Notes under the pieces: model-generated
What the model was told of the DNA's origin: nothing
What the model saw: only the letters and a program-made list of their open reading frames with translations
Databases searched by the model: none
Program-made: the position numbers and the translations under genes
From: Chloroflexota bacterium
Lineage (GTDB): Bacteria > Chloroflexota > Dehalococcoidia > Dehalococcoidales > UBA2162
Assembly: GCA_016190825.1 (NCBI GenBank)
Contig: JACPPV010000024.1
Location: 1-64,000, forward strand
Length of the DNA stretch: 64,000 bases
Reading direction: 5' to 3'
Shown: positions 1-64,000 of the stretch, one piece after another
Layout: every line of letters begins with the position of its first letter
How positions within the stretch are numbered: position 1 is the first letter of the stretch

Positions 1-332
1 CCTTACAGTGTGTCGGGGTGGTCACCCTTGCCCTGGTCAGTGAAACTTGGCACATTGCACCCTTCGTCATCCTGTATGGACTGGGACTTGGGGCAACGAT
101 GCCGATGCGTAACTCTCTTGTTGCGGACTATTTTGGCAGACAGAGCTTAGGCACGATTCTCGGCTGGCTGATGAGCGTGACGATGGTCGGAAGCATTTTG
201 AGTCCAGTAATAGCCGGCTGGTTTTTTGATGTGACGGGCAGTTACCGTTTGATCTTCATTATCTTTGCGTTGCTTGCCACAATATCGGTTCCGGCAGTGC
301 TTTTGGCCAGAAAACCGTTGCGGGACCACTAA
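1..332 (+). CDS. MFS transporter, C-terminal part (5' end outside window)
   Basis: Open from the window edge; hydrophobic helices and MFS-like 'PMRNSLVADYFGRQSLGTILGWLMSVTMVGSILSPVIAGWFFDVTGSYRLIF'. Confidence 0.75.
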   Translation, partial: LQCVGVVTLALVSETWHIAPFVILYGLGLGATMPMRNSLVADYFGRQSLGTILGWLMSVTMVGSILSPVIAGWFFDVTGSYRLIFIIFALLATISVPAVLLARKPLRDH

Positions 333-399
333 GTTGCTGAGTAGTACCCTCACCGACCTCCTCTTTCGCCTGGGCCTGTGCATTGTGTCCGGGGACTGT

Positions 400-851
400 T
401 CAACGCAACAATAGGTTGCGTTCTGCCAAAGACAGGGAATTGGTCAGGTCCGATCTTCGCAGGGAGTTTCCAGCGGCAGCCCCCTCTTCAAGTGAAGCTC
501 TGACTTCGTCGTTTAGTTTTCCATCTGCGTTGGAGTCCATCACAGCAGTCCACAGCAGGGCAGCCGCTCTGCTCACCGAAGCTGCGGCGACAGAAGTGCC
601 CGTTTTTCGGCCGTAAGCATTGCCGGGGAGAGTTGACCACTTTTCGAAACCGGGAGCCGCCAAGTCAACCCAGTCACCGAAGCTCGAGAGATGGCCAAGC
701 TACCATCAGGGGCTAGAGCGCTTACTGCAATGGTGCGTGAATAGTAGGCGGGATAAACGGGAAAATTGCTGCCCCTGTTGCCGGCGGCGGTGATGAGAGC
801 GCCTTTGTTCCAAGCATAGTTACTAATGGTCTCATAATTGTATAGACGCAC
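400..851 (-). pseudogene. Subtilase (peptidase S8) relic, frameshifted and lacking its N-terminal half
   Basis: ORF 573..851(-) reads 'ALITAAGNRGSNFPVYPAYYSRTIAVSALAPDGSLAIS'; ORF 400..663(-) continues in another frame '(SFGDWVDL)AAPGFEKWSTLPGNAYGRKTGTSVAAASVSRAAALLW' with the GTS catalytic-Ser motif. Frame switch near 690; no Asp/His part upstream. Confidence 0.75.
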
Positions 852-1182
852 TCTTTAGTCTCAAAACACGCCTTTTCAGTCGTGGGCGAAGGCCATATCG
901 AAAGTAATTTGTTCGTCCAGATTATTATGAGATTACCAGTATGTCCTCTGGCTTGACACAGGGTGTTCTGCCGGTATCATGCGATCCACCATGTCATATC
1001 ACTGGGTCTGCAAACCATTGCCAACCACAAGATTCCTGTTGAACTTTCAACGGCCGGCTGGGTCGTTACAAGAACAATCAGAAAATGACAGTTTCGCAAT
1101 CTTATAAGACAAGGCTGCATTAGGACTAGTATTTTTCGTTAGATATGATATACTTAGCAAAAGATAATAAAGGGAGTATTAT

Positions 1183-2274
1183 ATGAAGCTAAAAGTAAGA
1201 AAAGCGACGATGAATAATAAAGAGAGGGTTGAGGCATTGCTAAGGAGAGAAAAGCCGGACCGAGTACCGCATTGGCCTGCTCAAAATCGGGGCTTTGTTT
1301 TCCTTTATAGCGGTATGTCCATTGCTGACGCCTATGCCTGCAAACCGAAGGTGGCGTACGAAGCTCTGAAGAAAGCGGCTCAAGATTTTGATTGGGTCTT
1401 TGCTCCTTCATTGCTTACTTCTCGTTCCAGGGATGCCTTCGGCGCTGAAAGAAAGTTACCTACCAGTAAATTTTCCCAGGCTCAGTATGTGGTCAAGTAC
1501 GCCGTGGAAACTCCGGATGACGTGATGGCCCTGAAAGCACCGGATGTTAGAGATGTGGCTCCTATCACTCAGGAGATGATTGATTTATACCGATGGTCAT
1601 GTCAGGAGAAGCTGGACAACAAACCATTTAACATTACCATTGGTGGTATTAGTCCGTTAAACACCGCCGGCGGCATTGCGGGCTATGACAAACTGTGCCA
1701 GTGGATGATTAAGGCGCCAGAAGCCGCCCACCGCCTAGTGCGGCTGGCGAGTGACTATCAAATTGCCATTGCTCAATACTACAAGGATACCTTTGGCGTC
1801 GATAGGATATTACCTGTGGGTTTTACGGCGGCGGCCTCGAACCAACTGATATCCCCCAAACACTTTGAGCAGTTTGCTTTGCCTTATCTCAAAGAGGTTC
1901 ACCAGAAGGTTCTGGCGATGGGTTTTAAGCATCTTGATGTCCACATTTGTGGTGACCATAACTTAAACCTGCCCTATTGGGCACAGATTCCGATGGGCGA
2001 CCCGGGTATTGTTAGCGTTGCCAACGAGATTGACCTGGAAAACGCAGCCAGGTATTTCCCCAACGACATTATCGAGGGTAATCTGGAGACGACTATTATC
2101 CAGTGCGGCACCCCGGGCGAGGTCTATGAGGCGGCGAGGAAGGTTATTGAACAAGGGAAGAGCTTATCTAATGGTTTTATTCTCCGTCCTGCCTGTGAGC
2201 TCCCGCCTCTGGCGCCACCGGAGAATATGCATGCGATAACCCGAGCCCTCAACGACTTCGGCTGGTATGATTAG
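1183..2274 (+). CDS. Uroporphyrinogen decarboxylase (URO-D) family protein, possible corrinoid methyltransferase-like
   Basis: 363 aa; 'NNKERVEALLRREKPDRVPHWP' start and C-terminal 'ARYFPNDIIEGNLETTIIQCGTPGEVYEAARKVIEQGKSLSNGFILRPACELPPLAPPENMHAITRA' typical of the URO-D fold. Confidence 0.8.
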   Translation: MKLKVRKATMNNKERVEALLRREKPDRVPHWPAQNRGFVFLYSGMSIADAYACKPKVAYEALKKAAQDFDWVFAPSLLTSRSRDAFGAERKLPTSKFSQAQYVVKYAVETPDDVMALKAPDVRDVAPITQEMIDLYRWSCQEKLDNKPFNITIGGISPLNTAGGIAGYDKLCQWMIKAPEAAHRLVRLASDYQIAIAQYYKDTFGVDRILPVGFTAAASNQLISPKHFEQFALPYLKEVHQKVLAMGFKHLDVHICGDHNLNLPYWAQIPMGDPGIVSVANEIDLENAARYFPNDIIEGNLETTIIQCGTPGEVYEAARKVIEQGKSLSNGFILRPACELPPLAPPENMHAITRALNDFGWYD

Positions 2275-2315
2275 GCAACGTTAAGTAAAGTAAAAATGCA
2301 TTGGCAAAGCTAACA

Positions 2316-2580
2316 CAAGAATCGGCGGCGACGGCGGGTTGCTTCCGGATTCGCCCGTTGAGTTGAGTCAGCTACTTATTGGCCCGGCCGAGCGCTATGA
2401 CGTCCTGGTTGATTTCTCCGGACTCAGCGAGGGATCCACGGTCTACCTCATTAACGAGGGACCCGATGAGCCATTCGGCGGCGTCCCGGATGAAGACTTC
2501 TCCATGGCGAACCCGCTTTCCTCCCCCCAGCAAGCTGGGGGGTATCCAGCGGGACGTTTTATGACATATGCGTTAGTTAA
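2316..2580 (+). pseudogene. Multicopper oxidase fragment (relic)
   Basis: 'RIGGDGGLLPDSPVELSQLLIGPAERYDVLVDFSGLSEGSTVYLINEGPDEPFGGVPDEDF' matches the central cupredoxin region of CotA/bilirubin-oxidase-like MCOs; no Cu-binding His motifs and no full-length ORF. Confidence 0.65.
2523..2542. repeat. Perfect inverted repeat CCCCCCAGC-AA-GCTGGGGGG
   Basis: 9-bp arms with a 2-nt centre read directly. Confidence 0.85.
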
Positions 2581-2796
2581 GCGGTGTAATTTGTTCCAAG
2601 TCACTTCCGGGACAGGAAACTTGTACCATTCATCTTCGCTAGTGGGACTTGTTCCGTGTGAGGCTGAACGTTGTCAGCATAAACACGTATTGACATCCGT
2701 GAGCTTTTCGTCTTAACTTCAATTATATACACCTATCTGAACCAGGTTGTGACAATATCTGCAGGCCACTGAAAATAGACGAAAGAAAGGGACGTT

Positions 2797-3369
2797 ATGA
2801 CAGAACTTATGACTCTTGAAGAGGTTGCTGGCTACTTGCGTGTCAATGAAAAGACAGTCTACCGGATGGTCAGCGAAGGCAGCATTCCGGCGCTGAAAAT
2901 CGGCCACCTGTGGCGATTCAAGAAATCGGTGATAGATGACTGGCTTGACCAGAAGGCCAGGGGCACCAGTGCAAGGATTCTTGTTATCGATGATGATGAA
3001 GGAATCTGCTCCCTGGTCCAGGACACACTGGAAGGGGAGGGACATGAGGTAGCTGTAGCTACTGAAGCCATCGAGGGGTTGAAACTGGCGAAGAGCCAGG
3101 ACTTTGACATGATTTTTCTCGACCTGAAGATGCCGGGGATGGATGGCGCCGAGCTCTTCAGACAGATAAGAACGGTCAAGCCCAACCAGCCAGTTACGAT
3201 CATTACCGGGTTTCCAGGGAGCGAGCTGATGAAGGCGGCGCTTGCCTACGGGCCGGTCGGCATAATGAAGAAGCCGTTCGGGGAGTCCGATATTATTACC
3301 GTCGTAAACAGTTGTCTTCGCTGTGGAACTCCGGCTAAGCAGAAGCCAGCGAGGAAGATAGCCCTGTAG
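2797..3369 (+). CDS. HTH (excisionase/MerR-like) - REC fusion response regulator
   Basis: N-term 'MTLEEVAGYLRVNEKTVYRMVSEGSIPALKIGHLWRFKKSVIDDWL' (HTH_17); C-term receiver 'ILVIDDDEGICSLVQDTLEGEG...MIFLDLKMPGMDGAELF...MKKPF'. Confidence 0.85.
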   Translation: MTELMTLEEVAGYLRVNEKTVYRMVSEGSIPALKIGHLWRFKKSVIDDWLDQKARGTSARILVIDDDEGICSLVQDTLEGEGHEVAVATEAIEGLKLAKSQDFDMIFLDLKMPGMDGAELFRQIRTVKPNQPVTIITGFPGSELMKAALAYGPVGIMKKPFGESDIITVVNSCLRCGTPAKQKPARKIAL

Positions 3370-3524
3370 AATTTCGGCAAAACGGCAAGCCGTCACCATA
3401 AGAGAGATACGGGGGAGGCCAACCAACGAAATCGGGCAACAGAGAGCGCCCGCAGACAGTTCGCCTGGGCCGGCGTCCGCCAGTTCTGTAGACCCCGGTT
3501 GGCTTCACCTCCGTAAAGAATATT

Positions 3525-5930
3525 ATGTTAAACGTCCCAAACAGTTCTGCCAGGATGAGGGTGGGCGGCAGGCGGTGGATGCTTCTGTTTTATCTCTTCG
3601 CCTTCAGTATTCTAGCCATTTCTGTTATTTATTTTTTTCTGAGCGTGGGAAAACCGCACTTCGGAGTCACGCTGGCTCTAACGGACAGGGGCTGGGAAGT
3701 CCGTGACCTGGATTCCAACGGGCTGGCAGCCAGGGGCGGGGTAAAAACAGGAGACCTCGTTGCAGAAATCAACGGGCAGCCCGCAGACCGGTTCTTGGAA
3801 CGGCAAAAGGATAACGGCCTTGTCATCCGCGCCTTGTTTGACGAGATGTCCTTCACGGGCGCAGAGGGGCGCGTGGAATCAATATCCCTGGCGGGCAAAT
3901 CACCATCCAGGGAATCTTTGTCCCAACGAGCGGCCTGGTTTATCGTCTCGGTAATGTTCTGGACCATCGGCTTCTATGTACTCTTTCGAAGACCGAAGAA
4001 CGTAGCGTCATTGCTGCTATGTCTTTCGGGACTGGCTTTCGGACTGGCGCTGACTTCCGAGGTGGCATCAGCGGCCGGCTTACCTCTGTCGCTCCAGCTT
4101 GCCGTGTCTGCCGCCATTTTTGGCCCGTGGCTTCTCCTCCATTTTTTCCTCGCTCTTCCGGAAGAAAGGACCTGGGCCCGCGAAGACCCCCGGATATACC
4201 TCATTTATCTCCCGGCTACCATCACGCTGGTCCTCTTCTTCCTGATTGGCTATGTTGATGGTCAGCCGGTGCGATGGTTCCGGACTTTCAGACTATTCGA
4301 ATACGGAGCGGGATTTCTGGCGACTCTGGCGGTAGCAGCTATTAACTACGTTAATGCCGGCTCGCTGAGGACACGCCAACAGATGAAAATTGTGCTCGTC
4401 GCCTGTGTTGCCGCCCTGGACCCGTTTTTGGTCCTGACTTTGTTCCCCTCGGTAATATTGGGGCGGAGCATTTTACCTTCGGAACTCGGCATCCTGCTCA
4501 TCGGATTCATTCCCCTGGGAGTGGGATACGCCATGGTTACCCGTAAGCTGATGGACATTGATATTTTCATCAGGCGGGGGCTGGTATACGGTCTGATAAC
4601 TGCATTGATGAGCTTGATCCTCGCCGCCGGGATTTTCTTCGTCCTGAGATTCCGGGGGTTGCTCGGCCCCTCCGAAGAAGTCCTGATAGCTCTGGCATTG
4701 GGCGGCACAGCCACCGCCCTTTTCGGACCGGCCAAGAACTTCATCGAGACCTCGGTGGACAAATTTTTCTACAGGGACAGGTATGATTACCGGCAGACAA
4801 TAAATATCCTGACTACCTCCTTAAGAGGATGCAAGGACTATATCGAAACATCCCGCCTTATAGTTGGCGCAACGCTGCGAACACTCAACCTGACGGGCGC
4901 CTGCCTGTTCACCAGGAATCAGTCAAGCTCATTTGAGATAAGCGCCTCGCAGGGAACGTTTGCCTCGCCACGGAAACAAGAACACCTGGAAACCCTGGTG
5001 TCACTGCGGAATGAAAGAATAGAGTTTCCCAATTCAGCCTCATCCGCTGATCCCGAGGTTGCATTTCTGATTCCCCTCGCAGCCGGCGACAAAGAAGTCG
5101 GCATCCTCTGCCTGTCACAGAAGGCTACCAGGCAGGAGTTTTCCAGTCATGACATTTACCTCTTGCAGGGCATTACCTCCATGGCCGCCGTAGCTTTGCT
5201 CAGCGCCGAGCTCGCCCGTGACGTCAGCCTGACAGATACTTTCGTTTCGGTGGCATCGCATGAGCTTCGCAGTCCGCTGACGGCTATTATTGGCTACGCT
5301 GAGCTTTTGCAGCGACCGAACCTGCCGGAAACCACCCGGAGAAGATGGCTCGAGCATATTATCAATGGTGGGAAGAGGGTATCCGCAATGGCGGACGAGA
5401 TGCTGGATGTCACCCGCATCCATTCAAGAAAGCTCACTTTTAATCTTGAGAAAGCGCACATAAACGATATCCTTATGGAACCGGTATCCATGATACGTGA
5501 GAACACCGCGATGCATGACTTCGTCATCGAGGTGGCCACGGGCTTGCCCGAGGTCATCGTGGACCGGGACAAGTTCGGTCAGGTCATGGTCAACTTGCTG
5601 AGCAACGCGGTCAAATACAGCCCCGGAGGCGGACGCATCACAGTTAGCGCTCAGAACGATTGCGCCAACCATCGCGTAATACTTGGCGTGCACGATGAAG
5701 GCATCGGGATTGCCCCGGAAGACAGGAAAACGCTTTTCACTACCTTTCATCGTATTCAGCGCCCTGAGACCCATGGAATCAGGGGAAGCGGCCTGGGGCT
5801 CTATATTGTCAAGGAATGGACTGAGGCGATGGGCGGTAAAGTGTGGGTGGAGAGCGAGTTAAACAAAGGCTCAACGTTTTTTGTTGCGGTCCCGGCACAA
5901 AACTCTTACACGAGCCAGGATAGTGCGTAG
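3525..5930 (+). CDS. Membrane sensor histidine kinase with N-terminal PDZ domain, TM helices, GAF-like region, HisKA and HATPase_c
   Basis: PDZ-like 'GLAARGGVKTGDLVAEINGQPAD'; H-box 'VASHELRSPLTAIIGYAELL'; N-box 'QVMVNLLSNAVKYSPGG'; G-boxes 'DEGIGIAPEDR', 'GSGLGLYIVKEW'. Confidence 0.9.
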   Translation: MLNVPNSSARMRVGGRRWMLLFYLFAFSILAISVIYFFLSVGKPHFGVTLALTDRGWEVRDLDSNGLAARGGVKTGDLVAEINGQPADRFLERQKDNGLVIRALFDEMSFTGAEGRVESISLAGKSPSRESLSQRAAWFIVSVMFWTIGFYVLFRRPKNVASLLLCLSGLAFGLALTSEVASAAGLPLSLQLAVSAAIFGPWLLLHFFLALPEERTWAREDPRIYLIYLPATITLVLFFLIGYVDGQPVRWFRTFRLFEYGAGFLATLAVAAINYVNAGSLRTRQQMKIVLVACVAALDPFLVLTLFPSVILGRSILPSELGILLIGFIPLGVGYAMVTRKLMDIDIFIRRGLVYGLITALMSLILAAGIFFVLRFRGLLGPSEEVLIALALGGTATALFGPAKNFIETSVDKFFYRDRYDYRQTINILTTSLRGCKDYIETSRLIVGATLRTLNLTGACLFTRNQSSSFEISASQGTFASPRKQEHLETLVSLRNERIEFPNSASSADPEVAFLIPLAAGDKEVGILCLSQKATRQEFSSHDIYLLQGITSMAAVALLSAELARDVSLTDTFVSVASHELRSPLTAIIGYAELLQRPNLPETTRRRWLEHIINGGKRVSAMADEMLDVTRIHSRKLTFNLEKAHINDILMEPVSMIRENTAMHDFVIEVATGLPEVIVDRDKFGQVMVNLLSNAVKYSPGGGRITVSAQNDCANHRVILGVHDEGIGIAPEDRKTLFTTFHRIQRPETHGIRGSGLGLYIVKEWTEAMGGKVWVESELNKGSTFFVAVPAQNSYTSQDSA

Positions 5931-6002
5931 TAACTTGATTGCAGTGATGGCCGTGACGGTCTCCTTCGCCGCGCAGGGGCTTTGTATCAAAAGTCCTCCT
6001 GT

Positions 6003-6114
6003 TGTCACCCTGAGCGTAGCGAAGGGTCTGGGAGTGGTGGGGTCCATGCGGGCACAATGCCCCGTCCCCCCCCCCCCCCCCAGATTCTTCGTCGCTTCGC
6101 TCCTCAGAATGACA
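6003..6114. repeat. Short intergenic element with TGTCA...TGACA imperfect terminal inverted repeats
   Basis: Left TGTCACCCTGAGCGTAGCGAAGGGTCTG; right CAGATTCTTCGTCGCTTCGCTCCTCAGAATGACA. Confidence 0.65.
6066..6081. repeat. Poly-C tract, C16
   Basis: 16 consecutive C read directly. Confidence 0.95.
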
Positions 6115-6204
6115 TTTGATACAAGACTCCGCGCAGGAGAGAGATGGACTGTACGGGTACTGGCAACGCGGTACTGGAATAAGTTGCCGCAGCGGGTTCA
6201 GGCT

Positions 6205-6579
6205 ATGATCGGAAAGCTATTGATAATCGAAGACGAAGAAGTTATGCAGGAACTGCTCACGGGAATATTCGGCGATTGCCCTGAGTTCAGCGTTCTCTAT
6301 GCCACGGATGGCGAAGAAGGCATCAGAATGGCACGGCATCACAGACCTGACGTCATTTTGCTGAGAGCCAGGTTGCCCAGGATCCACGGCTATGATGTGT
6401 GCAGGATACTGAAAGCGGACAGAGCCACATCTCACGCAAAAATACTAATGCTGAGCTTCTACTCCCGAGGCTTAGACCGGCGTAAGGCAATAGCGGCAGG
6501 CGCCGATGAATATATGACCAAACCATTCGATCCGGTTGAACTACTGGAGAGAACGCGGGCATTGCTGACCGGCAAGTAG
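6205..6579 (+). CDS. Stand-alone receiver-domain protein lacking the phospho-acceptor Asp
   Basis: 'MIGKLLIIEDEEVMQELLTGIFG...DVILLRARLPRIHGYDVCR...MTKPFDPVELLERTRALL'; ATG at 6205 chosen over the 5881 ORF start because REC homology begins there. Confidence 0.8.
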   Translation: MIGKLLIIEDEEVMQELLTGIFGDCPEFSVLYATDGEEGIRMARHHRPDVILLRARLPRIHGYDVCRILKADRATSHAKILMLSFYSRGLDRRKAIAAGADEYMTKPFDPVELLERTRALLTGK

Positions 6580-6615
6580 GCAGGCCGCCCGCAGATAGCC
6601 AGCGCGAGCCCACGC

Positions 6616-7071
6616 TTATTTGGATGCCTTCATCAAGGCGATTACAGTCTTGCCATCCTGGGTGCTTATCCAGACCATGGCAACATCAGCATCGTTGCTC
6701 TTGGAAAACATGCCCCATTGTGTACCCTGCATGTCAAACCATCCCTGTTCCTTCCACCCTTTGGCAGCCATCTGGTTGTTGTAGAAGTTCCCCACCTTTT
6801 CAGCGCTGTCCCTGGTATCATAGTAGCGCCATTCCGCCCTGGTGTATTCCCCCTGGGCCGGTGGAATTGCCCAGGCTGCTTTTTCTATCTGTCCCGCTCC
6901 AGCGTAGATGGGCATATCGTTCCAGTTGAACAGGCCGCTGGACCTTGTATCGCGCGTTGCGGCCGCCCCCGGCTCCGCTGCCGTCCCGGGATTTTTCTTT
7001 GCCCCACAGCCTATGGCGCCGGCGCTCCCCAGCATCAACAGGACAAGCAATAATGATAGTGCTATTTTCAT
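6616..7071 (-). CDS. Putative lipoprotein
   Basis: Signal peptide with lipobox-like AIGC; soluble domain with no family recognised. Confidence 0.65.
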   Translation of the reverse strand: MKIALSLLLVLLMLGSAGAIGCGAKKNPGTAAEPGAAATRDTRSSGLFNWNDMPIYAGAGQIEKAAWAIPPAQGEYTRAEWRYYDTRDSAEKVGNFYNNQMAAKGWKEQGWFDMQGTQWGMFSKSNDADVAMVWISTQDGKTVIALMKASK

Positions 7072-7127
7072 ATTTCACTCCTCCGTCCGGCTTGCGCCGG
7101 ACCCCGACCATAGGTTCTCTGAACCAG

Positions 7128-7472
7128 TTATTTCCGCGCGGTCTGCTTCTCGGCAAAATCACCGGCGATAGGCAGCTTCATCTTCTGCCCCTGGTAGGCT
7201 TTCATCATCAGGACTATCCACATGACCACCGCCAGAACACCGATAAGCCAGCCAATGATCCAGCCGATTATGGGTATGAAGCCAAGTAAGATGGACACAA
7301 CCGTAACCGCCCCGAAAAAAGCCGTGGACTGCATGGCATGAAAACGCACAAAATCGTTTTCCTTTTCGATGACAAGGAATACAAGGCCGCTAACCCAGCC
7401 CGCCACGTAGCAGAGCACGCCGGCGATGTTTGCCTCGAGCCCGATACTGGTCTTTCTATTTGCTTCCGTCAT
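7128..7472 (-). CDS. DUF4870-like (Tic20-fold) membrane protein
   Basis: 'SIGLEANIAGVLCYVAGWVSGLVFLVIEKENDFVRFHAMQSTAFFG...IIGWLIGVLAVVMWIVLMMKAYQGQKMKLPIAGDFAEK'; ATG at 7472. Confidence 0.8.
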   Translation of the reverse strand: MTEANRKTSIGLEANIAGVLCYVAGWVSGLVFLVIEKENDFVRFHAMQSTAFFGAVTVVSILLGFIPIIGWIIGWLIGVLAVVMWIVLMMKAYQGQKMKLPIAGDFAEKQTARK

Positions 7473-7959
7473 TGTTCTTGCCTCCTTTTTAGAAGAATTT
7501 GTTGGAGCGTTTCGGAAGACATATCCTGTCAATTTCGCGTAAGGTTCCAGGTAATAGTGACAGTGCTGTCACCCTCCCCCCTGGTAACGCTGCCCGCCAG
7601 AAAAATGAGCTTCTTTTCCCCATCAAACATGGCCAGTCGCAAACTCCTTGAGCGTCAGGGAGCAACCTCCTCCCGGATACGTTGCCATTTCCAGGGGGAA
7701 ACCATGCTTATTGCCCGCCCGGGACCGGCAAGACGGGTCTGCCGACGCACCTGAGCACCTCTGGCTGCCTTATTTTGAACACAGTCATCTATATTTCGAT
7801 CGCCGGAAGCCAGAATTTTCTATTATATCACTCTGCCATGGCAATTGTAATTATTTGGTGATACAAAGGCAATCGTCCAAAGTGACTATTTATGCCTACG
7901 CAGTTTTAACTTGTGCGAGGATGACAATAGCTGCGGAGGTCAAGAAGCGCCGGAACCGA

Positions 7960-8964
7960 TTAACCCAATTTCAGGCGGTCGCTGCGGGAACGTTCGGGTC
8001 TGCCCCGGCGGTATTCTTCCACGTACCTGGCGAAATTCCAGGCGGCGAAGAATTTCTCTGCCGCTGTTCTGCCTGATTGATAGAGCGCTTCGCTTTTCGC
8101 CCGTGGAATATCAAATTCGGTGGTCTTGACGCCGAGAGTGGGTATCGGGACCGTCCGGACGAAGTTCTCCTCCTCGATATACCGCGCATCGTGGGCTTCC
8201 ATCATGGTAGAGAAGAGGGCGGCAAACAGGCTGATCGGCCCCCTGACCCGCCGCGGCGCGCCTTCTTCAGGCTCAACCAGTTTGAATCCAAAGGTGGGCC
8301 ACTGCGGTATGCCTCCCTGGGTGTCAAATAACCATACGGGGAAGTTGCTCAGCAGCCCGCCATCCACGATATGGCATTTTTCATTCGTTTTCATGTTTCT
8401 CAGTATCACCGGTTCGTAGAAAAACGGGATACTCATGCTCATCCGTACCGCGAAAGCCACGTTCAGGTCTTCAGGCTTGATACCGAAGTCGGCGATATCC
8501 TGGGGCAGAACGAGCAGCCGTCCACGCGAGACGTCAGAAGCAATCACGTTCAGCCTGAACCGGTAGCGGAGGTCATCCTTAAACTCCTCGATGATGAGAT
8601 CGCCGAAGGTCTCGATCCCTTTCTGTTTCAATAATCCCGTGATCCAGCCCTCGAGATACTTGCCTTCGTAAATACCCTTTTCAAAAACGAGGCTGGCAAC
8701 CGGACCTGCCACGGGAATCTTGTCCAGAAAGCCCGCATCCTTGAACTTGCTGTAGTCCAGGGTCCCCATTATCTCTCTCAGTTCAACCCCGGTATATCCG
8801 GCGGCGAGCAGGGCAGCCACGATGGCCCCGGCGGAAGTACCGGCCAAGTTTGACCAGCGGTACCCTTTCTCTTCCGCCACAGCGACCGCGCCGGCGAGGC
8901 CGATGCCTTTAACTCCCCCGCCTTCAAAGACCGCATCCGCTACCAGATTGTTCCCGGTACTCAT
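7960..8964 (-). CDS. Patatin-like phospholipase family protein
   Basis: 'ADAVFEGGGVKGIGLAGAV', nucleophile motif GTSAG, and 'VDGG' catalytic Asp region. Confidence 0.9.
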   Translation of the reverse strand: MSTGNNLVADAVFEGGGVKGIGLAGAVAVAEEKGYRWSNLAGTSAGAIVAALLAAGYTGVELREIMGTLDYSKFKDAGFLDKIPVAGPVASLVFEKGIYEGKYLEGWITGLLKQKGIETFGDLIIEEFKDDLRYRFRLNVIASDVSRGRLLVLPQDIADFGIKPEDLNVAFAVRMSMSIPFFYEPVILRNMKTNEKCHIVDGGLLSNFPVWLFDTQGGIPQWPTFGFKLVEPEEGAPRRVRGPISLFAALFSTMMEAHDARYIEEENFVRTVPIPTLGVKTTEFDIPRAKSEALYQSGRTAAEKFFAAWNFARYVEEYRRGRPERSRSDRLKLG

Positions 8965-9432
8965 TTGACCCTCCAGTTCCTTTTCAAGAGTAGCCCGGAG
9001 CCGCCCAGCTTGCTTGATCCGGATTACGGAACAGCGAGCACCCGCAGCCCTGCTTAATACTTTATCCTGAAATATCCGCCGTGCATACTAGCCGAAAGGA
9101 TAATTCCGGCGTTACATGGTACCGGGTATCAGACCTGAAAGCTCTCCCCCCTTTCAAGATTCCGGTAAAGGGAAAGGTAAGTCCCGTTAAAAGAAAAATC
9201 GTCCTTCCGAAGGATGTGCAACCGCCCTGACAGGCATAGCATATAGAAAACGTTGAATAATGATGAAAGCAACGTGCAGTTCCCCACTTCCGGTTTGGCT
9301 TCCCCGGATATAGCATGATCTCCCGGGTTACAGGAGGATTAGATATTTGGTTCCTTCATTGACACCTTGAACCATGTCAAGAGTAGCTATTATGGAATTT
9401 ACGGCATCGGCGGGCGATGGTTAAATAAAAGA

Positions 9433-9458
9433 TGGGCGGCCTGGCAAGAGGCCGCCCA
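9433..9458. repeat. Perfect hairpin TGGGCGGCCT-ggcaag-AGGCCGCCCA
   Basis: 10-bp arms read directly; U-rich tract only on the minus-strand side. Confidence 0.7.
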
Positions 9459-9526
9459 CAGAAGGCTCCACAAATATGCTGACTGGCTGGCCAACTCTTT
9501 GCTGCCTTCATTTTTCATTATGTAAC

Positions 9527-9551
9527 AGGGAAGACTATTTTTCAAGTTGAC
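9527..9551 (+). promoter_or_regulatory. GACTATTT-type upstream element
   Basis: AGGGAAGACTATTTTTCAAGTTGAC resembles elements at 17366, 18788 and 23397. Confidence 0.35.
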
Positions 9552-9578
9552 CCGCCCAGCCGATGCAAGACACTCACG

Positions 9579-9629
9579 CCTTTATTCCACCCAAGGTCGA
9601 GGGGGATAACATGAGATAGGAATTAAAGG
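9579..9629 (+). promoter_or_regulatory. Candidate structured leader (motif copy D)
   Basis: Outer stem CCTTTATTCC / GGAATTAAAGG (one bulge), inner CCC-aaGGTCGA-GGG, 3' junction GATAACATGAGATA. Confidence 0.5.
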
Positions 9630-9657
9630 GAAAAAAGAAAAAGGAGAACGATCTGAC

Positions 9658-10464
9658 ATGAAGAAACTAATAACTCTTACAGTGGTGGCGGTGTTGGTAG
9701 TGGGACTAGTTGGTGCCACAGTAGCCTACGGCAGTGGCATCCGGGCTTCCAAAGCTACTGCGAAAGTCAGCGAACTGACACTGATTGACTGGCAGCCGGC
9801 GGAGCCCGACCCGGTCAATACCGACAACATCCCCGCCGAGGACTACGCGAGTGAGTGGACTACAATCCTGACCCAGAACATCAAGACCCCAAATCAGAAG
9901 GACCTCTTCGTGGGAGTCTCCCTGGAGACAGGCCTGTGGACCAGGACCCTCGTCAGAAGCAAGGCAACAGAGAGTGAGCCGTTGGGAGACTGGGATACGT
10001 CCAAAGCACGGTCCAGGATCCTGGTACGTGTCCTCGTGGATGGACAGATGGCAACCACGTCCCTAAATGTACCGCAAGCCGGTGCGGCATTCCCGAGAGC
10101 GGTAACCTTTAACGACCGGGAGCAGACCCTTTCGGCGAAGTTCATGGGCATATTCACCGGAGATGACCTGATCGTTACTGAGGACCCAGTTACCGGTGAA
10201 CACACGGTTACCATCAACTATGACACCCTTGATTACGAAGAGCTTGACCTTATCCTCAATACCCTTACTGCCAACAGCTTCAACTTCGTCGTCGCTGATC
10301 TGACGCCGGGCAACCATGAAATCGAGGTGCAGGCGCAGATCCGTGCCAACGGCTCGGCCGAGAATGGCAGCTACCAGGCGATGGCACTCGTGGGGCAGGG
10401 CTCCGTAGTCATCGAGTCAGTCAGGATGATGAAGGGTGAGGACTACCTGGACGTTCCAGAATAG
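9658..10464 (+). CDS. Secreted protein of unknown function
   Basis: 268 aa, N-terminal signal peptide 'MKKLITLTVVAVLVVGLVGATVAYG'; RBS aaaaggag. Confidence 0.75.
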   Translation: MKKLITLTVVAVLVVGLVGATVAYGSGIRASKATAKVSELTLIDWQPAEPDPVNTDNIPAEDYASEWTTILTQNIKTPNQKDLFVGVSLETGLWTRTLVRSKATESEPLGDWDTSKARSRILVRVLVDGQMATTSLNVPQAGAAFPRAVTFNDREQTLSAKFMGIFTGDDLIVTEDPVTGEHTVTINYDTLDYEELDLILNTLTANSFNFVVADLTPGNHEIEVQAQIRANGSAENGSYQAMALVGQGSVVIESVRMMKGEDYLDVPE

Positions 10465-10594
10465 CATTCCCACCTGCTGTATCCTAAAGCCATACCTCAG
10501 ACTCCGGGGGCCGGGTTAGAGGCCCGGCCTCCAGAGACAATCCCTCGAATGAAAACGGGAGGCACGAAAGAACGAAGAGAGCTACTACCCAATC

Positions 10595-10644
10595 TAATAG
10601 CCCCGGTCGATGGGCAATTATGAGAGAGCCTGCAAAAGGAGGTG
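10595..10644 (+). promoter_or_regulatory. Candidate structured leader (motif copy A) with remote Shine-Dalgarno
   Basis: TAAT-ag-CCCC-GGTCGA-TGGGC-AATTA ... AAAAGGAGGTG, about 125 nt upstream of the CDS, which has its own RBS. Confidence 0.45.
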
Positions 10645-10769
10645 CATAAAGAAAAACCATAACTATGCGATGCCGGGTCCGCATCAGACCTGGCACAAAA
10701 AAGGGGACAGTCTTCGCACAGTTAGAATTCCGGAGATATTCCGGCAATATGAATAAGGAGGAAAGCTGA

Positions 10770-12299
10770 ATGAAAAGATCATTTTTGAGCATCGTCCTCA
10801 TCATCGCCCTGGCATTAAGCCTGACAGGGGTCGGGGTGGCCCTGGCCCAGCCGGGTACCCTGCTGGGGACGGTGAGCCTGCCCGGCAACGGGGATTGCTC
10901 GGTAGCCGGTACGTTTGACGGCACCTATTACCTGACGATGGAAGGAGGTTTCGGAGTCGGTTGCGCCGGTAACCAGTTGCAGATATTCCAACCCCCTGTC
11001 GGTGGAAATGGCGCGGCGACGCTGGTGGCTACAAAGACCCTGGTGGATGCCGGCGGCAACCCGGTAAACGTGAGCGCCCTGTCCTGGGACGCAAGCCGCG
11101 GGGAGGTATGGGCTGCCTTCGGAAGCCTTTCAGGTAATATGTATCGAATTGCCCTTGGGGACAAGACTGTGACCGAGACCAGAACAGTAACGCCGGTGTT
11201 CACCTACAGCGTTTCCGGGATTTCCCTGGTCGACGGCCTTGCCTGGGACCCCAATGATGACACTCTGTATCTCAGCCCGGATGTTAACGCGAACGTGTAC
11301 CACTTCTTGGTGGATGGCACGTTGTCGAACACCGTGACCCCCAAGAACGCCGCCGGAGTGGCAGACGGCAGCGTCAGCGGTGTGGCCATCGGCGCCGGCA
11401 ACACCCTCTTCATCGGTCGTGACGGCAGTGCGGAGATACGCCTGGTGGACAAGACCACGGGCGATTTTATCAGCACCTTCGCCACTACCTCCGGCCGGGT
11501 GGAGGACCTGGTATGCGATCCGGTGACCTACGCTCCGAAAGAGGCCATCCTGGCCAAGGACGCCTATGGTTCAAGCGGAGCCGGCGGCGGACTCGGTGAC
11601 GAGCTCTATGAAGCCTTCGAGGTGGAAGAGGGCACCTGCCCGCTGGCGGGAGACCCTGTCGAGGTGGAGAAGCACTACACCTTCACTGACGTCGCCTTCG
11701 AAAGGGACAATGATGGCGACGGCCTCTTCAACGAGGACCCCCCTGATGGGATAGATAACGATGGCGACGGAGACATCGACGAGGACCCGGTAGACAATCC
11801 GGACGGGACATCGCTGGGCACCCCCCTGCCTGTTGATGGTGACGGCAATTTCGTGCTGGAAGCCGTGGTCAACAGGAAGGGCATTGTTACCAGCTACAAC
11901 CCGGGCCAGTACTACGCCGTGTCTACGGTCCATGTGCTCCAGAACGTGGACAGTCTTATTATCGAGGAGAACTTTACCGACTGCCTTGACATCGGCATAA
12001 GCGCTCTTAGCCCGGAGAAAGGCGGCGGAGGCGTGGTGGTCGTCATCCTCGATGACCTTGGAACACCATTGCAAATCCTCGATGCGAACTCGCCCGAGGT
12101 TGATGCCGTGGGCGGTGTCGCCACGGTCACCCTCGGCCCTATCGCGGGCAACACCACCATCCTGGTATACGTCAAGTTCAGCCCGGGACTGAAGGGACAG
12201 GAGTGGCCAGGTGAGCTGACGTGTGAGAACACGAACAGCGCCACTGTTGGTGACTTCACCGATAAAGACCAAGCCTCACTCAAGGTAATCGAGAAATAA
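10770..12299 (+). CDS. Secreted protein, propeller-like N-terminal half and Ca-binding (TSP3-like) DxDGDGxxDEDP repeats
   Basis: Signal peptide; 'ERDNDGDGLFNEDPPDGIDNDGDGDIDEDPVDNPDGT'. Confidence 0.7.
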   Translation: MKRSFLSIVLIIALALSLTGVGVALAQPGTLLGTVSLPGNGDCSVAGTFDGTYYLTMEGGFGVGCAGNQLQIFQPPVGGNGAATLVATKTLVDAGGNPVNVSALSWDASRGEVWAAFGSLSGNMYRIALGDKTVTETRTVTPVFTYSVSGISLVDGLAWDPNDDTLYLSPDVNANVYHFLVDGTLSNTVTPKNAAGVADGSVSGVAIGAGNTLFIGRDGSAEIRLVDKTTGDFISTFATTSGRVEDLVCDPVTYAPKEAILAKDAYGSSGAGGGLGDELYEAFEVEEGTCPLAGDPVEVEKHYTFTDVAFERDNDGDGLFNEDPPDGIDNDGDGDIDEDPVDNPDGTSLGTPLPVDGDGNFVLEAVVNRKGIVTSYNPGQYYAVSTVHVLQNVDSLIIEENFTDCLDIGISALSPEKGGGGVVVVILDDLGTPLQILDANSPEVDAVGGVATVTLGPIAGNTTILVYVKFSPGLKGQEWPGELTCENTNSATVGDFTDKDQASLKVIEK

Positions 12300-12356
12300 G
12301 AACCGGAGCCTTGAAACAACCCGGAAACGGGGGCGTAAAACTATGCTCAACTAGTG

Positions 12357-12391
12357 AAAGGGGGAGATACTTATATCTCCCCCTTTTTTTT
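12357..12391 (+). terminator. Rho-independent terminator
   Basis: AAAGGGGGAGATA-CTTA-TATCTCCCCC followed by T8. Confidence 0.9.
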
Positions 12392-12433
12392 GAAAGGCTG
12401 ATGTCTCCCGAAAAGTAGAGCAATAACCGCCGC

Positions 12434-12486
12434 TTCAATGCCCCGGTTGACGGGTCATCAAAGAGACTTTGAAAAAAGGAGGTGGT
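12434..12486 (+). promoter_or_regulatory. Candidate structured leader (motif copy B) with remote Shine-Dalgarno
   Basis: TTCAA-tg-CCCC-GGTTGA-CGGG-tcatcaaagagac-TTGAA then AAAAAAGGAGGTGG. Confidence 0.5.
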
Positions 12487-12609
12487 CCACATTGCAAGAA
12501 ACGCATACATCCTTTCTCCGGTCGCGTGGTTGGGCTGACCATAAATGGTACGCTCCTCTCACAGGCCGGAGACCCTGACCCTGAGGTGACACATATAGGA
12601 GGCTCATAG

Positions 12610-14178
12610 ATGAAAAGAATATTGTACACATTTCTGGCAATCATACTGGCAGCTTCCCTGGGCCTGGCCGGCGGCGCGCCGACTAAAGCCTTCCATGAAG
12701 GCGGGCTGGTGCTGCTCAGCAGCAACACCTACACCTGGACTGACCCGGCGAGCGGGGGAGTGGTACATATTACCGAGAACGTGTACGAAGGCGTCCTTCT
12801 CGGGAGAGAGTTTATTCCCCATGACATGACCTGGGAATATACAGTGCACAACTTCTCTTACAATCCAAGGGTATTATTCACCAACGGGTTCAGCGGTTTT
12901 CAGATCATCTTCCCTGGACCCGTGCCTGAACTCTACAACAAGACGTCACCGGGCATTGGCGGCCCCTGGCTGCAGAACGCCTTCAGTGGAGTAGTTAATG
13001 GTATGGAATGGGATGCTCCGCTGCCCGGCGTGGGAATTATGCCCGGCCAGCGCGGCGTATTCAGCTTCGCCACCCACGAGCGGGTACGGTTCGAGTGGAG
13101 GGGGGCAGGGGGTGGACGAGGCCCGGGAGGGTGGGGTCACACCTGGGGAGAGATTGAGCCAATCATCGATGCCGATGGTACGACGACCGCATTGAACGGC
13201 CTGGGTGTTCCAGCAAACGTCCAGGTAAGAATTGGCAGCCCGCTGACCAGCTGGCCGAATCCCGGCGGATTAGACGTAGAAGGCATCGACTGGCTCGACA
13301 ACGACTGGGATGGTGTCAGTCCCCGCACGTGGACAGCTGGCGACGGTCTCCACGTTGAAGGGCCAGCCTATCCTGGAGCTATCCGCAACGCGCTCCATGA
13401 CGCTACCGACCCGGTTGTGCTGGCACCTACCCCCCTCGGAGCAGCGGTCAGTGTTGACCTGGAAGGCAATATCGACTTCGGCGGTGGCTCCGGCGTAGAC
13501 CCGCGTTTGAAGTATTACAACGCTAACGGATTAACCAACTGGGACGATCGTGAGGACATAGTGCTTGACCTGAACATGGATGGCGTATTCGGCACCAACA
13601 CCCAGACCTTCATCTTCCACGGTCCCAACTCGGCGCCCGGCAGGCTATTCAATGAGCTGGGCATCGTGGAGTCAGCCGGTGGTGAGATCGCCAAGAAGGT
13701 GAAGTACATTGATCCCCCTCGTGACCCGCAGGGTAACCCTACGACGGCGGATGGAGACGACATCATCGAGGTCGGTGAAGAGATACGCTTCTTGATGGTC
13801 ATTCAGGTGCACAACCCCACCGGCGCGCGCTGGACGGACGTGGTGGTGGAAGACCGCCTCGGCGCCGAGCTTGAGAGTGGGCCTGTTCCTGACGGGGTTC
13901 CTAACCCTAACGCAACGCAGGGCGCCGCGACCACTTCGACACAGGGCAACTCGAACAAGCTCTTCCTGAAGTGGGAGGTCGGCGACCTGGGGCCGGGCAA
14001 GACGGCCAACCTGGTATGGAGGGTCTCGACCGACCTGAACCCGGCAGGCAAGCAGGAATACACGACTGCTGGCACCTACGAGTTCAACTCCGGCGTGGTA
14101 CTTAAATTCCTGGTTGACGGCAAGCAGAGCAGCTTTGAGACGGGCAGCATCCTGGTTACCGTGGTGGAACCGGACTAA
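12610..14178 (+). CDS. Secreted protein with C-terminal DUF11-like domain
   Basis: Signal peptide; 'VGEEIRFLMVIQVHNPTGARWTDVVVEDRLGAEL...NLVWRVSTDLNPAGKQEYTTAGTYEFNSG'. Confidence 0.7.
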   Translation: MKRILYTFLAIILAASLGLAGGAPTKAFHEGGLVLLSSNTYTWTDPASGGVVHITENVYEGVLLGREFIPHDMTWEYTVHNFSYNPRVLFTNGFSGFQIIFPGPVPELYNKTSPGIGGPWLQNAFSGVVNGMEWDAPLPGVGIMPGQRGVFSFATHERVRFEWRGAGGGRGPGGWGHTWGEIEPIIDADGTTTALNGLGVPANVQVRIGSPLTSWPNPGGLDVEGIDWLDNDWDGVSPRTWTAGDGLHVEGPAYPGAIRNALHDATDPVVLAPTPLGAAVSVDLEGNIDFGGGSGVDPRLKYYNANGLTNWDDREDIVLDLNMDGVFGTNTQTFIFHGPNSAPGRLFNELGIVESAGGEIAKKVKYIDPPRDPQGNPTTADGDDIIEVGEEIRFLMVIQVHNPTGARWTDVVVEDRLGAELESGPVPDGVPNPNATQGAATTSTQGNSNKLFLKWEVGDLGPGKTANLVWRVSTDLNPAGKQEYTTAGTYEFNSGVVLKFLVDGKQSSFETGSILVTVVEPD

Positions 14179-14234
14179 GAATGAATGCCACGATGACAGT
14201 GATGCCATTGTGACAACCGGGACTGCTCAAACAG

Positions 14235-14267
14235 AAGGGGGGGAGAGTTGCCTCTCCCCCCCTTTTT
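14235..14267 (+). terminator. Rho-independent terminator
   Basis: GGGGGGGAGAG-TTGC-CTCTCCCCCCC-TTTTT. Confidence 0.9.
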
Positions 14268-14335
14268 GCTATTGCTTTTTACTATTGGCAGTCGCTGAGT
14301 GGGCGGGGAACTTCCATGCTCCGTGTTTGTCCCAC

Positions 14336-14818
14336 TTACTTGCAGTCCACGCTGTCGATAACGACATCGGCGGTGACTTCACCATTGGCGTTAACAGTCA
14401 GGTGTACTGTTTGGTGGACAAGGAAGTTATTGCCCGTACCCTGGCCAATAATCCGGAAATTGTTAACGAACGTGACCTCGCTGGCGCCGTTCGTAAGGTT
14501 AAGCTCTTGTCGGGTAACGCCGGTTCCCCGGTAGTTGGCGCCGGTGGTCAGGCCCGTGCCTGAAATCCCCTGCGGATTGTTGCTAGCGGAAAGGTGGAAC
14601 CCTCCGGCCTCATCCTCGGTGACGGTCACTAACACATGGAGATTGCCGGAAAGGCTGACCAGTTCTCCCGCGCCCCCATTCGCGCAGGGAACGAAGACGA
14701 GCACGTTAATAGGTACAGAAATATTCGTCACTACTTCAGCATTCGCCGGAACAACCGTCCCTATCGTGAGCGCCACGCCCATCAGTACCGCTGTTGCCAG
14801 TCTCTTTAACCTTTTCAC
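14336..14818 (-). CDS. Secreted protein of unknown function
   Basis: 160 aa with signal peptide; 'VPCANGGAGELVSLSGNLHVLVTVTEDEAG...PQGISGTGLTTGANYRGTGVT...FRIIGQGTGNNFLVHQTVHLTVNANG'. Confidence 0.75.
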   Translation of the reverse strand: MKRLKRLATAVLMGVALTIGTVVPANAEVVTNISVPINVLVFVPCANGGAGELVSLSGNLHVLVTVTEDEAGGFHLSASNNPQGISGTGLTTGANYRGTGVTRQELNLTNGASEVTFVNNFRIIGQGTGNNFLVHQTVHLTVNANGEVTADVVIDSVDCK

Positions 14819-14950
14819 CTTTTTCCTCCTATGTATTACTCTGTGTCAAGTAATGTACTCATGGTCTGTTGAACCTGAAGCTACCAGAACTGTATCGCCT
14901 GAGTTGTCACCCCCTTTCCGGCACGGGTGACCGGCATGAATTTCACTGAC

Positions 14951-14987
14951 AAGAAGAAGGGGGGAGTAGCAGCGCCCCTCCCCCCTT
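14951..14987 (-). terminator. Probable terminator downstream of the DUF11 repeat gene
   Basis: On the minus strand GGGGGGAG...CTCCCCCC followed by TTCTTCTTGT. Confidence 0.6.
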
Positions 14988-15027
14988 GCCCAGCTTGACC
15001 CCTTGCGGTCTGCTGACTTTCTTCTGT

Positions 15028-17109
15028 CTAGATGGGATTCCCGTGAGCGTCAATACCTCCGCCGAGGTTGTTCAACGCGTCCAGGATGTTCTTTACCGCT
15101 TCCATGACGCCCCTGTCTCCACTTGCAAGAGCGTCATTAACGTCACTGATGATCTGAGCCTCTGTGAGCGAGTACTCCACTTCAGGATGGGCCGCGTTAA
15201 GCAGGGCGGCTACGGCAGCGCGAAGAAGAATCTGCGCCATGCCCTTCACGCCATTGCCGCCTTTGAATTCCAGGGCCTCGAGCAGGGTCTTGTTATCAAG
15301 ACCGAGGCTATCCGGAACGTCAAACACACTTTCCAGCGTCTGGTCCGGGCTGTAGGTCACCCACAGGTCGGTGTGGTTCTTCCAGAAGCCGGGCGTGAGT
15401 CCTTCGTTGCCCGTTATTATGACCGAAGCCCTCGCCTCGCGGGTGAGCTCATTGGGCAAGCCATCCACCTGGTATACGGTAGTGATGACATTAACCAGCG
15501 GGCTGGGATCGCCAGACTGGATGTTCCTGGTGGCGGTCACAGTCGCTGACTCACCGGGCGCCAGCGAAGCCGGGAATGAGCTGGTAAGGTCGCCGATCAG
15601 CGTGTCAACGGCCGATATCCTGTTCAACTGCACGTCACCGGTGTTGGTGATGACAAATGTATAGGTGATTGGGTCACCAACCGACGCGCTGGACAGGCTG
15701 GCCGCCTTGGTCAGCGTGTAGTCGGGATGCACCAGGTCAACGGTCGCCGAAGCGCTGGCGGTCACCGTGATGCTCTCGAATGTGCCCGACACGGTAACGG
15801 TGTTGACCAGCGGGTCAGGATCGATGGGCAGCACGGTGCGCGGGAAGATAGCGGTCGCACTTTGTCCGGGTCCCAGCACAGGTGGGAAGGAGCCTGAGAT
15901 GTTACCCAGCAGCGAATCTATGACCGTGATGCCGGTCAATTCGGTGTCGCCGGTATTGGTGATAGTGATGGTATAAATAACCTCGTCACCGGCTTTGGAG
16001 ATTTCCGTGTTCGCCGTCTTGGTCACCTCGATACTGGGATTGGCTATTATCACCCTGGCGCTGGCATCGCGGGTGAGCTGGTTAGGCAAGCCATCCACCT
16101 GGTATACGGTAGTGATGGTGTTGTCCAGCGGATTGGGATCGCCAGCCTGGATCGCTCGGGCTGCGGGCACAGTCACTGAATCACCGGGCGCCAGCGAAGC
16201 GGGGAAGGAGGCGGTGAGATCGCCGATCAGCGAGTCAATGGCTGATATTTTGTTCAACTGCACGTCGCCGGTATTGGTGATAACGAACGTGTAGGTGATG
16301 AGGGTACCGACCGAACCGACGGTCGGGTCGGCGGTCTTGGTGAGCGTGTAGTCAGGATGCACCAGGTCAACGCTCGCCGAATCGGTGGAAGTCACGGTGA
16401 GTCCGAGTACGTCAGTCCCCGTGACGGTGACGGTGTTGACCAGCGGGTCATCGTCGTCAGCCAGTGTGACGCGCTGGAAGCCAAAGGTCTCACTCGCCCC
16501 GGCGGCCAGCGTGGCAGAGAAGGGCGGTACAAGGCTGCCCAGCAACGAATCAACGACCGTGATACCGGTCAGTTCGGTGTCACCGGTGTTGCTGACAGTG
16601 ATGGTGTAGGTGACAATGTCGTCGGTCTTTGACAGCAGCGGGTCTGCTACCTTGGTCACAGCGATGTCAGGTTGGATGACGGTGGAATTCCTCTGTGTGG
16701 TGGCATCAATGCCGTCACCATTGCTGTCGGTGCCTGTGGCATGCAGGGTATTGATGACTCTGTTGACCCCGCCAACGACAACGATGTCAGCGGCCCTTAC
16801 CACGTACGTGGTAGTGAAGGTGTTTGAGTCGCCCGGCGCCTGGACAAGATTCGTGGCCAGGGTTACGGTCGTCCCGTCAGGCAGAAAGTCATGGACGACA
16901 GCTAACGTATTGGTGGCTGTGTTGGTCGCCGGGTTCGCCACCGTCAGTTCGTAGGTGATCGTGTCACCGACGTGGTAAACGTTTGGAGAGGGCGGAGTCA
17001 CCTCTTTGATTAAGAGTATCTGCGAAGCCAGCACCGGCGCCGTCGCCATCGGGATCGTCAGGGCTACCATCGCTAGCGCCGTTAGAACTGATAACAATAT
17101 TCTTTTCAT
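15028..17109 (-). CDS. Secreted DUF11-type repeat protein with C-terminal 'TPGFWKNH' domain
   Basis: 693 aa; about five repeats 'VTKxADxxxSxxGDxVTYTITVTNTGDxxLTGITVxDSLLG'; C-term 'GLTPGFWKNHTDLW'. Confidence 0.85.
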   Translation of the reverse strand: MKRILLSVLTALAMVALTIPMATAPVLASQILLIKEVTPPSPNVYHVGDTITYELTVANPATNTATNTLAVVHDFLPDGTTVTLATNLVQAPGDSNTFTTTYVVRAADIVVVGGVNRVINTLHATGTDSNGDGIDATTQRNSTVIQPDIAVTKVADPLLSKTDDIVTYTITVSNTGDTELTGITVVDSLLGSLVPPFSATLAAGASETFGFQRVTLADDDDPLVNTVTVTGTDVLGLTVTSTDSASVDLVHPDYTLTKTADPTVGSVGTLITYTFVITNTGDVQLNKISAIDSLIGDLTASFPASLAPGDSVTVPAARAIQAGDPNPLDNTITTVYQVDGLPNQLTRDASARVIIANPSIEVTKTANTEISKAGDEVIYTITITNTGDTELTGITVIDSLLGNISGSFPPVLGPGQSATAIFPRTVLPIDPDPLVNTVTVSGTFESITVTASASATVDLVHPDYTLTKAASLSSASVGDPITYTFVITNTGDVQLNRISAVDTLIGDLTSSFPASLAPGESATVTATRNIQSGDPSPLVNVITTVYQVDGLPNELTREARASVIITGNEGLTPGFWKNHTDLWVTYSPDQTLESVFDVPDSLGLDNKTLLEALEFKGGNGVKGMAQILLRAAVAALLNAAHPEVEYSLTEAQIISDVNDALASGDRGVMEAVKNILDALNNLGGGIDAHGNPI

Positions 17110-17201
17110 TTCGACCTATCCTTTTTGCTATTTTCCCGTAGTCTGTGTTTATCAATTTGGCAGATAGACCGTGTTGTCTGCCGTAGTGCGCATTCTTTCA
17201 C
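17106..17201 (-). CDS. Putative 31-aa upstream leader ORF overlapping the DUF11 gene start (ATGA)
   Basis: AAAGGAGGTG 8 nt before GTG; VKECALRQTTRSICQIDKHRLRENSKKDRSK*; TGA overlaps the next ATG. Confidence 0.4.
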   Translation of the reverse strand: MKECALRQTTRSICQIDKHRLRENSKKDRSK

Positions 17202-17365
17202 ATGAGCCACCTCCTTTTGCCGTCTTGAGAGTTCGTTTTTCCCCCTCTTTCCGCAATCTGCACGGGTATAGAAGCATTCTTCCGCCGGACGGCGACAAAT
17301 CGGAGAACTACTGGTGCAGTTCAATCTATATTCTGTCATTAAAGCCTGTGTTTTTAATCCCTCCA

Positions 17366-17400
17366 AAGGACTATTTGCGGCTTAACAAAAATTAAAAAAA
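17366..17400 (+). promoter_or_regulatory. 35-bp conserved upstream element, copy 1
   Basis: AAGGACTATTTGCGGCTTAACAAAAATTAAAAAAA, 30/35 identical to 18788-18822. Confidence 0.6.
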
Positions 17401-17552
17401 AACATATCTGCTGTTGCTTCCAGGCATAAAAAAATCAACGTGAAAACCCTTCCTTTGAAGGGTTACGCCGCCCGGAAAAACGCAGTAACATCGTGGATAG
17501 TAGCGCAAGACGCCGGAGAGGCAGGCGACTGTCCATCCGTTCAAGCGAATAC

Positions 17553-17600
17553 TTCAGCCCCGGGTCGAGGGGCATAGCAAGTCTGAAAGAAAGGAGGTGA
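17553..17600 (+). promoter_or_regulatory. Candidate structured leader (motif copy C)
   Basis: TTCAG-CCCC-gGGTCGA-GGGG-catagcaagt-CTGAA then AAGGAGGTGA. Confidence 0.55.
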
Positions 17601-17606
17601 TAATGA

Positions 17607-18152
17607 ATGAAAGCACGGAAACTGATGATGGCTTTGCTGAGCGCAATCCTGCTAATCGTCCTGGTAGCCGCGCCGGTTTCGGCGGACCCCAAGAACGAGG
17701 GGACGCTAACTGAGAGGAACCCGAGGAAAAACGTGGTCCGGGACCCGCTCGCCGGAACCGCCGCCGCCCCGGATGCGAAGGGCTGGGTGGTATTCCCCTG
17801 CGAGTCCCTCGCAGGGTTCGAGTACAGCATTTCTATCAAGGGACTGGCGCCCAATACTACCTACACGCTGATGGCGGTTGCTCAGGAAGAAATCTTCGCA
17901 GGTTTTGATGACGCCGGTAACCCCGTTTTCTTGCCCACGTCTGACTTCCCGGCACGCTATGACCTGGGAAGCATCACTACCAACGCCGGGGGCGAAGGCG
18001 AACTGGACAACGGGCTGGTCCCCCTGCCGCCCGGCTTATATGCGTGGGACATACAGGCATTTGACGGGGACACGCAGGTGTTGCAATCGGCTATTGACCC
18101 GGTCTTCGGTCCTGATTTCGCCGACTTCATCGTGTGGCCGGAATGGCCGTAG
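17607..18152 (+). CDS. Secreted protein of unknown function
   Basis: 181 aa; signal peptide 'KLMMALLSAILLIVLVAAPVSA'; strong RBS AAGGAGGTGATA. Confidence 0.75.
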   Translation: MKARKLMMALLSAILLIVLVAAPVSADPKNEGTLTERNPRKNVVRDPLAGTAAAPDAKGWVVFPCESLAGFEYSISIKGLAPNTTYTLMAVAQEEIFAGFDDAGNPVFLPTSDFPARYDLGSITTNAGGEGELDNGLVPLPPGLYAWDIQAFDGDTQVLQSAIDPVFGPDFADFIVWPEWP

Positions 18153-18190
18153 TGCGTAGTACTTAGTTTCGGAAAAGGCATACAAATAAT

Positions 18191-18320
18191 CCCGTTCGCC
18201 CCCGTATCAAGTCTTGTCCCGTGCGTGACACGGGAACGGGGCAAGCTCTGAGCCGGTCGAAGGGCGCCGTTGTGGTTCCCTTCGGCTTGGCTCAGGACAG
18301 GCTGGCTCACCATCAACGGC
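18191..18320 (-). repeat. Dispersed intergenic repeat, copy R3 (inverted relative to R1/R2)
   Basis: Reverse complement of TGAGCC...GAAGGGAACCACAACGGC...CCCTTCGAC..GCTCAGAG...GATACGGGGGCGAACGG, with a short insertion. Confidence 0.75.
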
Positions 18321-18374
18321 GCATGTGTTACGGTTAATGATGCAACTAAGTACCAGGCGGAGCGGTGGCGGGAC

Positions 18375-18716
18375 TCAGGGGGACTCGTTGGCCCTGACAT
18401 GGCCATAATCATAACCATAATAGGTCGTGCCGAGCATACCGTAAAGCGTTTCCAGCACGTAATCATAATAGGCAATCCATCGCGCCTGGAATTCCCGGTC
18501 GCCCACGCTCTCGATCGGAGTGACGCTGTCCCATTCCAGTCTTTCCCACCAGTAGACATGGCTGTACCGCGCATATTGGACAATCTCGATGGCGCGCTCT
18601 ATTTGCTCCCTTTCCGGAGTGACCGCGCCCCGGGTCTCCGGCCGCCTGGCCATCGAGCCGGATATCAGCAGCCCGGCCGCAACCAGGATCATCACAATTG
18701 CTACCAGTAAGCGCAT
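18375..18716 (-). CDS. Small membrane-anchored protein of unknown function
   Basis: ATG at 18716; N-terminal TM 'MRLLVAIVMILVAAGLLISGS', soluble Tyr/Trp-rich tail. Confidence 0.5.
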   Translation of the reverse strand: MRLLVAIVMILVAAGLLISGSMARRPETRGAVTPEREQIERAIEIVQYARYSHVYWWERLEWDSVTPIESVGDREFQARWIAYYDYVLETLYGMLGTTYYGYDYGHVRANESP

Positions 18717-18787
18717 CGTTCCCACTCTTCCAGTACAGACCATTGCTTTCATTGTGGCACCCGGCAAACAGACATTTAATTGTGCTT

Positions 18788-18822
18788 AGGGACTATTTCC
18801 GGCTTGAGAAAAATTAGAAAAA
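18788..18822 (+). promoter_or_regulatory. 35-bp conserved upstream element, copy 2
   Basis: AGGGACTATTTCCGGCTTGAGAAAAATTAGAAAAA. Confidence 0.6.
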
Positions 18823-19199
18823 TAGCGTCACAGGGCTTACGCAGATTAGTCCGCCGATACTTCGAAAGGCGTATACCCGAATAGATAAATTTGCCGCACC
18901 GGAACTGTCCTTCGGGATGATTACAGCATTTGAAAGATGGGATAACATCAAACCATAGCGCCGGATATTCCGCAGGACACCGGCGGCGCGAGTCTCAAGA
19001 AGGAGGTGACACAGGAAAGAGTCCTGATGAAATCGGGACCGCGCTTTCCGGTGGAATGATGTGAGATGTGAAAAAAGAAAGAGCAAAGTAGCGCACCTCT
19101 AGGTAGACCGGAAACCGACTGGAACGCGTATCAAAAAGTAAATAAGGCAGGGTGCGGTGAAGAAGCGCCCGCCAAAAAGCAATAAAAGGAGGACAACAG

Positions 19200-19604
19200 G
19201 TGAAAAAGATCAAGAATTTCTTTCGGATGTCCCCAAACAACAGGAACAAGGGTTTCACGCTGATAGAGCTGCTGGTGGTGGTAGCTATCCTGGGCGTCCT
19301 GGCGATGGTTGCCGTGCCGAACGTGGGCAGGTTCATCAAGCGGGGCAAGACTGAGTCTTACAACACCGAGCTGCACAATATACAGACAGCCGTCCTGGCA
19401 TTGATGGCCGAAGATTCGGGTGGCGCGCTCGCAGGTAGCCTGGGTGTTCAAATTAATGACCTCGACTCTGTGTACGGTTCAGTCAATACCACGCTTACTG
19501 TTGCCACGTTCACGACCGGAATAAATAGCGATGGGACCGTCAAAACCGACGCTAAATACACTATTCAGTCTGATGGCAAAACAACCTCAGATAAGGTTCC
19601 ATAG
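19200..19604 (+). CDS. pilA: Type IV major pilin-like prepilin
   Basis: Prepilin motif 'NKGFTLIELLVVVAILGVLAMVAVPN'; RBS AAAGGAGG before GTG; upstream of pil genes. Confidence 0.9.
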   Translation: MKKIKNFFRMSPNNRNKGFTLIELLVVVAILGVLAMVAVPNVGRFIKRGKTESYNTELHNIQTAVLALMAEDSGGALAGSLGVQINDLDSVYGSVNTTLTVATFTTGINSDGTVKTDAKYTIQSDGKTTSDKVP

Positions 19605-19826
19605 TTCATGACGGCTCTCCTTATGCTGAAGGCGGCATGACAGAAACGGGTCCCCTTACCCCGGGACTGACCGGGGGAGGGGACTGCCGTTTGCCGAGGG
19701 GTTTCTTCTGCTCTAAGAACGTTTGGAGACCAGGCCGGGAGGGAACGGGATTTCCCTTCTCCAGAATTTATCTCCCTTTGAAAAAGGGAATAACCCAAAT
19801 TGATTAAGCAAGGGAGGACGGGAAAA

Positions 19827-20870
19827 ATGAGCCGGCAGCCAGAATTGCCGCCCGAGCTGGATATTTTCGGCCCGCTGGTGAAATGTAGTGCGCTGGTAGC
19901 CGCTGGCCGGCTGGGACTGTTCCGCGCCCTTGCCGCGGGGCCGCGTTCCGTGCCGGAAATAGCCGATGAGCTTGGCGCCAGCGAAGACGGCATCGCCCGC
20001 CTGGGGGAGGCTCTCGCTGCGTTGGGCTATCTTGAGGTCGTGAATGGCCGCTATGCCAACGGCGTGGCGCCGCGCGCCTGGTACCGGGGCGCCAGCCGGG
20101 CTGATTACACGCCGTTCCTTGAGTTCATTGGAGACGCGTGGGGGATTTTCGGCAAACTGGCTGACACCGTGCGGCGCGGACGGCCGGAGCCAGACATGCG
20201 CCGGTTCATTGAAGAGCATCCTGAGACGGCGCGGCGCTTCTTCCGTTACATGAAGGCGAACGCGCAGTTGCGCGCCGGGCCGATAGCTGACCTGGTCCCC
20301 CTCCCCCACGGCGCACGGCGGCTGCTCGATCTCGGTGGCTCCCACGGACTCTACAGCATTGCCTACTGCCGGCGCAACCCCGACCTCCGCGCCACTGTAT
20401 TTGACCTGCCAGCGGCATTGTGCCAAACGGAAGCGGACATCGCCGCGGAAGGACTATCCGCACGAATCAGCGTTCAGCAGGGTGATTATCTGGAGGATGA
20501 TATCGGCCGCGGCTATGACGCCGTGCTATGTCCCGGCATGATAGAAAGCAATTCCTGCGAGGAAAACCGCCGATTGTTCCGCGCTATTTCCGGGGCGCTG
20601 GACCCGGGGGGGATGGTGCTGGTACTGAGCCATGCGAAACTGGAGCCATTCGACCCGGCAAACGCCGTCTTCAGCCTGGTCATGTTTGCGGCTTACGGCA
20701 CGCGCACATACACCTGGGGGGAGATTACCGGGTGGCTGGAAGAAGCCTGTTTCGTGGATTGCCGGCGGATAGAATGCCCCGGCGGAGTCACTATGATTAC
20801 GGCCACCACCTCCGGCCAGGGGACCGAGCGCATTGGCCAGATGGAATACCCCTACTGCCCGAAAGGATAG
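19827..20870 (+). CDS. O-methyltransferase-like SAM-dependent methyltransferase with N-terminal winged-helix dimerisation domain
   Basis: 'GPLVKCSALVAAGRLGLFRALAAGPRSVPEIADELGASEDGIARL' plus 'LLDLGGSHGLYSIAYCRRNPDLRATVFDLPA'; RBS AAGGGAGG before ATG 19827. Confidence 0.85.
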   Translation: MSRQPELPPELDIFGPLVKCSALVAAGRLGLFRALAAGPRSVPEIADELGASEDGIARLGEALAALGYLEVVNGRYANGVAPRAWYRGASRADYTPFLEFIGDAWGIFGKLADTVRRGRPEPDMRRFIEEHPETARRFFRYMKANAQLRAGPIADLVPLPHGARRLLDLGGSHGLYSIAYCRRNPDLRATVFDLPAALCQTEADIAAEGLSARISVQQGDYLEDDIGRGYDAVLCPGMIESNSCEENRRLFRAISGALDPGGMVLVLSHAKLEPFDPANAVFSLVMFAAYGTRTYTWGEITGWLEEACFVDCRRIECPGGVTMITATTSGQGTERIGQMEYPYCPKG

Positions 20871-20894
20871 AGTCTACTGGTGGAAAAATAGCCG

Positions 20895-20972
20895 GTCATT
20901 CCGGCCTCCTATCGCGCAGTACAGATTCACCCGGAACGGTTCACCGTGAACGGCAGCAGGGGCGGGAATGAC
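20895..20972. repeat. Short element with GTCATTCC...GGAATGAC inverted termini
   Basis: Perfect 8-bp inverted termini, with internal GTTCACCGTGAAC. Confidence 0.6.
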
Positions 20973-20999
20973 TGTTCGGGTTGAGATTGGACCGTTCTT

Positions 21000-21404
21000 C
21001 TACGAGGAGCTCGCACAGTTTGAACTACGAAAGGCTAAGTTCATCCACTCCATCAACTCGTCAATACTGAGAGGATTGGTAAGGCCGCTCGCCGAATTAA
21101 CGTCAACCCCTCTGACCCTATCTTCTCCTGCCTGCCAGCTCGTCAGCAAGATTGTCGGGACGGAACTCCATTGCCTGACACGGAGTGACAGAGGCACGCC
21201 GATCAGTGTCGGCGGCATGGCGTCAACGACGACCATTGCCGGCTTCAGCTCGGTCAAGACTTCCTTCAGTTTGTCTCCGCTATCCTTCATCTGCACCAGC
21301 CGGCAACCGAAACGCCCCAGGTTCGCACGAACAAAATCAAGCAATTTGGGGTCGCTGCTGAGTATCAGTATGCATTGTTTTTCATTCCCTTCTGCCACTA
21401 CCAT
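21000..21404 (-). CDS. Degenerate receiver-domain protein
   Basis: 'CILILSSDPKLLDFVRANLGRFG...MVVVDAMPP...TILLTS...GLTNPLSIDELMEWM' REC fold, acidic pocket and Lys altered. Confidence 0.7.
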   Translation of the reverse strand: MVVAEGNEKQCILILSSDPKLLDFVRANLGRFGCRLVQMKDSGDKLKEVLTELKPAMVVVDAMPPTLIGVPLSLRVRQWSSVPTILLTSWQAGEDRVRGVDVNSASGLTNPLSIDELMEWMNLAFRSSNCASSS

Positions 21405-21530
21405 AGCTCTCCTCGCCCCCCACGTCGTTAGATTCTTTCTTATTTCTTATACTTATATGGTAAGACGAGCCGGCGGTAGAAGGCTATTCTGCAAAAGTAG
21501 GATTCGTGGTCTAAATGCAAAAAAAGAAAT

Positions 21531-21547
21531 ATAGTCCTTTGGACTAT
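21531..21547. promoter_or_regulatory. Palindrome ATAGTCC-TTT-GGACTAT, candidate regulator site
   Basis: 7-bp perfect arms; 12 nt identical to 17364-17375. Confidence 0.5.
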
Positions 21548-21698
21548 GCAGAGGCGACCTGTGGGAGAATGGCAGTGTACGGGAGCCGTGGCTTTGCCTC
21601 AGAAGTAGCGGTTTATGCTATTCTCAACAGCACGCCGCGTTCGGTGCAACTCCAGTGAACTGAAAATGGGCTGGGTCTGCTCCAGGATGCCCGGCAGG

Positions 21699-22346
21699 CT
21701 ACACATCTTTTAGCAGTCCCTTTGCCGTCGCCACGCCCACCGCTCCGGTGCGGTTCTTGGCATCCAGCTTCTCCAGGATGTTACGGAAATGTGCTTTAAC
21801 TGTGGTCTCGCTGATATAGCATTTGGCCGCTATTTCCCGGTTGGTGGAACCCACAGCGGCAAGCTGGAGTATCTCTTTCTCCCTGGGGCTAAGCCGGGCA
21901 ATCCCATCCTTCTCCTTATCCCTGGAGGTGCGCCGGAACTCTTCCACCAGTTTCGTCGCCATCGAAGGGGAAAGGACGGCGTCACCGGTGGCTACGAGAC
22001 GCACCGATTCGATCAGGTCAGAAATCTCTACAGTCTTTAGCAAATAGCCCGCGGCGCCGGCCTTTAATGCGCGGGAAAGATCGTCTTCTCCCTCGGACAT
22101 GGTTATTACCAGCACGCGGACCTCGGGTAGTTTCTGCTTTACAAGCGGGATAATCTCAATACCATCGACTTCCCGCAGCGCAATATCTATCAGGATGATA
22201 TCAGGATTAGTCTCAGTCACCTTTTTTACCAGCTCAGGGCCACTGGCGGCCTCGCCAACCACTTCAAAATCAGGATAGTTGTTCAACACCGTCACGATAC
22301 CTTTACGAAAAACCGGGTGGTCATCCGCCACAAACAACTTTATCAT
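21699..22346 (-). CDS. NarL/FixJ (LuxR-type HTH) response regulator
   Basis: 'IKLFVADDHPVFRKGIVTVLNN...IILIDIAL...YLLKTVE' and 'LSPREKEILQLAAVGSTNREIAAKCYISETTVKAHFRNILEKLDAKNRTGA'. Confidence 0.95.
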   Translation of the reverse strand: MIKLFVADDHPVFRKGIVTVLNNYPDFEVVGEAASGPELVKKVTETNPDIILIDIALREVDGIEIIPLVKQKLPEVRVLVITMSEGEDDLSRALKAGAAGYLLKTVEISDLIESVRLVATGDAVLSPSMATKLVEEFRRTSRDKEKDGIARLSPREKEILQLAAVGSTNREIAAKCYISETTVKAHFRNILEKLDAKNRTGAVGVATAKGLLKDV

Positions 22347-22687
22347 GCAATACCTCCTTACCTATTTCTGCTGCGGCCAGGGACCTGTCCTATGCAGGGC
22401 AAGTATTGTCCAAACGATATAGCAATTATTATACCTTTGTCTCCCGATGAGATATCTTTGGTAACACCACACTTATACTTACGCCTACTATTGTCCTAAT
22501 TTTACCGATTAACAACAATCCGTCTTTCAAAGTATTCCATTATGTATGTATTACTTAGCACTGATTGTATGATATATTGACATTGTCCGAAAAAACACGT
22601 ATACTGTTTTTAACTGCTAAGGACATGACTTGCCAATCATACTTACAATAGTAAGCAAAATAGCATACATGGACATCCTCCTTGGGT

Positions 22688-23486
22688 ATGGGTGGAATGG
22701 ATAAAATCAATGTTGTCATAGCTGATTCCAGCCCCGCTTTCCGGGCCGGGTTGCGGCGGTCCTTCACCGATGAGAGCGATATAAATGTTGCTGGTGAAGC
22801 CGTTGATGGTGAGGAAGCAGTAAAACTGGCGGCGCAATTGCAGCCTCACGTCGTCCTGATTGACGTCAAGATTCCGGGGCTTCAAGGAATTGAGTCCGCC
22901 AAACAAATAAGAACAGTCTCCCCGAAAACAGCCGTGCTGATCCTGTCAGACTTCCACCAGGAGTCAGAGATAACCGATGGTTTGCACGCCGGGGCGTCCG
23001 GCTACCTGTTGAAGACGGCGCCTCTGTCTGCAATCATCAGCTCGATACGTGTGGTATCCGCCGGAAACTTCGTTTTCGATACGCAGGCAACCGCCAGAAT
23101 ACTGCACAAGCTCAATACCCATGACAACAACGGCGATACGATACAGATGCTGGCTAACCGGGAAACAGGTGGTCAGGTTTACCGCAATAGGCCTTTCCAA
23201 TAAAGAGATCGCCAGTGAGATGGGCATTAGCGAGCGCACTGTGCAAACCCACCTTACAAGGATATTCAAGAAGCTTGGCGTCGGCTCCCGAACGGAGATG
23301 GTGCTGTATGCCTTAAAGGAGGGGTTAATAGCCATTGGAGACCTTCCCGGGAAAAATAAGAATATAACAGACTCCACTGGAAAAACAGGCCTTAATCATA
23401 GACTATTTTCCATGCTTCTTATCTCCGTAGCTGTAAATTTGCCCCTGCCGAGTACCTTGCATTTCCTGTCCTCGTTTCCGTTATAA
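22688..23486 (+). pseudogene. NarL/FixJ response regulator split by a frameshift between REC and LuxR HTH
   Basis: REC in ORF 22682..23203; HTH 'QVVRFTAIGLSNKEIASEMGISERTVQTHLTRIFKKLGVGSRTEMV' in ORF 23049..23486; frames join near 23160-23172. Confidence 0.8.
23397..23419 (+). promoter_or_regulatory. GACTATTT-type upstream element before pilB
   Basis: ATAGACTATTTTCCATGCTTCTT, similar to 18788 AGGGACTATTTCCGGCTTGAG. Confidence 0.3.
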
Positions 23487-23720
23487 TCGTTCCTCTCATC
23501 AGACCGGCCCTGCTGGCACAGCCCCGGCTCTTTCTCTCCGGGAGGCTTTCAAACGTGCGTTGCCCGACCGGCTTTCTACGCCTGACCGAAATGAGTAGTA
23601 CCTTTTCGTCCTCTCGGAGAATACTCTTCCTAAGTCCGCAACGTTATCATCTTATTAAGCAGTTAATCCGCCAGTCCTGGGGTTTTGGCGGCGCTGTGTG
23701 TGGTCATAGGGAGGCACAAG

Positions 23721-25241
23721 TTGGGAGCGACAGATCCGAGAACGGAGGACGGAATTCATTTCGACCTCAATACATACCAGGTCCAGCCTAAAGCGCTGAA
23801 CCTGGTCCCGATGGCTATCGCACAGAAGTACAACGTAATACCGCTGGCCATTGTAGACGGCGTTCTCCAGATTGGCATGGCGGACTCACGTAATCTGCTG
23901 GCGCTCCAGGAACTGGCCGCAGTTTCCAAGATGAGGATCGAGCCCATAACGGTGCCGGCCAGCCAGATCAGGCAGGCTATAGACCACAATTACCGGGCTT
24001 ACGGCGAGATTCAAAAGCAGTTTGCGAGCGTCGCTCCGCCCAATGCGTCAACGACGGCACCGCTCGCCGAAGATGTGTCTGATGCCCCGGTGGTCCGCGC
24101 CCTGGACCTCATAATCTCCGAAGCCGTCAAAAGCCGCAGTTCGGATATTCATATTGAGCCGCAGAGAGACAGACTGCGGGTGCGTTACCGGATTGACGGT
24201 ATGCTCCATGAGACCATGTCTCTACCCCTGACTGCCCATGCTCCGTTGCTCTCCCGCATCAAGGTAATGTCAAACATGGACATTGCCGACCATCGTCCCC
24301 AGGACGGGCAGTTCACAATCAGGGTCAGGAACCAGGATGTGGATATAAGGGTAGCTACCATTAACACAATATATGGTGAAATGGGGTCCCTCCGTATCCT
24401 GGATAAGTCCTTCGCCGCGCGGGACCTCTCTGAACTGGGCTTCACCGGCGATACCCTTGAACAATATCATGAAATGCTGAAATCCCCATTCGGGATGATA
24501 CTGGTCACCGGGCCGACGGGTTCCGGCAAGACCACCACTCTTTACGCCTCCATCAACAGCCTGGACCGCAAAGGACGCAAAGTGGTTACCATTGAAGACC
24601 CGGTGGAGTACCGCTTCCCGGATATTAACCAGATCCAGGTTAACCCCAGGGCCGGCATCACCTTCGCCAACGGGCTCCGCTCAATCATGAGACATGATCC
24701 AGACGTCATTATGATAGGAGAGATACGTGACCCGGATACGGCGGAAATAGCCACCCAGGCGGCGCTGGTGGGGCGGCTGGTGCTTTCTTCGGTCCACGCC
24801 AATGATAGCGTAGGGGCGCTCTTCCGCATTCTTGACCTGGGCATCGGCCCGTTTCTTATTTCAGCAACGCTCAGGTGCGTTGTTTCACAAAGAATGGCGC
24901 GCCGTGTTTGCCCCCGCTGCCGTGAATTGGCGGCCGCCCCCCTTGAAGCCCAGGTAGCTTACTCGAAGGAGATGGGGGAGGAGGTAACGCAATTCTATCA
25001 TGGGCGGGGGTGCAACCTCTGCGCCAATACCGGTTACTTCGGACGCACCGTTATTTCCGAAATGATGATCATGAACGAGGAACTAAGGGCGGCTTTATTG
25101 TCAGGCGGTGATGCTGACGAGCTACGGCGCCTGGCCAGAAAATCAGGCATGGTAACAATGTGGCGGGACGGCATGATCAAGGTCAAAGCAGGCATAACCA
25201 CTCCTGCGGAAATCTTGCGCAGTATTTTGTATACAGGATAG
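23721..25241 (+). CDS. pilB: Type IV pilus assembly ATPase PilB/GspE
   Basis: 'MILVTGPTGSGKTTTLYASI', Asp box, Walker B region, tetracysteine 'CPRCRE...CNLCANTGYFGRT'; TTG at 23721 after RBS GGGAGG. Confidence 0.95.
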   Translation: MGATDPRTEDGIHFDLNTYQVQPKALNLVPMAIAQKYNVIPLAIVDGVLQIGMADSRNLLALQELAAVSKMRIEPITVPASQIRQAIDHNYRAYGEIQKQFASVAPPNASTTAPLAEDVSDAPVVRALDLIISEAVKSRSSDIHIEPQRDRLRVRYRIDGMLHETMSLPLTAHAPLLSRIKVMSNMDIADHRPQDGQFTIRVRNQDVDIRVATINTIYGEMGSLRILDKSFAARDLSELGFTGDTLEQYHEMLKSPFGMILVTGPTGSGKTTTLYASINSLDRKGRKVVTIEDPVEYRFPDINQIQVNPRAGITFANGLRSIMRHDPDVIMIGEIRDPDTAEIATQAALVGRLVLSSVHANDSVGALFRILDLGIGPFLISATLRCVVSQRMARRVCPRCRELAAAPLEAQVAYSKEMGEEVTQFYHGRGCNLCANTGYFGRTVISEMMIMNEELRAALLSGGDADELRRLARKSGMVTMWRDGMIKVKAGITTPAEILRSILYTG

Positions 25242-25246
25242 GAAAG

Positions 25247-26458
25247 ATGGAATATCAATACGTTGCTATCACACCCGAAAGTAAAGTCCACAGGGGGACC
25301 CAGACCGCGGCCAACAAGGATATCGCCGCGAAGCTGCTGGCGAGCCAGGGCTACAGGGTACTGACAATCCGGCCACTCCCTGCATTCTTCCCCAGAAAGG
25401 AGCAGTTCCTGCGGTCTGCCGGTAACATATCGCCGAACATCGTTATTCTGTTTTCACGCCAGCTGGCGCTGCTCCTGGAATCCGGCACTGACCTGGTAAC
25501 TGCGCTCGAGCTTCTGAAACTTCAGGCAACCAGCAAGCAGATGAAGAACGTACTGGCCGAGGTGATTGCTGACCTCCGCAAAGGTGAGCGCCTGTCCGAG
25601 GCCCTCAGCAAACATCCCCGTGTTTTCTCAAGGATGTTTGTCCAGACAATCGCCGTCGGCGAACGGACCGGCGGCATGGATGGGATGCTGAGGCAGATAG
25701 CTGAATACATGGACAGCGAAGCTGCCGCCGCGAAAGAAGTCAAGAATGCCTTAAGATACCCGGCCTTCGTCGGCGTCGTCGCTATCATAGTACTTGCCAT
25801 TCTGACCGTTTATGTGTTGCCCGCTTTCTCAAATCTGTACCAGGAACTGGGGGCTGATGTGCCTGCAGTTACGAAAATGGTATATGCGATGGTAGCCTGG
25901 TTTAGCAAATACGGCGTGTATCTCCTGATTTTGGTTGTCTCTGCCGTGGTCGCGATATATGTCTATGGAAGAACTCCAAACGGGAGAGAGCAGCTTGACC
26001 GGATAACGCTCAAGCTGCCAGTCATCGGGCGGATCGCTCATCTTAGCGAGCTCATTCGCTGCTGCCGCAGCATGTCCATACTGCACAGGAGCGGCCTCCC
26101 CGTGTCTGATATCCTGGGCCTGGTCATCGAAGCCAGCAATAACACGGTGATAAGAAACGCCCTGACACAGGTCCACCAGGATGTTCTCAAGGGACGGGGC
26201 TTGTCCGGCTCCATGGCCGGGAGCGAATATTTCCTGCCGATGATGGTACAGATGGTGGGGGTTGGAGAAGCATCGGGAAACCTTGACATTACACTCATGT
26301 CTACTGCTGAAAGCTACGAGACCGAGCTTGCGGACCGCATGAAGTCCGCCATAGAGCTTATCCAGCCCATCATCACCGTGGTCATGGCGTTAGGAGTGGC
26401 ACTCATTGCTGCCGCCCTGTTTTCGGCGATGTATTCCATCTACGGGCAACTGGGGTAG
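25247..26458 (+). CDS. pilC: Type IV pilus inner-membrane platform protein PilC/GspF
   Basis: Two T2SF domains, e.g. 'LFSRQLALLLESGTDLVTALELLK' and 'CRSMSILHRSGLPVSDILGLVIEAS'. Confidence 0.95.
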   Translation: MEYQYVAITPESKVHRGTQTAANKDIAAKLLASQGYRVLTIRPLPAFFPRKEQFLRSAGNISPNIVILFSRQLALLLESGTDLVTALELLKLQATSKQMKNVLAEVIADLRKGERLSEALSKHPRVFSRMFVQTIAVGERTGGMDGMLRQIAEYMDSEAAAAKEVKNALRYPAFVGVVAIIVLAILTVYVLPAFSNLYQELGADVPAVTKMVYAMVAWFSKYGVYLLILVVSAVVAIYVYGRTPNGREQLDRITLKLPVIGRIAHLSELIRCCRSMSILHRSGLPVSDILGLVIEASNNTVIRNALTQVHQDVLKGRGLSGSMAGSEYFLPMMVQMVGVGEASGNLDITLMSTAESYETELADRMKSAIELIQPIITVVMALGVALIAAALFSAMYSIYGQLG

Positions 26459-26469
26459 GGAGTCTTAAA

Positions 26470-26862
26470 ATGTTATCGTTAGTTAGAAACCTGCGGGGAA
26501 GAGAAAAAGGAGGCACCCTCATCGAGGCGCTGGCTGCCCTTGGAATCATGGGGTTCATTGCTGTTGCCTTCATCAGCACCCTGGGGACAGGAGCCAAAGC
26601 TACCGCAATCGCCAGCGAGCAGACAGTTGCTGAAAGCCTGGCCCGCAGCCAGATAGAGTACGTTAGGTTCCTCAGCTACGCGAACTCGTATCCCCTGTCC
26701 CCCGAACTTGAGGCGAATAAGCCGGCGGGCTGGAACGTGTACACTACCTGGGTACGCCCGCCAGGCAACGAAGGTGACTCTGATATACAGAAGGTGACGG
26801 TCACTGTAACCCGAAACGACAGAACGATACTCTCGATAGACTTCTTCAAGGTATACAGATGA
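26470..26862 (+). CDS. Pseudopilin-like protein (class III signal 'GGTLIEALAALGIMGFIAVAF')
   Basis: Prepilin N-terminal methylation-like segment and position in pil operon. Confidence 0.8.
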   Translation: MLSLVRNLRGREKGGTLIEALAALGIMGFIAVAFISTLGTGAKATAIASEQTVAESLARSQIEYVRFLSYANSYPLSPELEANKPAGWNVYTTWVRPPGNEGDSDIQKVTVTVTRNDRTILSIDFFKVYR

Positions 26863-27368
26863 AAAGCAAAGCTGGATTCACCCTGCTGGAAACCGTGGTA
26901 GCGCTGGCAATCGTCGCGATGATTGCCCTTGGCGCGACTGCCACCACCGGGCACACCCTCAGGGTCACGAAGCTCAACAAGGAGTGGTCAACAGTTGTGC
27001 GCCAGACGCAGAACGCCGGCTACTGGGTGAGCCATGACGCCCTGATGGCGACGACCATTATGGTCTATGACCCGCCAAACGCCAGCAACGAGACGATCAT
27101 AATGAAGTGGAGCGATTGGGAAAATGGGGACCTTTATACTGCGACCTACTTCCTGACCGGGTCCAAGCTCGAGAGACGATACAGGATTACTGACAGGTTT
27201 GAGAGTGTGGTATTGAAGGACATCAGGACGCTGATCGCCGAAGACCTCATGGATTTCACCCCCGAGCTGGTCAGCAACAATTCCACTCTGACACTATCAG
27301 TTGAAGCCAGCTCAGGCACGAAGCATACAACGCGCAATTATGAGGTCACCCCGCGCCTCCTGTACTGA
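26859..27368 (+). CDS. Prepilin-type protein (PilW/GspJ-like)
   Basis: 'KAGFTLLETVVALAIVAMIALGA'; 4-nt overlap with the upstream gene. Confidence 0.85.
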   Translation: MKSKAGFTLLETVVALAIVAMIALGATATTGHTLRVTKLNKEWSTVVRQTQNAGYWVSHDALMATTIMVYDPPNASNETIIMKWSDWENGDLYTATYFLTGSKLERRYRITDRFESVVLKDIRTLIAEDLMDFTPELVSNNSTLTLSVEASSGTKHTTRNYEVTPRLLY

Positions 27369-27386
27369 CTTTCGAAGGGGCATGAC

Positions 27387-28292
27387 ATGAAAGGCTTTTG
27401 GAAACAACTGAAAAACGAAGGTGGTCAGGCATTACCCGTGGTGCTGGTGGCGCTGGTGCTGGGCAGTCTCGTTATTGTCCCGTCCGCCAGTTACGTCTCC
27501 ACGAACGTCAGGGCGAGAAACATGCTGGAAGAAAATGTGAAAGGCCTTTATGCTGCCGAGTCCGGCGTTGAATACGCGATGTGGTGGCTCTTGAACGGTT
27601 GGGGCGGTAGTGATAACCAGGACGCCTTCCCCGCCGGCCCTGTTACGTTGCCTTACCTGATTAACGGTATGACGGTGGCCTATAAGGTAGAGTTTGTCCC
27701 CTCGCTGGCTGGTGTGAGTTTTGACCAGCCTCATCTCGACTGGCTGCAATTCTCGCAAGACTCGTCATACGACGAAAGTACGGGTATTTATTCATACACG
27801 TTGACCATGACGGAAGCTAAAAAACCGCAGAAGGCGGTGAAGCTGGACTGGATCCAGCTTAATATGCCGGAGGGATTCGAGTATGTCCTCAATTCCGCCA
27901 ATATCACTTCCGCCAGCGAGAACAAAACAATCGAACCTCAGATATCGGGTGGGGGTGCCGACCAGCGTCTGACCCTCGGATGGCCCGAGCTGCCGATAGA
28001 TCCTAAGAAGAATTATCCTGATATCATGACGCTTGGCGATAAAGATCCTCCCGCTAATTACTATCTCAACCTGCAACTAACGGGACCACCGGGCCTCCAC
28101 CCTGCGCCCGCGAAGGGAACGTTTGGGATGATTGGAATTCAGAGCCAGGATATCGGCGTAGTTACCACAGCCTGGCCTTTCCGTATCGAGGCCTGGGCAA
28201 CCAACTCAAGGGGCGAACAGGCAAGGGTCCGTGCCGGCGCCTGGTATGAGAATGGCAGTATCACACTCAGGACATGGCTCATAACTCCCTGA
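27387..28292 (+). CDS. PilX-like pilus assembly protein
   Basis: 'NEGGQALPVVLVALVLGSLVIVPSASYVSTNVRARNMLEENVKGLYAAESGVEYA'. Confidence 0.75.
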   Translation: MKGFWKQLKNEGGQALPVVLVALVLGSLVIVPSASYVSTNVRARNMLEENVKGLYAAESGVEYAMWWLLNGWGGSDNQDAFPAGPVTLPYLINGMTVAYKVEFVPSLAGVSFDQPHLDWLQFSQDSSYDESTGIYSYTLTMTEAKKPQKAVKLDWIQLNMPEGFEYVLNSANITSASENKTIEPQISGGGADQRLTLGWPELPIDPKKNYPDIMTLGDKDPPANYYLNLQLTGPPGLHPAPAKGTFGMIGIQSQDIGVVTTAWPFRIEAWATNSRGEQARVRAGAWYENGSITLRTWLITP

Positions 28293-28310
28293 GGAATGGA
28301 GGAACAGTAG

Positions 28311-28874
28311 ATGAAATTAGAAGTAAGCATAAGCAGAAGGTCACGGTATGTGCTGGGAGCAGGCGCGTGCATTGTGGCTCTTGCCATTATCGGCACAATG
28401 TATTCCAGACAGACGCAGGAGCAGGACCAGCTAAACAAGGAGCTGGATGCGGCGCAAGCACGGCTCGCAGCGGTGTCGTCCACGACGCTTTCTGCCCGCC
28501 AATCAGACCTTGACGCTCAGCTTATCAGTCTGCAGGCTGACATTGAGTCGTTCAAAAGCCAGCTCAGCCCTGAGGTAATCAGCCCTGATATCAGCGATGC
28601 CCTGTTTGCAACCGCCAGAGAGAAGAAAGTTGAAATCACCAGCCTTTCTTCTAACTCCAGGGCAAATTCGGAGGTAGAAAATGTGCCGGGCTTGATCTTG
28701 CCATTAACCCTTTCGGTCAAAGGAAATGTGCCCAGCATGCTTTCCTTCGTATCTGAGCTTGGCGTGAAGTTCCCCACAGGAGTGGTCAGAGCGGTCGATT
28801 TGACCATCCACACCGGCAACGTGTTGCCTTCCGCGAACATCAACCTGGATATTTATGCTTATAAAGGTGACTAA
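28311..28874 (+). CDS. PilO-like pilus alignment protein
   Basis: Single N-terminal TM, coiled coil, C-terminal ferredoxin-like region; located before pilMN. Confidence 0.65.
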   Translation: MKLEVSISRRSRYVLGAGACIVALAIIGTMYSRQTQEQDQLNKELDAAQARLAAVSSTTLSARQSDLDAQLISLQADIESFKSQLSPEVISPDISDALFATAREKKVEITSLSSNSRANSEVENVPGLILPLTLSVKGNVPSMLSFVSELGVKFPTGVVRAVDLTIHTGNVLPSANINLDIYAYKGD

Positions 28875-28875
28875 T

Positions 28876-30648
28876 ATGAATAAGAACGTTACCAAAACGA
28901 AAGAGAACGCTCGAAAGATCGAAGAGGCTAGGAAACAAGCGATGAAGGTTGCCAGTATCCAGGCCAAGGAAAAAGCCAGGCAGGAGGCTCAGAATGCCCG
29001 CAGGGCAAAGGAGGCTGAGAAGCTGGCCCTCAAGGCCGCCAAAGTCCAGGCTCAAGAAAAGGCCAAGCAGAATGCCGAGGATGCCCGCAAGATGAGGGCC
29101 GCCGCGAGGGCTGAAAGGATACGCAATTTGAAGAGAAAGTTGGCCGAGAGCCCCGCAATTCTGCGTGATAAAGTTGGCCGCCTGTTTGCCAGGAGAGTAA
29201 TCACCCTGTACTTCGGTGATGATAGTATCAAGCTGGTAGCTGCTAGAGGCAGGAGCATCGAAAAATGGGATACGGTGACGATCGAGCCGGGGCTGGTCAG
29301 CAACGGAGTCATTACTGATCCTGCCAGGGTTGGCACACAGATAGAGCAATTATTTTTAAAACACTCTTTACAGCCGAAGAGAGTCATCACCGGCCTGAGC
29401 GGTCTTCACGCCCTTTCCCGCATCATGACTCTGCCCTATTTGCCGGCAAATGCACGGGATGAGGCCGTCCACCGCGAATCGGAAAGGGAACTACCAATTC
29501 CTATGGAAGATATTTACCTTTCCTGGCAAGTTGTCGGTACTACGCGCACAGATATGAGAATCTTGCTCATAGCCTACGCCCGTAATGTTATTGATGCCCT
29601 GGCGGCGACCCTGCGCGAGGCAAAGATAAAGCCTTATGTCATGGACCTGGCGCCGCTTGCATTGACAGGAGTGGTGGATAAGGCAACGACGGCCGTCTTC
29701 GATGTCAGGGAGGGCGAAATTGATATAGTAATTATGATTGACGGAGTTCCCGAGCTGATCCGCAGCTTGCCACTCCCCCGTGCAAGGTCTTTGAAAGAGC
29801 AGCTACCCATAATAAGAGAGGAACTAGAGCGGACCATCAGGCTATATGTGCCGGAAAAGCCATTGCAGGGGACTTTGCCAATATTTGGCTCAGGAGAGAT
29901 CGACTCCGCTGCTTTACGAACGTTGTCTGAAGAGCTTGGTCAGGAGATTAGGCCATGTTCTCCGGCACTGGGTTGCCCTGATGGTCTAGCTCCGGCCAGC
30001 TATATGGTCAACATGGGGCTCGTTGCCCGGAGACTGGCACCGCCAAACGGCGTCCATCCGTACATCAATATCAATGCGCTACCCGTGACTTACCGTCCGG
30101 CAAGTCATGCCCCGCAGGTCTTATCTATCGCCGGAATCGTTCTTACCGTCGGTCTGGGAGCCACCGGCGCCGTTTCCCTGCGAACCATGGCTGCGGAAAC
30201 CACAGAGTTAAGGTCCACGCTGGAAACAGTCAACCAGTTGGTCGTCCAAAAACAAATAGACCTTGCCGCGCAGCGAAAACAGGTGGCTGAACTGGAAGGC
30301 AAGGTAGCTGATGTATCACAGACCCGGTCCAGGTTCGCCGCGGCCATCGATAGGTTAAAGGGAGGCCAGGCTATCATACGTGACGACCTGGAGCTGGTAA
30401 CCAGCTCTCGTCCCACTTCGATCACTCTTACTTCCGTCAAGACTAGCGCACCCGCTTCCACCAGAACAGGTGGTGATGTAATAGTAGAAGGAAGATCGCC
30501 AGACGAAGCGGCCATTAATGGTTATGCCAGGACACTGCTCAACAGTAAACGCTTTAGCGATGTTGTTATTGCCAGCCTGCGTGACGACGATGCTCCATCA
30601 GCTACCGGAGATCTGGACAAGCTTTTCCAATTGATATTAAAGCGGTAA
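28876..30648 (+). CDS. PilM-PilN fusion with charged N-terminal helical extension
   Basis: PilM-like 'ITLYFGDDSIKLVAARG...EPGLVSNGVITDP...VITGLSGLHALSRIMTLPYLPANARDEAVHRESERELPI'; PilN-like C-term 'YININALPVTYRP...QVLSIAGIVLTVGL' plus coiled coil. Confidence 0.8.
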   Translation: MNKNVTKTKENARKIEEARKQAMKVASIQAKEKARQEAQNARRAKEAEKLALKAAKVQAQEKAKQNAEDARKMRAAARAERIRNLKRKLAESPAILRDKVGRLFARRVITLYFGDDSIKLVAARGRSIEKWDTVTIEPGLVSNGVITDPARVGTQIEQLFLKHSLQPKRVITGLSGLHALSRIMTLPYLPANARDEAVHRESERELPIPMEDIYLSWQVVGTTRTDMRILLIAYARNVIDALAATLREAKIKPYVMDLAPLALTGVVDKATTAVFDVREGEIDIVIMIDGVPELIRSLPLPRARSLKEQLPIIREELERTIRLYVPEKPLQGTLPIFGSGEIDSAALRTLSEELGQEIRPCSPALGCPDGLAPASYMVNMGLVARRLAPPNGVHPYININALPVTYRPASHAPQVLSIAGIVLTVGLGATGAVSLRTMAAETTELRSTLETVNQLVVQKQIDLAAQRKQVAELEGKVADVSQTRSRFAAAIDRLKGGQAIIRDDLELVTSSRPTSITLTSVKTSAPASTRTGGDVIVEGRSPDEAAINGYARTLLNSKRFSDVVIASLRDDDAPSATGDLDKLFQLILKR

Positions 30649-30665
30649 ATACAGGAGAGTGAATT

Positions 30666-31790
30666 ATGATGGACATTACATCATTGGTCTATCTGGCGGG
30701 CTCGGCCAAGGCGTCCGATATACACCTCTCGGTTGCCGGCCCGCCCGTACTCAGGATCCATGGCACGCTTGTCCCGGTGGCTGACCACCCAAGGCTAACG
30801 CCGGATGACGTAGAAATGGCTCTTCTCCAATTGGCGTCAGAGAAAGAGGTAGAGGCCTTTCGCAATAACCTGGAACTGGACTTTGGCCGCACGTTCCCCG
30901 GCATCGGCCGTCTGCGGTGTAATGCCGCCCTTCAGCGGGGCACAATCGCCCTGTCAATGCGTCTGGTACGTGATAATATCCCGTCATTCGAAGAACTTCA
31001 CCTGCCTGAGATGTGCAAAGACCTGGCACAAAAACCCCTGGGGCTAGTGGTTGTCAGCGGCCCTACCGGAAGCGGAAAGTCAACCACACTCGCGGCAATG
31101 ATTGACTACCTTAACCATAACCACAGCCGCCGCATAGTGACGATAGAAGATCCGATGGAATATGTCTTCTCCGATGACCGGTGCACAATCATCCAGCGTG
31201 AACTGGGGAAGGACACAACTTCCTTCGCCCAGGCATTAAGACACGTGCTGCGGCAAGACCCGGACATTATCATGGTGGGTGAAATGAGGGATATGGAGAC
31301 GGCAGCAGCGGCGCTGGCTATCGCCGAGACAGGGCACCTGGTCCTGACAACTGGCCACGCTCCGAGTGCCTCCCAGGCAGTTGAACGCGTCATTGACCTG
31401 TTTCCCGTTTCAGAACGCAATTTCGCCCAGACCAGGATGGCTTCACTCCTCGTCGCGATTCTCTGCCAGAAACTTATTCCTACCGCTGACGGCGCCGGGC
31501 GGGTACCCGCGATCGAACTTATGCTGGGTAACACCGCAGTAAAGAACGTCATCCGGGAAGGAAAGCTGCACCAGCTGCCCAATGTGATCCGGACTTCTTA
31601 CCAGGAAGGTATGCGAGTGCTGGACCAATCGATGGTGGACCTGTATTCGCAGGAGCTGATAAGCGGTAAGAGCCTGCTTTCTTACTGCAACGACCGCGTT
31701 GAGGTAGAAAAGCTCATTGGCGATATCAATCTCAAACTAAACGGCAATCGGGAGCAGGGATCCATTTATTCATTTTCATCCCAAACATAG
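30666..31790 (+). CDS. pilT: Twitching motility ATPase PilT
   Basis: 'ASDIHLSVAGPPVLRIHGTLVPV', 'VVVSGPTGSGKSTTLAAMIDYLN', 'AVKNVIREGKLHQLPNVI'. Confidence 0.95.
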   Translation: MMDITSLVYLAGSAKASDIHLSVAGPPVLRIHGTLVPVADHPRLTPDDVEMALLQLASEKEVEAFRNNLELDFGRTFPGIGRLRCNAALQRGTIALSMRLVRDNIPSFEELHLPEMCKDLAQKPLGLVVVSGPTGSGKSTTLAAMIDYLNHNHSRRIVTIEDPMEYVFSDDRCTIIQRELGKDTTSFAQALRHVLRQDPDIIMVGEMRDMETAAAALAIAETGHLVLTTGHAPSASQAVERVIDLFPVSERNFAQTRMASLLVAILCQKLIPTADGAGRVPAIELMLGNTAVKNVIREGKLHQLPNVIRTSYQEGMRVLDQSMVDLYSQELISGKSLLSYCNDRVEVEKLIGDINLKLNGNREQGSIYSFSSQT

Positions 31791-32069
31791 AGGGGACTCT
31801 CTCCATGGACTCGCCCGGCATCCGCCGCGCCAGAGGAAAATCAGCGGGATAGCCGGCGGCTGGCATATGGTTATCCCGTGCGGGAGCTATGTGCTCTTTT
31901 CTTTCAACTGAATACGCCTGATATCCACTTTCCGCACAAACCCTCAATATATCTATGAGTGTTTTCGCCCAATCTGTCCATCACTCGCAGAGGAATTCTG
32001 TATCAAAGTTTTAAGAAAAAATCGTCCTATTGAAGCATGTTTTCCAACGAGAAAATAGACTAATGTAAG

Positions 32070-32109
32070 GCATCACGCGATGAAGGAGGAATGTCATATG
32101 AGGTGATGC
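32070..32109 (+). promoter_or_regulatory. Stem GCATCAC/GTGATGC enclosing a Shine-Dalgarno and a 2-codon ORF
   Basis: GCATCACgcgatgaaggaggaatgtcatatgagGTGATGC; 7-bp arms. Confidence 0.45.
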
Positions 32110-32173
32110 GCAAACGGTGCGCGGCGTATCCCGGTCCGCATTGTCTACTGTATGTTAGAAGGGAGTAAGGAAA

Positions 32174-32437
32174 ATGACCAAAATAATTATAGCGAGTTTA
32201 CTGGCACTAGTCCTGGTGGTGGCACCAGCGGGATCGGCCCTGGCTGTCCCGACGCATAGTCACACACTATGTACACCAGGTGAAGACCCAAGCATTGCTG
32301 AGGGAGTTACTGAGAACGCGCCTCACGATGCCTTCGAGAATTTTCATGACCTGGTACATGTGGGACAGCCGAGAGATGCGTTTGCTGACCCCAACAATCC
32401 GGTGGAATTTCAGCCACGGGGAGGAACGTGTCCGTAG
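32174..32437 (+). CDS. Small secreted protein of unknown function
   Basis: 87 aa with signal peptide 'MTKIIIASLLALVLVVAPAGSALA'. Confidence 0.6.
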   Translation: MTKIIIASLLALVLVVAPAGSALAVPTHSHTLCTPGEDPSIAEGVTENAPHDAFENFHDLVHVGQPRDAFADPNNPVEFQPRGGTCP

Positions 32438-32643
32438 CCTGGATAGGCGAACGAATGGTGCTGCCAGCAACCTACCCGAGCAGGCACATATCTTGTTGTC
32501 TACCGCGTTAGTGGTCATTTTCGAGATGGCAAAACTGCTATCGTGACCGTCCGGTAACGGCACCCCAGGGCGATCGGTAGATGAAACCCGCGGCTTGCCG
32601 GGGAAAAGCAAACTCAAAACTTAAGAAAGGAGAAGACCGCATA

Positions 32644-33162
32644 ATGAGAAACCTATTTACTGCGATTATGGTTGTAGCGCTGGTACTTGGCTCCACGGGG
32701 GCGCTTGCTTACGCTGCGCCCGGCAAAGTTACCGAGAAAGATACACTTAAGCTTCTGGCTGAGGTACGCCAGGCAACAGACAAATACCATGACGTAAGCG
32801 TCGCACTGGCCGATGGCTATACCAACGATCCCCTTGGCACCGGACCTCTTCCGTGCGAGCCAGCCATGGGCATTCATTACGTGGATTTGGAGCTGGCTTC
32901 TGATCTTGACGTAGATGAGATGACGCCCGAAATCTTGCTGTACGAACCGACCGACGAAGGGGCCAAGCTTGTTGGCGTGGAATATTTCGTAGCTTTCGTT
33001 GGTCAGCCGGCCCCTGTTCTGTTTGGCAGACCGATGAATGGCCCGATGGCGCCTCATGGACCTGGGATGCCGCCCCATTACGACCTGCACGTCTATCTGT
33101 GGGAGGGCAATCCAGACGGCGTCTTCGCGGAGTTCAACCCCAACGTTAAGTGCGGGGACTAA
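32644..33162 (+). CDS. Secreted protein of unknown function
   Basis: Signal peptide 'MRNLFTAIMVVALVLGSTGALAYA'; RBS AAAGGAGA; ATG 32644. Confidence 0.7.
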   Translation: MRNLFTAIMVVALVLGSTGALAYAAPGKVTEKDTLKLLAEVRQATDKYHDVSVALADGYTNDPLGTGPLPCEPAMGIHYVDLELASDLDVDEMTPEILLYEPTDEGAKLVGVEYFVAFVGQPAPVLFGRPMNGPMAPHGPGMPPHYDLHVYLWEGNPDGVFAEFNPNVKCGD

Positions 33163-33372
33163 TTCCGGCGATGCTGGAGGTTGAAGCCAACAGGGCGGTG
33201 CTCTCGACTGGGCTACTGGCACCCTCAAAGAGGCAGCCGCCTGAACCAAGGAGATGAAGCCTACGGCGAACATATTTTTCGGTCGGACTGAATATGGGTG
33301 GGAGCGGGATCATGCTCTCAAGTATGGACCATTCTCACTAGCAGCTTGCTTTGATTGCCAGGAATATCAGAC

Positions 33373-33407
33373 CGGGCTGGCGTTGTGTCAGCCCGATCTT
33401 TTTGTTT
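33373..33407 (+). terminator. Rho-independent terminator
   Basis: CGGGCTG-gcgttgtgt-CAGCCCG followed by ATCTTTTTGTTT. Confidence 0.75.
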
Positions 33408-33424
33408 GTCGGGAGGTGGCTCGA

Positions 33425-35020
33425 CTATACAGAAGGCGTGCTTTGTTTCAGCAACCAGTATTCCAGGCTGTCCGCCAGGGCAAGCCAGCTTGCCTCGATG
33501 ATATTCGTTGAGCTGCCAACGGTGCGCCATTCTTTATCGCCATCAGATGATTCGATGAGGACCCGGACCTGGGACTCGGTGCCGGTGCTTTCTTCTAGGA
33601 TTCGCACTTTGTAGTCTACCAGCTTGACCGGCGCGATGTTGGGATAATACTGGATAAGCGCCTTACGCAGCGCCTGGTCAAGCGCATTTACCGGACCGTT
33701 GCCTTCTGCGGCGGTGTGTATTATCTCCGTGCCGACCTTGACCTTGATCATCGCCTCAGCCAGCGTTTCCTCCAGATTGTTCCTGGTGGGCGCACGCCGC
33801 CGGGTTTCGATGACAACCATGAAATCAACGAGCTCGAACGGAGCTTTGTAGTCCGGCCTGGTCCGGTGAAACAGTAGTTCCATGGATGCTTCAGCGTTGT
33901 CATACTGGAAGCCGCGGCTCTCCAGCAACTTGACCCGCTCCAGCAACTTCCTGACCTCCGTCCCATCTTCCGATAGGTCGATCCCGAGCTCTCTAGCTTT
34001 GAGAATGATATTCTGGCGGCCGGATAACTCTGATACCACCGCCCTCCGCCGGTTACCCACCTGTGCCGGATCAACATGCTGGTAGCTGTTAGCCCATTTT
34101 GCCATCGCGTGAACGTGGAGTCCGGCTTTGTGGCTGAAGGCGCTGGCGCCGACATAAGGCCGAAACGGGTCGGGCGCCAGATTCGCCGCCTCACTGACAA
34201 AATTGGAGACCTCCGTCAGTCTGGCCAGTTGCTCATCGGTAATACAATCTATGCCCATTTTCAGCTTCAGATTGCCGATGATCGAGCACAGGTTCGCATT
34301 GCCGCATCGCTCCCCAAAACCGTTAATCGTGCCCTGCACCTGGATGGCGCCGGCGTTGAGCGCTACCAGGCTATTGGCTACCGCAAGCTCACCATCGTTA
34401 TGGGTGTGGATTCCCAGGTTAACGCCAGTCGCTGCCTTAGCCGCTTTGACGGCCGCCATGACTTCGCTGGGCAGAGCGCCCCCGTTGGTATCGCATAATA
34501 TCAGGCAGCTTGCTCCCGCCTCCTCCGCCGCCGTTAAACAGCGCAGGGCGTAATCCCGATCGGCTTTGAAACCATCAAAGAAGTGCTCCGCATCAAGGAA
34601 AACGGTCAGCCCCTTTCCCTTCAGATAGCGGACAGAATCGGTAATCATGCTTAGGTTTTCTTCCAGAGATGTCTCTAGCACCTGGGTTACCTGCGGCGCC
34701 GAGCTCTTGCCGACGATTGTGACTGTTCCCGTACCAGCGACGGCCAGCGCGTTGAGGTTGGCATCGGCTTCCGGCCTGGTGTGGGCGCGGCGGGTACTGC
34801 CGAAGGCAACTAGGATGGCGTTTGCCAGTTTCAGCTCTCTGGCACGCTGGAAAAACTCCTCGTCCTTGGGATTGGAGGCGGGCCAGCCGCCCTCAATATA
34901 ATGAACGCCCAACTCATCAAGTTTCCTGGTGATATTCAGTTTGTCCACCACGGAGAAAGAGACGCCTTCGCGCTGAGCGCCATCCCGTAGTGTGGAGTCG
35001 TAAAGTTGAATTTGTGGCAA
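33425..35020 (-). CDS. cimA: (R)-citramalate synthase
   Basis: 'QLYDSTLRDGAQREGVSFSVVDKLNITRKLDELGVHYIEGGWPASNPKDEEFF'; LeuA-like C-terminal regulatory domain. Confidence 0.93.
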   Translation of the reverse strand: MPQIQLYDSTLRDGAQREGVSFSVVDKLNITRKLDELGVHYIEGGWPASNPKDEEFFQRARELKLANAILVAFGSTRRAHTRPEADANLNALAVAGTGTVTIVGKSSAPQVTQVLETSLEENLSMITDSVRYLKGKGLTVFLDAEHFFDGFKADRDYALRCLTAAEEAGASCLILCDTNGGALPSEVMAAVKAAKAATGVNLGIHTHNDGELAVANSLVALNAGAIQVQGTINGFGERCGNANLCSIIGNLKLKMGIDCITDEQLARLTEVSNFVSEAANLAPDPFRPYVGASAFSHKAGLHVHAMAKWANSYQHVDPAQVGNRRRAVVSELSGRQNIILKARELGIDLSEDGTEVRKLLERVKLLESRGFQYDNAEASMELLFHRTRPDYKAPFELVDFMVVIETRRRAPTRNNLEETLAEAMIKVKVGTEIIHTAAEGNGPVNALDQALRKALIQYYPNIAPVKLVDYKVRILEESTGTESQVRVLIESSDGDKEWRTVGSSTNIIEASWLALADSLEYWLLKQSTPSV

Positions 35021-36118
35021 CTAAGAACCTCCCACCATTTTCGCAATCACGTCACCCATCTCTTTCGTTCCCACCTGGATTTTGCCCTCGCTCATTATAT
35101 CATAGGTGCGGTAACCTTCGTCCAAAGCAGTCTCAATGGCGTTCTCTACCGCCCGGGCTTCTTCTACGAGGTTAAGGGAATAGCGCAGCATCACGGCAGC
35201 GCTGAGAATCGTGGCGAGGGGGTTCGACACGTTCTGTCCGGTGAGAGACGGTGCGCTGCCGTGAATTGGCTCATAGAGACCAAAGATGCTTGTTCCTTCC
35301 CGTGGCACGCTGGCCAAACTGGCAGAGGGGAGCATACCCATCGAGCCGGACAGAACGGAGGCTTCATCGGTGAGGATGTCGCCGAAAGTATTTTCAGTGA
35401 CCAGCACATCGAGGGACCTGGGATTCTGAATCAGCCGCATGGCGCAGGAGTCAACCAGCATGTGCTCAAGCTCAATATCGGGGTATTCCGCTGCCATCTC
35501 AATGGCTATCTGACGCCACAGACGGGAAGTTTCCAACACGTTGGCCTTATCCACCGAGATTAGCCTCTTTTTTCGGCTACGGGCGAGCTCAAAGCCCACC
35601 CTGATGATGCGCTCGATTTCCTGCTCGGAGTAAGACATTGTGTCCACCGCCCGTCGCCCGCGGGAAGTAACCCACCGCCTCTTCGGACGCCCGAAGTAAA
35701 GGCCGCCGGTCAGTTCCCGGACAACGATCATATCCACGCCATCAACAACTTCCGGCCTGAGATTGGTGGCATTGATTAGCGTGGGAAAGACCTTCACCGG
35801 GCGCAGGTTGGCAAAGAGTCCTAGCCCCTTTCTTATCGCCAGGAGACCATCCTCCGGGCGGGTCTTTGCCTGCGGGTCATCCCACTTGGGACCGCCGACG
35901 GCGCCGAGCAGCACCGCCTGGCAGCCCTTACACATCTTCAGTGTGTCCGCGGTCAGCGCCTCTCCGGTCTTATCAATTGATACCCCGCCGATCAGTCCGT
36001 GGTGCAGGCTAAACTCGTGGCCATACTTTGAGGTAACGGTTCGCAATACCTTGACGGCTTCTTCCAAGACCTCCGGGCCGATGCCATCGCCAGGTAAAAC
36101 AGCTATATCAAACTTCAT
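35021..36118 (-). CDS. leuB: 3-isopropylmalate dehydrogenase
   Basis: 'IAVLPGDGIGPEVLEEAVKVL', 'RELTGGLYFGRPKRR', 'MLVDSCAMRLIQNPRSLDVLVTENTFGDILTDEASVLSGSMGMLPSASL'. Confidence 0.97.
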   Translation of the reverse strand: MKFDIAVLPGDGIGPEVLEEAVKVLRTVTSKYGHEFSLHHGLIGGVSIDKTGEALTADTLKMCKGCQAVLLGAVGGPKWDDPQAKTRPEDGLLAIRKGLGLFANLRPVKVFPTLINATNLRPEVVDGVDMIVVRELTGGLYFGRPKRRWVTSRGRRAVDTMSYSEQEIERIIRVGFELARSRKKRLISVDKANVLETSRLWRQIAIEMAAEYPDIELEHMLVDSCAMRLIQNPRSLDVLVTENTFGDILTDEASVLSGSMGMLPSASLASVPREGTSIFGLYEPIHGSAPSLTGQNVSNPLATILSAAVMLRYSLNLVEEARAVENAIETALDEGYRTYDIMSEGKIQVGTKEMGDVIAKMVGGS

Positions 36119-36204
36119 GCCAGAATCCTCCTGAAGAATAGTCTCTTACTTATCAGACTCTCATTTTCGCTTTTTTCTCCTTCGAAAGCAAGCACATTAG
36201 TTAA

Positions 36205-36381
36205 GAGGTTGTTTAGCAACTCACCCAAGCCGTTCGTGGCTCGCCACCGACCCTCGCCACAGGTGGTGAGCCGTTAGCCTGCCCTGAGAACAGACTAAGG
36301 GAACCACAACTGCCCTTCGACAAGCTCAGAGCTTGCCCCGTACGTGATACGGGGGCGAACGGAGTTATTAAAGGCTCTCTT
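36205..36381 (+). repeat. Dispersed intergenic repeat, copy R1
   Basis: Near-identical to 44804-44952, with a 27-nt extra segment flanked by gtgg. Confidence 0.9.
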
Positions 36382-36389
36382 ACTTAATG

Positions 36390-36480
36390 TCATTCCCGCG
36401 AAGCCTATCCCGTTCACGGTGAACTGTTCAGATAGCAAATTGTACGGATTGCTTCGGCACCGCGTGTCTCGCAGTTACGA
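36390..36480. repeat. Degenerate TGTCATTC-type intergenic element
   Basis: TGTCATTCCCGCGAAGCC...GTTCACGGTGAAC...GGATTGCTTCGG...CTCGCAGTTACG, degenerate right end. Confidence 0.4.
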
Positions 36481-36576
36481 ATTATGCGGCGGTTTTATGC
36501 TTCGGGACACACTATATTGGTCTCGCAGCATGATGGCGTGTGACGGTCTTGGCAGGCTCTCAAATCATCCCTCATC

Positions 36577-37398
36577 TTACCTAGAGGCAGCATAGAGTGC
36601 GATGGCGCCGAACAGAAACTGACGGGACGATACGCGGCTGAAACCGCTCCGCGTGAGCATTTGCTTGATTTCCTCTGGGGGATAGAAACAGGCGGCCGAT
36701 TCCGCGAGATAACGGTAGGCATCGAGGTCGCCCGAGATAAGCCAGCCGACAGGAAGCACCCACCAGCGCAGGTAAAGGTGGAAAAGCGCTTTCAGCAACC
36801 GGTTTTCAGGCTGGCCCGTTTCAAGGACAACGAACTTGCCTCCTGGAGCGGTCACTCTGAAAATTTCAGCGAGATTGGCTTGCGCGAGCGGATTTTCGCA
36901 GAGCAGGTTTCGAAAGGCAAACGAGACCATCACGCAGTCAAAATATCTATCGGGAAAGGGCAAGGCATCGGCGTATCCCTTGATGAATGATGGTTTTCTA
37001 ACGAGCGGTGCCGCCTTTTCCATTGCAAGGTCCAGCATCGGCTGGCTGCAGTCCAGTCCGGTCACTTTTACGGCGTAGGTTGCCCGACGCATGAGGTTGA
37101 CTGTCAGTTCGCCCGTGCCGCAACCGAGGTCGAGCACTGTGCTTGGCACCCCTGCCAGGCATTCCCGGGTTGCTTCCTGCCGCCAATGATTGACGCCGCC
37201 CCATGTTAAGACAAGATTAATCAGCTCGTAACGCCGCGGAATAGCCGAAAAAATTTCCTGCAGGGGCTTGGCAAACACAGCTTTTCGCATGGCGCCGGAC
37301 ATTTCTGACTCAGACTTTCTGCCCGCTTTGACGGCTGAAATTCGTTTCATTGTATCACCGCTTTGCGAAGCCATCAAGGATCTAGCTAGGTGAGCCAT
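36577..37398 (-). CDS. UbiE/MenG-like SAM-dependent methyltransferase
   Basis: 'SAIPRRYELINLVLTWGGVNHWRQEATRE', 'VLDLGCGTGELTVNLM', 'SFAFRNL', 'GGKFVVLETGQPENRLLKALFHLY'. Confidence 0.85.
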   Translation of the reverse strand: MAHLARSLMASQSGDTMKRISAVKAGRKSESEMSGAMRKAVFAKPLQEIFSAIPRRYELINLVLTWGGVNHWRQEATRECLAGVPSTVLDLGCGTGELTVNLMRRATYAVKVTGLDCSQPMLDLAMEKAAPLVRKPSFIKGYADALPFPDRYFDCVMVSFAFRNLLCENPLAQANLAEIFRVTAPGGKFVVLETGQPENRLLKALFHLYLRWWVLPVGWLISGDLDAYRYLAESAACFYPPEEIKQMLTRSGFSRVSSRQFLFGAIALYAASR

Positions 37399-37628
37399 CC
37401 GCGAAACTGTCGAATACGCACGTAAAGCAGCAAAAGAAAAAGGGTATTTACCCCGATCTTTCTGGTAAGATAGCTTTGATAACCAGCAAAAAATACGCAG
37501 GAGGAGGGAATGAATACCCCGTGCACATTATACAGACTCCGCTCTTTGATTTCGACACCTTCATCGCGAAAAAGGCAATGACCGTCTGCTAGTGGTGCTA
37601 GCTCGGTCAGGTCTTTGACCATGACCAT
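37386..37628 (-). CDS. Hypothetical protein upstream of ubiE-like gene
   Basis: 80-aa ORF with strong RBS (aaaggaggg) before ATG, overlapping the downstream gene start. Confidence 0.4.
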   Translation of the reverse strand: MVMVKDLTELAPLADGHCLFRDEGVEIKERSLYNVHGVFIPSSCVFFAGYQSYLTRKIGVNTLFLLLLYVRIRQFRGWLT

Positions 37629-37723
37629 GGGGCGTCCCTCCTTTCAGCTTTTACTCAACTGACTAGGATACGCCCCTCTTGTTTTTACACACAATAAGTT
37701 ACACTACCGACGCTTACAACTGT

Positions 37724-37752
37724 TTGACAAACACATCATTGTGTCTTACAAT
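37724..37752 (+). promoter_or_regulatory. Promoter TTGACA-N17-TACAAT of the padR operon with embedded ACACA-tcat-TGTGT palindrome
   Basis: -35 37724-37729, -10 37747-37752, palindrome 37731-37744. Confidence 0.75.
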
Positions 37753-37807
37753 TTACCCAAAGAGATATATCGTTTTATTGTTTGGCTCCTTGTGCAGGAA
37801 GGTGCTC

Positions 37808-38311
37808 ATGACTAGCAGACGTCATCATTATGAAGAAGAATTGTACGCAAGGCTAAGGCGCCGCCGGCTATTCCACAGAGGTGACCTAAAGTATGTTATC
37901 CTGGAGCACCTGAAGGATAAGCCGAGCCACGGATATGAGATCATCCGTGAACTTCAAGAACGTTTCCACAGATTTTACCGGCCAAGCCCGGGCAGTATAT
38001 ATCCAACGCTTCAGATGCTCGAAGAAATGGGCTATCTTACCGCTAGTGAGCAGGAGGGGAAGAGGGTATACGCCATCACCCCGACCGGCAGTGCCTTTCT
38101 GGAGGCGCGAAAAGAGCACGAGGAAACAATGAAAAGCCAGATGGACAAATGGTGGAATCCGGAGAATATTGAGGATGTAATTGACGTAAGGGTCCAGCTT
38201 GAAAGGCTCATGCAACTGCTCAAAGTTAAGACCCGAACTGCCAGCGCAGAGAGTCTTGGACATGTCCGGAAGGCGCTTTCCGATGCATGTGATGAAATCT
38301 CGAAGTACTAG
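37808..38311 (+). CDS. PadR family transcriptional regulator
   Basis: 'LKYVILEHLKDKPSHGYEIIRELQERFHRFYRPSPGSIYPTLQMLEEMGYLTASEQEGKRVYAITPTG'. Confidence 0.95.
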   Translation: MTSRRHHYEEELYARLRRRRLFHRGDLKYVILEHLKDKPSHGYEIIRELQERFHRFYRPSPGSIYPTLQMLEEMGYLTASEQEGKRVYAITPTGSAFLEARKEHEETMKSQMDKWWNPENIEDVIDVRVQLERLMQLLKVKTRTASAESLGHVRKALSDACDEISKY

Positions 38312-38396
38312 TCCCGGACCCAGGCTAAACTGCGAGGCAGCCAACTGGACCAGACAATGATGTAGGCGATCTCCCACGGACAAGGACAGCTATCCA

Positions 38397-40130
38397 ATGA
38401 GAAATGTGATGAGGTTAACAAAGTTCGCCGGGAAATACTGGGTATGGCTGTTGGTTGCGTTCGTGCTGGTAATGGCGAGCACTGGTTTCAGCATTATTAT
38501 CCCCCGGATGATAGGCGATGCGCTAGATGAGGCGCTCGGCTCCCAGGAACAGACTTTCCTCTTCATATCGGCAGCGGTTGTGGTCGGCACCAGTGCCTTG
38601 AGGGGACTCACAGAGTACGGGAACCGGTATCTGGACGAAACAATCTCTCAGAAAACTGCCTATGACATCAGGAGCGCCATCTTCAAACGACTGCAACGGC
38701 AAAGTTTTGCCTACTATGATCAAGCGCAGACTGGGCAACTGATGTCACGTGCTACGGTGGATGTGGAGGCTGTACGAATGTTTTTCAGCCAGGGCTTACT
38801 GGCACTGTCCCAGATGGTCGTTATGATGATCGCCATCTCCATTATTCTACTGATGATGGACTGGAAGCTGGCTCTCCTCACGCTGGCTTTTGTGCCGGCA
38901 ATCGCCTGGCGAGGGATTACAGTTGGCAATCTGCTCCGTCCTATCTGGCTCAAAATCCAGCAACTAATGGCATCTATGGGGACAACTCTTGAGGAGAGTC
39001 TCACCGGAATAAGAGTCGTTAAGGCTTTCTCGCGGCATAAGGAAGAGGAACGCAAGTTCACCACGGCGGCAAAACTCCTTTATAACGAGCATCTCAGAGT
39101 TGCTCGGGTACAAGCGTTCAACGTGCCGTTGCTTGCCTTTTTGATAGCCGTGCCAACAGTTGTCATTCTCTGGTACGGTGGGCGCCAGGTGATAGCCGGT
39201 ACCATGACCTTGGGCGATGTAACGAAATTCATCCTTTATGCAGGTATGATGGCGATGCCTGTCCGTCGCATGGGGATGATAGTCAATCTCTTGTCTCGCA
39301 CCGTTTCAGCAGGGGGGCGCATTTTCGAAATACTTGATAGTGATTCGGCCGTCAAGGATAAGTCCGACGCAACTGAGCTAGAGAAGGTAAAAGGGCAGGT
39401 GGTATTCGAAGGCGTCAGCTTTGGTTACGGTTCGGTGGGGACCATACTCGAGAATATCAGTTTTCGCGCACAACCCGGCCAAATGGTGGCTTTACTGGGG
39501 GGCTCAGGCAGCGGTAAAAGCACTCTAGTAAATCTCATCTCCCGATTTTATGATGTCACGGGTGGACGGATTACCATTGACGGAATCGATATTCGCGATG
39601 TGACTTTGGCTTCGCTGCGCAAGAATGTTGGCATTGTGCAGCAGGATGTTTTCCTGTTCTCGGCTACCGTTCGGGATAACATCGCCTTTGGCGCGCCGAA
39701 TGCCAGTATGGAGCAAATCATAGCTTCAGCCAAAACTGCCCACCTGCATAATTTTATCGAAGGCCTGCCCGATGGCTATGATACCTTGGTGGGTGAGCGG
39801 GGGGTCACGCTCTCCGGCGGTGAGAAACAACGCCTGGCTATCGCCCGCACCCTGCTGGTAAACCCGTCTATCCTGATTCTGGATGACTCCACCTCCAATG
39901 TGGATGCCGAAACTGAGGTACTGATCCGCCAGGCGCTGAACCGGTTGGTCGAAGGACGCACTACCTTTGTCATTACTCACCGGGTACCCCTTATCAAAAG
40001 AGCCGATCTCATTCTGCTGCTCAAAGACGGGGAAATAGTGGAGCAGGGCAAACATGATGACCTCATTTCCAGACGCGGACTCTACTGGCAGCTATATGAA
40101 TCACAGCTCATCGCCATCTCTAGGTCCTGA
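38397..40130 (+). CDS. ABC exporter half-transporter (TMD-NBD), heterodimer partner 1
   Basis: Walker A 'LLGGSGSGKSTL', signature 'LSGGEKQRLAIARTLL', Walker B 'ILILDDSTSNVD'. Confidence 0.95.
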   Translation: MRNVMRLTKFAGKYWVWLLVAFVLVMASTGFSIIIPRMIGDALDEALGSQEQTFLFISAAVVVGTSALRGLTEYGNRYLDETISQKTAYDIRSAIFKRLQRQSFAYYDQAQTGQLMSRATVDVEAVRMFFSQGLLALSQMVVMMIAISIILLMMDWKLALLTLAFVPAIAWRGITVGNLLRPIWLKIQQLMASMGTTLEESLTGIRVVKAFSRHKEEERKFTTAAKLLYNEHLRVARVQAFNVPLLAFLIAVPTVVILWYGGRQVIAGTMTLGDVTKFILYAGMMAMPVRRMGMIVNLLSRTVSAGGRIFEILDSDSAVKDKSDATELEKVKGQVVFEGVSFGYGSVGTILENISFRAQPGQMVALLGGSGSGKSTLVNLISRFYDVTGGRITIDGIDIRDVTLASLRKNVGIVQQDVFLFSATVRDNIAFGAPNASMEQIIASAKTAHLHNFIEGLPDGYDTLVGERGVTLSGGEKQRLAIARTLLVNPSILILDDSTSNVDAETEVLIRQALNRLVEGRTTFVITHRVPLIKRADLILLLKDGEIVEQGKHDDLISRRGLYWQLYESQLIAISRS

Positions 40131-40151
40131 GGAAGATCAATAAGGAGAGAT

Positions 40152-41987
40152 ATGTTTTACGGTGGAGGTGGTCCGTTCGGTGGAGGCGGAGGTATGGGAG
40201 GTGGCGGCCGGCGGGGGTCTCTGGACGCGGTTAGCGACGTAACCGGAAAGGCATATGACAGCCGGGTACTGGGCCGTGCATCCAGATATCTCACCAGGGT
40301 TAAACCATGGCTCGCTCTGGGGCTTGGCGGGTCACTGGTCCGGACTGCAGCTCAAGCAGTTACGCCATTTTTGATCGGAGTAACGATCGATAATTTCATA
40401 AGGACTAAAAACCTCAGTGGTCTGGGACTCATGGCCCTAGTGTTGCTGGGGGTGCAGCTGGCAATGTGGGGTAGCCAATACGTGCAGACCATTTCCCTCT
40501 CCTTTGCCGGCCAATCAGTGCTTCTCAGAATGCGTACCGACCTATTTAGTCACCTGCACTCGCTTTCGATGAGCTTCTTCGACCATAACAAAGTTGGACG
40601 GCTCATGTCCAGGGTGCAAAACGACATCAATCAACTGCAGGAAGTGCTGACCCAGGGCATCGCGAACCTGGTCACCAATGTGGTGCTTCTTTTCGCGATA
40701 ATCGGATTCATGGTCACCATGAATCCTCGCCTGGCTTTGATTGTGTTAAGCGTGATACCTGCGCTTGGCATAGTCATGGCAATATGGCAGAAAAACGCCA
40801 GGAAATTCTTCACTAACTCACGCCGCGCCATTGCCGAAGTCAGCGACCAGATCCAGCAAGGGGTGTCAGGTATTAGAGTGACCCAGAGTCTTTCTCAGGA
40901 AGAGGCAAATATTGCGAGGTTTGACGGGGTGAATCGCGCCAACCTCGATGCCAATATCAACGCTGCTCGGCTGATGGCTCTCATGGCGCCCACCGTCCAG
41001 ATTATGACTGGCGTTGCCTATGCCCTCATCATCATCTTTGGCGGCCAGCAGGTGCTCGCTGGCACTATGGACGCTGGATTCCTGGTGGCTTTTCTGCTTT
41101 ACATACAGAGATTTTTTGATCCTGTCATTGAACTGACAATGATGTATACCCAGTTGCAGCAGGCTATGGCTTCTGGAGCGCGGGTTTTCGAACTCTTTGA
41201 CGTCAAGCCTGCCATTAAAGATAAACCCGGAGCGGTTGATATGCCCGCAATAAAAGGCGAGATCAAGTTTGATGGGGTTAGCTTTGCATACGAACCTGGC
41301 GTGGACGTCCTTCGTGATATAACCTTCGCCGTGAATCCCGGCGAGACGGTAGCGGTGGTAGGGCGGACCGGGGCGGGGAAGAGCAGCTTGATCAGCCTTT
41401 GCACGCGTTTCTATGATGTCACGAAAGGGGAGATCACCATTGACGGCCTTAACCTGACTTCGGTTACCCAGGAATCGTTGCGGTTCAAGATTGGCATCGT
41501 ACCGCAAGATGCTTTTCTTTTTGCCGGAACAATCGAGGATAACATTCGCTATGGGCGCCTCGATGCCGGACGGGAGGATATCATACAGGCAGCGAGGGCA
41601 GCGGGTGTACACGAATTCATTACCCGTTTGCCGCATGGGTATGACACTCCAGTGGGAGAGAGAGGTGGGAATCTCAGCGCCGGCCAGCGTCAGCTCATCT
41701 GCCTGGCCCGGGCAATTCTGGCAGATCCACCTATCCTGATACTGGATGAGGCTACCTCTAATGTGGATACTAATACCGAGCGTATCATGCAGGAATCCCT
41801 CCGCCGCCTGACTCACGGACGGACCTGCCTGGTCATCGCCCACAGGCTGTCTACAGTCACCAACGCTGACCGCATCATAGTCTTGGAGCACGGCAAAATC
41901 GCTGAGATGGGCACTCACCAGGAACTACTGGACAAAAAAGGCGTCTACTACAACCTGTTTGAAACTTTGAGAGCAGTGGAACAGTGA
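40152..41987 (+). CDS. ABC exporter half-transporter (TMD-NBD), heterodimer partner 2
   Basis: Gly-rich N-terminus; Walker A 'VVGRTGAGKSSL', signature 'LSAGQRQLICLARAIL', Walker B 'ILILDEATSNVD'. Confidence 0.95.
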   Translation: MFYGGGGPFGGGGGMGGGGRRGSLDAVSDVTGKAYDSRVLGRASRYLTRVKPWLALGLGGSLVRTAAQAVTPFLIGVTIDNFIRTKNLSGLGLMALVLLGVQLAMWGSQYVQTISLSFAGQSVLLRMRTDLFSHLHSLSMSFFDHNKVGRLMSRVQNDINQLQEVLTQGIANLVTNVVLLFAIIGFMVTMNPRLALIVLSVIPALGIVMAIWQKNARKFFTNSRRAIAEVSDQIQQGVSGIRVTQSLSQEEANIARFDGVNRANLDANINAARLMALMAPTVQIMTGVAYALIIIFGGQQVLAGTMDAGFLVAFLLYIQRFFDPVIELTMMYTQLQQAMASGARVFELFDVKPAIKDKPGAVDMPAIKGEIKFDGVSFAYEPGVDVLRDITFAVNPGETVAVVGRTGAGKSSLISLCTRFYDVTKGEITIDGLNLTSVTQESLRFKIGIVPQDAFLFAGTIEDNIRYGRLDAGREDIIQAARAAGVHEFITRLPHGYDTPVGERGGNLSAGQRQLICLARAILADPPILILDEATSNVDTNTERIMQESLRRLTHGRTCLVIAHRLSTVTNADRIIVLEHGKIAEMGTHQELLDKKGVYYNLFETLRAVEQ

Positions 41988-42200
41988 CGTTAACGCGCGG
42001 CTTGTCAAGGTGCTTTAGCGCAGGCATTATTTCTCCGATGGTTAATTGAAAAAGTCGGGCACTGGATTCAAGCCGTTCCTTCCGCAGGCAAGCGTCCACA
42101 GCCGGGTTTGCCCGTTGTGGAAGATCGGTCTATAATTCATCCGTAGACCACGGCTCTTTCCCACTCTTTATTCTTTTGCCAAACACATTGGAGGTGTATT

Positions 42201-43319
42201 GTGACAAAGAAAGGAAAAATCGGACTCTTGACCGGGGGAGGAGACTGTCCGGGGATAAATGCCGTTATCCGGGCGGTTGTCAAAAAGGCTATCCTTGATT
42301 ATGACCTGGAGGTCATCGGCATCGAATACGGCTATGAAGGCGTCGTTCACAATCGCTATCGGAAACTCAGGTATAATGACGTCTCCGGGATAATTACGCT
42401 TGGCGGAACGATACTCGGCACCTCGAACACGGCAAACCCTTACGCATATGCGACAAAACGGGGGGACAGGCTAGAGTTTGAAGACCTATCACAGACAGCG
42501 ATTGCCAATATCAAAGCGCTCGAACTGGATTGCCTGGTGTGTGTGGGCGGGGATGGCTCACTGACCATAGCCAATAGACTTTCCAGAGACGGCGTCCCCA
42601 TCGTCGGGGTGCCAAAAACAATAGACAATGATGTTCGGGGAACTGACGTTACTTTTGGCTTCGATTCTGCCGTGTACGTGGCAACTGAAGGCATAGACCG
42701 CGTCCATAGCACGGCACAATCCCATCGCCGGGTGATGATTGTGGAGGTCATGGGACGTACTGCCGGCTGGATCGCGCTGTATGCGGGTATCGCCGGCGGA
42801 GGAGATATTATACTCATTCCTGAGATTCCTTACGATGTTGATCTCATAGTGGAACGGATCACCGATAGGAATAGGAACGGCAGGCGTTTCAGCATCATGG
42901 TGGTTGCGGAGGGGGCTAAACCCAAAAATGGAGATACCGTCGCCCGTCGGATAGTCGAGGGAAGTCCGGAGCCGGTCCGCCTTGGTGGTGTGGGCTTTGT
43001 CCTGGGGTCGCAAATCGAAAAACTGACGGGGATGGAAACCCGCACTGTGGTTCTGGGGCACCTTCAAAGAGGCGGCACCCCGACTCCATTCGATAGGGTG
43101 CTGGCCACCAGGCTGGGAACCGCGGCAGTTGATATGGCTATGAACGGGTCTTACGGGAAAATGGTGGGAATCCAGGGCGGCTCCCTGGTTGAAGTGCCCT
43201 TAGAGGATGTTGCCAGAGGACCGAAAAATATTCCCCGGGATGAGCCGTTGTTGCGGGCTGCACGTTCGGTGGGGACCTGTTTTGGCGACCGGCCGGTCCA
43301 GTCCGGGCACCGCTTTTAA
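42201..43319 (+). CDS. pfkA: 6-phosphofructokinase
   Basis: 'GLLTGGGDCPGINAVIRAVV', 'VCVGGDGSLTIA', 'GVPKTIDNDVRGTDVTFGFDSAV', 'LGHLQRGGTPTPFDRVLATRLG'. Confidence 0.95.
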   Translation: MTKKGKIGLLTGGGDCPGINAVIRAVVKKAILDYDLEVIGIEYGYEGVVHNRYRKLRYNDVSGIITLGGTILGTSNTANPYAYATKRGDRLEFEDLSQTAIANIKALELDCLVCVGGDGSLTIANRLSRDGVPIVGVPKTIDNDVRGTDVTFGFDSAVYVATEGIDRVHSTAQSHRRVMIVEVMGRTAGWIALYAGIAGGGDIILIPEIPYDVDLIVERITDRNRNGRRFSIMVVAEGAKPKNGDTVARRIVEGSPEPVRLGGVGFVLGSQIEKLTGMETRTVVLGHLQRGGTPTPFDRVLATRLGTAAVDMAMNGSYGKMVGIQGGSLVEVPLEDVARGPKNIPRDEPLLRAARSVGTCFGDRPVQSGHRF

Positions 43320-43464
43320 ATCCTGACATTTGATTGTATCTTGTATCCTGGTTGTTGGAATTTGTTTCGAGTTTCGTATTTCATGCGAGGCAAGACAATT
43401 TCTGTATGCTCCGCTGGTAAGCGGCCGGTTTTTAGGCTATCATAGGTTGCAAAAATGCGGAGGT

Positions 43465-43776
43465 ATGAAAATGACAACACCGAGACCGGTCACCTGGCAA
43501 ACCATCCTCGAGACCCACGTCCCCGGGCTTAATAAACAAATAGCGGAGCTCAGGGAATCAGTGCAGGCAGACGGAGCCCTTTCTGCCAAGACAAAGACAT
43601 TAATGATGATGCTGTGCGACGCCCTGCTGGCTCATGCCGACGGCGTGGCGAACATCGCCCGGCGCGCCCGCTCCCTGGGAGCGAGCGAAGAGGAGATCGC
43701 CGAAACGCTGGCGGTGGCCTTCCTGATGGGCGGGTTACCCGGACTGGTAACGGGCGCCAACGCGTTCAGAGATTAA
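43465..43776 (+). CDS. Carboxymuconolactone decarboxylase/AhpD-like family protein lacking the CxxC motif
   Basis: 'LSAKTKTLMMMLCDALLAHADGVANIARRARSLGASEEEIAETLAVAFLMGG'. Confidence 0.65.
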   Translation: MKMTTPRPVTWQTILETHVPGLNKQIAELRESVQADGALSAKTKTLMMMLCDALLAHADGVANIARRARSLGASEEEIAETLAVAFLMGGLPGLVTGANAFRD

Positions 43777-43844
43777 GCCCAGTAAAGCGGGGCACGTTGA
43801 AGCATTCATCTAACGGTGGGGGCCTTTCCCTCCTTAACGGAGTG

Positions 43845-44726
43845 TTAAGCGCCCAGCAGCTTCAGTACCTTATTGGTAAAGGAGTGACTTCGTAAGCCCG
43901 GCAGCAGCTTGGCAGCAACAAACCGGTAGAGCTTCAACCTGTCCAGCACCAGGAAAATGAAATATCTTCTGGCGCGGGGGGCAAGGATACTCCCACCATA
44001 CTTTCTACAAAGAAGGTAGTCTTCGCGGTATCTTTGCCAGTTTATTCTTATCTTGCGGGGGTCCGTTGAGAGCGTGAAGGAGTCTTCATGCCGTCTCTGG
44101 AGAAAAAGTGTATTATCCATGCGGTGCATCGGGAACACCTGCGCCACCCGCAGCCAGAAGTCGAGGTCATTCCCAAGTGTGTTGAAATACCCGACCTTTT
44201 GGATGACCTCACGCCGGTAAAATGCCGCACCCATCACTATATAGTGACGGTCGTTGATCGCCTCATTCGTGTCCCAGTCCTTCACCGGATGCTTCCCGAT
44301 AATTTCGCCTGTTGCATTGATAACATCCGAACCTCCAAAAACAAAACAGGCATCCTGGTTTGCCTTGAAAAAGCTGACTACCACCGCGATGGCATCCGGT
44401 TCGTACAGGTCATCGGAGTCCAGCCAGCCGAAGATATCGCCCCTGGCCATCTTCAATCCCCGGTTCAATGCTTCGCCCACCCCTTCATCCCGTTGTGAAA
44501 CAAACCTTACCCTGTCCGGGTAGCGCGACTGGTAGCCTGCCAGCATCTCCAGGGTGCCGTCCGTTGAGCCACCGTCAACAAAAATATGCTCGATGTTCGG
44601 ATAGCTCTGTGCCAGGACGCTCTGAATGCATGTCTCCAGGTACTTTATGCCGTTGAGTACCGGAGTAACGATACTTACCAGTGGACTATCAAGGTGTTTG
44701 TGTGTCATTGGCCGTTTCCTATTCAA
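43845..44726 (-). CDS. Glycosyltransferase family 2
   Basis: 'PLVSIVTPVLNGIKYLETCIQSVLAQSYPNIEHIFVDGGSTDGTLEML', 'GDIFGWLDSDDLYEPDAI'. Confidence 0.95.
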   Translation of the reverse strand: MNRKRPMTHKHLDSPLVSIVTPVLNGIKYLETCIQSVLAQSYPNIEHIFVDGGSTDGTLEMLAGYQSRYPDRVRFVSQRDEGVGEALNRGLKMARGDIFGWLDSDDLYEPDAIAVVVSFFKANQDACFVFGGSDVINATGEIIGKHPVKDWDTNEAINDRHYIVMGAAFYRREVIQKVGYFNTLGNDLDFWLRVAQVFPMHRMDNTLFLQRRHEDSFTLSTDPRKIRINWQRYREDYLLCRKYGGSILAPRARRYFIFLVLDRLKLYRFVAAKLLPGLRSHSFTNKVLKLLGA

Positions 44727-44803
44727 GCATAACCCGCGGTGGCATAGCCGCTCATCGCTTCATCCAAATTAGCACAAAAACGAGGACAATTCTACATCGC
44801 CAT

Positions 44804-44952
44804 GAGGTTGTTTAACAACTCACCCAAGCCGTTCGTGGTGAGCCGTTAGCCTGCCCTGAGAACAGACGAAGGGAACCACAACGGCCCTTCGACAAGCTCA
44901 GAGCCTGCCCCGTACTTGATACGGGGGCGAACGGAGTTATTAAACGCTCTCT
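44804..44952 (+). repeat. Dispersed intergenic repeat, copy R2
   Basis: GAGGTTGTTTAACAACTCACCCAAGCCGTTCGTGGTGAGCC...GGCGAACGGAGTTATTAAACGCTCTCTC. Confidence 0.9.
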
Positions 44953-44963
44953 CGCCATCGCTA

Positions 44964-44992
44964 TTGACAAACCGCAAGGGTTATGGTAGTCT
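44964..44992 (+). promoter_or_regulatory. Promoter of aro operon, TTGACA-N17-TAGTCT
   Basis: -35 44964-44969, -10 44987-44992, immediately upstream of the leader peptide. Confidence 0.65.
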
Positions 44993-45015
44993 TTCTTCAA
45001 GGATAAGACCAGAAC

Positions 45016-45105
45016 ATGATAAGTAACAGGACTCCCCAGTACCGATATTACTACTACTTCGCTTTTGCGGAGCGCACCGGCTGCGCTTGGGGGGTTGCGG
45101 CGTAA
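45016..45105 (+). CDS. Aromatic-residue-rich attenuator leader peptide MISNRTPQYRYYYYFAFAERTGCAWGVAA
   Basis: Five Tyr (four consecutive), two Phe, one Trp in 29 codons, followed by competing hairpins and the aro operon. Confidence 0.8.
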   Translation: MISNRTPQYRYYYYFAFAERTGCAWGVAA

Positions 45106-45148
45106 GAATACGTCTGAAAGAGACTGTATCCAGACCAAGAGAAAAAAG

Positions 45149-45180
45149 AGACCCTCCCAAGCGGAGGGTCTTAGCATTTT
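45149..45180 (+). terminator. Attenuator terminator hairpin AGACCCTCC-CAAGC-GGAGGGTCT then TAGCATTTT
   Basis: 9-bp perfect stem; U tract on + imperfect; 5' arm can pair alternatively with 45085-45096. Confidence 0.75.
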
Positions 45181-45228
45181 AGGGTCAATAACGAATTAAC
45201 AGTCACCAAATAACGGAGGAGAGAAACA

Positions 45229-46299
45229 ATGATTATCATGAACACCGATGCCACCGAGGAACAGATCAACCGCGTGGTCGAAGAAATCAAGAAGTACGGC
45301 CTGCGCGCCGAAATATCCCGCGGCGCATTCAGGACTATCATCGGGTTGATCGGTGACGAGAGGAAGGCGGACATCGAACGACTGGGAGGCCTGCCGGGCG
45401 TAAAAGAAACCAGGATGATAGAAACACCCTACAAGCTGATAAGCCGGGAATATAACAAAGCCTCCGGCCCCGGCGAGGAGTGCGCCGTCATCAAGGTCGG
45501 TGATGTCGAGATCGGCGGGGATGAGCCAATCTACATTTCCGGGCCGTGTGCTGTGGAGAGCCGGGAGCAGGTATTCCGGATCGCCGAGGGAGTAAAAATG
45601 GCCGGAGCCCATATTCTGAGAGGCGGCGTCTTCAAACCGAGGAGCTCAGCGCACTCGTGGCAGGGTCTGGGCGCCGAGAGCGGCGATCTAGCAATCGAAG
45701 CCCTGACATGGTTGAGAGAAGCCGGAGACCGGTATGAGATGCCCGTCGTCACCGAGGTCAGAGGAGAATCGCAGGTAGATTTGATTGCTGAATATGTTGA
45801 CATCCTGCAGATTGGTTCGAGAAACATGTACAACCAGGACCTGTTAGTGAAAGCGGCGCAGAAGGGCAAGCCGATTCTTTACAAGAGGCATTTCGGCGCC
45901 GGAGCAGAGGAATTCCTCTCATTCGCCGAATACATCGCCTCCGAGGGCAACAAGAACATCATCCTCTGCGAAAGGGGAATCGTCCCGGTGGGCAAGGGTA
46001 AGAGCTTCACACGGTATACCCTGGACCTCGGCGTGGTGCCGGCCATCCAGAAGGAGACCTATCTCCCCATCATCGTCGATCCCAGCCACGCGGCAGGACG
46101 GCGCGACCTTATCTTCAGCATGAGCTGTGCCGGTATCGCGGCTGGCGCTTGCGGACTAATGATAGAGGCACACTATAATCCTTCGGAAGCCCTCGTTGAT
46201 GCAAGCCAGCTGATCACGCCTGAGGAGCTGAAAGAGATCATCACAGTCTGCCAGCAAATTCATAAAGCGACCCGCGCAAGAGCCAATGCCAGGACTTAG
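45229..46299 (+). CDS. aroF: 3-deoxy-7-phosphoheptulonate synthase with N-terminal ferredoxin-like regulatory domain
   Basis: 'MNTDATEEQINRVVEEIKKYGLRAEIS' domain; 'GPCAVESREQVFRIAEGVKMAGAHILRGGVFKPRSSAHSWQGLG', 'IVDPSHAAGRRDLI'. Confidence 0.96.
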   Translation: MIIMNTDATEEQINRVVEEIKKYGLRAEISRGAFRTIIGLIGDERKADIERLGGLPGVKETRMIETPYKLISREYNKASGPGEECAVIKVGDVEIGGDEPIYISGPCAVESREQVFRIAEGVKMAGAHILRGGVFKPRSSAHSWQGLGAESGDLAIEALTWLREAGDRYEMPVVTEVRGESQVDLIAEYVDILQIGSRNMYNQDLLVKAAQKGKPILYKRHFGAGAEEFLSFAEYIASEGNKNIILCERGIVPVGKGKSFTRYTLDLGVVPAIQKETYLPIIVDPSHAAGRRDLIFSMSCAGIAAGACGLMIEAHYNPSEALVDASQLITPEELKEIITVCQQIHKATRARANART

Positions 46300-46303
46300 A
46301 CCG

Positions 46304-47380
46304 ATGAGAAAAGTCAGGGTCAGACTTGGCCCCAGAAGCTATACTATTCATATCGGCTCGGGTATGCTGGAGCAAGCGGGGCAGATCATCAGCCTGCTTG
46401 GATTCAAGGGCAAGGCGGTGGTCATCACCGACCCTGTATTGAAAAGACTGCACAGCGAAGCCTTGATTGAGAGCCTGACCACGAGCGGATTCGATGCGAC
46501 CCTTCTTGAGGTGCCGGCCGGGGAAGAGCAAAAATCTCTGGATGTTGTAGCCAGACTTTACCAGCGCTTGACTGACTGTCTTGCCGAGCGAACGACGCCC
46601 GTCATCGCGCTGGGTGGCGGAGTCATCGGCGATTTAGCCGGATTCGCTGCCGCCACATACCTGCGTGGCGTGCCACTGGTGCAGGTTCCCACCACGCTCC
46701 TGGCACAGGTTGACAGCAGCATCGGCGGGAAGGTAGCAGTCGACCACGGAAGGCTGAAAAACAGGGTCGGGGCTTTCTACCAGCCAAAAGCAGTCATTTC
46801 TGATATCTCTGTTTTGAAAACTCTGGGTAGCAGCGCTTTGAGTGACGGACTGGCGGAAGTAATAAAATCCGGCGTCATTCGCCATGCCGGATTCTTCAGT
46901 TATCTTGAACAAAACACAGAGCGTGTGAAGGCATTCGATGAGCGAGTACTGGAGACAATTGTCTACCGCTCGGCAAGGATCAAGGCAGAAGTGGTATCCG
47001 GTGACGAACTTGACACCGGCCTGAGAAACATCTTGAATTATGGTCACACGGTGGGGCATGCCATAGAATCAGTATCAGAATTTCAGATAAGCCACGGGCA
47101 GGCAGTGGCTATCGGCATGATCGTCGCGGCAAAAATATCCAACCGACTGGGCATCTTGCCGCAAGGGGACTTAGTCAGAATGGCGGAGCTCATCGCGCGG
47201 GCCGGCCTGCCTACCGAACTCCCCGCATTCGAACTGGACAGATTGGTAAAGGCAATGAAGTATGATAAAAAGGTCCTACAAGGTAGGGCCAGGTTCGTTT
47301 TGCTGAAAGCAATCGGGGAGGTATTTCTCTCCGACGGGGTCGAGCAATCGCTTATAGAGCAGGTCCTGCTCGAGAAATGA
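46304..47380 (+). CDS. aroB: 3-dehydroquinate synthase
   Basis: 'VIALGGGVIGDLAGFAAATYLRGVPLVQVPTTLLAQVDSSIGGKVAVDHGRLKNRVGAFYQP', 'LNYGHTVGHAIE'. Confidence 0.97.
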   Translation: MRKVRVRLGPRSYTIHIGSGMLEQAGQIISLLGFKGKAVVITDPVLKRLHSEALIESLTTSGFDATLLEVPAGEEQKSLDVVARLYQRLTDCLAERTTPVIALGGGVIGDLAGFAAATYLRGVPLVQVPTTLLAQVDSSIGGKVAVDHGRLKNRVGAFYQPKAVISDISVLKTLGSSALSDGLAEVIKSGVIRHAGFFSYLEQNTERVKAFDERVLETIVYRSARIKAEVVSGDELDTGLRNILNYGHTVGHAIESVSEFQISHGQAVAIGMIVAAKISNRLGILPQGDLVRMAELIARAGLPTELPAFELDRLVKAMKYDKKVLQGRARFVLLKAIGEVFLSDGVEQSLIEQVLLEK

Positions 47381-48033
47381 AGATTTCCAGGATTTGTGCC
47401 GTCATCGTCAACAGCGACCTGAAAATGATAAGAGAGGTCGAGCCGGTTGCCGACCTGTTCGAGGTGCGCATAGACCTTATCGGCGAAGGGTGGAAGCGGG
47501 TGGTAAGTGAACTGCGCAAGCCGTGGATTGCCTGCAACCGGGCGCCGGCGGAAGGCGGGCAATGGCGAGGAACAGAGAGAGAAAGGATAGAACCTCTCCT
47601 GCAAGCAGCCGAAATGGGAGCAGATATTATCGATATCGAGCTTAACACCGAAAACCTGGTGAATATCATCAGGTCCATTAAGCAGCGGGCGAAGTGCCTC
47701 CTGTCTTTTCACGACCTGGAGAAAACTCCTCCCCTTGAAGAAATGAAAGATATGGTGAGACGTCAGCTCAAAGCAGGGGCGGATTGCTGCAAGGTAGTCG
47801 GCACCGCCCGGAAACCGGAGGATAATCTGGCGATTCTTGAGCTTATCCGGGCGTTTCCAGAGACAAAGCTGATTGCCTTTGCCATGGGGCCGCTGGGGCT
47901 GGTGAGCCGGGTGCTTTGCCCGCTTGCCGGGGGAGAGTTCACCTACGCTTCAATCGAAAGAGGAAAGGAATCGGCCCAGGGGCAGATGACAGTGCGTGAA
48001 ATGCGTGCAATGTATGATATGATACCGGCATGA
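47377..48033 (+). CDS. aroD: Type I 3-dehydroquinate dehydratase
   Basis: 'ADLFEVRIDLIGEGW', 'LLSFHDLEKTPPLEEMKDM', 'GADCCKVVGTA', 'MGPLGLVSRVLCPLAGGEFTYAS'. Confidence 0.95.
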   Translation: MKISRICAVIVNSDLKMIREVEPVADLFEVRIDLIGEGWKRVVSELRKPWIACNRAPAEGGQWRGTERERIEPLLQAAEMGADIIDIELNTENLVNIIRSIKQRAKCLLSFHDLEKTPPLEEMKDMVRRQLKAGADCCKVVGTARKPEDNLAILELIRAFPETKLIAFAMGPLGLVSRVLCPLAGGEFTYASIERGKESAQGQMTVREMRAMYDMIPA

Positions 48034-48902
48034 AAGAGCTAACCATCTCAGGTAAGACCCAAGTCTGCGGGCTGATCGGCGACCCGGTAGAGCACAGCAT
48101 GTCTCCGGCGATGCACAACGCTGCCTTCCGCGAACTGGGACTGGAATATGTATACGCCGCTTTCCGCGTGAAAAGCCAGGATGTGGGCAAAGCTATCGAG
48201 GGGATGCGGGCTCTGAACTTCAGGGGATTGAATGTCACCATCCCGCACAAGGTCGCCGTAATACCGCTGCTCGACGAGCTTGACCCGCTGGCAGAGAAAA
48301 TCGGTGCGGTGAATACCATCGTCAACAACGACGGAAGGCTGCGAGGCTACAATACCGATGCCAGCGGTTTTCTCCAGGCACTGCTGGAGAAGGGAGTCGA
48401 GCCGGAGGGGAAAAACGTTGTCATCCTCGGCGCCGGTGGCGCGTCGAGAGCTATCAGCTTTATTCTCGCTGACCGGGGCGCTCACCTGACAATTCTTAAC
48501 CGGGCACAGGAACTGGACTGGGCAGTGGAGCTTGCGCGCCGGCTGGAAAAGGAATTTGGCCGGAAGGCCGGGGCGCTCGAACTGAACGACCATTATCTCG
48601 CCAGGGTACTGAACAAAGCGGATATACTGGTCAATGCCACAAGCGTAGGCATGAGCCCGAAGGACGGAGAAACGCCGGTGGCTGCGGACCTTCTCAGGCC
48701 GGAGCTCATAGTTTATGATATTGTCTATAACCCGATTAAGACGCGATTGATGAGAGAAGCGGAGGCTGCCAACGCCAGGACGATCGCCGGGCTGGATATG
48801 CTGGTCTGGCAGGGGGCTTTGGCTTTTGAGCTCTGGACAGGCCAGAAACCCCCGTTCAAACTGATGAAAGAGGAAGCCGCAAAGCTGCTGAGCGTGTCCT
48901 GA
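48030..48902 (+). CDS. aroE: Shikimate dehydrogenase
   Basis: 'GLIGDPVEHSMSPAMHNAAF', 'LNVTIPHKVAVIP', 'VILGAGGASRAISFILAD', 'INATSVGMSP'-like 'LVNATSVGMSP'. Confidence 0.97.
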   Translation: MKELTISGKTQVCGLIGDPVEHSMSPAMHNAAFRELGLEYVYAAFRVKSQDVGKAIEGMRALNFRGLNVTIPHKVAVIPLLDELDPLAEKIGAVNTIVNNDGRLRGYNTDASGFLQALLEKGVEPEGKNVVILGAGGASRAISFILADRGAHLTILNRAQELDWAVELARRLEKEFGRKAGALELNDHYLARVLNKADILVNATSVGMSPKDGETPVAADLLRPELIVYDIVYNPIKTRLMREAEAANARTIAGLDMLVWQGALAFELWTGQKPPFKLMKEEAAKLLSVS

Positions 48903-48932
48903 TCCGTCCAGACCTGTCCTGAACGAAGTCGA

Positions 48933-48950
48933 ATCCCGACCTGTCGGGAT
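48933..48950. repeat. Perfect palindrome ATCCCGAC-CT-GTCGGGAT between aroE and aroK
   Basis: 8-bp arms read directly. Confidence 0.75.
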
Positions 48951-48975
48951 GAGCGGAGACGAAGGAAAAGAAAGC

Positions 48976-49512
48976 ATGAAAACTAACATTGCTCTCATCG
49001 GTTTCATGGGCACGGGCAAAAGCGCGGTGGGACGGGTTCTCGCCAAAAAAATGAGGCGCAGATTCGTCGAGCTTGACGCGGTAATCGAGCAAAAAGCGGG
49101 GAAGTCCATCCCCGCTATCTTCCAGCAGGATGGGGAAATCGGCTTCCGCGAGCTTGAAATCCAGGCGGCAAAAGACGTAGCGCAGGAAAAGCGCACGGTC
49201 ATTGCCTGCGGAGGCGGCATTGTATTGAACCGCATCAATATCGACCGTCTGAAGGAAAGCGCGGTGATAGTTCACCTGACCGCGTCCCCAAGCGTAATCA
49301 TGAAACGAACCACCAGCGACCGGAATATACGCCCGCTTCTCAACGTGTCTGACCAGGCGCTGCGGATCAAAGAATTGCTCAAATTCAGAAGGCCGTTTTA
49401 CGAGAGGGCCGCCGACGTGACTGTCAACACTTCAAAGCTGGACATTGATGGGGTGGTTGAGCAAATAATAGACACGCTGAAGAATGATGAAAGCCTTAAT
49501 TTCAAGAAGTAA
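48976..49512 (+). CDS. aroK: Shikimate kinase
   Basis: 'NIALIGFMGTGKSAVGRVLAKKM', 'FVELDAVIEQKAGKSIPAIFQQDGEIGFRELE', 'VIACGGGIVL'. Confidence 0.96.
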   Translation: MKTNIALIGFMGTGKSAVGRVLAKKMRRRFVELDAVIEQKAGKSIPAIFQQDGEIGFRELEIQAAKDVAQEKRTVIACGGGIVLNRINIDRLKESAVIVHLTASPSVIMKRTTSDRNIRPLLNVSDQALRIKELLKFRRPFYERAADVTVNTSKLDIDGVVEQIIDTLKNDESLNFKK

Positions 49513-50752
49513 CCTGAGCGGGCGGGTAACCGCGCCATCTTCAAAAAGCTATACCATAAGAGGGCTGCTCTGCGCTGCTCTGGCTACCGGAGAGAGCGAG
49601 ATAATCCGCCCGCTGGGTTCTGATGACACCGAGGCCTCGCTGGGCGTCCTGGGCAAACTGGGAGTCCGCACGCGCCTGGAGAAAGACGTCTGGCATATCC
49701 ACGGCGGTAGCCTTCGTGAGCCCGAAGGCGACCTTTTCTGCCGTGATTCGGCACTAACGCTGAGGTTCATGACGGCGATAGCCTCGACAATTCCCGGCGC
49801 GTGCCATTTGACCGCCGGGCCATCCCTTGCCAGAAGGCCGATTGAGCCGCTGTTGGGGGCGCTGAGGCAACTCGGTGTCGACTGCCGCTTCCACGCAACC
49901 CCCGCCTGCGTTGAGGTGGCCGGCAGGAGACTGACCGGCGGAACTACCAGCCTTCCCGGCAACATAAGCTCGCAGTTCATCTCTGCCCTACTTCTTATCT
50001 CACCCCTCGCCGAAAAAGGAATGTCCATTCGGGTGACCACGCCCCTTGAATCGCAGCCCTTCGTGGCAATGACATTGGAATGCCTTAACATTTTCGGTGT
50101 CGAAGTGAAAGCCTCTGAAGATTGGAGGCACTTTGACACCGCCAGGCAACGCTACCGGCCAACCCGGTACATGGTGGAGGGCGACTGGTCTTCAGCATCC
50201 TACCTCGTTGCCCTGGGGGCTCTCGGCGGCGAGACTACTGTCGAAAATCTCAACCCGCAAAGCCTGCAGGGAGACAAAGCAATAGTGGATTTTCTGAAGG
50301 AGATGGGGGCTCCTGTCGATATCGGGGAAAACTCTGTGAAGGTCGGCAGTGCCCGGCTCAAAGGAATAAAAGCCGACTTCACCGACTGCATTGATCTCTT
50401 ACCCACGATGGCTGTCCTGGCTGGCGCCGCCGAGGGACGGAGCGAATTTACCGGCATCGCCCGCGCGCGCCTCAAGGAATCGGACCGGGTGGCAGCGATG
50501 AGGGAGGGACTAGAGAGGACGGGAATAAGGGTCATCGAGGAGCAAGACCGGCTGATAATCGAGGGCGGCTCTCCCAAAGCGGCCGTCATCGATTCCAAGA
50601 ACGACCACCGCGTTGCCATGGCATTCAGCATGCTTGGCACACTGGCTGGCGGAATGGTCATTGAACAGGCGGAATGCGTTAGCAAGACATTTCCTGAGTT
50701 CTGGGATATATTGAAAAGCCTCGGGGGTTCTGTAAAGCTGGATGAAGAATAG
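49484..50752 (+). CDS. aroA: 3-phosphoshikimate 1-carboxyvinyltransferase (EPSP synthase)
   Basis: 'APSSKSYTIRGLLCAALATGES', 'SALTLRFMTAIA', 'LKESDRVAAMREGLERTG', 'DHRVAMAF'. Confidence 0.97.
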   Translation: MMKALISRSNLSGRVTAPSSKSYTIRGLLCAALATGESEIIRPLGSDDTEASLGVLGKLGVRTRLEKDVWHIHGGSLREPEGDLFCRDSALTLRFMTAIASTIPGACHLTAGPSLARRPIEPLLGALRQLGVDCRFHATPACVEVAGRRLTGGTTSLPGNISSQFISALLLISPLAEKGMSIRVTTPLESQPFVAMTLECLNIFGVEVKASEDWRHFDTARQRYRPTRYMVEGDWSSASYLVALGALGGETTVENLNPQSLQGDKAIVDFLKEMGAPVDIGENSVKVGSARLKGIKADFTDCIDLLPTMAVLAGAAEGRSEFTGIARARLKESDRVAAMREGLERTGIRVIEEQDRLIIEGGSPKAAVIDSKNDHRVAMAFSMLGTLAGGMVIEQAECVSKTFPEFWDILKSLGGSVKLDEE

Positions 50753-51833
50753 CTTCGGTCAAAAATTCTGCGTGACCACTTTCGGCGAAAGTCACGGGCG
50801 GTGTGTCGGTGCCGTTATTGACGGCTGTCCAGCCGGGCTGCCCATCACCGAGTCTGATGTTCAAAGAGAAGTCGACCGGAGAAGGCCGGGGCATGTCCCC
50901 GGCGCAACAGCTCGTGCCGAAGAGGACAAGGTTGAAATCCTTTCCGGGGTTTTTAGGGGGCAGACCACCGGCGCTCCCATCCTAATGCTGGTGTGGAACC
51001 GGGATGTTGATTCCAGCCAATACGAGAGAATCAGGCTAACGCCCCGACCGGGACACGCTGACTACACCGCTTATATTAAATATGGCGGTTTCAACGACTT
51101 CCGCGGGGGTGGGCGTTTTTCGGGGAGGATAACTGTTACCTTTGTCATGGCGGGAGCCGTAGCGAAAAAGCTGCTCGCCAGAGCGGGTGTGGAAATTCTG
51201 GGTCACACCGTTGAAATCGGCGGGATACAGGCGGAGCGCAAAGCGATAGAAGAAATCAAGCGGAACGCGGAGACCAACCCCCTGAAATGCGCCGACCCGG
51301 TGGCGACGCTGGAAATGATTCGAGCCATCGAGGCGGCCCGCGCCGAGGGCGATAGCATCGGTGGGATTGTTGAAGGTATAGCTCTCGATATGCCTGCCGG
51401 CATCGGAGAGCCGGTCTTCGATACCCTGGAGGGAGAGCTGGCAAAAGCCCTTTTCGCCGTTCCGGCGGTGAAGGGAGTCGAGTTCGGAGCCGGCTTTGAC
51501 GCAGCGAAGAAAAGGGGCTCGGAAAACAATGATAATTACGCTGTCAGGGACGGCCGGATAGTAGCTTTGACAAATAACGCCGGGGGCATACTGGGGGGCA
51601 TCAGCAACGGCATGCCAATCGCCGTTCGCGTAGCTTTCAAGCCGACGCCATCAATAAGCCGGGAGCAGAAAACGGTAAACCTGGCAGCAATGGAAAACAC
51701 CACCCTTTCAGTGAAGGGACGGCATGATGCCTGCATCGTGCCCCGCGCCGTGCCGGTCATCGAAGCGGTAATGGCCATGACCCTGTGCGATTTCGCACTG
51801 AGGGCCGGGCTGATTCCGGAGTTACTGAAATGA
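50742..51833 (+). CDS. aroC: Chorismate synthase
   Basis: 'FGQKFCVTTFGESHGRCVGAVIDGCPAGLPI', 'RPGHADYTAYIKYGGFNDFRGGGRFSGR', 'GRHDACIVPRAVPVIEAV'. Confidence 0.97.
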   Translation: MKNSFGQKFCVTTFGESHGRCVGAVIDGCPAGLPITESDVQREVDRRRPGHVPGATARAEEDKVEILSGVFRGQTTGAPILMLVWNRDVDSSQYERIRLTPRPGHADYTAYIKYGGFNDFRGGGRFSGRITVTFVMAGAVAKKLLARAGVEILGHTVEIGGIQAERKAIEEIKRNAETNPLKCADPVATLEMIRAIEAARAEGDSIGGIVEGIALDMPAGIGEPVFDTLEGELAKALFAVPAVKGVEFGAGFDAAKKRGSENNDNYAVRDGRIVALTNNAGGILGGISNGMPIAVRVAFKPTPSISREQKTVNLAAMENTTLSVKGRHDACIVPRAVPVIEAVMAMTLCDFALRAGLIPELLK

Positions 51834-52897
51834 GCATCGAAGACCTGCGCAAGAGGATTGATGAAATTGATGCCCAGGTCGTCGGGCTCGTCGCTGAAAG
51901 GATGAGAGTCGCCGGGCAAATCGGCGAGGAGAAAAAGAAAGAGGGCAGGCAGATTACCGATAATGAGAGGGAAAGACTTGTCATTGAGCGCGTCAAGAGC
52001 ATTGCCCTCCATGAGAAGATTGACCCGCAAGACATCGAAAGCCTTTACCGCCTGCTGATGACGATATCGAGAAACGTGCAGGGTATGACGGTAGCCTTCC
52101 AGGGAGAGCTCGGCGCCTATAGCGAGGGTGCCGCCTTCCAGTTTTTCGGGCACTCGGTCAGCGTCAAACCATGCGAGACCCTTGATGAGGTTTTCAGAAG
52201 AGTGGAAGTCGGGGAGGTGCAATACGGTATTGTGCCCATCGAGAACTCGCTGGAAGGGAGCATCAGCCGCGTGTATGACCTGCTCCTGGATTCGAGCCTG
52301 CGTGTTTGCGGGGAAACAGAGTTCCGCGTTAGCCATTGCCTGATTGCAAAACCTGGCGTTAAGCTCGATTCAATCAGGAGGGTGTATTCACATCCCCAGG
52401 CACTCGGGCAGTGCCAGGCTTATCTGCGTCACATGAACTTTGAGATAATTCCTAGCTACGATACGGCAGGCAGCGTCAAGATGATCAAGGAAAAGGGCAT
52501 TACCGATGGCGCCGCCATTGCCAGCGCCCGGTCTGCCGAAATTTACGGGATGGAAATTCTGGCGCGCGAGATCGAGGATAATCCCAATAATTTCACCCGG
52601 TTTTTCATTCTCGCCAAAGAGGACTCCCCGCCAACAGGTAACGATAAAACATCCATTGTCTTTGCGGTCAAGCACCGGCCGGGGGCGCTATACGAGTTTT
52701 TGAAAGATCTGGCAGAGCGGAAGATAAACCTGACGAAGATCGAATCAAGGCCAACGCGGCAGAAACCATGGGAGTACAACTTCTACCTGGACTTCGAGGG
52801 ACACCGCCTGGATGAAGCGCCCAGTAAAGCCCTGGAGCATCTGAAAGACTCCGTCATTTTTCTGAAAGTGCTAGGCTCGTATCCGAGAGCCAGATAA
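51830..52897 (+). CDS. pheA: Bifunctional chorismate mutase / prephenate dehydratase (P-protein) with ACT domain
   Basis: AroQ-type N-term 'SIEDLRKRIDEIDAQVVGLVAERM'; PDT 'VAFQGELGAYSEGAAFQFFG'; ACT 'GALYEFLKDLAERKINLTKIESRPTRQKPWEYNFYLDFEGH'. Confidence 0.97.
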   Translation: MSIEDLRKRIDEIDAQVVGLVAERMRVAGQIGEEKKKEGRQITDNERERLVIERVKSIALHEKIDPQDIESLYRLLMTISRNVQGMTVAFQGELGAYSEGAAFQFFGHSVSVKPCETLDEVFRRVEVGEVQYGIVPIENSLEGSISRVYDLLLDSSLRVCGETEFRVSHCLIAKPGVKLDSIRRVYSHPQALGQCQAYLRHMNFEIIPSYDTAGSVKMIKEKGITDGAAIASARSAEIYGMEILAREIEDNPNNFTRFFILAKEDSPPTGNDKTSIVFAVKHRPGALYEFLKDLAERKINLTKIESRPTRQKPWEYNFYLDFEGHRLDEAPSKALEHLKDSVIFLKVLGSYPRAR

Positions 52898-52983
52898 GAG
52901 CATCATTCGGTCATTGCCCCGAACGAGTTCGGCAAATAACGCCTTGCTGACAAAAAATCCTCCAAACGGACTAGTATTCGGGC

Positions 52984-53013
52984 TTGACAGTTAGATTTTG
53001 GCTGTGCTAGACT
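52984..53013 (+). promoter_or_regulatory. Promoter of ribosomal protein cluster, TTGACA-N18-TAGACT
   Basis: -35 52984-52989, -10 53008-53013. Confidence 0.65.
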
Positions 53014-53094
53014 TTACATTCGGCACTAGGGTTCAGCTATCTACTGACAGATTGAAAGCAGCAAATCAATCTGCAATAGCGTAAAATAGATGAG

Positions 53095-53117
53095 ATGGAT
53101 GAGCGTAGCTCATCCAT
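53095..53117 (+). promoter_or_regulatory. 10-bp perfect hairpin in the rpsL leader
   Basis: ATGGATGAGC-GTA-GCTCATCCAT, 25 nt before the rpsL start codon; not followed by a strong U tract. Confidence 0.6.
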
Positions 53118-53142
53118 TTAGTTGTTTAGTTGGGAGGAATAA

Positions 53143-53580
53143 TTGCCGACAGTTAATCAGCTCGTACGTAAGAAGCGGACCAGGCTAACCAAGAAGACCA
53201 AGGCGCCTGCTCTGCGTTTTATCTATAACGCTTTGAAAAACAAGGTTGTTCAAAGCGAAGGTTCGCCGCAGAAACGGGGAGTTTGCCTTCAGGTGAAAAC
53301 AATGACACCGAAGAAGCCAAACTCGGCCCTGCGCAAGATCGCCCGCGTGCGCCTGACCAACGGAATGGAGGTCACCGCCTACATACCCGGTGAAGGGCAT
53401 GAGTTGCAGGAGCACTCAGTAGTGCTGATCAGAGGCGGGCGGGTGCCGGATTTACCCGGCGTGCGGTATCACATAATCCGCGGCGCGCTGGATGCCAGCG
53501 GGGTAGTAAACCGGAAGCAGGGGCGGAGCCGTTACGGCACCAAGAAGGCCAAGGCAGCCGCGGCGGGCAGCGGGAGGTAG
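53143..53580 (+). CDS. rpsL: 30S ribosomal protein S12
   Basis: '[23 protein letters not shown]', '[63 protein letters not shown]'; TTG start. Confidence 0.98.
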
Positions 53581-53585
53581 TATAT

Positions 53586-54056
53586 ATGTCACGGCGCAGC
53601 CGAGCAACAAAACGTGAAATAGTTCCTGATGCGAAATATCAGAGCGTGCTTGTATCCAGCCTTGTCAATCACATGATGAAAGACGGCAAGAAGAGCACTG
53701 CCGAAAGGGTAGTCTACAATGCCATGGATTCCATAGAGCAGAAGGAGTCCAAGGCGGCTGTGGGCGTGCTTGAGCAGGCGGTCAAAAATGCCACTCCACA
53801 GCTGGAAGTAAAATCGCGGCGGATCGGCGGCGCCAGCTACCAGGTGCCTATCGAGGTGCGTACGGAGCGCGGTCTTTCGCTGGCTTTCCGGTGGCTGATA
53901 CAATCAGCCAGGGCGCGCTCTGGCAAATCAATGATGGAAAAACTGGCTGCCGAACTCAGCGACGCAGCTAAAGGAGAGGGACCAACTATTAAGAAGCGTG
54001 ACGATACTCACCGCATGGCTGAGGCGAACCGTGCCTTCGCCCATTATCGGTGGTAA
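53586..54056 (+). CDS. rpsG: 30S ribosomal protein S7
   Basis: '[44 protein letters not shown]'. Confidence 0.98.
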
Positions 54057-54067
54057 AGCGTGTTTCA

Positions 54068-56218
54068 ATGATGGCGAATACTATGGTTAGAGAATCAACG
54101 CAAACAACTGTAAAAACAGGGAATGGGTCCAGCGCCGAGCATTTCCCGCTGGAGCGTGTCCGCAACATCGGCATCATCGCCCATATTGATGCCGGTAAGA
54201 CCACGGTCACGGAAAGGATCCTGTACTACACGGGACGCACCTACAAGGTTGGAGAAGTTCACGAAGGCACGACCGTGATGGACTGGATGGAACAGGAGCG
54301 GGAACGCGGCATCACCATTACTGCTGCCGCCACAACCTGCAACTGGCAGAACCACCGGATTAATATCATCGATACGCCGGGGCATGTTGATTTCACCGCC
54401 GAAGTTGAACGGAGCCTGAGAGTCCTGGATGGCGGAGTAGTCGTTTTTGATGGAGTGGCCGGCGTTGAAGCCCAGTCTGAGACAGTATGGCGGCAGGCTG
54501 ACCATTATCATGTGCCGAGGATATGCTTCATCAACAAGATGGACCGCATTGGCGCCAACTTCGACCGCACTATCGCGATGATTGAAGAGCGTTTACGCGC
54601 CAGGCCGCTACCGATCCACCTGCCTCTGGGCAGTGAATCTTCCTTTGAGGGAGTAATTGACCTGGTGGAAGGTCGCGCCTGGCGTTTCGACGGCGAACCT
54701 GGCACGGCGCCGGTAGAGGTGGCAATTCCTGATTCGGAAAGGCCTACGGTGGCAGAACTTCAGCGGCAGCTAATCGAGAAACTTGCCGAAGTGGATGACC
54801 ACATTATGACCGTTTACCTTGACGGCCATCCGATTACGCCCGCCGAAATAAAGCAGGCATTGAGAAGGGTTACGCTGGATAGCAAAGGAGTGCCCATTAT
54901 CTGCGGCAGCGCCTTCAGGAATCGCGGTATCCAACTGCTGCTCGATGCCATCGTTGACTATCTGCCATCTCCGCTGGACCTGCCTCCGTTGCAGGCCACC
55001 GATTTGAAAACCGGCGATAAGGTGACCCGTCCGCCAAGTGACGAGGCGCCGTTTACCGCACTGGCTTTCAAGGTAGTTTCTGACCCATTTGTTGGACGTC
55101 TGGTATATTTCCGTGTATACTCCGGCAAGGCGGTTGAGGGGGAGCAGGTCTATAATGCGACCTGTGGCAAGAAGGAGCGCCTCGGACGGCTGCTCCTTAT
55201 GCACGCCAACCGGCGCGAAGAGCTTGAAGAGGCCGGCGCTGGGGCGATCGTAGCCACTCTGGGTCTGAAGAATACCTTCACCGGAGATACCCTGTGCGAC
55301 CCGTCACAGCCGGTGCTCCTAGAATCCATCCGTTTCCCTGAACCGGTCATTTCAGTGGCGATCGAGCCAAAAACCAAAGCGGACCAGGATAAGATGGGCG
55401 AAGCGCTACACAAACTGGCTGAGGAAGACCCGACATTCAAAGTGACCTATAACCAGGAAACGGGACAGACCATCATCTCCGGCATGGGCGAGCTTCACCT
55501 TGACGTGTTGGTCCGCCGGATGTTGAGCGAGTTCCGCGTTGATGCGATGGTTGGACGACCACGAGTGGCCTATAAAGAGACGATTACCCGTCCCGTCAAG
55601 GCTGAGGGGCGGTTTGTGCGCCAGTCCGGTGGACATGGCCAGTACGGTCACGTTTGGCTTGAGCTCGAGCCGGGAAAGCCGGGGAGCGGATTCCAATTCG
55701 AAGAGCGCCTGAGGGGCACCGCCATACCGAGGAATTTTATCCCGGCTATCGAGGCCGGCGTCAAGGAAGCCTTGTCGGGCGGCGTTTCCGCCGGTTACCC
55801 GCTGGTTGATATCAAAGCAGCGCTTGTAGACGGCAGCTATCATGAAGTAGACTCTTCCGAGATGGCTTTCAAGATTGCAGCATCGATGGCGCTTAAAGAG
55901 GGAGCAGCCAAGGCCAAGCCTATCCTTCTGGAGCCAATTATGAAGCTGGAAGTGGTGACTCCGGAGCAGTACCTGGGTGATGTTATCAGCGATCTGAACT
56001 CCCGCAGGGTACACATCGAATCGATCGAGGCCCGCGGGGAAATGTCCAGCATCCACGCCCAGATACCCCTGGCTGAAGCTTTCGGTTACGCCACCAGCCT
56101 CAGGTCTGCTACGCAGGGCCGGGCTACCTATTCTATGGAGTTTCACCTCTACCGGGAAGTGCCGGCAGGGCTGACAAAAGAAATTGTTGAGAAGGCGGGG
56201 ACGACGAAGCATGCCTAA
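54068..56218 (+). CDS. fusA: Elongation factor G
   Basis: '[60 protein letters not shown]'. Confidence 0.98.
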
Positions 56219-56519
56219 ACAGCAGATTCGCATCAAGTTAAGGGGCTTTGATCACAAACTTGTTGATCAGGCCGCCGAGCAGATTGTAGAGGCTGTGGAA
56301 CGCACCGGAGCCATTATCTCCGGGCCGGTGCCCCTGCCAACGCACATCAAGCGATTCAGCGTGATCCGCTCTCCCTTTATAGACAAGGACTCACAGGAGC
56401 AGTTTGAAATTCGAACCCACCGGAGGTTGATCGATATCGTCCAGACAACTTCAAAGACAGTTGATGCCCTTACAGGACTCAACCTTCCTTCAGGTGTGGA
56501 GATAGATATCAAAATTTAG
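56211..56519 (+). CDS. rpsJ: 30S ribosomal protein S10
   Basis: '[41 protein letters not shown]'. Confidence 0.98.
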
Positions 56520-56551
56520 GTATCTTTGTAATACTTTTCAGGCAGAGAGAA

Positions 56552-57169
56552 ATGGTAGAAGGAATTATCGGTCGAAAGCTGGGCATGACCCAGATGTACA
56601 GGGAAAACGGTGTACGTGAAGCGGTGACAGCGATTGAAGCCGGACCGTGCCAGGTAACCCAGGTGAAGACCACAGCCAAAGAAGGCTACAACGCCGTTCA
56701 GCTGGGCTTTGGTCACGCAAAGCGCCTTAAGTCTCCGGAGCGGGGGCATCTAAAAGGGCTTGGCGATTTCCGTTACCTGCGGGAGTTCCGGGTAGAGGCT
56801 ACAGAAGGCATAAAAGTGGGTGACAGCGTTGACGTAAAGCTGTTTAGCCCGGGTGACTTGATTGACGTGACCGGTGTTTCCAAAGGCAAAGGCTTTGCCG
56901 GCGTGGTAAAAAGGCATCATTTTGCCGGTGGTCCGAAGACACACGGACAATCGGACCGCCACCGCCATCCCGGCGCTATCGGCTCCACCACGTCCCCGGG
57001 CCGCATTTGGAAAGGTTTACGGATGGCCGGGCGCATGGGAGGCGAGCGAGTGACGGTGCAGCGGCTGGAGGTCTTGCGCGCCGATGCCGAGCGGAATATC
57101 CTGCTGGTTAAGGGCGCTGTTCCGGGCGCTACAAATGCATTATTGTTGTTAAAGAAGGCGAAGGAGTAG
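56552..57169 (+). CDS. rplC: 50S ribosomal protein L3
   Basis: 'GIIGRKLGMTQMYRENG', 'SKGKGFAGVVKRHHFAGGPKTHGQSDRHRHPGAIG'. Confidence 0.98.
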   Translation: MVEGIIGRKLGMTQMYRENGVREAVTAIEAGPCQVTQVKTTAKEGYNAVQLGFGHAKRLKSPERGHLKGLGDFRYLREFRVEATEGIKVGDSVDVKLFSPGDLIDVTGVSKGKGFAGVVKRHHFAGGPKTHGQSDRHRHPGAIGSTTSPGRIWKGLRMAGRMGGERVTVQRLEVLRADAERNILLVKGAVPGATNALLLLKKAKE

Positions 57170-57175
57170 TAGACG

Positions 57176-57832
57176 GTGGAACTACCGGTTTATACCGTCA
57201 GCGGAGAGGTTGTTGACCACATTGAAGTCAGCGATTACGTCTTTGGCGCGACCTTTAATCAGGCGGTAGTGCACCAGGCACTCACCGCTCAACTGGCTAA
57301 CGCGCGTCAGGGAACAGCCAGCACCAAGACCAGGGGAATGGTTTCGGGCAGTTCACGGAAACTTTATGCCCAGAAACATACCGGGCGCGCCCGGGCCGGC
57401 GATATTAAGTCGCCTCTGCGGCGAGGTGGCGGCATCGTTTTTGGACCTCATCCGCGGGACTATCGTCAGACATTACCGAAGAAGATGCGGCGCATGGCTA
57501 TCCGCTGCCTGCTCTCAGCAAAGGCACGAGATGGCGAAATAACAACGTTGCAGGAACTCAGCCTCGCCGAGCCAAAGACGAAGGAGATGGCGCGCATACT
57601 TGCGGCGCTCGGAGCTGGTTTATCAGCGCTGGTGGTGACTACACAACCTTCGGAAAATCTAATAAAATCAACACGTAACATAGCCGGAGTAAAACTAACG
57701 CCAGCCCGCCTGCTTAATGTGGTCGACCTCCTTAACCATGAGAAATTGATAATGACGGTAGATGCTGCACGTGAGGTGGACGAGCTGTGGGCGGACAAAC
57801 TGGCGGCAGGAGCAGGCAATGCAACTGCATGA
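57176..57832 (+). CDS. rplD: 50S ribosomal protein L4
   Basis: 'LANARQGTASTKTRGMVSGSSRKLYAQKHTGRARAGDIKSPLRRGGGIVFGPHPRDY'. Confidence 0.97.
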   Translation: MELPVYTVSGEVVDHIEVSDYVFGATFNQAVVHQALTAQLANARQGTASTKTRGMVSGSSRKLYAQKHTGRARAGDIKSPLRRGGGIVFGPHPRDYRQTLPKKMRRMAIRCLLSAKARDGEITTLQELSLAEPKTKEMARILAALGAGLSALVVTTQPSENLIKSTRNIAGVKLTPARLLNVVDLLNHEKLIMTVDAAREVDELWADKLAAGAGNATA

Positions 57833-58109
57833 GATATTGAAGCGGCCGCTGATTACGGAAAAACACGCCAGCGAGCAGAGTGCAGGAAAATACGCCTTTG
57901 AGGTAGGCATCACCGCCACCAAAAACCAGATCAAGCAGGCGGTGGAAAAGGCTTTTAGCGTGACGGTGACGGCGGTAAACGTATCCCGCGTCCCCGGGAA
58001 GAGCAAGCGATACGGCCGGCGGCTGGTTCCGCCCCGCCCGTGGAAAAAGGCGATCGTCACCCTGAAGCCCGGGGACAGCATCGAAATTTTCGCGGGCTCA
58101 CAGGTTTGA
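57819..58109 (+). CDS. rplW: 50S ribosomal protein L23
   Basis: '[42 protein letters not shown]'. Confidence 0.97.
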
Positions 58110-58125
58110 TGAAAGAGGTCTTGAA

Positions 58126-58953
58126 GTGGCAATAAAGGTATACCGTCCAACTACGCCAAGCCGGCGAGGAATGACCGGCGCTACTTTTGAAGAGATCACA
58201 AAAGATAAGCCGGAAAAGTCTCTGGTACTGCCCCTGAAGAAGATGTCCGGGCGTAACAATCAGGGACGGATTACGGTGCGGCACCGCGGAGGCGGTGCGA
58301 AGCAAAAGCTACGGCAGCTGGACTTCAAGAGGGATAAGATTGGTATTCCGGGGCGGGTGCAGGCGATTGAATATGACCCTAACCGTACGGCCAGGATCGC
58401 CCTTGTTTATTATGTTGACGGGGAAAAGCGCTATATTCTGGCGCCGCAGGGACTGCGCGTTAATGACGCTATTATGTCCGGTCCTGAGGCTGAGCCGAAA
58501 CCGGGGAATACCTTGCCCTTGAGCTTGATACCGAGCGGCACTTTAATACACAATATAGAGTTGGAAAAGGGAAAGGGCGGGCAGATGGTGCGGAGCGCCG
58601 GCAGCGCAGCCCAGTTGATGGCAAAAGAGGGTGACTACGCGTTGCTACGGCTGCCCTCTGGCGAGATGAGGAGGGTCCGTATTGAATGCTCTGCCACCAT
58701 CGGGCAGATAGGTAATCTGGATCACCAGGGAATTAAGCTAGGTAAGGCCGGACGGCGCCGGTGGCTGGGCTGGAGGCCGGAAGTTAGAGGCTCAGCGATG
58801 ACACCGCGGGACCATCCCCACGGAGGCGGTGAGGGCCGCTCGCCGATCGGTCTACCCGGTCCCAAGACCCCCTGGGGAAAGCCAGCGTTAGGCTACAGGA
58901 CTCGTAAGGGAAAGGCCTCAGACAGGCTGATCGTGAAACGGCGGAGAGGTTAA
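58126..58953 (+). CDS. rplB: 50S ribosomal protein L2
   Basis: '[20 protein letters not shown]', '[23 protein letters not shown]'. Confidence 0.98.
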
Positions 58954-58961
58954 GTAGAAAT

Positions 58962-59240
58962 ATGTCAAGATCAACAAAAAAAGGGCCGGCGCTTGATGCA
59001 AAGTTAATGAAGAAGGTAGAGGCGCTGAACCGGTCCGGGCAGAAAACTGTAATCAAGACATGGTCGCGCTGGTCAACCATTGCGCCGGAAATGGTAGGAT
59101 TGACTATCGGCGTGCATGATGGACGGCGCCATGTGCCCGTTTTTGTCACGGAAAACATGGTGGGACACCGGCTAGGTGAGTTTGCGCCAACCAGGACATT
59201 CCGCGGGCACACGGCGAAGGTGGAAAAGGCAGCCGCATAG
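58962..59240 (+). CDS. rpsS: 30S ribosomal protein S19
   Basis: '[23 protein letters not shown]', '[20 protein letters not shown]'. Confidence 0.98.
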
Positions 59241-59283
59241 ATGCGGGAAGAGTCTTCAAGGCACAGACAAGGCAGGATTTGCA

Positions 59284-59622
59284 ATGGAAATACGAGCACA
59301 AGCTAAAAATACGGGGATTTCACCACGGAAAGTGCGCCTCGTCATTAATCTGGTAAGAGGCAAGAAGGTGGATGAAGCGCTAAATATGCTTCGGTTTGTA
59401 CCCACGCCCACGGCCAAAACGGTTGCCAAGGTGATAAAATCCGCCGCGGCTAATGCCGAGAATACCTTGCAACTGTCACCTTCAGACTTGAAAATCGCCA
59501 CTATTTACGCCGACGGTGCGCCAATGCTGAAGCGATATCAACCAAGGGCCAGGGGACGGGCATCCCCGGTGCTGAAGCGCTCAAGCCACATTACCGTCGT
59601 AGTTGCGGAACAGGAGAGATAA
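59284..59622 (+). CDS. rplV: 50S ribosomal protein L22
   Basis: '[34 protein letters not shown]', '[25 protein letters not shown]'. Confidence 0.98.
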
Positions 59623-60656
59623 TGGGACATAAGGTTCATCCCCTTGGTTTTCGCCTGGGTGTCATCCGGGATTGGCAATCCAGGTGGTATGCCGATAGGC
59701 ATTTTGCCGAGTTCCTGGAAGAAGATCTGAAGCTGCGCAAGGCGATCAGCGAAAGATATGCTGAGGCGGCCATTTCTGCCGTGGACATCGAGCGGCAGAC
59801 AAACCAGGTGACGGTAACAATCCGCACTGCCCGGCCGGGCATAGTCATCGGACGGGGCGGGCAACGGGTTGATGAGGCCCGGCGTTCCATGGAGCGGCTG
59901 ATCGGGAAAAGGGTCCAACTGAACATCCAGGAGGTCCAACAGCCGGAGACTGACGCCACATTGGTGGCAAAGTCCATCGCGGAGCAACTGGAGAGGCGTA
60001 TCGCCTACCGGCGTGCAATGAAGCAGGCTGTGGTGCGGGCGATACAGGCCGGGGCAAAGGGGGCAAGGGTCAACTGCGCCGGAAGATTGGGCGGGGCCGA
60101 AATAGCACGCCGCCTGAACATGCATGAGGGGCGAGTACCTTTACACACTTTACGGGCGGATATTGACTACGGATTTACCGAGGCACGCACGGTTATGGGA
60201 CGCATCGGAGTGAAAGTCTGGATATATAAGGGCGACATCTTGCCCCAGGCGAAAGTTGCCGCGCAGGCGGCTGAAGCAGTGGCGCAGCCGGCGGCTGCAC
60301 CCATTGTTGAGGCTACCCCGGTTGCCGAGGCCGTGGCTTCAGCCGTGGCCGAAGCCGCAGTAGTAACTGCGCCAGCTCCCGAAGCTGCGCCGGAGACTGT
60401 ACCGGCGTCCGAGACAGAAGCGCAACCGGTAGAAGAAAAGCCGGCTCCGGTAAGAAGAAGGAGAACACGGGCTGCCGCCGCTTCCGAGGCGCCAGTAGCA
60501 CCCGCCGCAGGAGATGAAGCCGCGCCGCCGGCAGCGGAGGAAAAGCCGGCTCCGGTAAGAAGAAGGAGAACACGGGCTGCCGCTGCGCCATCGGAGACGC
60601 CCGCAGCTGAGACGGAGACACTGCCTACATCAGGAGAGAAAAATGCTTCAACCTAA
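59622..60656 (+). CDS. rpsC: 30S ribosomal protein S3 with a long Ala/Pro/Glu/Arg-rich C-terminal tail
   Basis: '[24 protein letters not shown]'; KH domain '[21 protein letters not shown]'; core ends near '[11 protein letters not shown]'. Confidence 0.97.
60435..60478 (+). repeat. 44-bp perfect direct repeat in rpsC tail, copy 1
   Basis: GAAAAGCCGGCTCCGGTAAGAAGAAGGAGAACACGGGCTGCCGC. Confidence 0.95.
60540..60583 (+). repeat. 44-bp perfect direct repeat in rpsC tail, copy 2
   Basis: Identical to 60435-60478, offset 105 bp (in frame). Confidence 0.95.
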
Positions 60657-61092
60657 ACGGGTAAAATACCGCAAGTCATTGAAAGGTCATCTTCGCGGCA
60701 AGGCACACGCCGGCAACGCCGTCACCTTCGGTGATTTTGGTTTGCAGGCGCTGGAATCTGCCCGGCTGACTGACCGCCAGATTGAGGCAGCGAGACGGGC
60801 GATCACTCATCACGTCCGCCGCGGCGGCAATGTCTGGGTACGTATTTTTCCTGATAAGCCGATCACCAAAAAAGCGGCGGAAACACGGATGGGTTCTGGG
60901 AAAGGTGCCCATGACCACTGGGTGGCAGTGGTCAGGACGGGACACATCCTCTTTGAAATGGGGGGAGTCAGCGAGGACACCGCCCGGGAAGCCATGCGTC
61001 TGGCCTCGAACAAACTGCCCATAGATACCAAGTTCACCACCAGAGAGGTGCTGGAGATGGGCGGTCAGGCGGAAACGGGGGTGTCAAGTTGA
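60643..61092 (+). CDS. rplP: 50S ribosomal protein L16
   Basis: '[21 protein letters not shown]', '[28 protein letters not shown]'. Confidence 0.98.
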
Positions 61093-61286
61093 AGGTGGCA
61101 GAAATGCGCGCCCTCAATGCCGCAGAATTGAGCAGGCAGTTGGAGACGGCGCAAAAAGAACTGCTTGATCTGCATTTCCGCCTGGAAACCAAGCAATTAG
61201 TTAACAGCTGCGAGATTCGCCGGGTGAGAAAAGACATCGCCCGCATGAGAACAATCTTACGGGAAAGAGAATTAACTCTGAGGTAG
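61089..61286 (+). CDS. rpmC: 50S ribosomal protein L29
   Basis: '[56 protein letters not shown]'. Confidence 0.96.
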
Positions 61287-61287
61287 G

Positions 61288-61578
61288 TTGGAATTCTTGG
61301 AAACAAAACATAAGAGCAAGGTCGGCCGGGTCGTCAGTAATAAAATGCAGAAGACGGTCGTCGTGGCAGTAGACACCGCCAGGCACCATCCGTTATACCG
61401 GAAAACACTGAGAAGGATAGTGAAATACAAGGCTGATACCGGCGGAAGAGAGTGCGGCATGGGGGATATTGTGCGGATTGTGGAAACCCGCCCGATTTCC
61501 AAAGACAAACGCTGGCGGGTGGCTGAGATAGTGACAAAGAAAGAGGCAGCGGTCATCCAGCCAACAGAGGTAACTTAG
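61288..61578 (+). CDS. rpsQ: 30S ribosomal protein S17
   Basis: 'KVGRVVSNKMQKTVVVAVDTARHHPLYRKTLRRIVKYKAD'. Confidence 0.97.
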   Translation: MEFLETKHKSKVGRVVSNKMQKTVVVAVDTARHHPLYRKTLRRIVKYKADTGGRECGMGDIVRIVETRPISKDKRWRVAEIVTKKEAAVIQPTEVT

Positions 61579-61599
61579 GTTCAATTTGGGGGAAGTTGC

Positions 61600-61968
61600 G
61601 TGATTCAACAATATTCGCGGCTCAAAGTTGCAGACAATACCGGCGCAAGGCAGCTAATGTGTATTGGCGTGCTGGGAGGCACCGATCGGAGGTATGCCAG
61701 GCTCGGTGATGTCGTGGTCGCCTCAGTAAAGAAAGCAGTGCCCGGCGGCGTGGTAAAGAAGGGTGATGTAGTCCGGGCGGTAATCATCCGCACCACCAAT
61801 CCATACCGGCGGCCGGACGGCTCTTACATACGATTCGATGAGAATGCCGCAGTCATTCTTGCCGAGCGGGGCAATCCGCAAGGCACTCGGATCTTTGGCC
61901 CGGTGGCCCGGGAACTGAGGGAAAAACAGTTTACCAAGATTATTTCTCTGGCGCCAGAGGTGCTGTAA
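61600..61968 (+). CDS. rplN: 50S ribosomal protein L14
   Basis: '[27 protein letters not shown]', '[24 protein letters not shown]'. Confidence 0.98.
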
Positions 61969-62003
61969 TTGAAGTCCGGCGGGATTTTTGGGGTTTATGA
62001 ACG

Positions 62004-62315
62004 ATGAAGATTAGAAAAGGCGACACGGTACTGGTTATAGCTGGCAAGGACCGGGGGAAAAAGGGCACGGTACGCGCTTCCTATATAAAAAGTGACCGCG
62101 TGCTGGTAGATGGGGTGAACTTCATAAAGAAGCACGTCAAGGCTGTCCGCGAGGTGCGGCAGGCCGGTATTATTGAGCGGGAGGCGCCGATCGACGTTTC
62201 AAACGTCATGCTGCTGTGCAATAAGTGCAATCATCCAACGCGTGCCGGGATCCGTTTCCTAGAAGGCGGCAAAAAGGTGCGTTTTTGCCATGTCTGCGGC
62301 GAGGTGATAGACTAG
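62004..62315 (+). CDS. rplX: 50S ribosomal protein L24
   Basis: 'MKIRKGDTVLVIAGKDRGKKGTV', 'GVNFIKKHVK'. Confidence 0.98.
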   Translation: MKIRKGDTVLVIAGKDRGKKGTVRASYIKSDRVLVDGVNFIKKHVKAVREVRQAGIIEREAPIDVSNVMLLCNKCNHPTRAGIRFLEGGKKVRFCHVCGEVID

Positions 62316-62858
62316 ATGTCACAGTTAAGGGATAAATATCAGAAAGAGGTAATGGCGGCGCTCAAGGAGCGCTACGGCTACCAGAATATCATGCAGGTCC
62401 CCCGCCTGGAGAAAGTGGTCTTGAACATCGGCATGGGAGAGGCCATCACCAATGCCAAGGCGCTGGAAGCAGCCGAGCGGGACCTGGCAACGATAACGGG
62501 GCAGCATGCGGTAACTACCCGGGCCCGGAGGTCAATCTCCGCCTTTCGTTTGAGAGCGGGGATGCCGATAGGGCTGAAGGTTACTTTGCGTGGCCAGCGG
62601 ATGTACGATTTCGTGGATAAGCTGGTCAATGCTGTGCTGTGCCGGATCCGTGATTTTCAGGGAATTCCGAGAGACTCTTTTGACGGTAGAGGCAACTACA
62701 CCATGCCCGTCCGCGAACAGACCGTATTCCCGGAAATTGAGCTGGAAAAGGTCGACCGCCTGCGCGGTTTGGAGATAACATTTGTAACTACGGCGAAGAC
62801 GGATGAAGAAGGCCGGACCCTGCTTGAACTGATGGGCATGCCTTTTTCCAAGGAGTGA
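62316..62858 (+). CDS. rplE: 50S ribosomal protein L5
   Basis: '[38 protein letters not shown]', '[17 protein letters not shown]'. Confidence 0.98.
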
Positions 62859-62860
62859 TC

Positions 62861-63046
62861 ATGGCGAAGAAATCTGAAATAGCCAAATGGATGCGTCCTG
62901 CCAAGTACGGCGTTCAGCAGCACAATCGATGCCATCAGTGCGGCAGGCCGCACGGATACATACGTCTTTTTGGCTTATGCCGGATTTGCTTTCGCCGGCT
63001 GGCGCTGGCCGGCCAGATCCCCGGAGTGAGAAAGTCAAGCTGGTAG
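62861..63046 (+). CDS. rpsZ: 30S ribosomal protein S14, type Z (zinc-binding)
   Basis: '[38 protein letters not shown]' with four Cys. Confidence 0.96.
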
Positions 63047-63073
63047 CCAGCAATGTTTTCTGAGGGAGATAAA

Positions 63074-63472
63074 GTGACTGTTTCTGACCCGATAGCTGAC
63101 ATGTTGACAAGAATACGTAACGCCGTGATGGCGCGGCATGATTCCGTGCTTGTGCCCACCTCGAAGGTGAAACTTGCCATCGCCAAAGTACTGAAAGAGG
63201 ACGGCTTTATCAGCGATTTTGACGTGGTAAAAGATAAGGCACAACGGATGATCAAGATACAGTTGAAATACAGTGGCAGAAACCAGCCCGTTCTATCCGG
63301 CATAAAACGGGTTAGTAAGCCGGGAATGAGGGTCTACGTTGGGCGGGGCGAGATCCCGCGCGTAGCTGGTGGCCTGGGCATCGCGGTTGTTTCAACACCG
63401 AAGGGCGTGATGACTGGCCTGCAAGCCTGGCGCCAGGGAACCGGCGGTGAACTACTGTGCTACGTATGGTAA
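63074..63472 (+). CDS. rpsH: 30S ribosomal protein S8
   Basis: '[29 protein letters not shown]', '[33 protein letters not shown]'; GTG 63074 preferred. Confidence 0.97.
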
Positions 63473-63493
63473 ATATCCACAGGAGCAAAGCCA

Positions 63494-64000
63494 ATGTCTA
63501 GAATCGGACGAATGCCAATACCGGTACCCGGGGGGGTAACGGTAACCATAGCTGATAATACCGTGACAGTGAAAGGGCCCAAAGGCGAGTTGCAGCGCCG
63601 CCTGAACCCGGAGATACAGGTAACCCTGGAGGACAACGCGGTAAAGGTGACGCGTTCCGACGACGGACGGCTGAGCCGCTCCTTACATGGTTTGACGCGC
63701 ACACTGGTTGCCAATATGGTGCAGGGTGTAACCCAGGGCTTCACCAGGGACCTTGAGATTACCGGGGTAGGCTACCGTGCTGAAAAGGCCGGCGATAAAC
63801 TGGTAATGCGGCTGGGTTTTTCCCATCCGGTGGAGGTGACCCCCATGCCGGGGACATCCCTGGCGGTGGAAGCAAATACCAGGATAAAGGTATCCGGGAT
63901 AGATAAGGAAGCAGTCGGTGAGATGGCGGCGCGGATTCGAGCGATACGTCCACCGGACGTGTACCGGGCCAAAGGCATCAAATACGCTGATGAAATAATG
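63494..64000 (+). CDS. rplF: 50S ribosomal protein L6 (3' end outside window)
   Basis: 'MSRIGRMPIPVPGGVTVTIADNTVTVKGPKGELQRRL', 'RPPDVYRAKGIKYADE'; no stop before the window edge. Confidence 0.97.
   Translation, partial: MSRIGRMPIPVPGGVTVTIADNTVTVKGPKGELQRRLNPEIQVTLEDNAVKVTRSDDGRLSRSLHGLTRTLVANMVQGVTQGFTRDLEITGVGYRAEKAGDKLVMRLGFSHPVEVTPMPGTSLAVEANTRIKVSGIDKEAVGEMAARIRAIRPPDVYRAKGIKYADEIM

Follow-up and report, generated by a model that had tools for sequence, protein, structure and literature searches.

Among the described regulatory systems, the aroR-aroF leader of Corynebacterium glutamicum and pheL of Escherichia coli are closest to the locus reported here. The E. coli systems pheL-pheA, pheST and trpL possess a leader peptide with cognate codons and are regulated by attenuation according to the availability of charged tRNA, in which pheL senses Phe for pheA alone and not Tyr, while the E. 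coli DAHP synthase genes are under control of TyrR and TrpR (PMC11802643). In C. glutamicum, a leader peptide containing Phe-Tyr-Phe precedes the DAHP-synthase operon and ribosome stalling results in readthrough; as reviewed, the system responds to Phe limitation and not to Tyr availability (PMC11802643). Leader attenuators have been placed in Proteobacteria, Actinobacteria and some Firmicutes, and those of Actinobacteria and Firmicutes use the same mechanism for Trp, branched-chain, Cys or His genes (PMC1262725, PMC2965389, PMC9413887). As far as the accessible parts of these surveys extend, the actinobacterial one contains no such leader structure for Phe or Tyr, and none of the three places a leader attenuator in Chloroflexota. 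In open papers, to which the search was confined, nothing relevant on attenuation in Dehalococcoides or Chloroflexi was found, and any priority is provisional. T-boxes (RF00230) resemble these systems in sensing tRNA charging and controlling termination, but they read the tRNA directly and have no translated leader; for Dehalococcoides, a T-box in front of trpE was already reported (PMC2494555).

The aroF locus and its leader

The analyzed DNA of 64,000 nucleotides (the window) derives from an uncultured member of the Dehalococcoidia (Chloroflexota), and metagenome assemblies of this class are the nearest named relatives of its genome. In the window, a promoter, a 29-codon open reading frame (ORF) and a terminator hairpin precede the eight-gene operon aroF-aroB-aroD-aroE-aroK-aroA-aroC-pheA (Table 1). 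A first-pass annotation had located the promoter, the ORF, the hairpin, the complementary strands, a competing hairpin at 45071-45087 and the start of aroF at 45229, and direct reading confirms these coordinates to the base. With high confidence, we interpret the region as an attenuator of transcription in which the ribosome senses charged tRNA-Tyr and tRNA-Phe, and perhaps Trp in some relatives. The sequence comparisons strongly support attenuation of this shikimate-to-Phe operon, which is very probably expressed only under a shortage of charged tRNA for tyrosine or phenylalanine. In comparison with aroR-aroF as described in a review (PMC11802643), the run of regulatory codons is longer and mostly Tyr, the whole shikimate-to-Phe operon lies downstream and the phylum is another one. 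The mechanism is a textbook one; what is added is its conservation throughout a lineage in which no description of it was found.

Table 1. Features of the leader region and of the downstream operon in the window.
Feature	Position	Strand	Remarks
Promoter TTGACA-N17-TAGTCT	44964-44992	+	TTGACA 44964-44969, spacer 17, TAGTCT 44987-44992; recurs in relatives
Leader peptide ORF, 29 codons, MISNRTPQYRYYYYFAFAERTGCAWGVAA	45016-45105	+	read directly; recurs in relatives
Region 1, ACTCCCC	45031-45037	+	pairs with 45089-45095 (protective helix 1:2); predicted in fold
Regulatory codons	45040-45066	+	Tyr TAC 45040, TAT 45046, TAC 45049, 45052, 45055; Phe TTC 45058, TTT 45064
Hairpin AGCGCA-CCGGC-TGCGCT	45071-45087	+	inner part of protective structure; competes with antiterminator
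Region 2, CGCTTGGGGGG	45084-45094	+	antiterminator 5' strand within leader ORF; duplex energy, own versus permuted, covariation
Terminator hairpin AGACCCTCC-CAAGC-GGAGGGTCT	45148-45172	+	stem 45149-45171 extended by G45148-T45172; covaries
Region 3, CCTCCCAAGCG	45153-45163	+	antiterminator 3' strand (terminator 5' arm and loop); covariation
Interrupted U tract AGCATTTT	45173-45180	+	after stem; weak in the window's genome
aroF (DAHP synthase)	45229-46299	+	ATG at 45229; TIGR01361 / DAHP_synth_1, ferredoxin-like N-terminal domain
aroB	46286-47380	+	operon member 3' of aroF
aroD	47377-48033	+	operon member
aroE	48030-48902	+	operon member
aroK	48949-49512	+	operon member
aroA	49484-50752	+	operon member
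aroC	50742-51833	+	operon member
pheA (chorismate mutase, prephenate dehydratase, ACT)	ends 52897	+	last gene of operon

Conservation of leader, promoter and terminator

Orthologues of aroF (>60% identity) occur throughout the order, and a few further families of the class have them too. For 82 distinct orthologues above this threshold, the DNA upstream of the gene was compared. A short ORF with a dense run of Tyr, Phe or Trp codons, followed by a GC-rich hairpin, was found before aroF in 81 of the 82 upstream regions. The exception comes from a genome with two copies of aroF and is the second of these (L064 2098-3147, the same as L117; 62% identity) that sits directly after another gene and has neither leader nor terminator. 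A DAHP-synthase paralogue 42-49% identical to aroF is common, and none of ten upstream regions of the paralogue carried an aromatic leader ORF or a terminator. The order aroF-aroB-aroD-aroE-aroK is maintained in relatives. At L058 (3001-4074), aroF has no other aro genes downstream and the aromatic leader and terminator are still there. For L009, leader and hairpin are visible by eye and the automatic terminator pick took the wrong run; this region was kept in the sets of 81 (leader counts, duplex energies, own-versus-permuted comparison and Shine-Dalgarno (SD) words), which it can only weaken, and was excluded from the alignment A1, the ribosome-edge folding and the U-tract count. The sequences behind all statistics are related to each other, which the shuffles do not take into account.

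A short ORF with seven aromatic residues in 10 codons, as present in the window, occurred in one of 1620 shuffled upstream regions and in one of 750 tiles of 340 nt across the window, the leader ORF itself included. In 79 of the 81 leaders, the best stretch of 10 codons contains 5-9 aromatic ones, while shuffles have a mode of 3 and 4.6% of them reach 5. Tyr codons are present in all 81 leaders, Phe codons in 79 and Trp codons in 52, and from the start of the run to region 2 the leaders contain altogether 297 Tyr (170 TAT, 127 TAC), 169 Phe and 53 Trp codons. As Tyr and Phe codons are near-universal and Trp occurs in many leaders, Tyr is not the sole candidate signal. Trp codons lie within the aromatic run in L031, L036, L048 and others, and some of those located just past the run may serve RNA structure rather than sensing. 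In analogy to attenuators of the trpL/pheL type, the predicted ORF carries codons for the amino acids of its operon: the product of the pathway, which is Phe and in five relatives with tyrA also Tyr, matches the leader codons. In these five, tyrA adjoins pheA, directly after it in four cases and overlapping its end in G020.

The promoter is conserved as well: of 81 regions, 76 have TTGAC-N18..20-TAnnnT before the leader, compared to 0.8 expected from shuffles. In 30 of these 76 the leader ATG follows the -10 box after 6-10 nt; in the window, 23 nt separate the two. SD-like words precede the leader start in 10 of 81 regions and the aroF start in 79 of 81. The short distance between -10 box and ATG together with the few SD-like words makes leaderless or SD-independent initiation of the leader likely in many relatives; such starts are known for some leader peptides elsewhere. 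In L111, L112, L124, L128, L131, L140, L142 and L144-L147 the leader ATG lies about 7-9 nt past the -10 box and lacks a Shine-Dalgarno sequence, and these leader mRNAs are probably near-leaderless. The complete genomes with such leaders are taken by us to belong to the family of Dehalococcoides and Dehalogenimonas; the leader of the complete genome G155 (L124) reads MLNVKSFKNYYYFTKTSLLGR.

Between the leader ORF and the first structural gene lies an intrinsic terminator, the U tract of which is weak in the window. There, any 8 bases past the stem contain at most four T, placing it among the two weakest of 80 regions, and the window's own terminator may be leaky. It had been cautioned that the plus-strand tract is imperfect and that the same hairpin has a better T tract on the minus strand; the imperfection stands for the window, whereas in the relatives the plus strand is the better one (at least 5 T in 8 in 78 of 80 regions; mean of 6.3 versus 4.8 T on the minus strand), and no minus-strand gene converging on the hairpin was seen in the window. 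The first letter of the tail TTAGCATTTT assigned to the terminator is the last T of the stem as originally drawn. Two-sided (compensatory) changes are present in the terminator in A1; owing to loops of different length in the aligned sequences, a one-column slide scores equal to the structure, and inspection of the individual sequences shows the hairpin more clearly.

Competing helices and the predicted effect of the ribosome

By direct reading, GCTTGGGGGGTT (45085-45096) within the ORF is complementary to ACCCTCCCAAGC (45151-45162), and the whole leader folds 3.1 standard deviations below dinucleotide shuffles (z -3.1), better than 200 of 200. The duplex of the 3' part of the ORF with the terminator has an energy of -25.1 kcal/mol in the window versus -13.7 kcal/mol in shuffles, of which 0 of 200 were as good, and across the 81 leaders the means are -20.6 and -11.9 kcal/mol, with p <= 0.05 in 74 of them. 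Region 2 pairs with its own terminator at a mean of -21.5 and with those of relatives at -18.45 (standard deviation 0.32), a difference of about 9 standard deviations, and this preference persisted when the set was thinned by similarity to 69 representatives. In A1, comprising 48 sequences aligned without structure, 92% of the antiterminator cells are paired compared to 38-65% when the helix is slid, and 44 two-sided changes were counted versus 8.7 in shuffles, with 7 of 11 pairs carrying such changes. As the helix lies partly in the terminator loop, this covariation is evidence separate from that for the terminator. The 3' part of the ORF and the terminator 5' arm can form a helix that is mutually exclusive with the terminator.

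The antiterminator strand would in turn be sequestered by protective pairings. For these, the hairpin at 45071-45087 had been proposed, and it does covary, with 72% of cells paired, two-sided changes in 5 of 6 pairs and a covariation score reached by 0 of 500 shuffles, with one slide (-2) close. The predicted fold contains a second protective arm that the first-pass annotation had not noted, region 1, just 5' of the Tyr codons. The pairing of region 1 amounts to -12.3 for own, -10.3 (standard deviation 0.28) for permuted and -8.7 for shuffled strands in the 69 representatives, 81% of its cells are paired and 6 of 7 pairs carry two-sided changes. In L006, L010, L034 and L036 the strands of region 1, region 2 and the terminator have all changed together, to CTCTC 5' of the run, to GAGAGG or GAGGGG (in L036, GAGAGT) in region 2 and to CCCTCTC or CCCTCTT in the terminator strand. 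Inner hairpin and outer arm enclose the Tyr run, so that stalling of a ribosome within the run would disrupt both. Alignment of the aroF upstream regions of relatives, named beforehand as the check that could refute the proposal, thus found the ORF and both alternative helices conserved and covarying, and the classical attenuation logic of the first-pass annotation is supported by an ORF, promoter, terminator, antiterminator and competing hairpin that are conserved with compensatory changes.

From these conserved and coevolving parts we infer the transcription start, the stalling, the readthrough and the effector amino acids as follows. Transcription would start about 7 nt past TAGTCT and a ribosome would then translate the 29-codon leader. 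If both tRNAs are charged, it would reach the stop codon and cover region 2, allowing the terminator to form and turning the operon off. Under a shortage of charged Tyr- or Phe-tRNA, the ribosome would stall at 45040-45066 and disrupt the protective pairings (45031-45037 with 45089-45095, and 45071-45087), and the freed region 2 would pair with 45153-45163 before the 3' arm of the terminator is made. The antiterminator formed in this way would permit transcription of aroF through pheA.

The spacing is consistent with this model. The median distance from the beginning of the aromatic run to that of region 2 is 36 nt, and when only the RNA 3' of the ribosome edge, assumed to lie 14 nt downstream, was folded with the transcript extending to the terminator loop, a mean of 11 antiterminator pairs was predicted with the ribosome stalled in the run and 0.04 with the ribosome at the stop codon. 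With this assumed edge, a stalled ribosome is predicted to free region 2 and a terminating one to cover it. At equilibrium, a finished terminator keeps 0.96-0.97 of its pairs in the stalled state in the window and 0.71-0.81 on average; being the more stable structure, it requires that the switch be kinetic and decided during transcription. When the ribosome is left out of the equilibrium model, 62% of leaders form the antiterminator, so the protective helices are not dominant at equilibrium.

Alternative explanations and pathway context

The weak U tract of the window and the terminator that stalled-state equilibrium folding leaves in place would also fit a translational or Rho-linked switch, in which a stalled ribosome would shield the transcript or change the accessibility of aroF, with only a secondary role for the hairpin. 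We regard this as improbable, given the good U tract right past the stem in nearly all regions and the position of the hairpin upstream of aroF, whose start generally has its own SD-like word. Much less credible still is a hairpin acting merely as a terminator, one-way or two-way, with the Tyr-rich ORF and the complementarity accidental: a strict terminator scan of the window called a minus-strand terminator only and none on the plus strand, but conservation, frame and covariation extend over dozens of lineages, the better U tracts of the relatives are on the plus strand and no minus-strand gene is seen transcribed towards the hairpin. A T-box or a metabolite-binding riboswitch for Tyr or Phe might be expected because these genomes have T-boxes on trpE and because the B. 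cereus group has them before genes of tyrosine biosynthesis (PMC2494555). Yet the leader is short, is occupied by a conserved reading frame and shows no T-box sequence element, and neither a covariance-model match to the T-box RF00230 nor any other Rfam family at threshold was found in the window, L001, L002, L111 and L131, which leaves this explanation a minimal probability too.

Ribosome-mediated attenuation at aroF would thus stand beside a second type of control. T-boxes (RF00230) precede trpE in all six genomes tested (L163-L166, L168 and, on contig C5 of the window's own genome, L167 1102-1384), so that tRNA charging would be read by one sensor for the Trp branch and by a different one for the common/Phe/Tyr branch. 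A leader-peptide ORF before trpE had also been considered and was rejected, as the T-box is found there instead. In the window's genome tyrA (L171 1108-1995) is located elsewhere, downstream of a clpC-like gene, and by eye no leader ORF precedes it. The upstream regions of HMGL-family, hisG and pheS genes in up to five genomes showed no convincing leader ORF and no T-box, a weak control as these genes possibly lie inside operons; the window itself has a gene of the HMGL family, of the isopropylmalate or citramalate synthase type, at 34196-35011 on the minus strand.

The broadest reading of these data, in our view about evenly balanced between right and wrong, is a lineage-wide multivalent attenuator for Tyr, Phe and in many species Trp that starts without SD sequence (near-leaderless in presumed Dehalococcoides and Dehalogenimonas) and that, next to a Trp T-box, controls the shikimate pathway of Chloroflexota as a whole. 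The approximately 80 diverged leaders constitute a rich natural data set on the coevolution of an overlapping ORF with three competing helices. Within the same genomes, control of a single branched pathway would be divided between leader-peptide attenuation and a T-box, and a testable amino-acid control of the whole aromatic pathway is predicted for a little-studied phylum that includes the organohalide-respiring Dehalococcoides.
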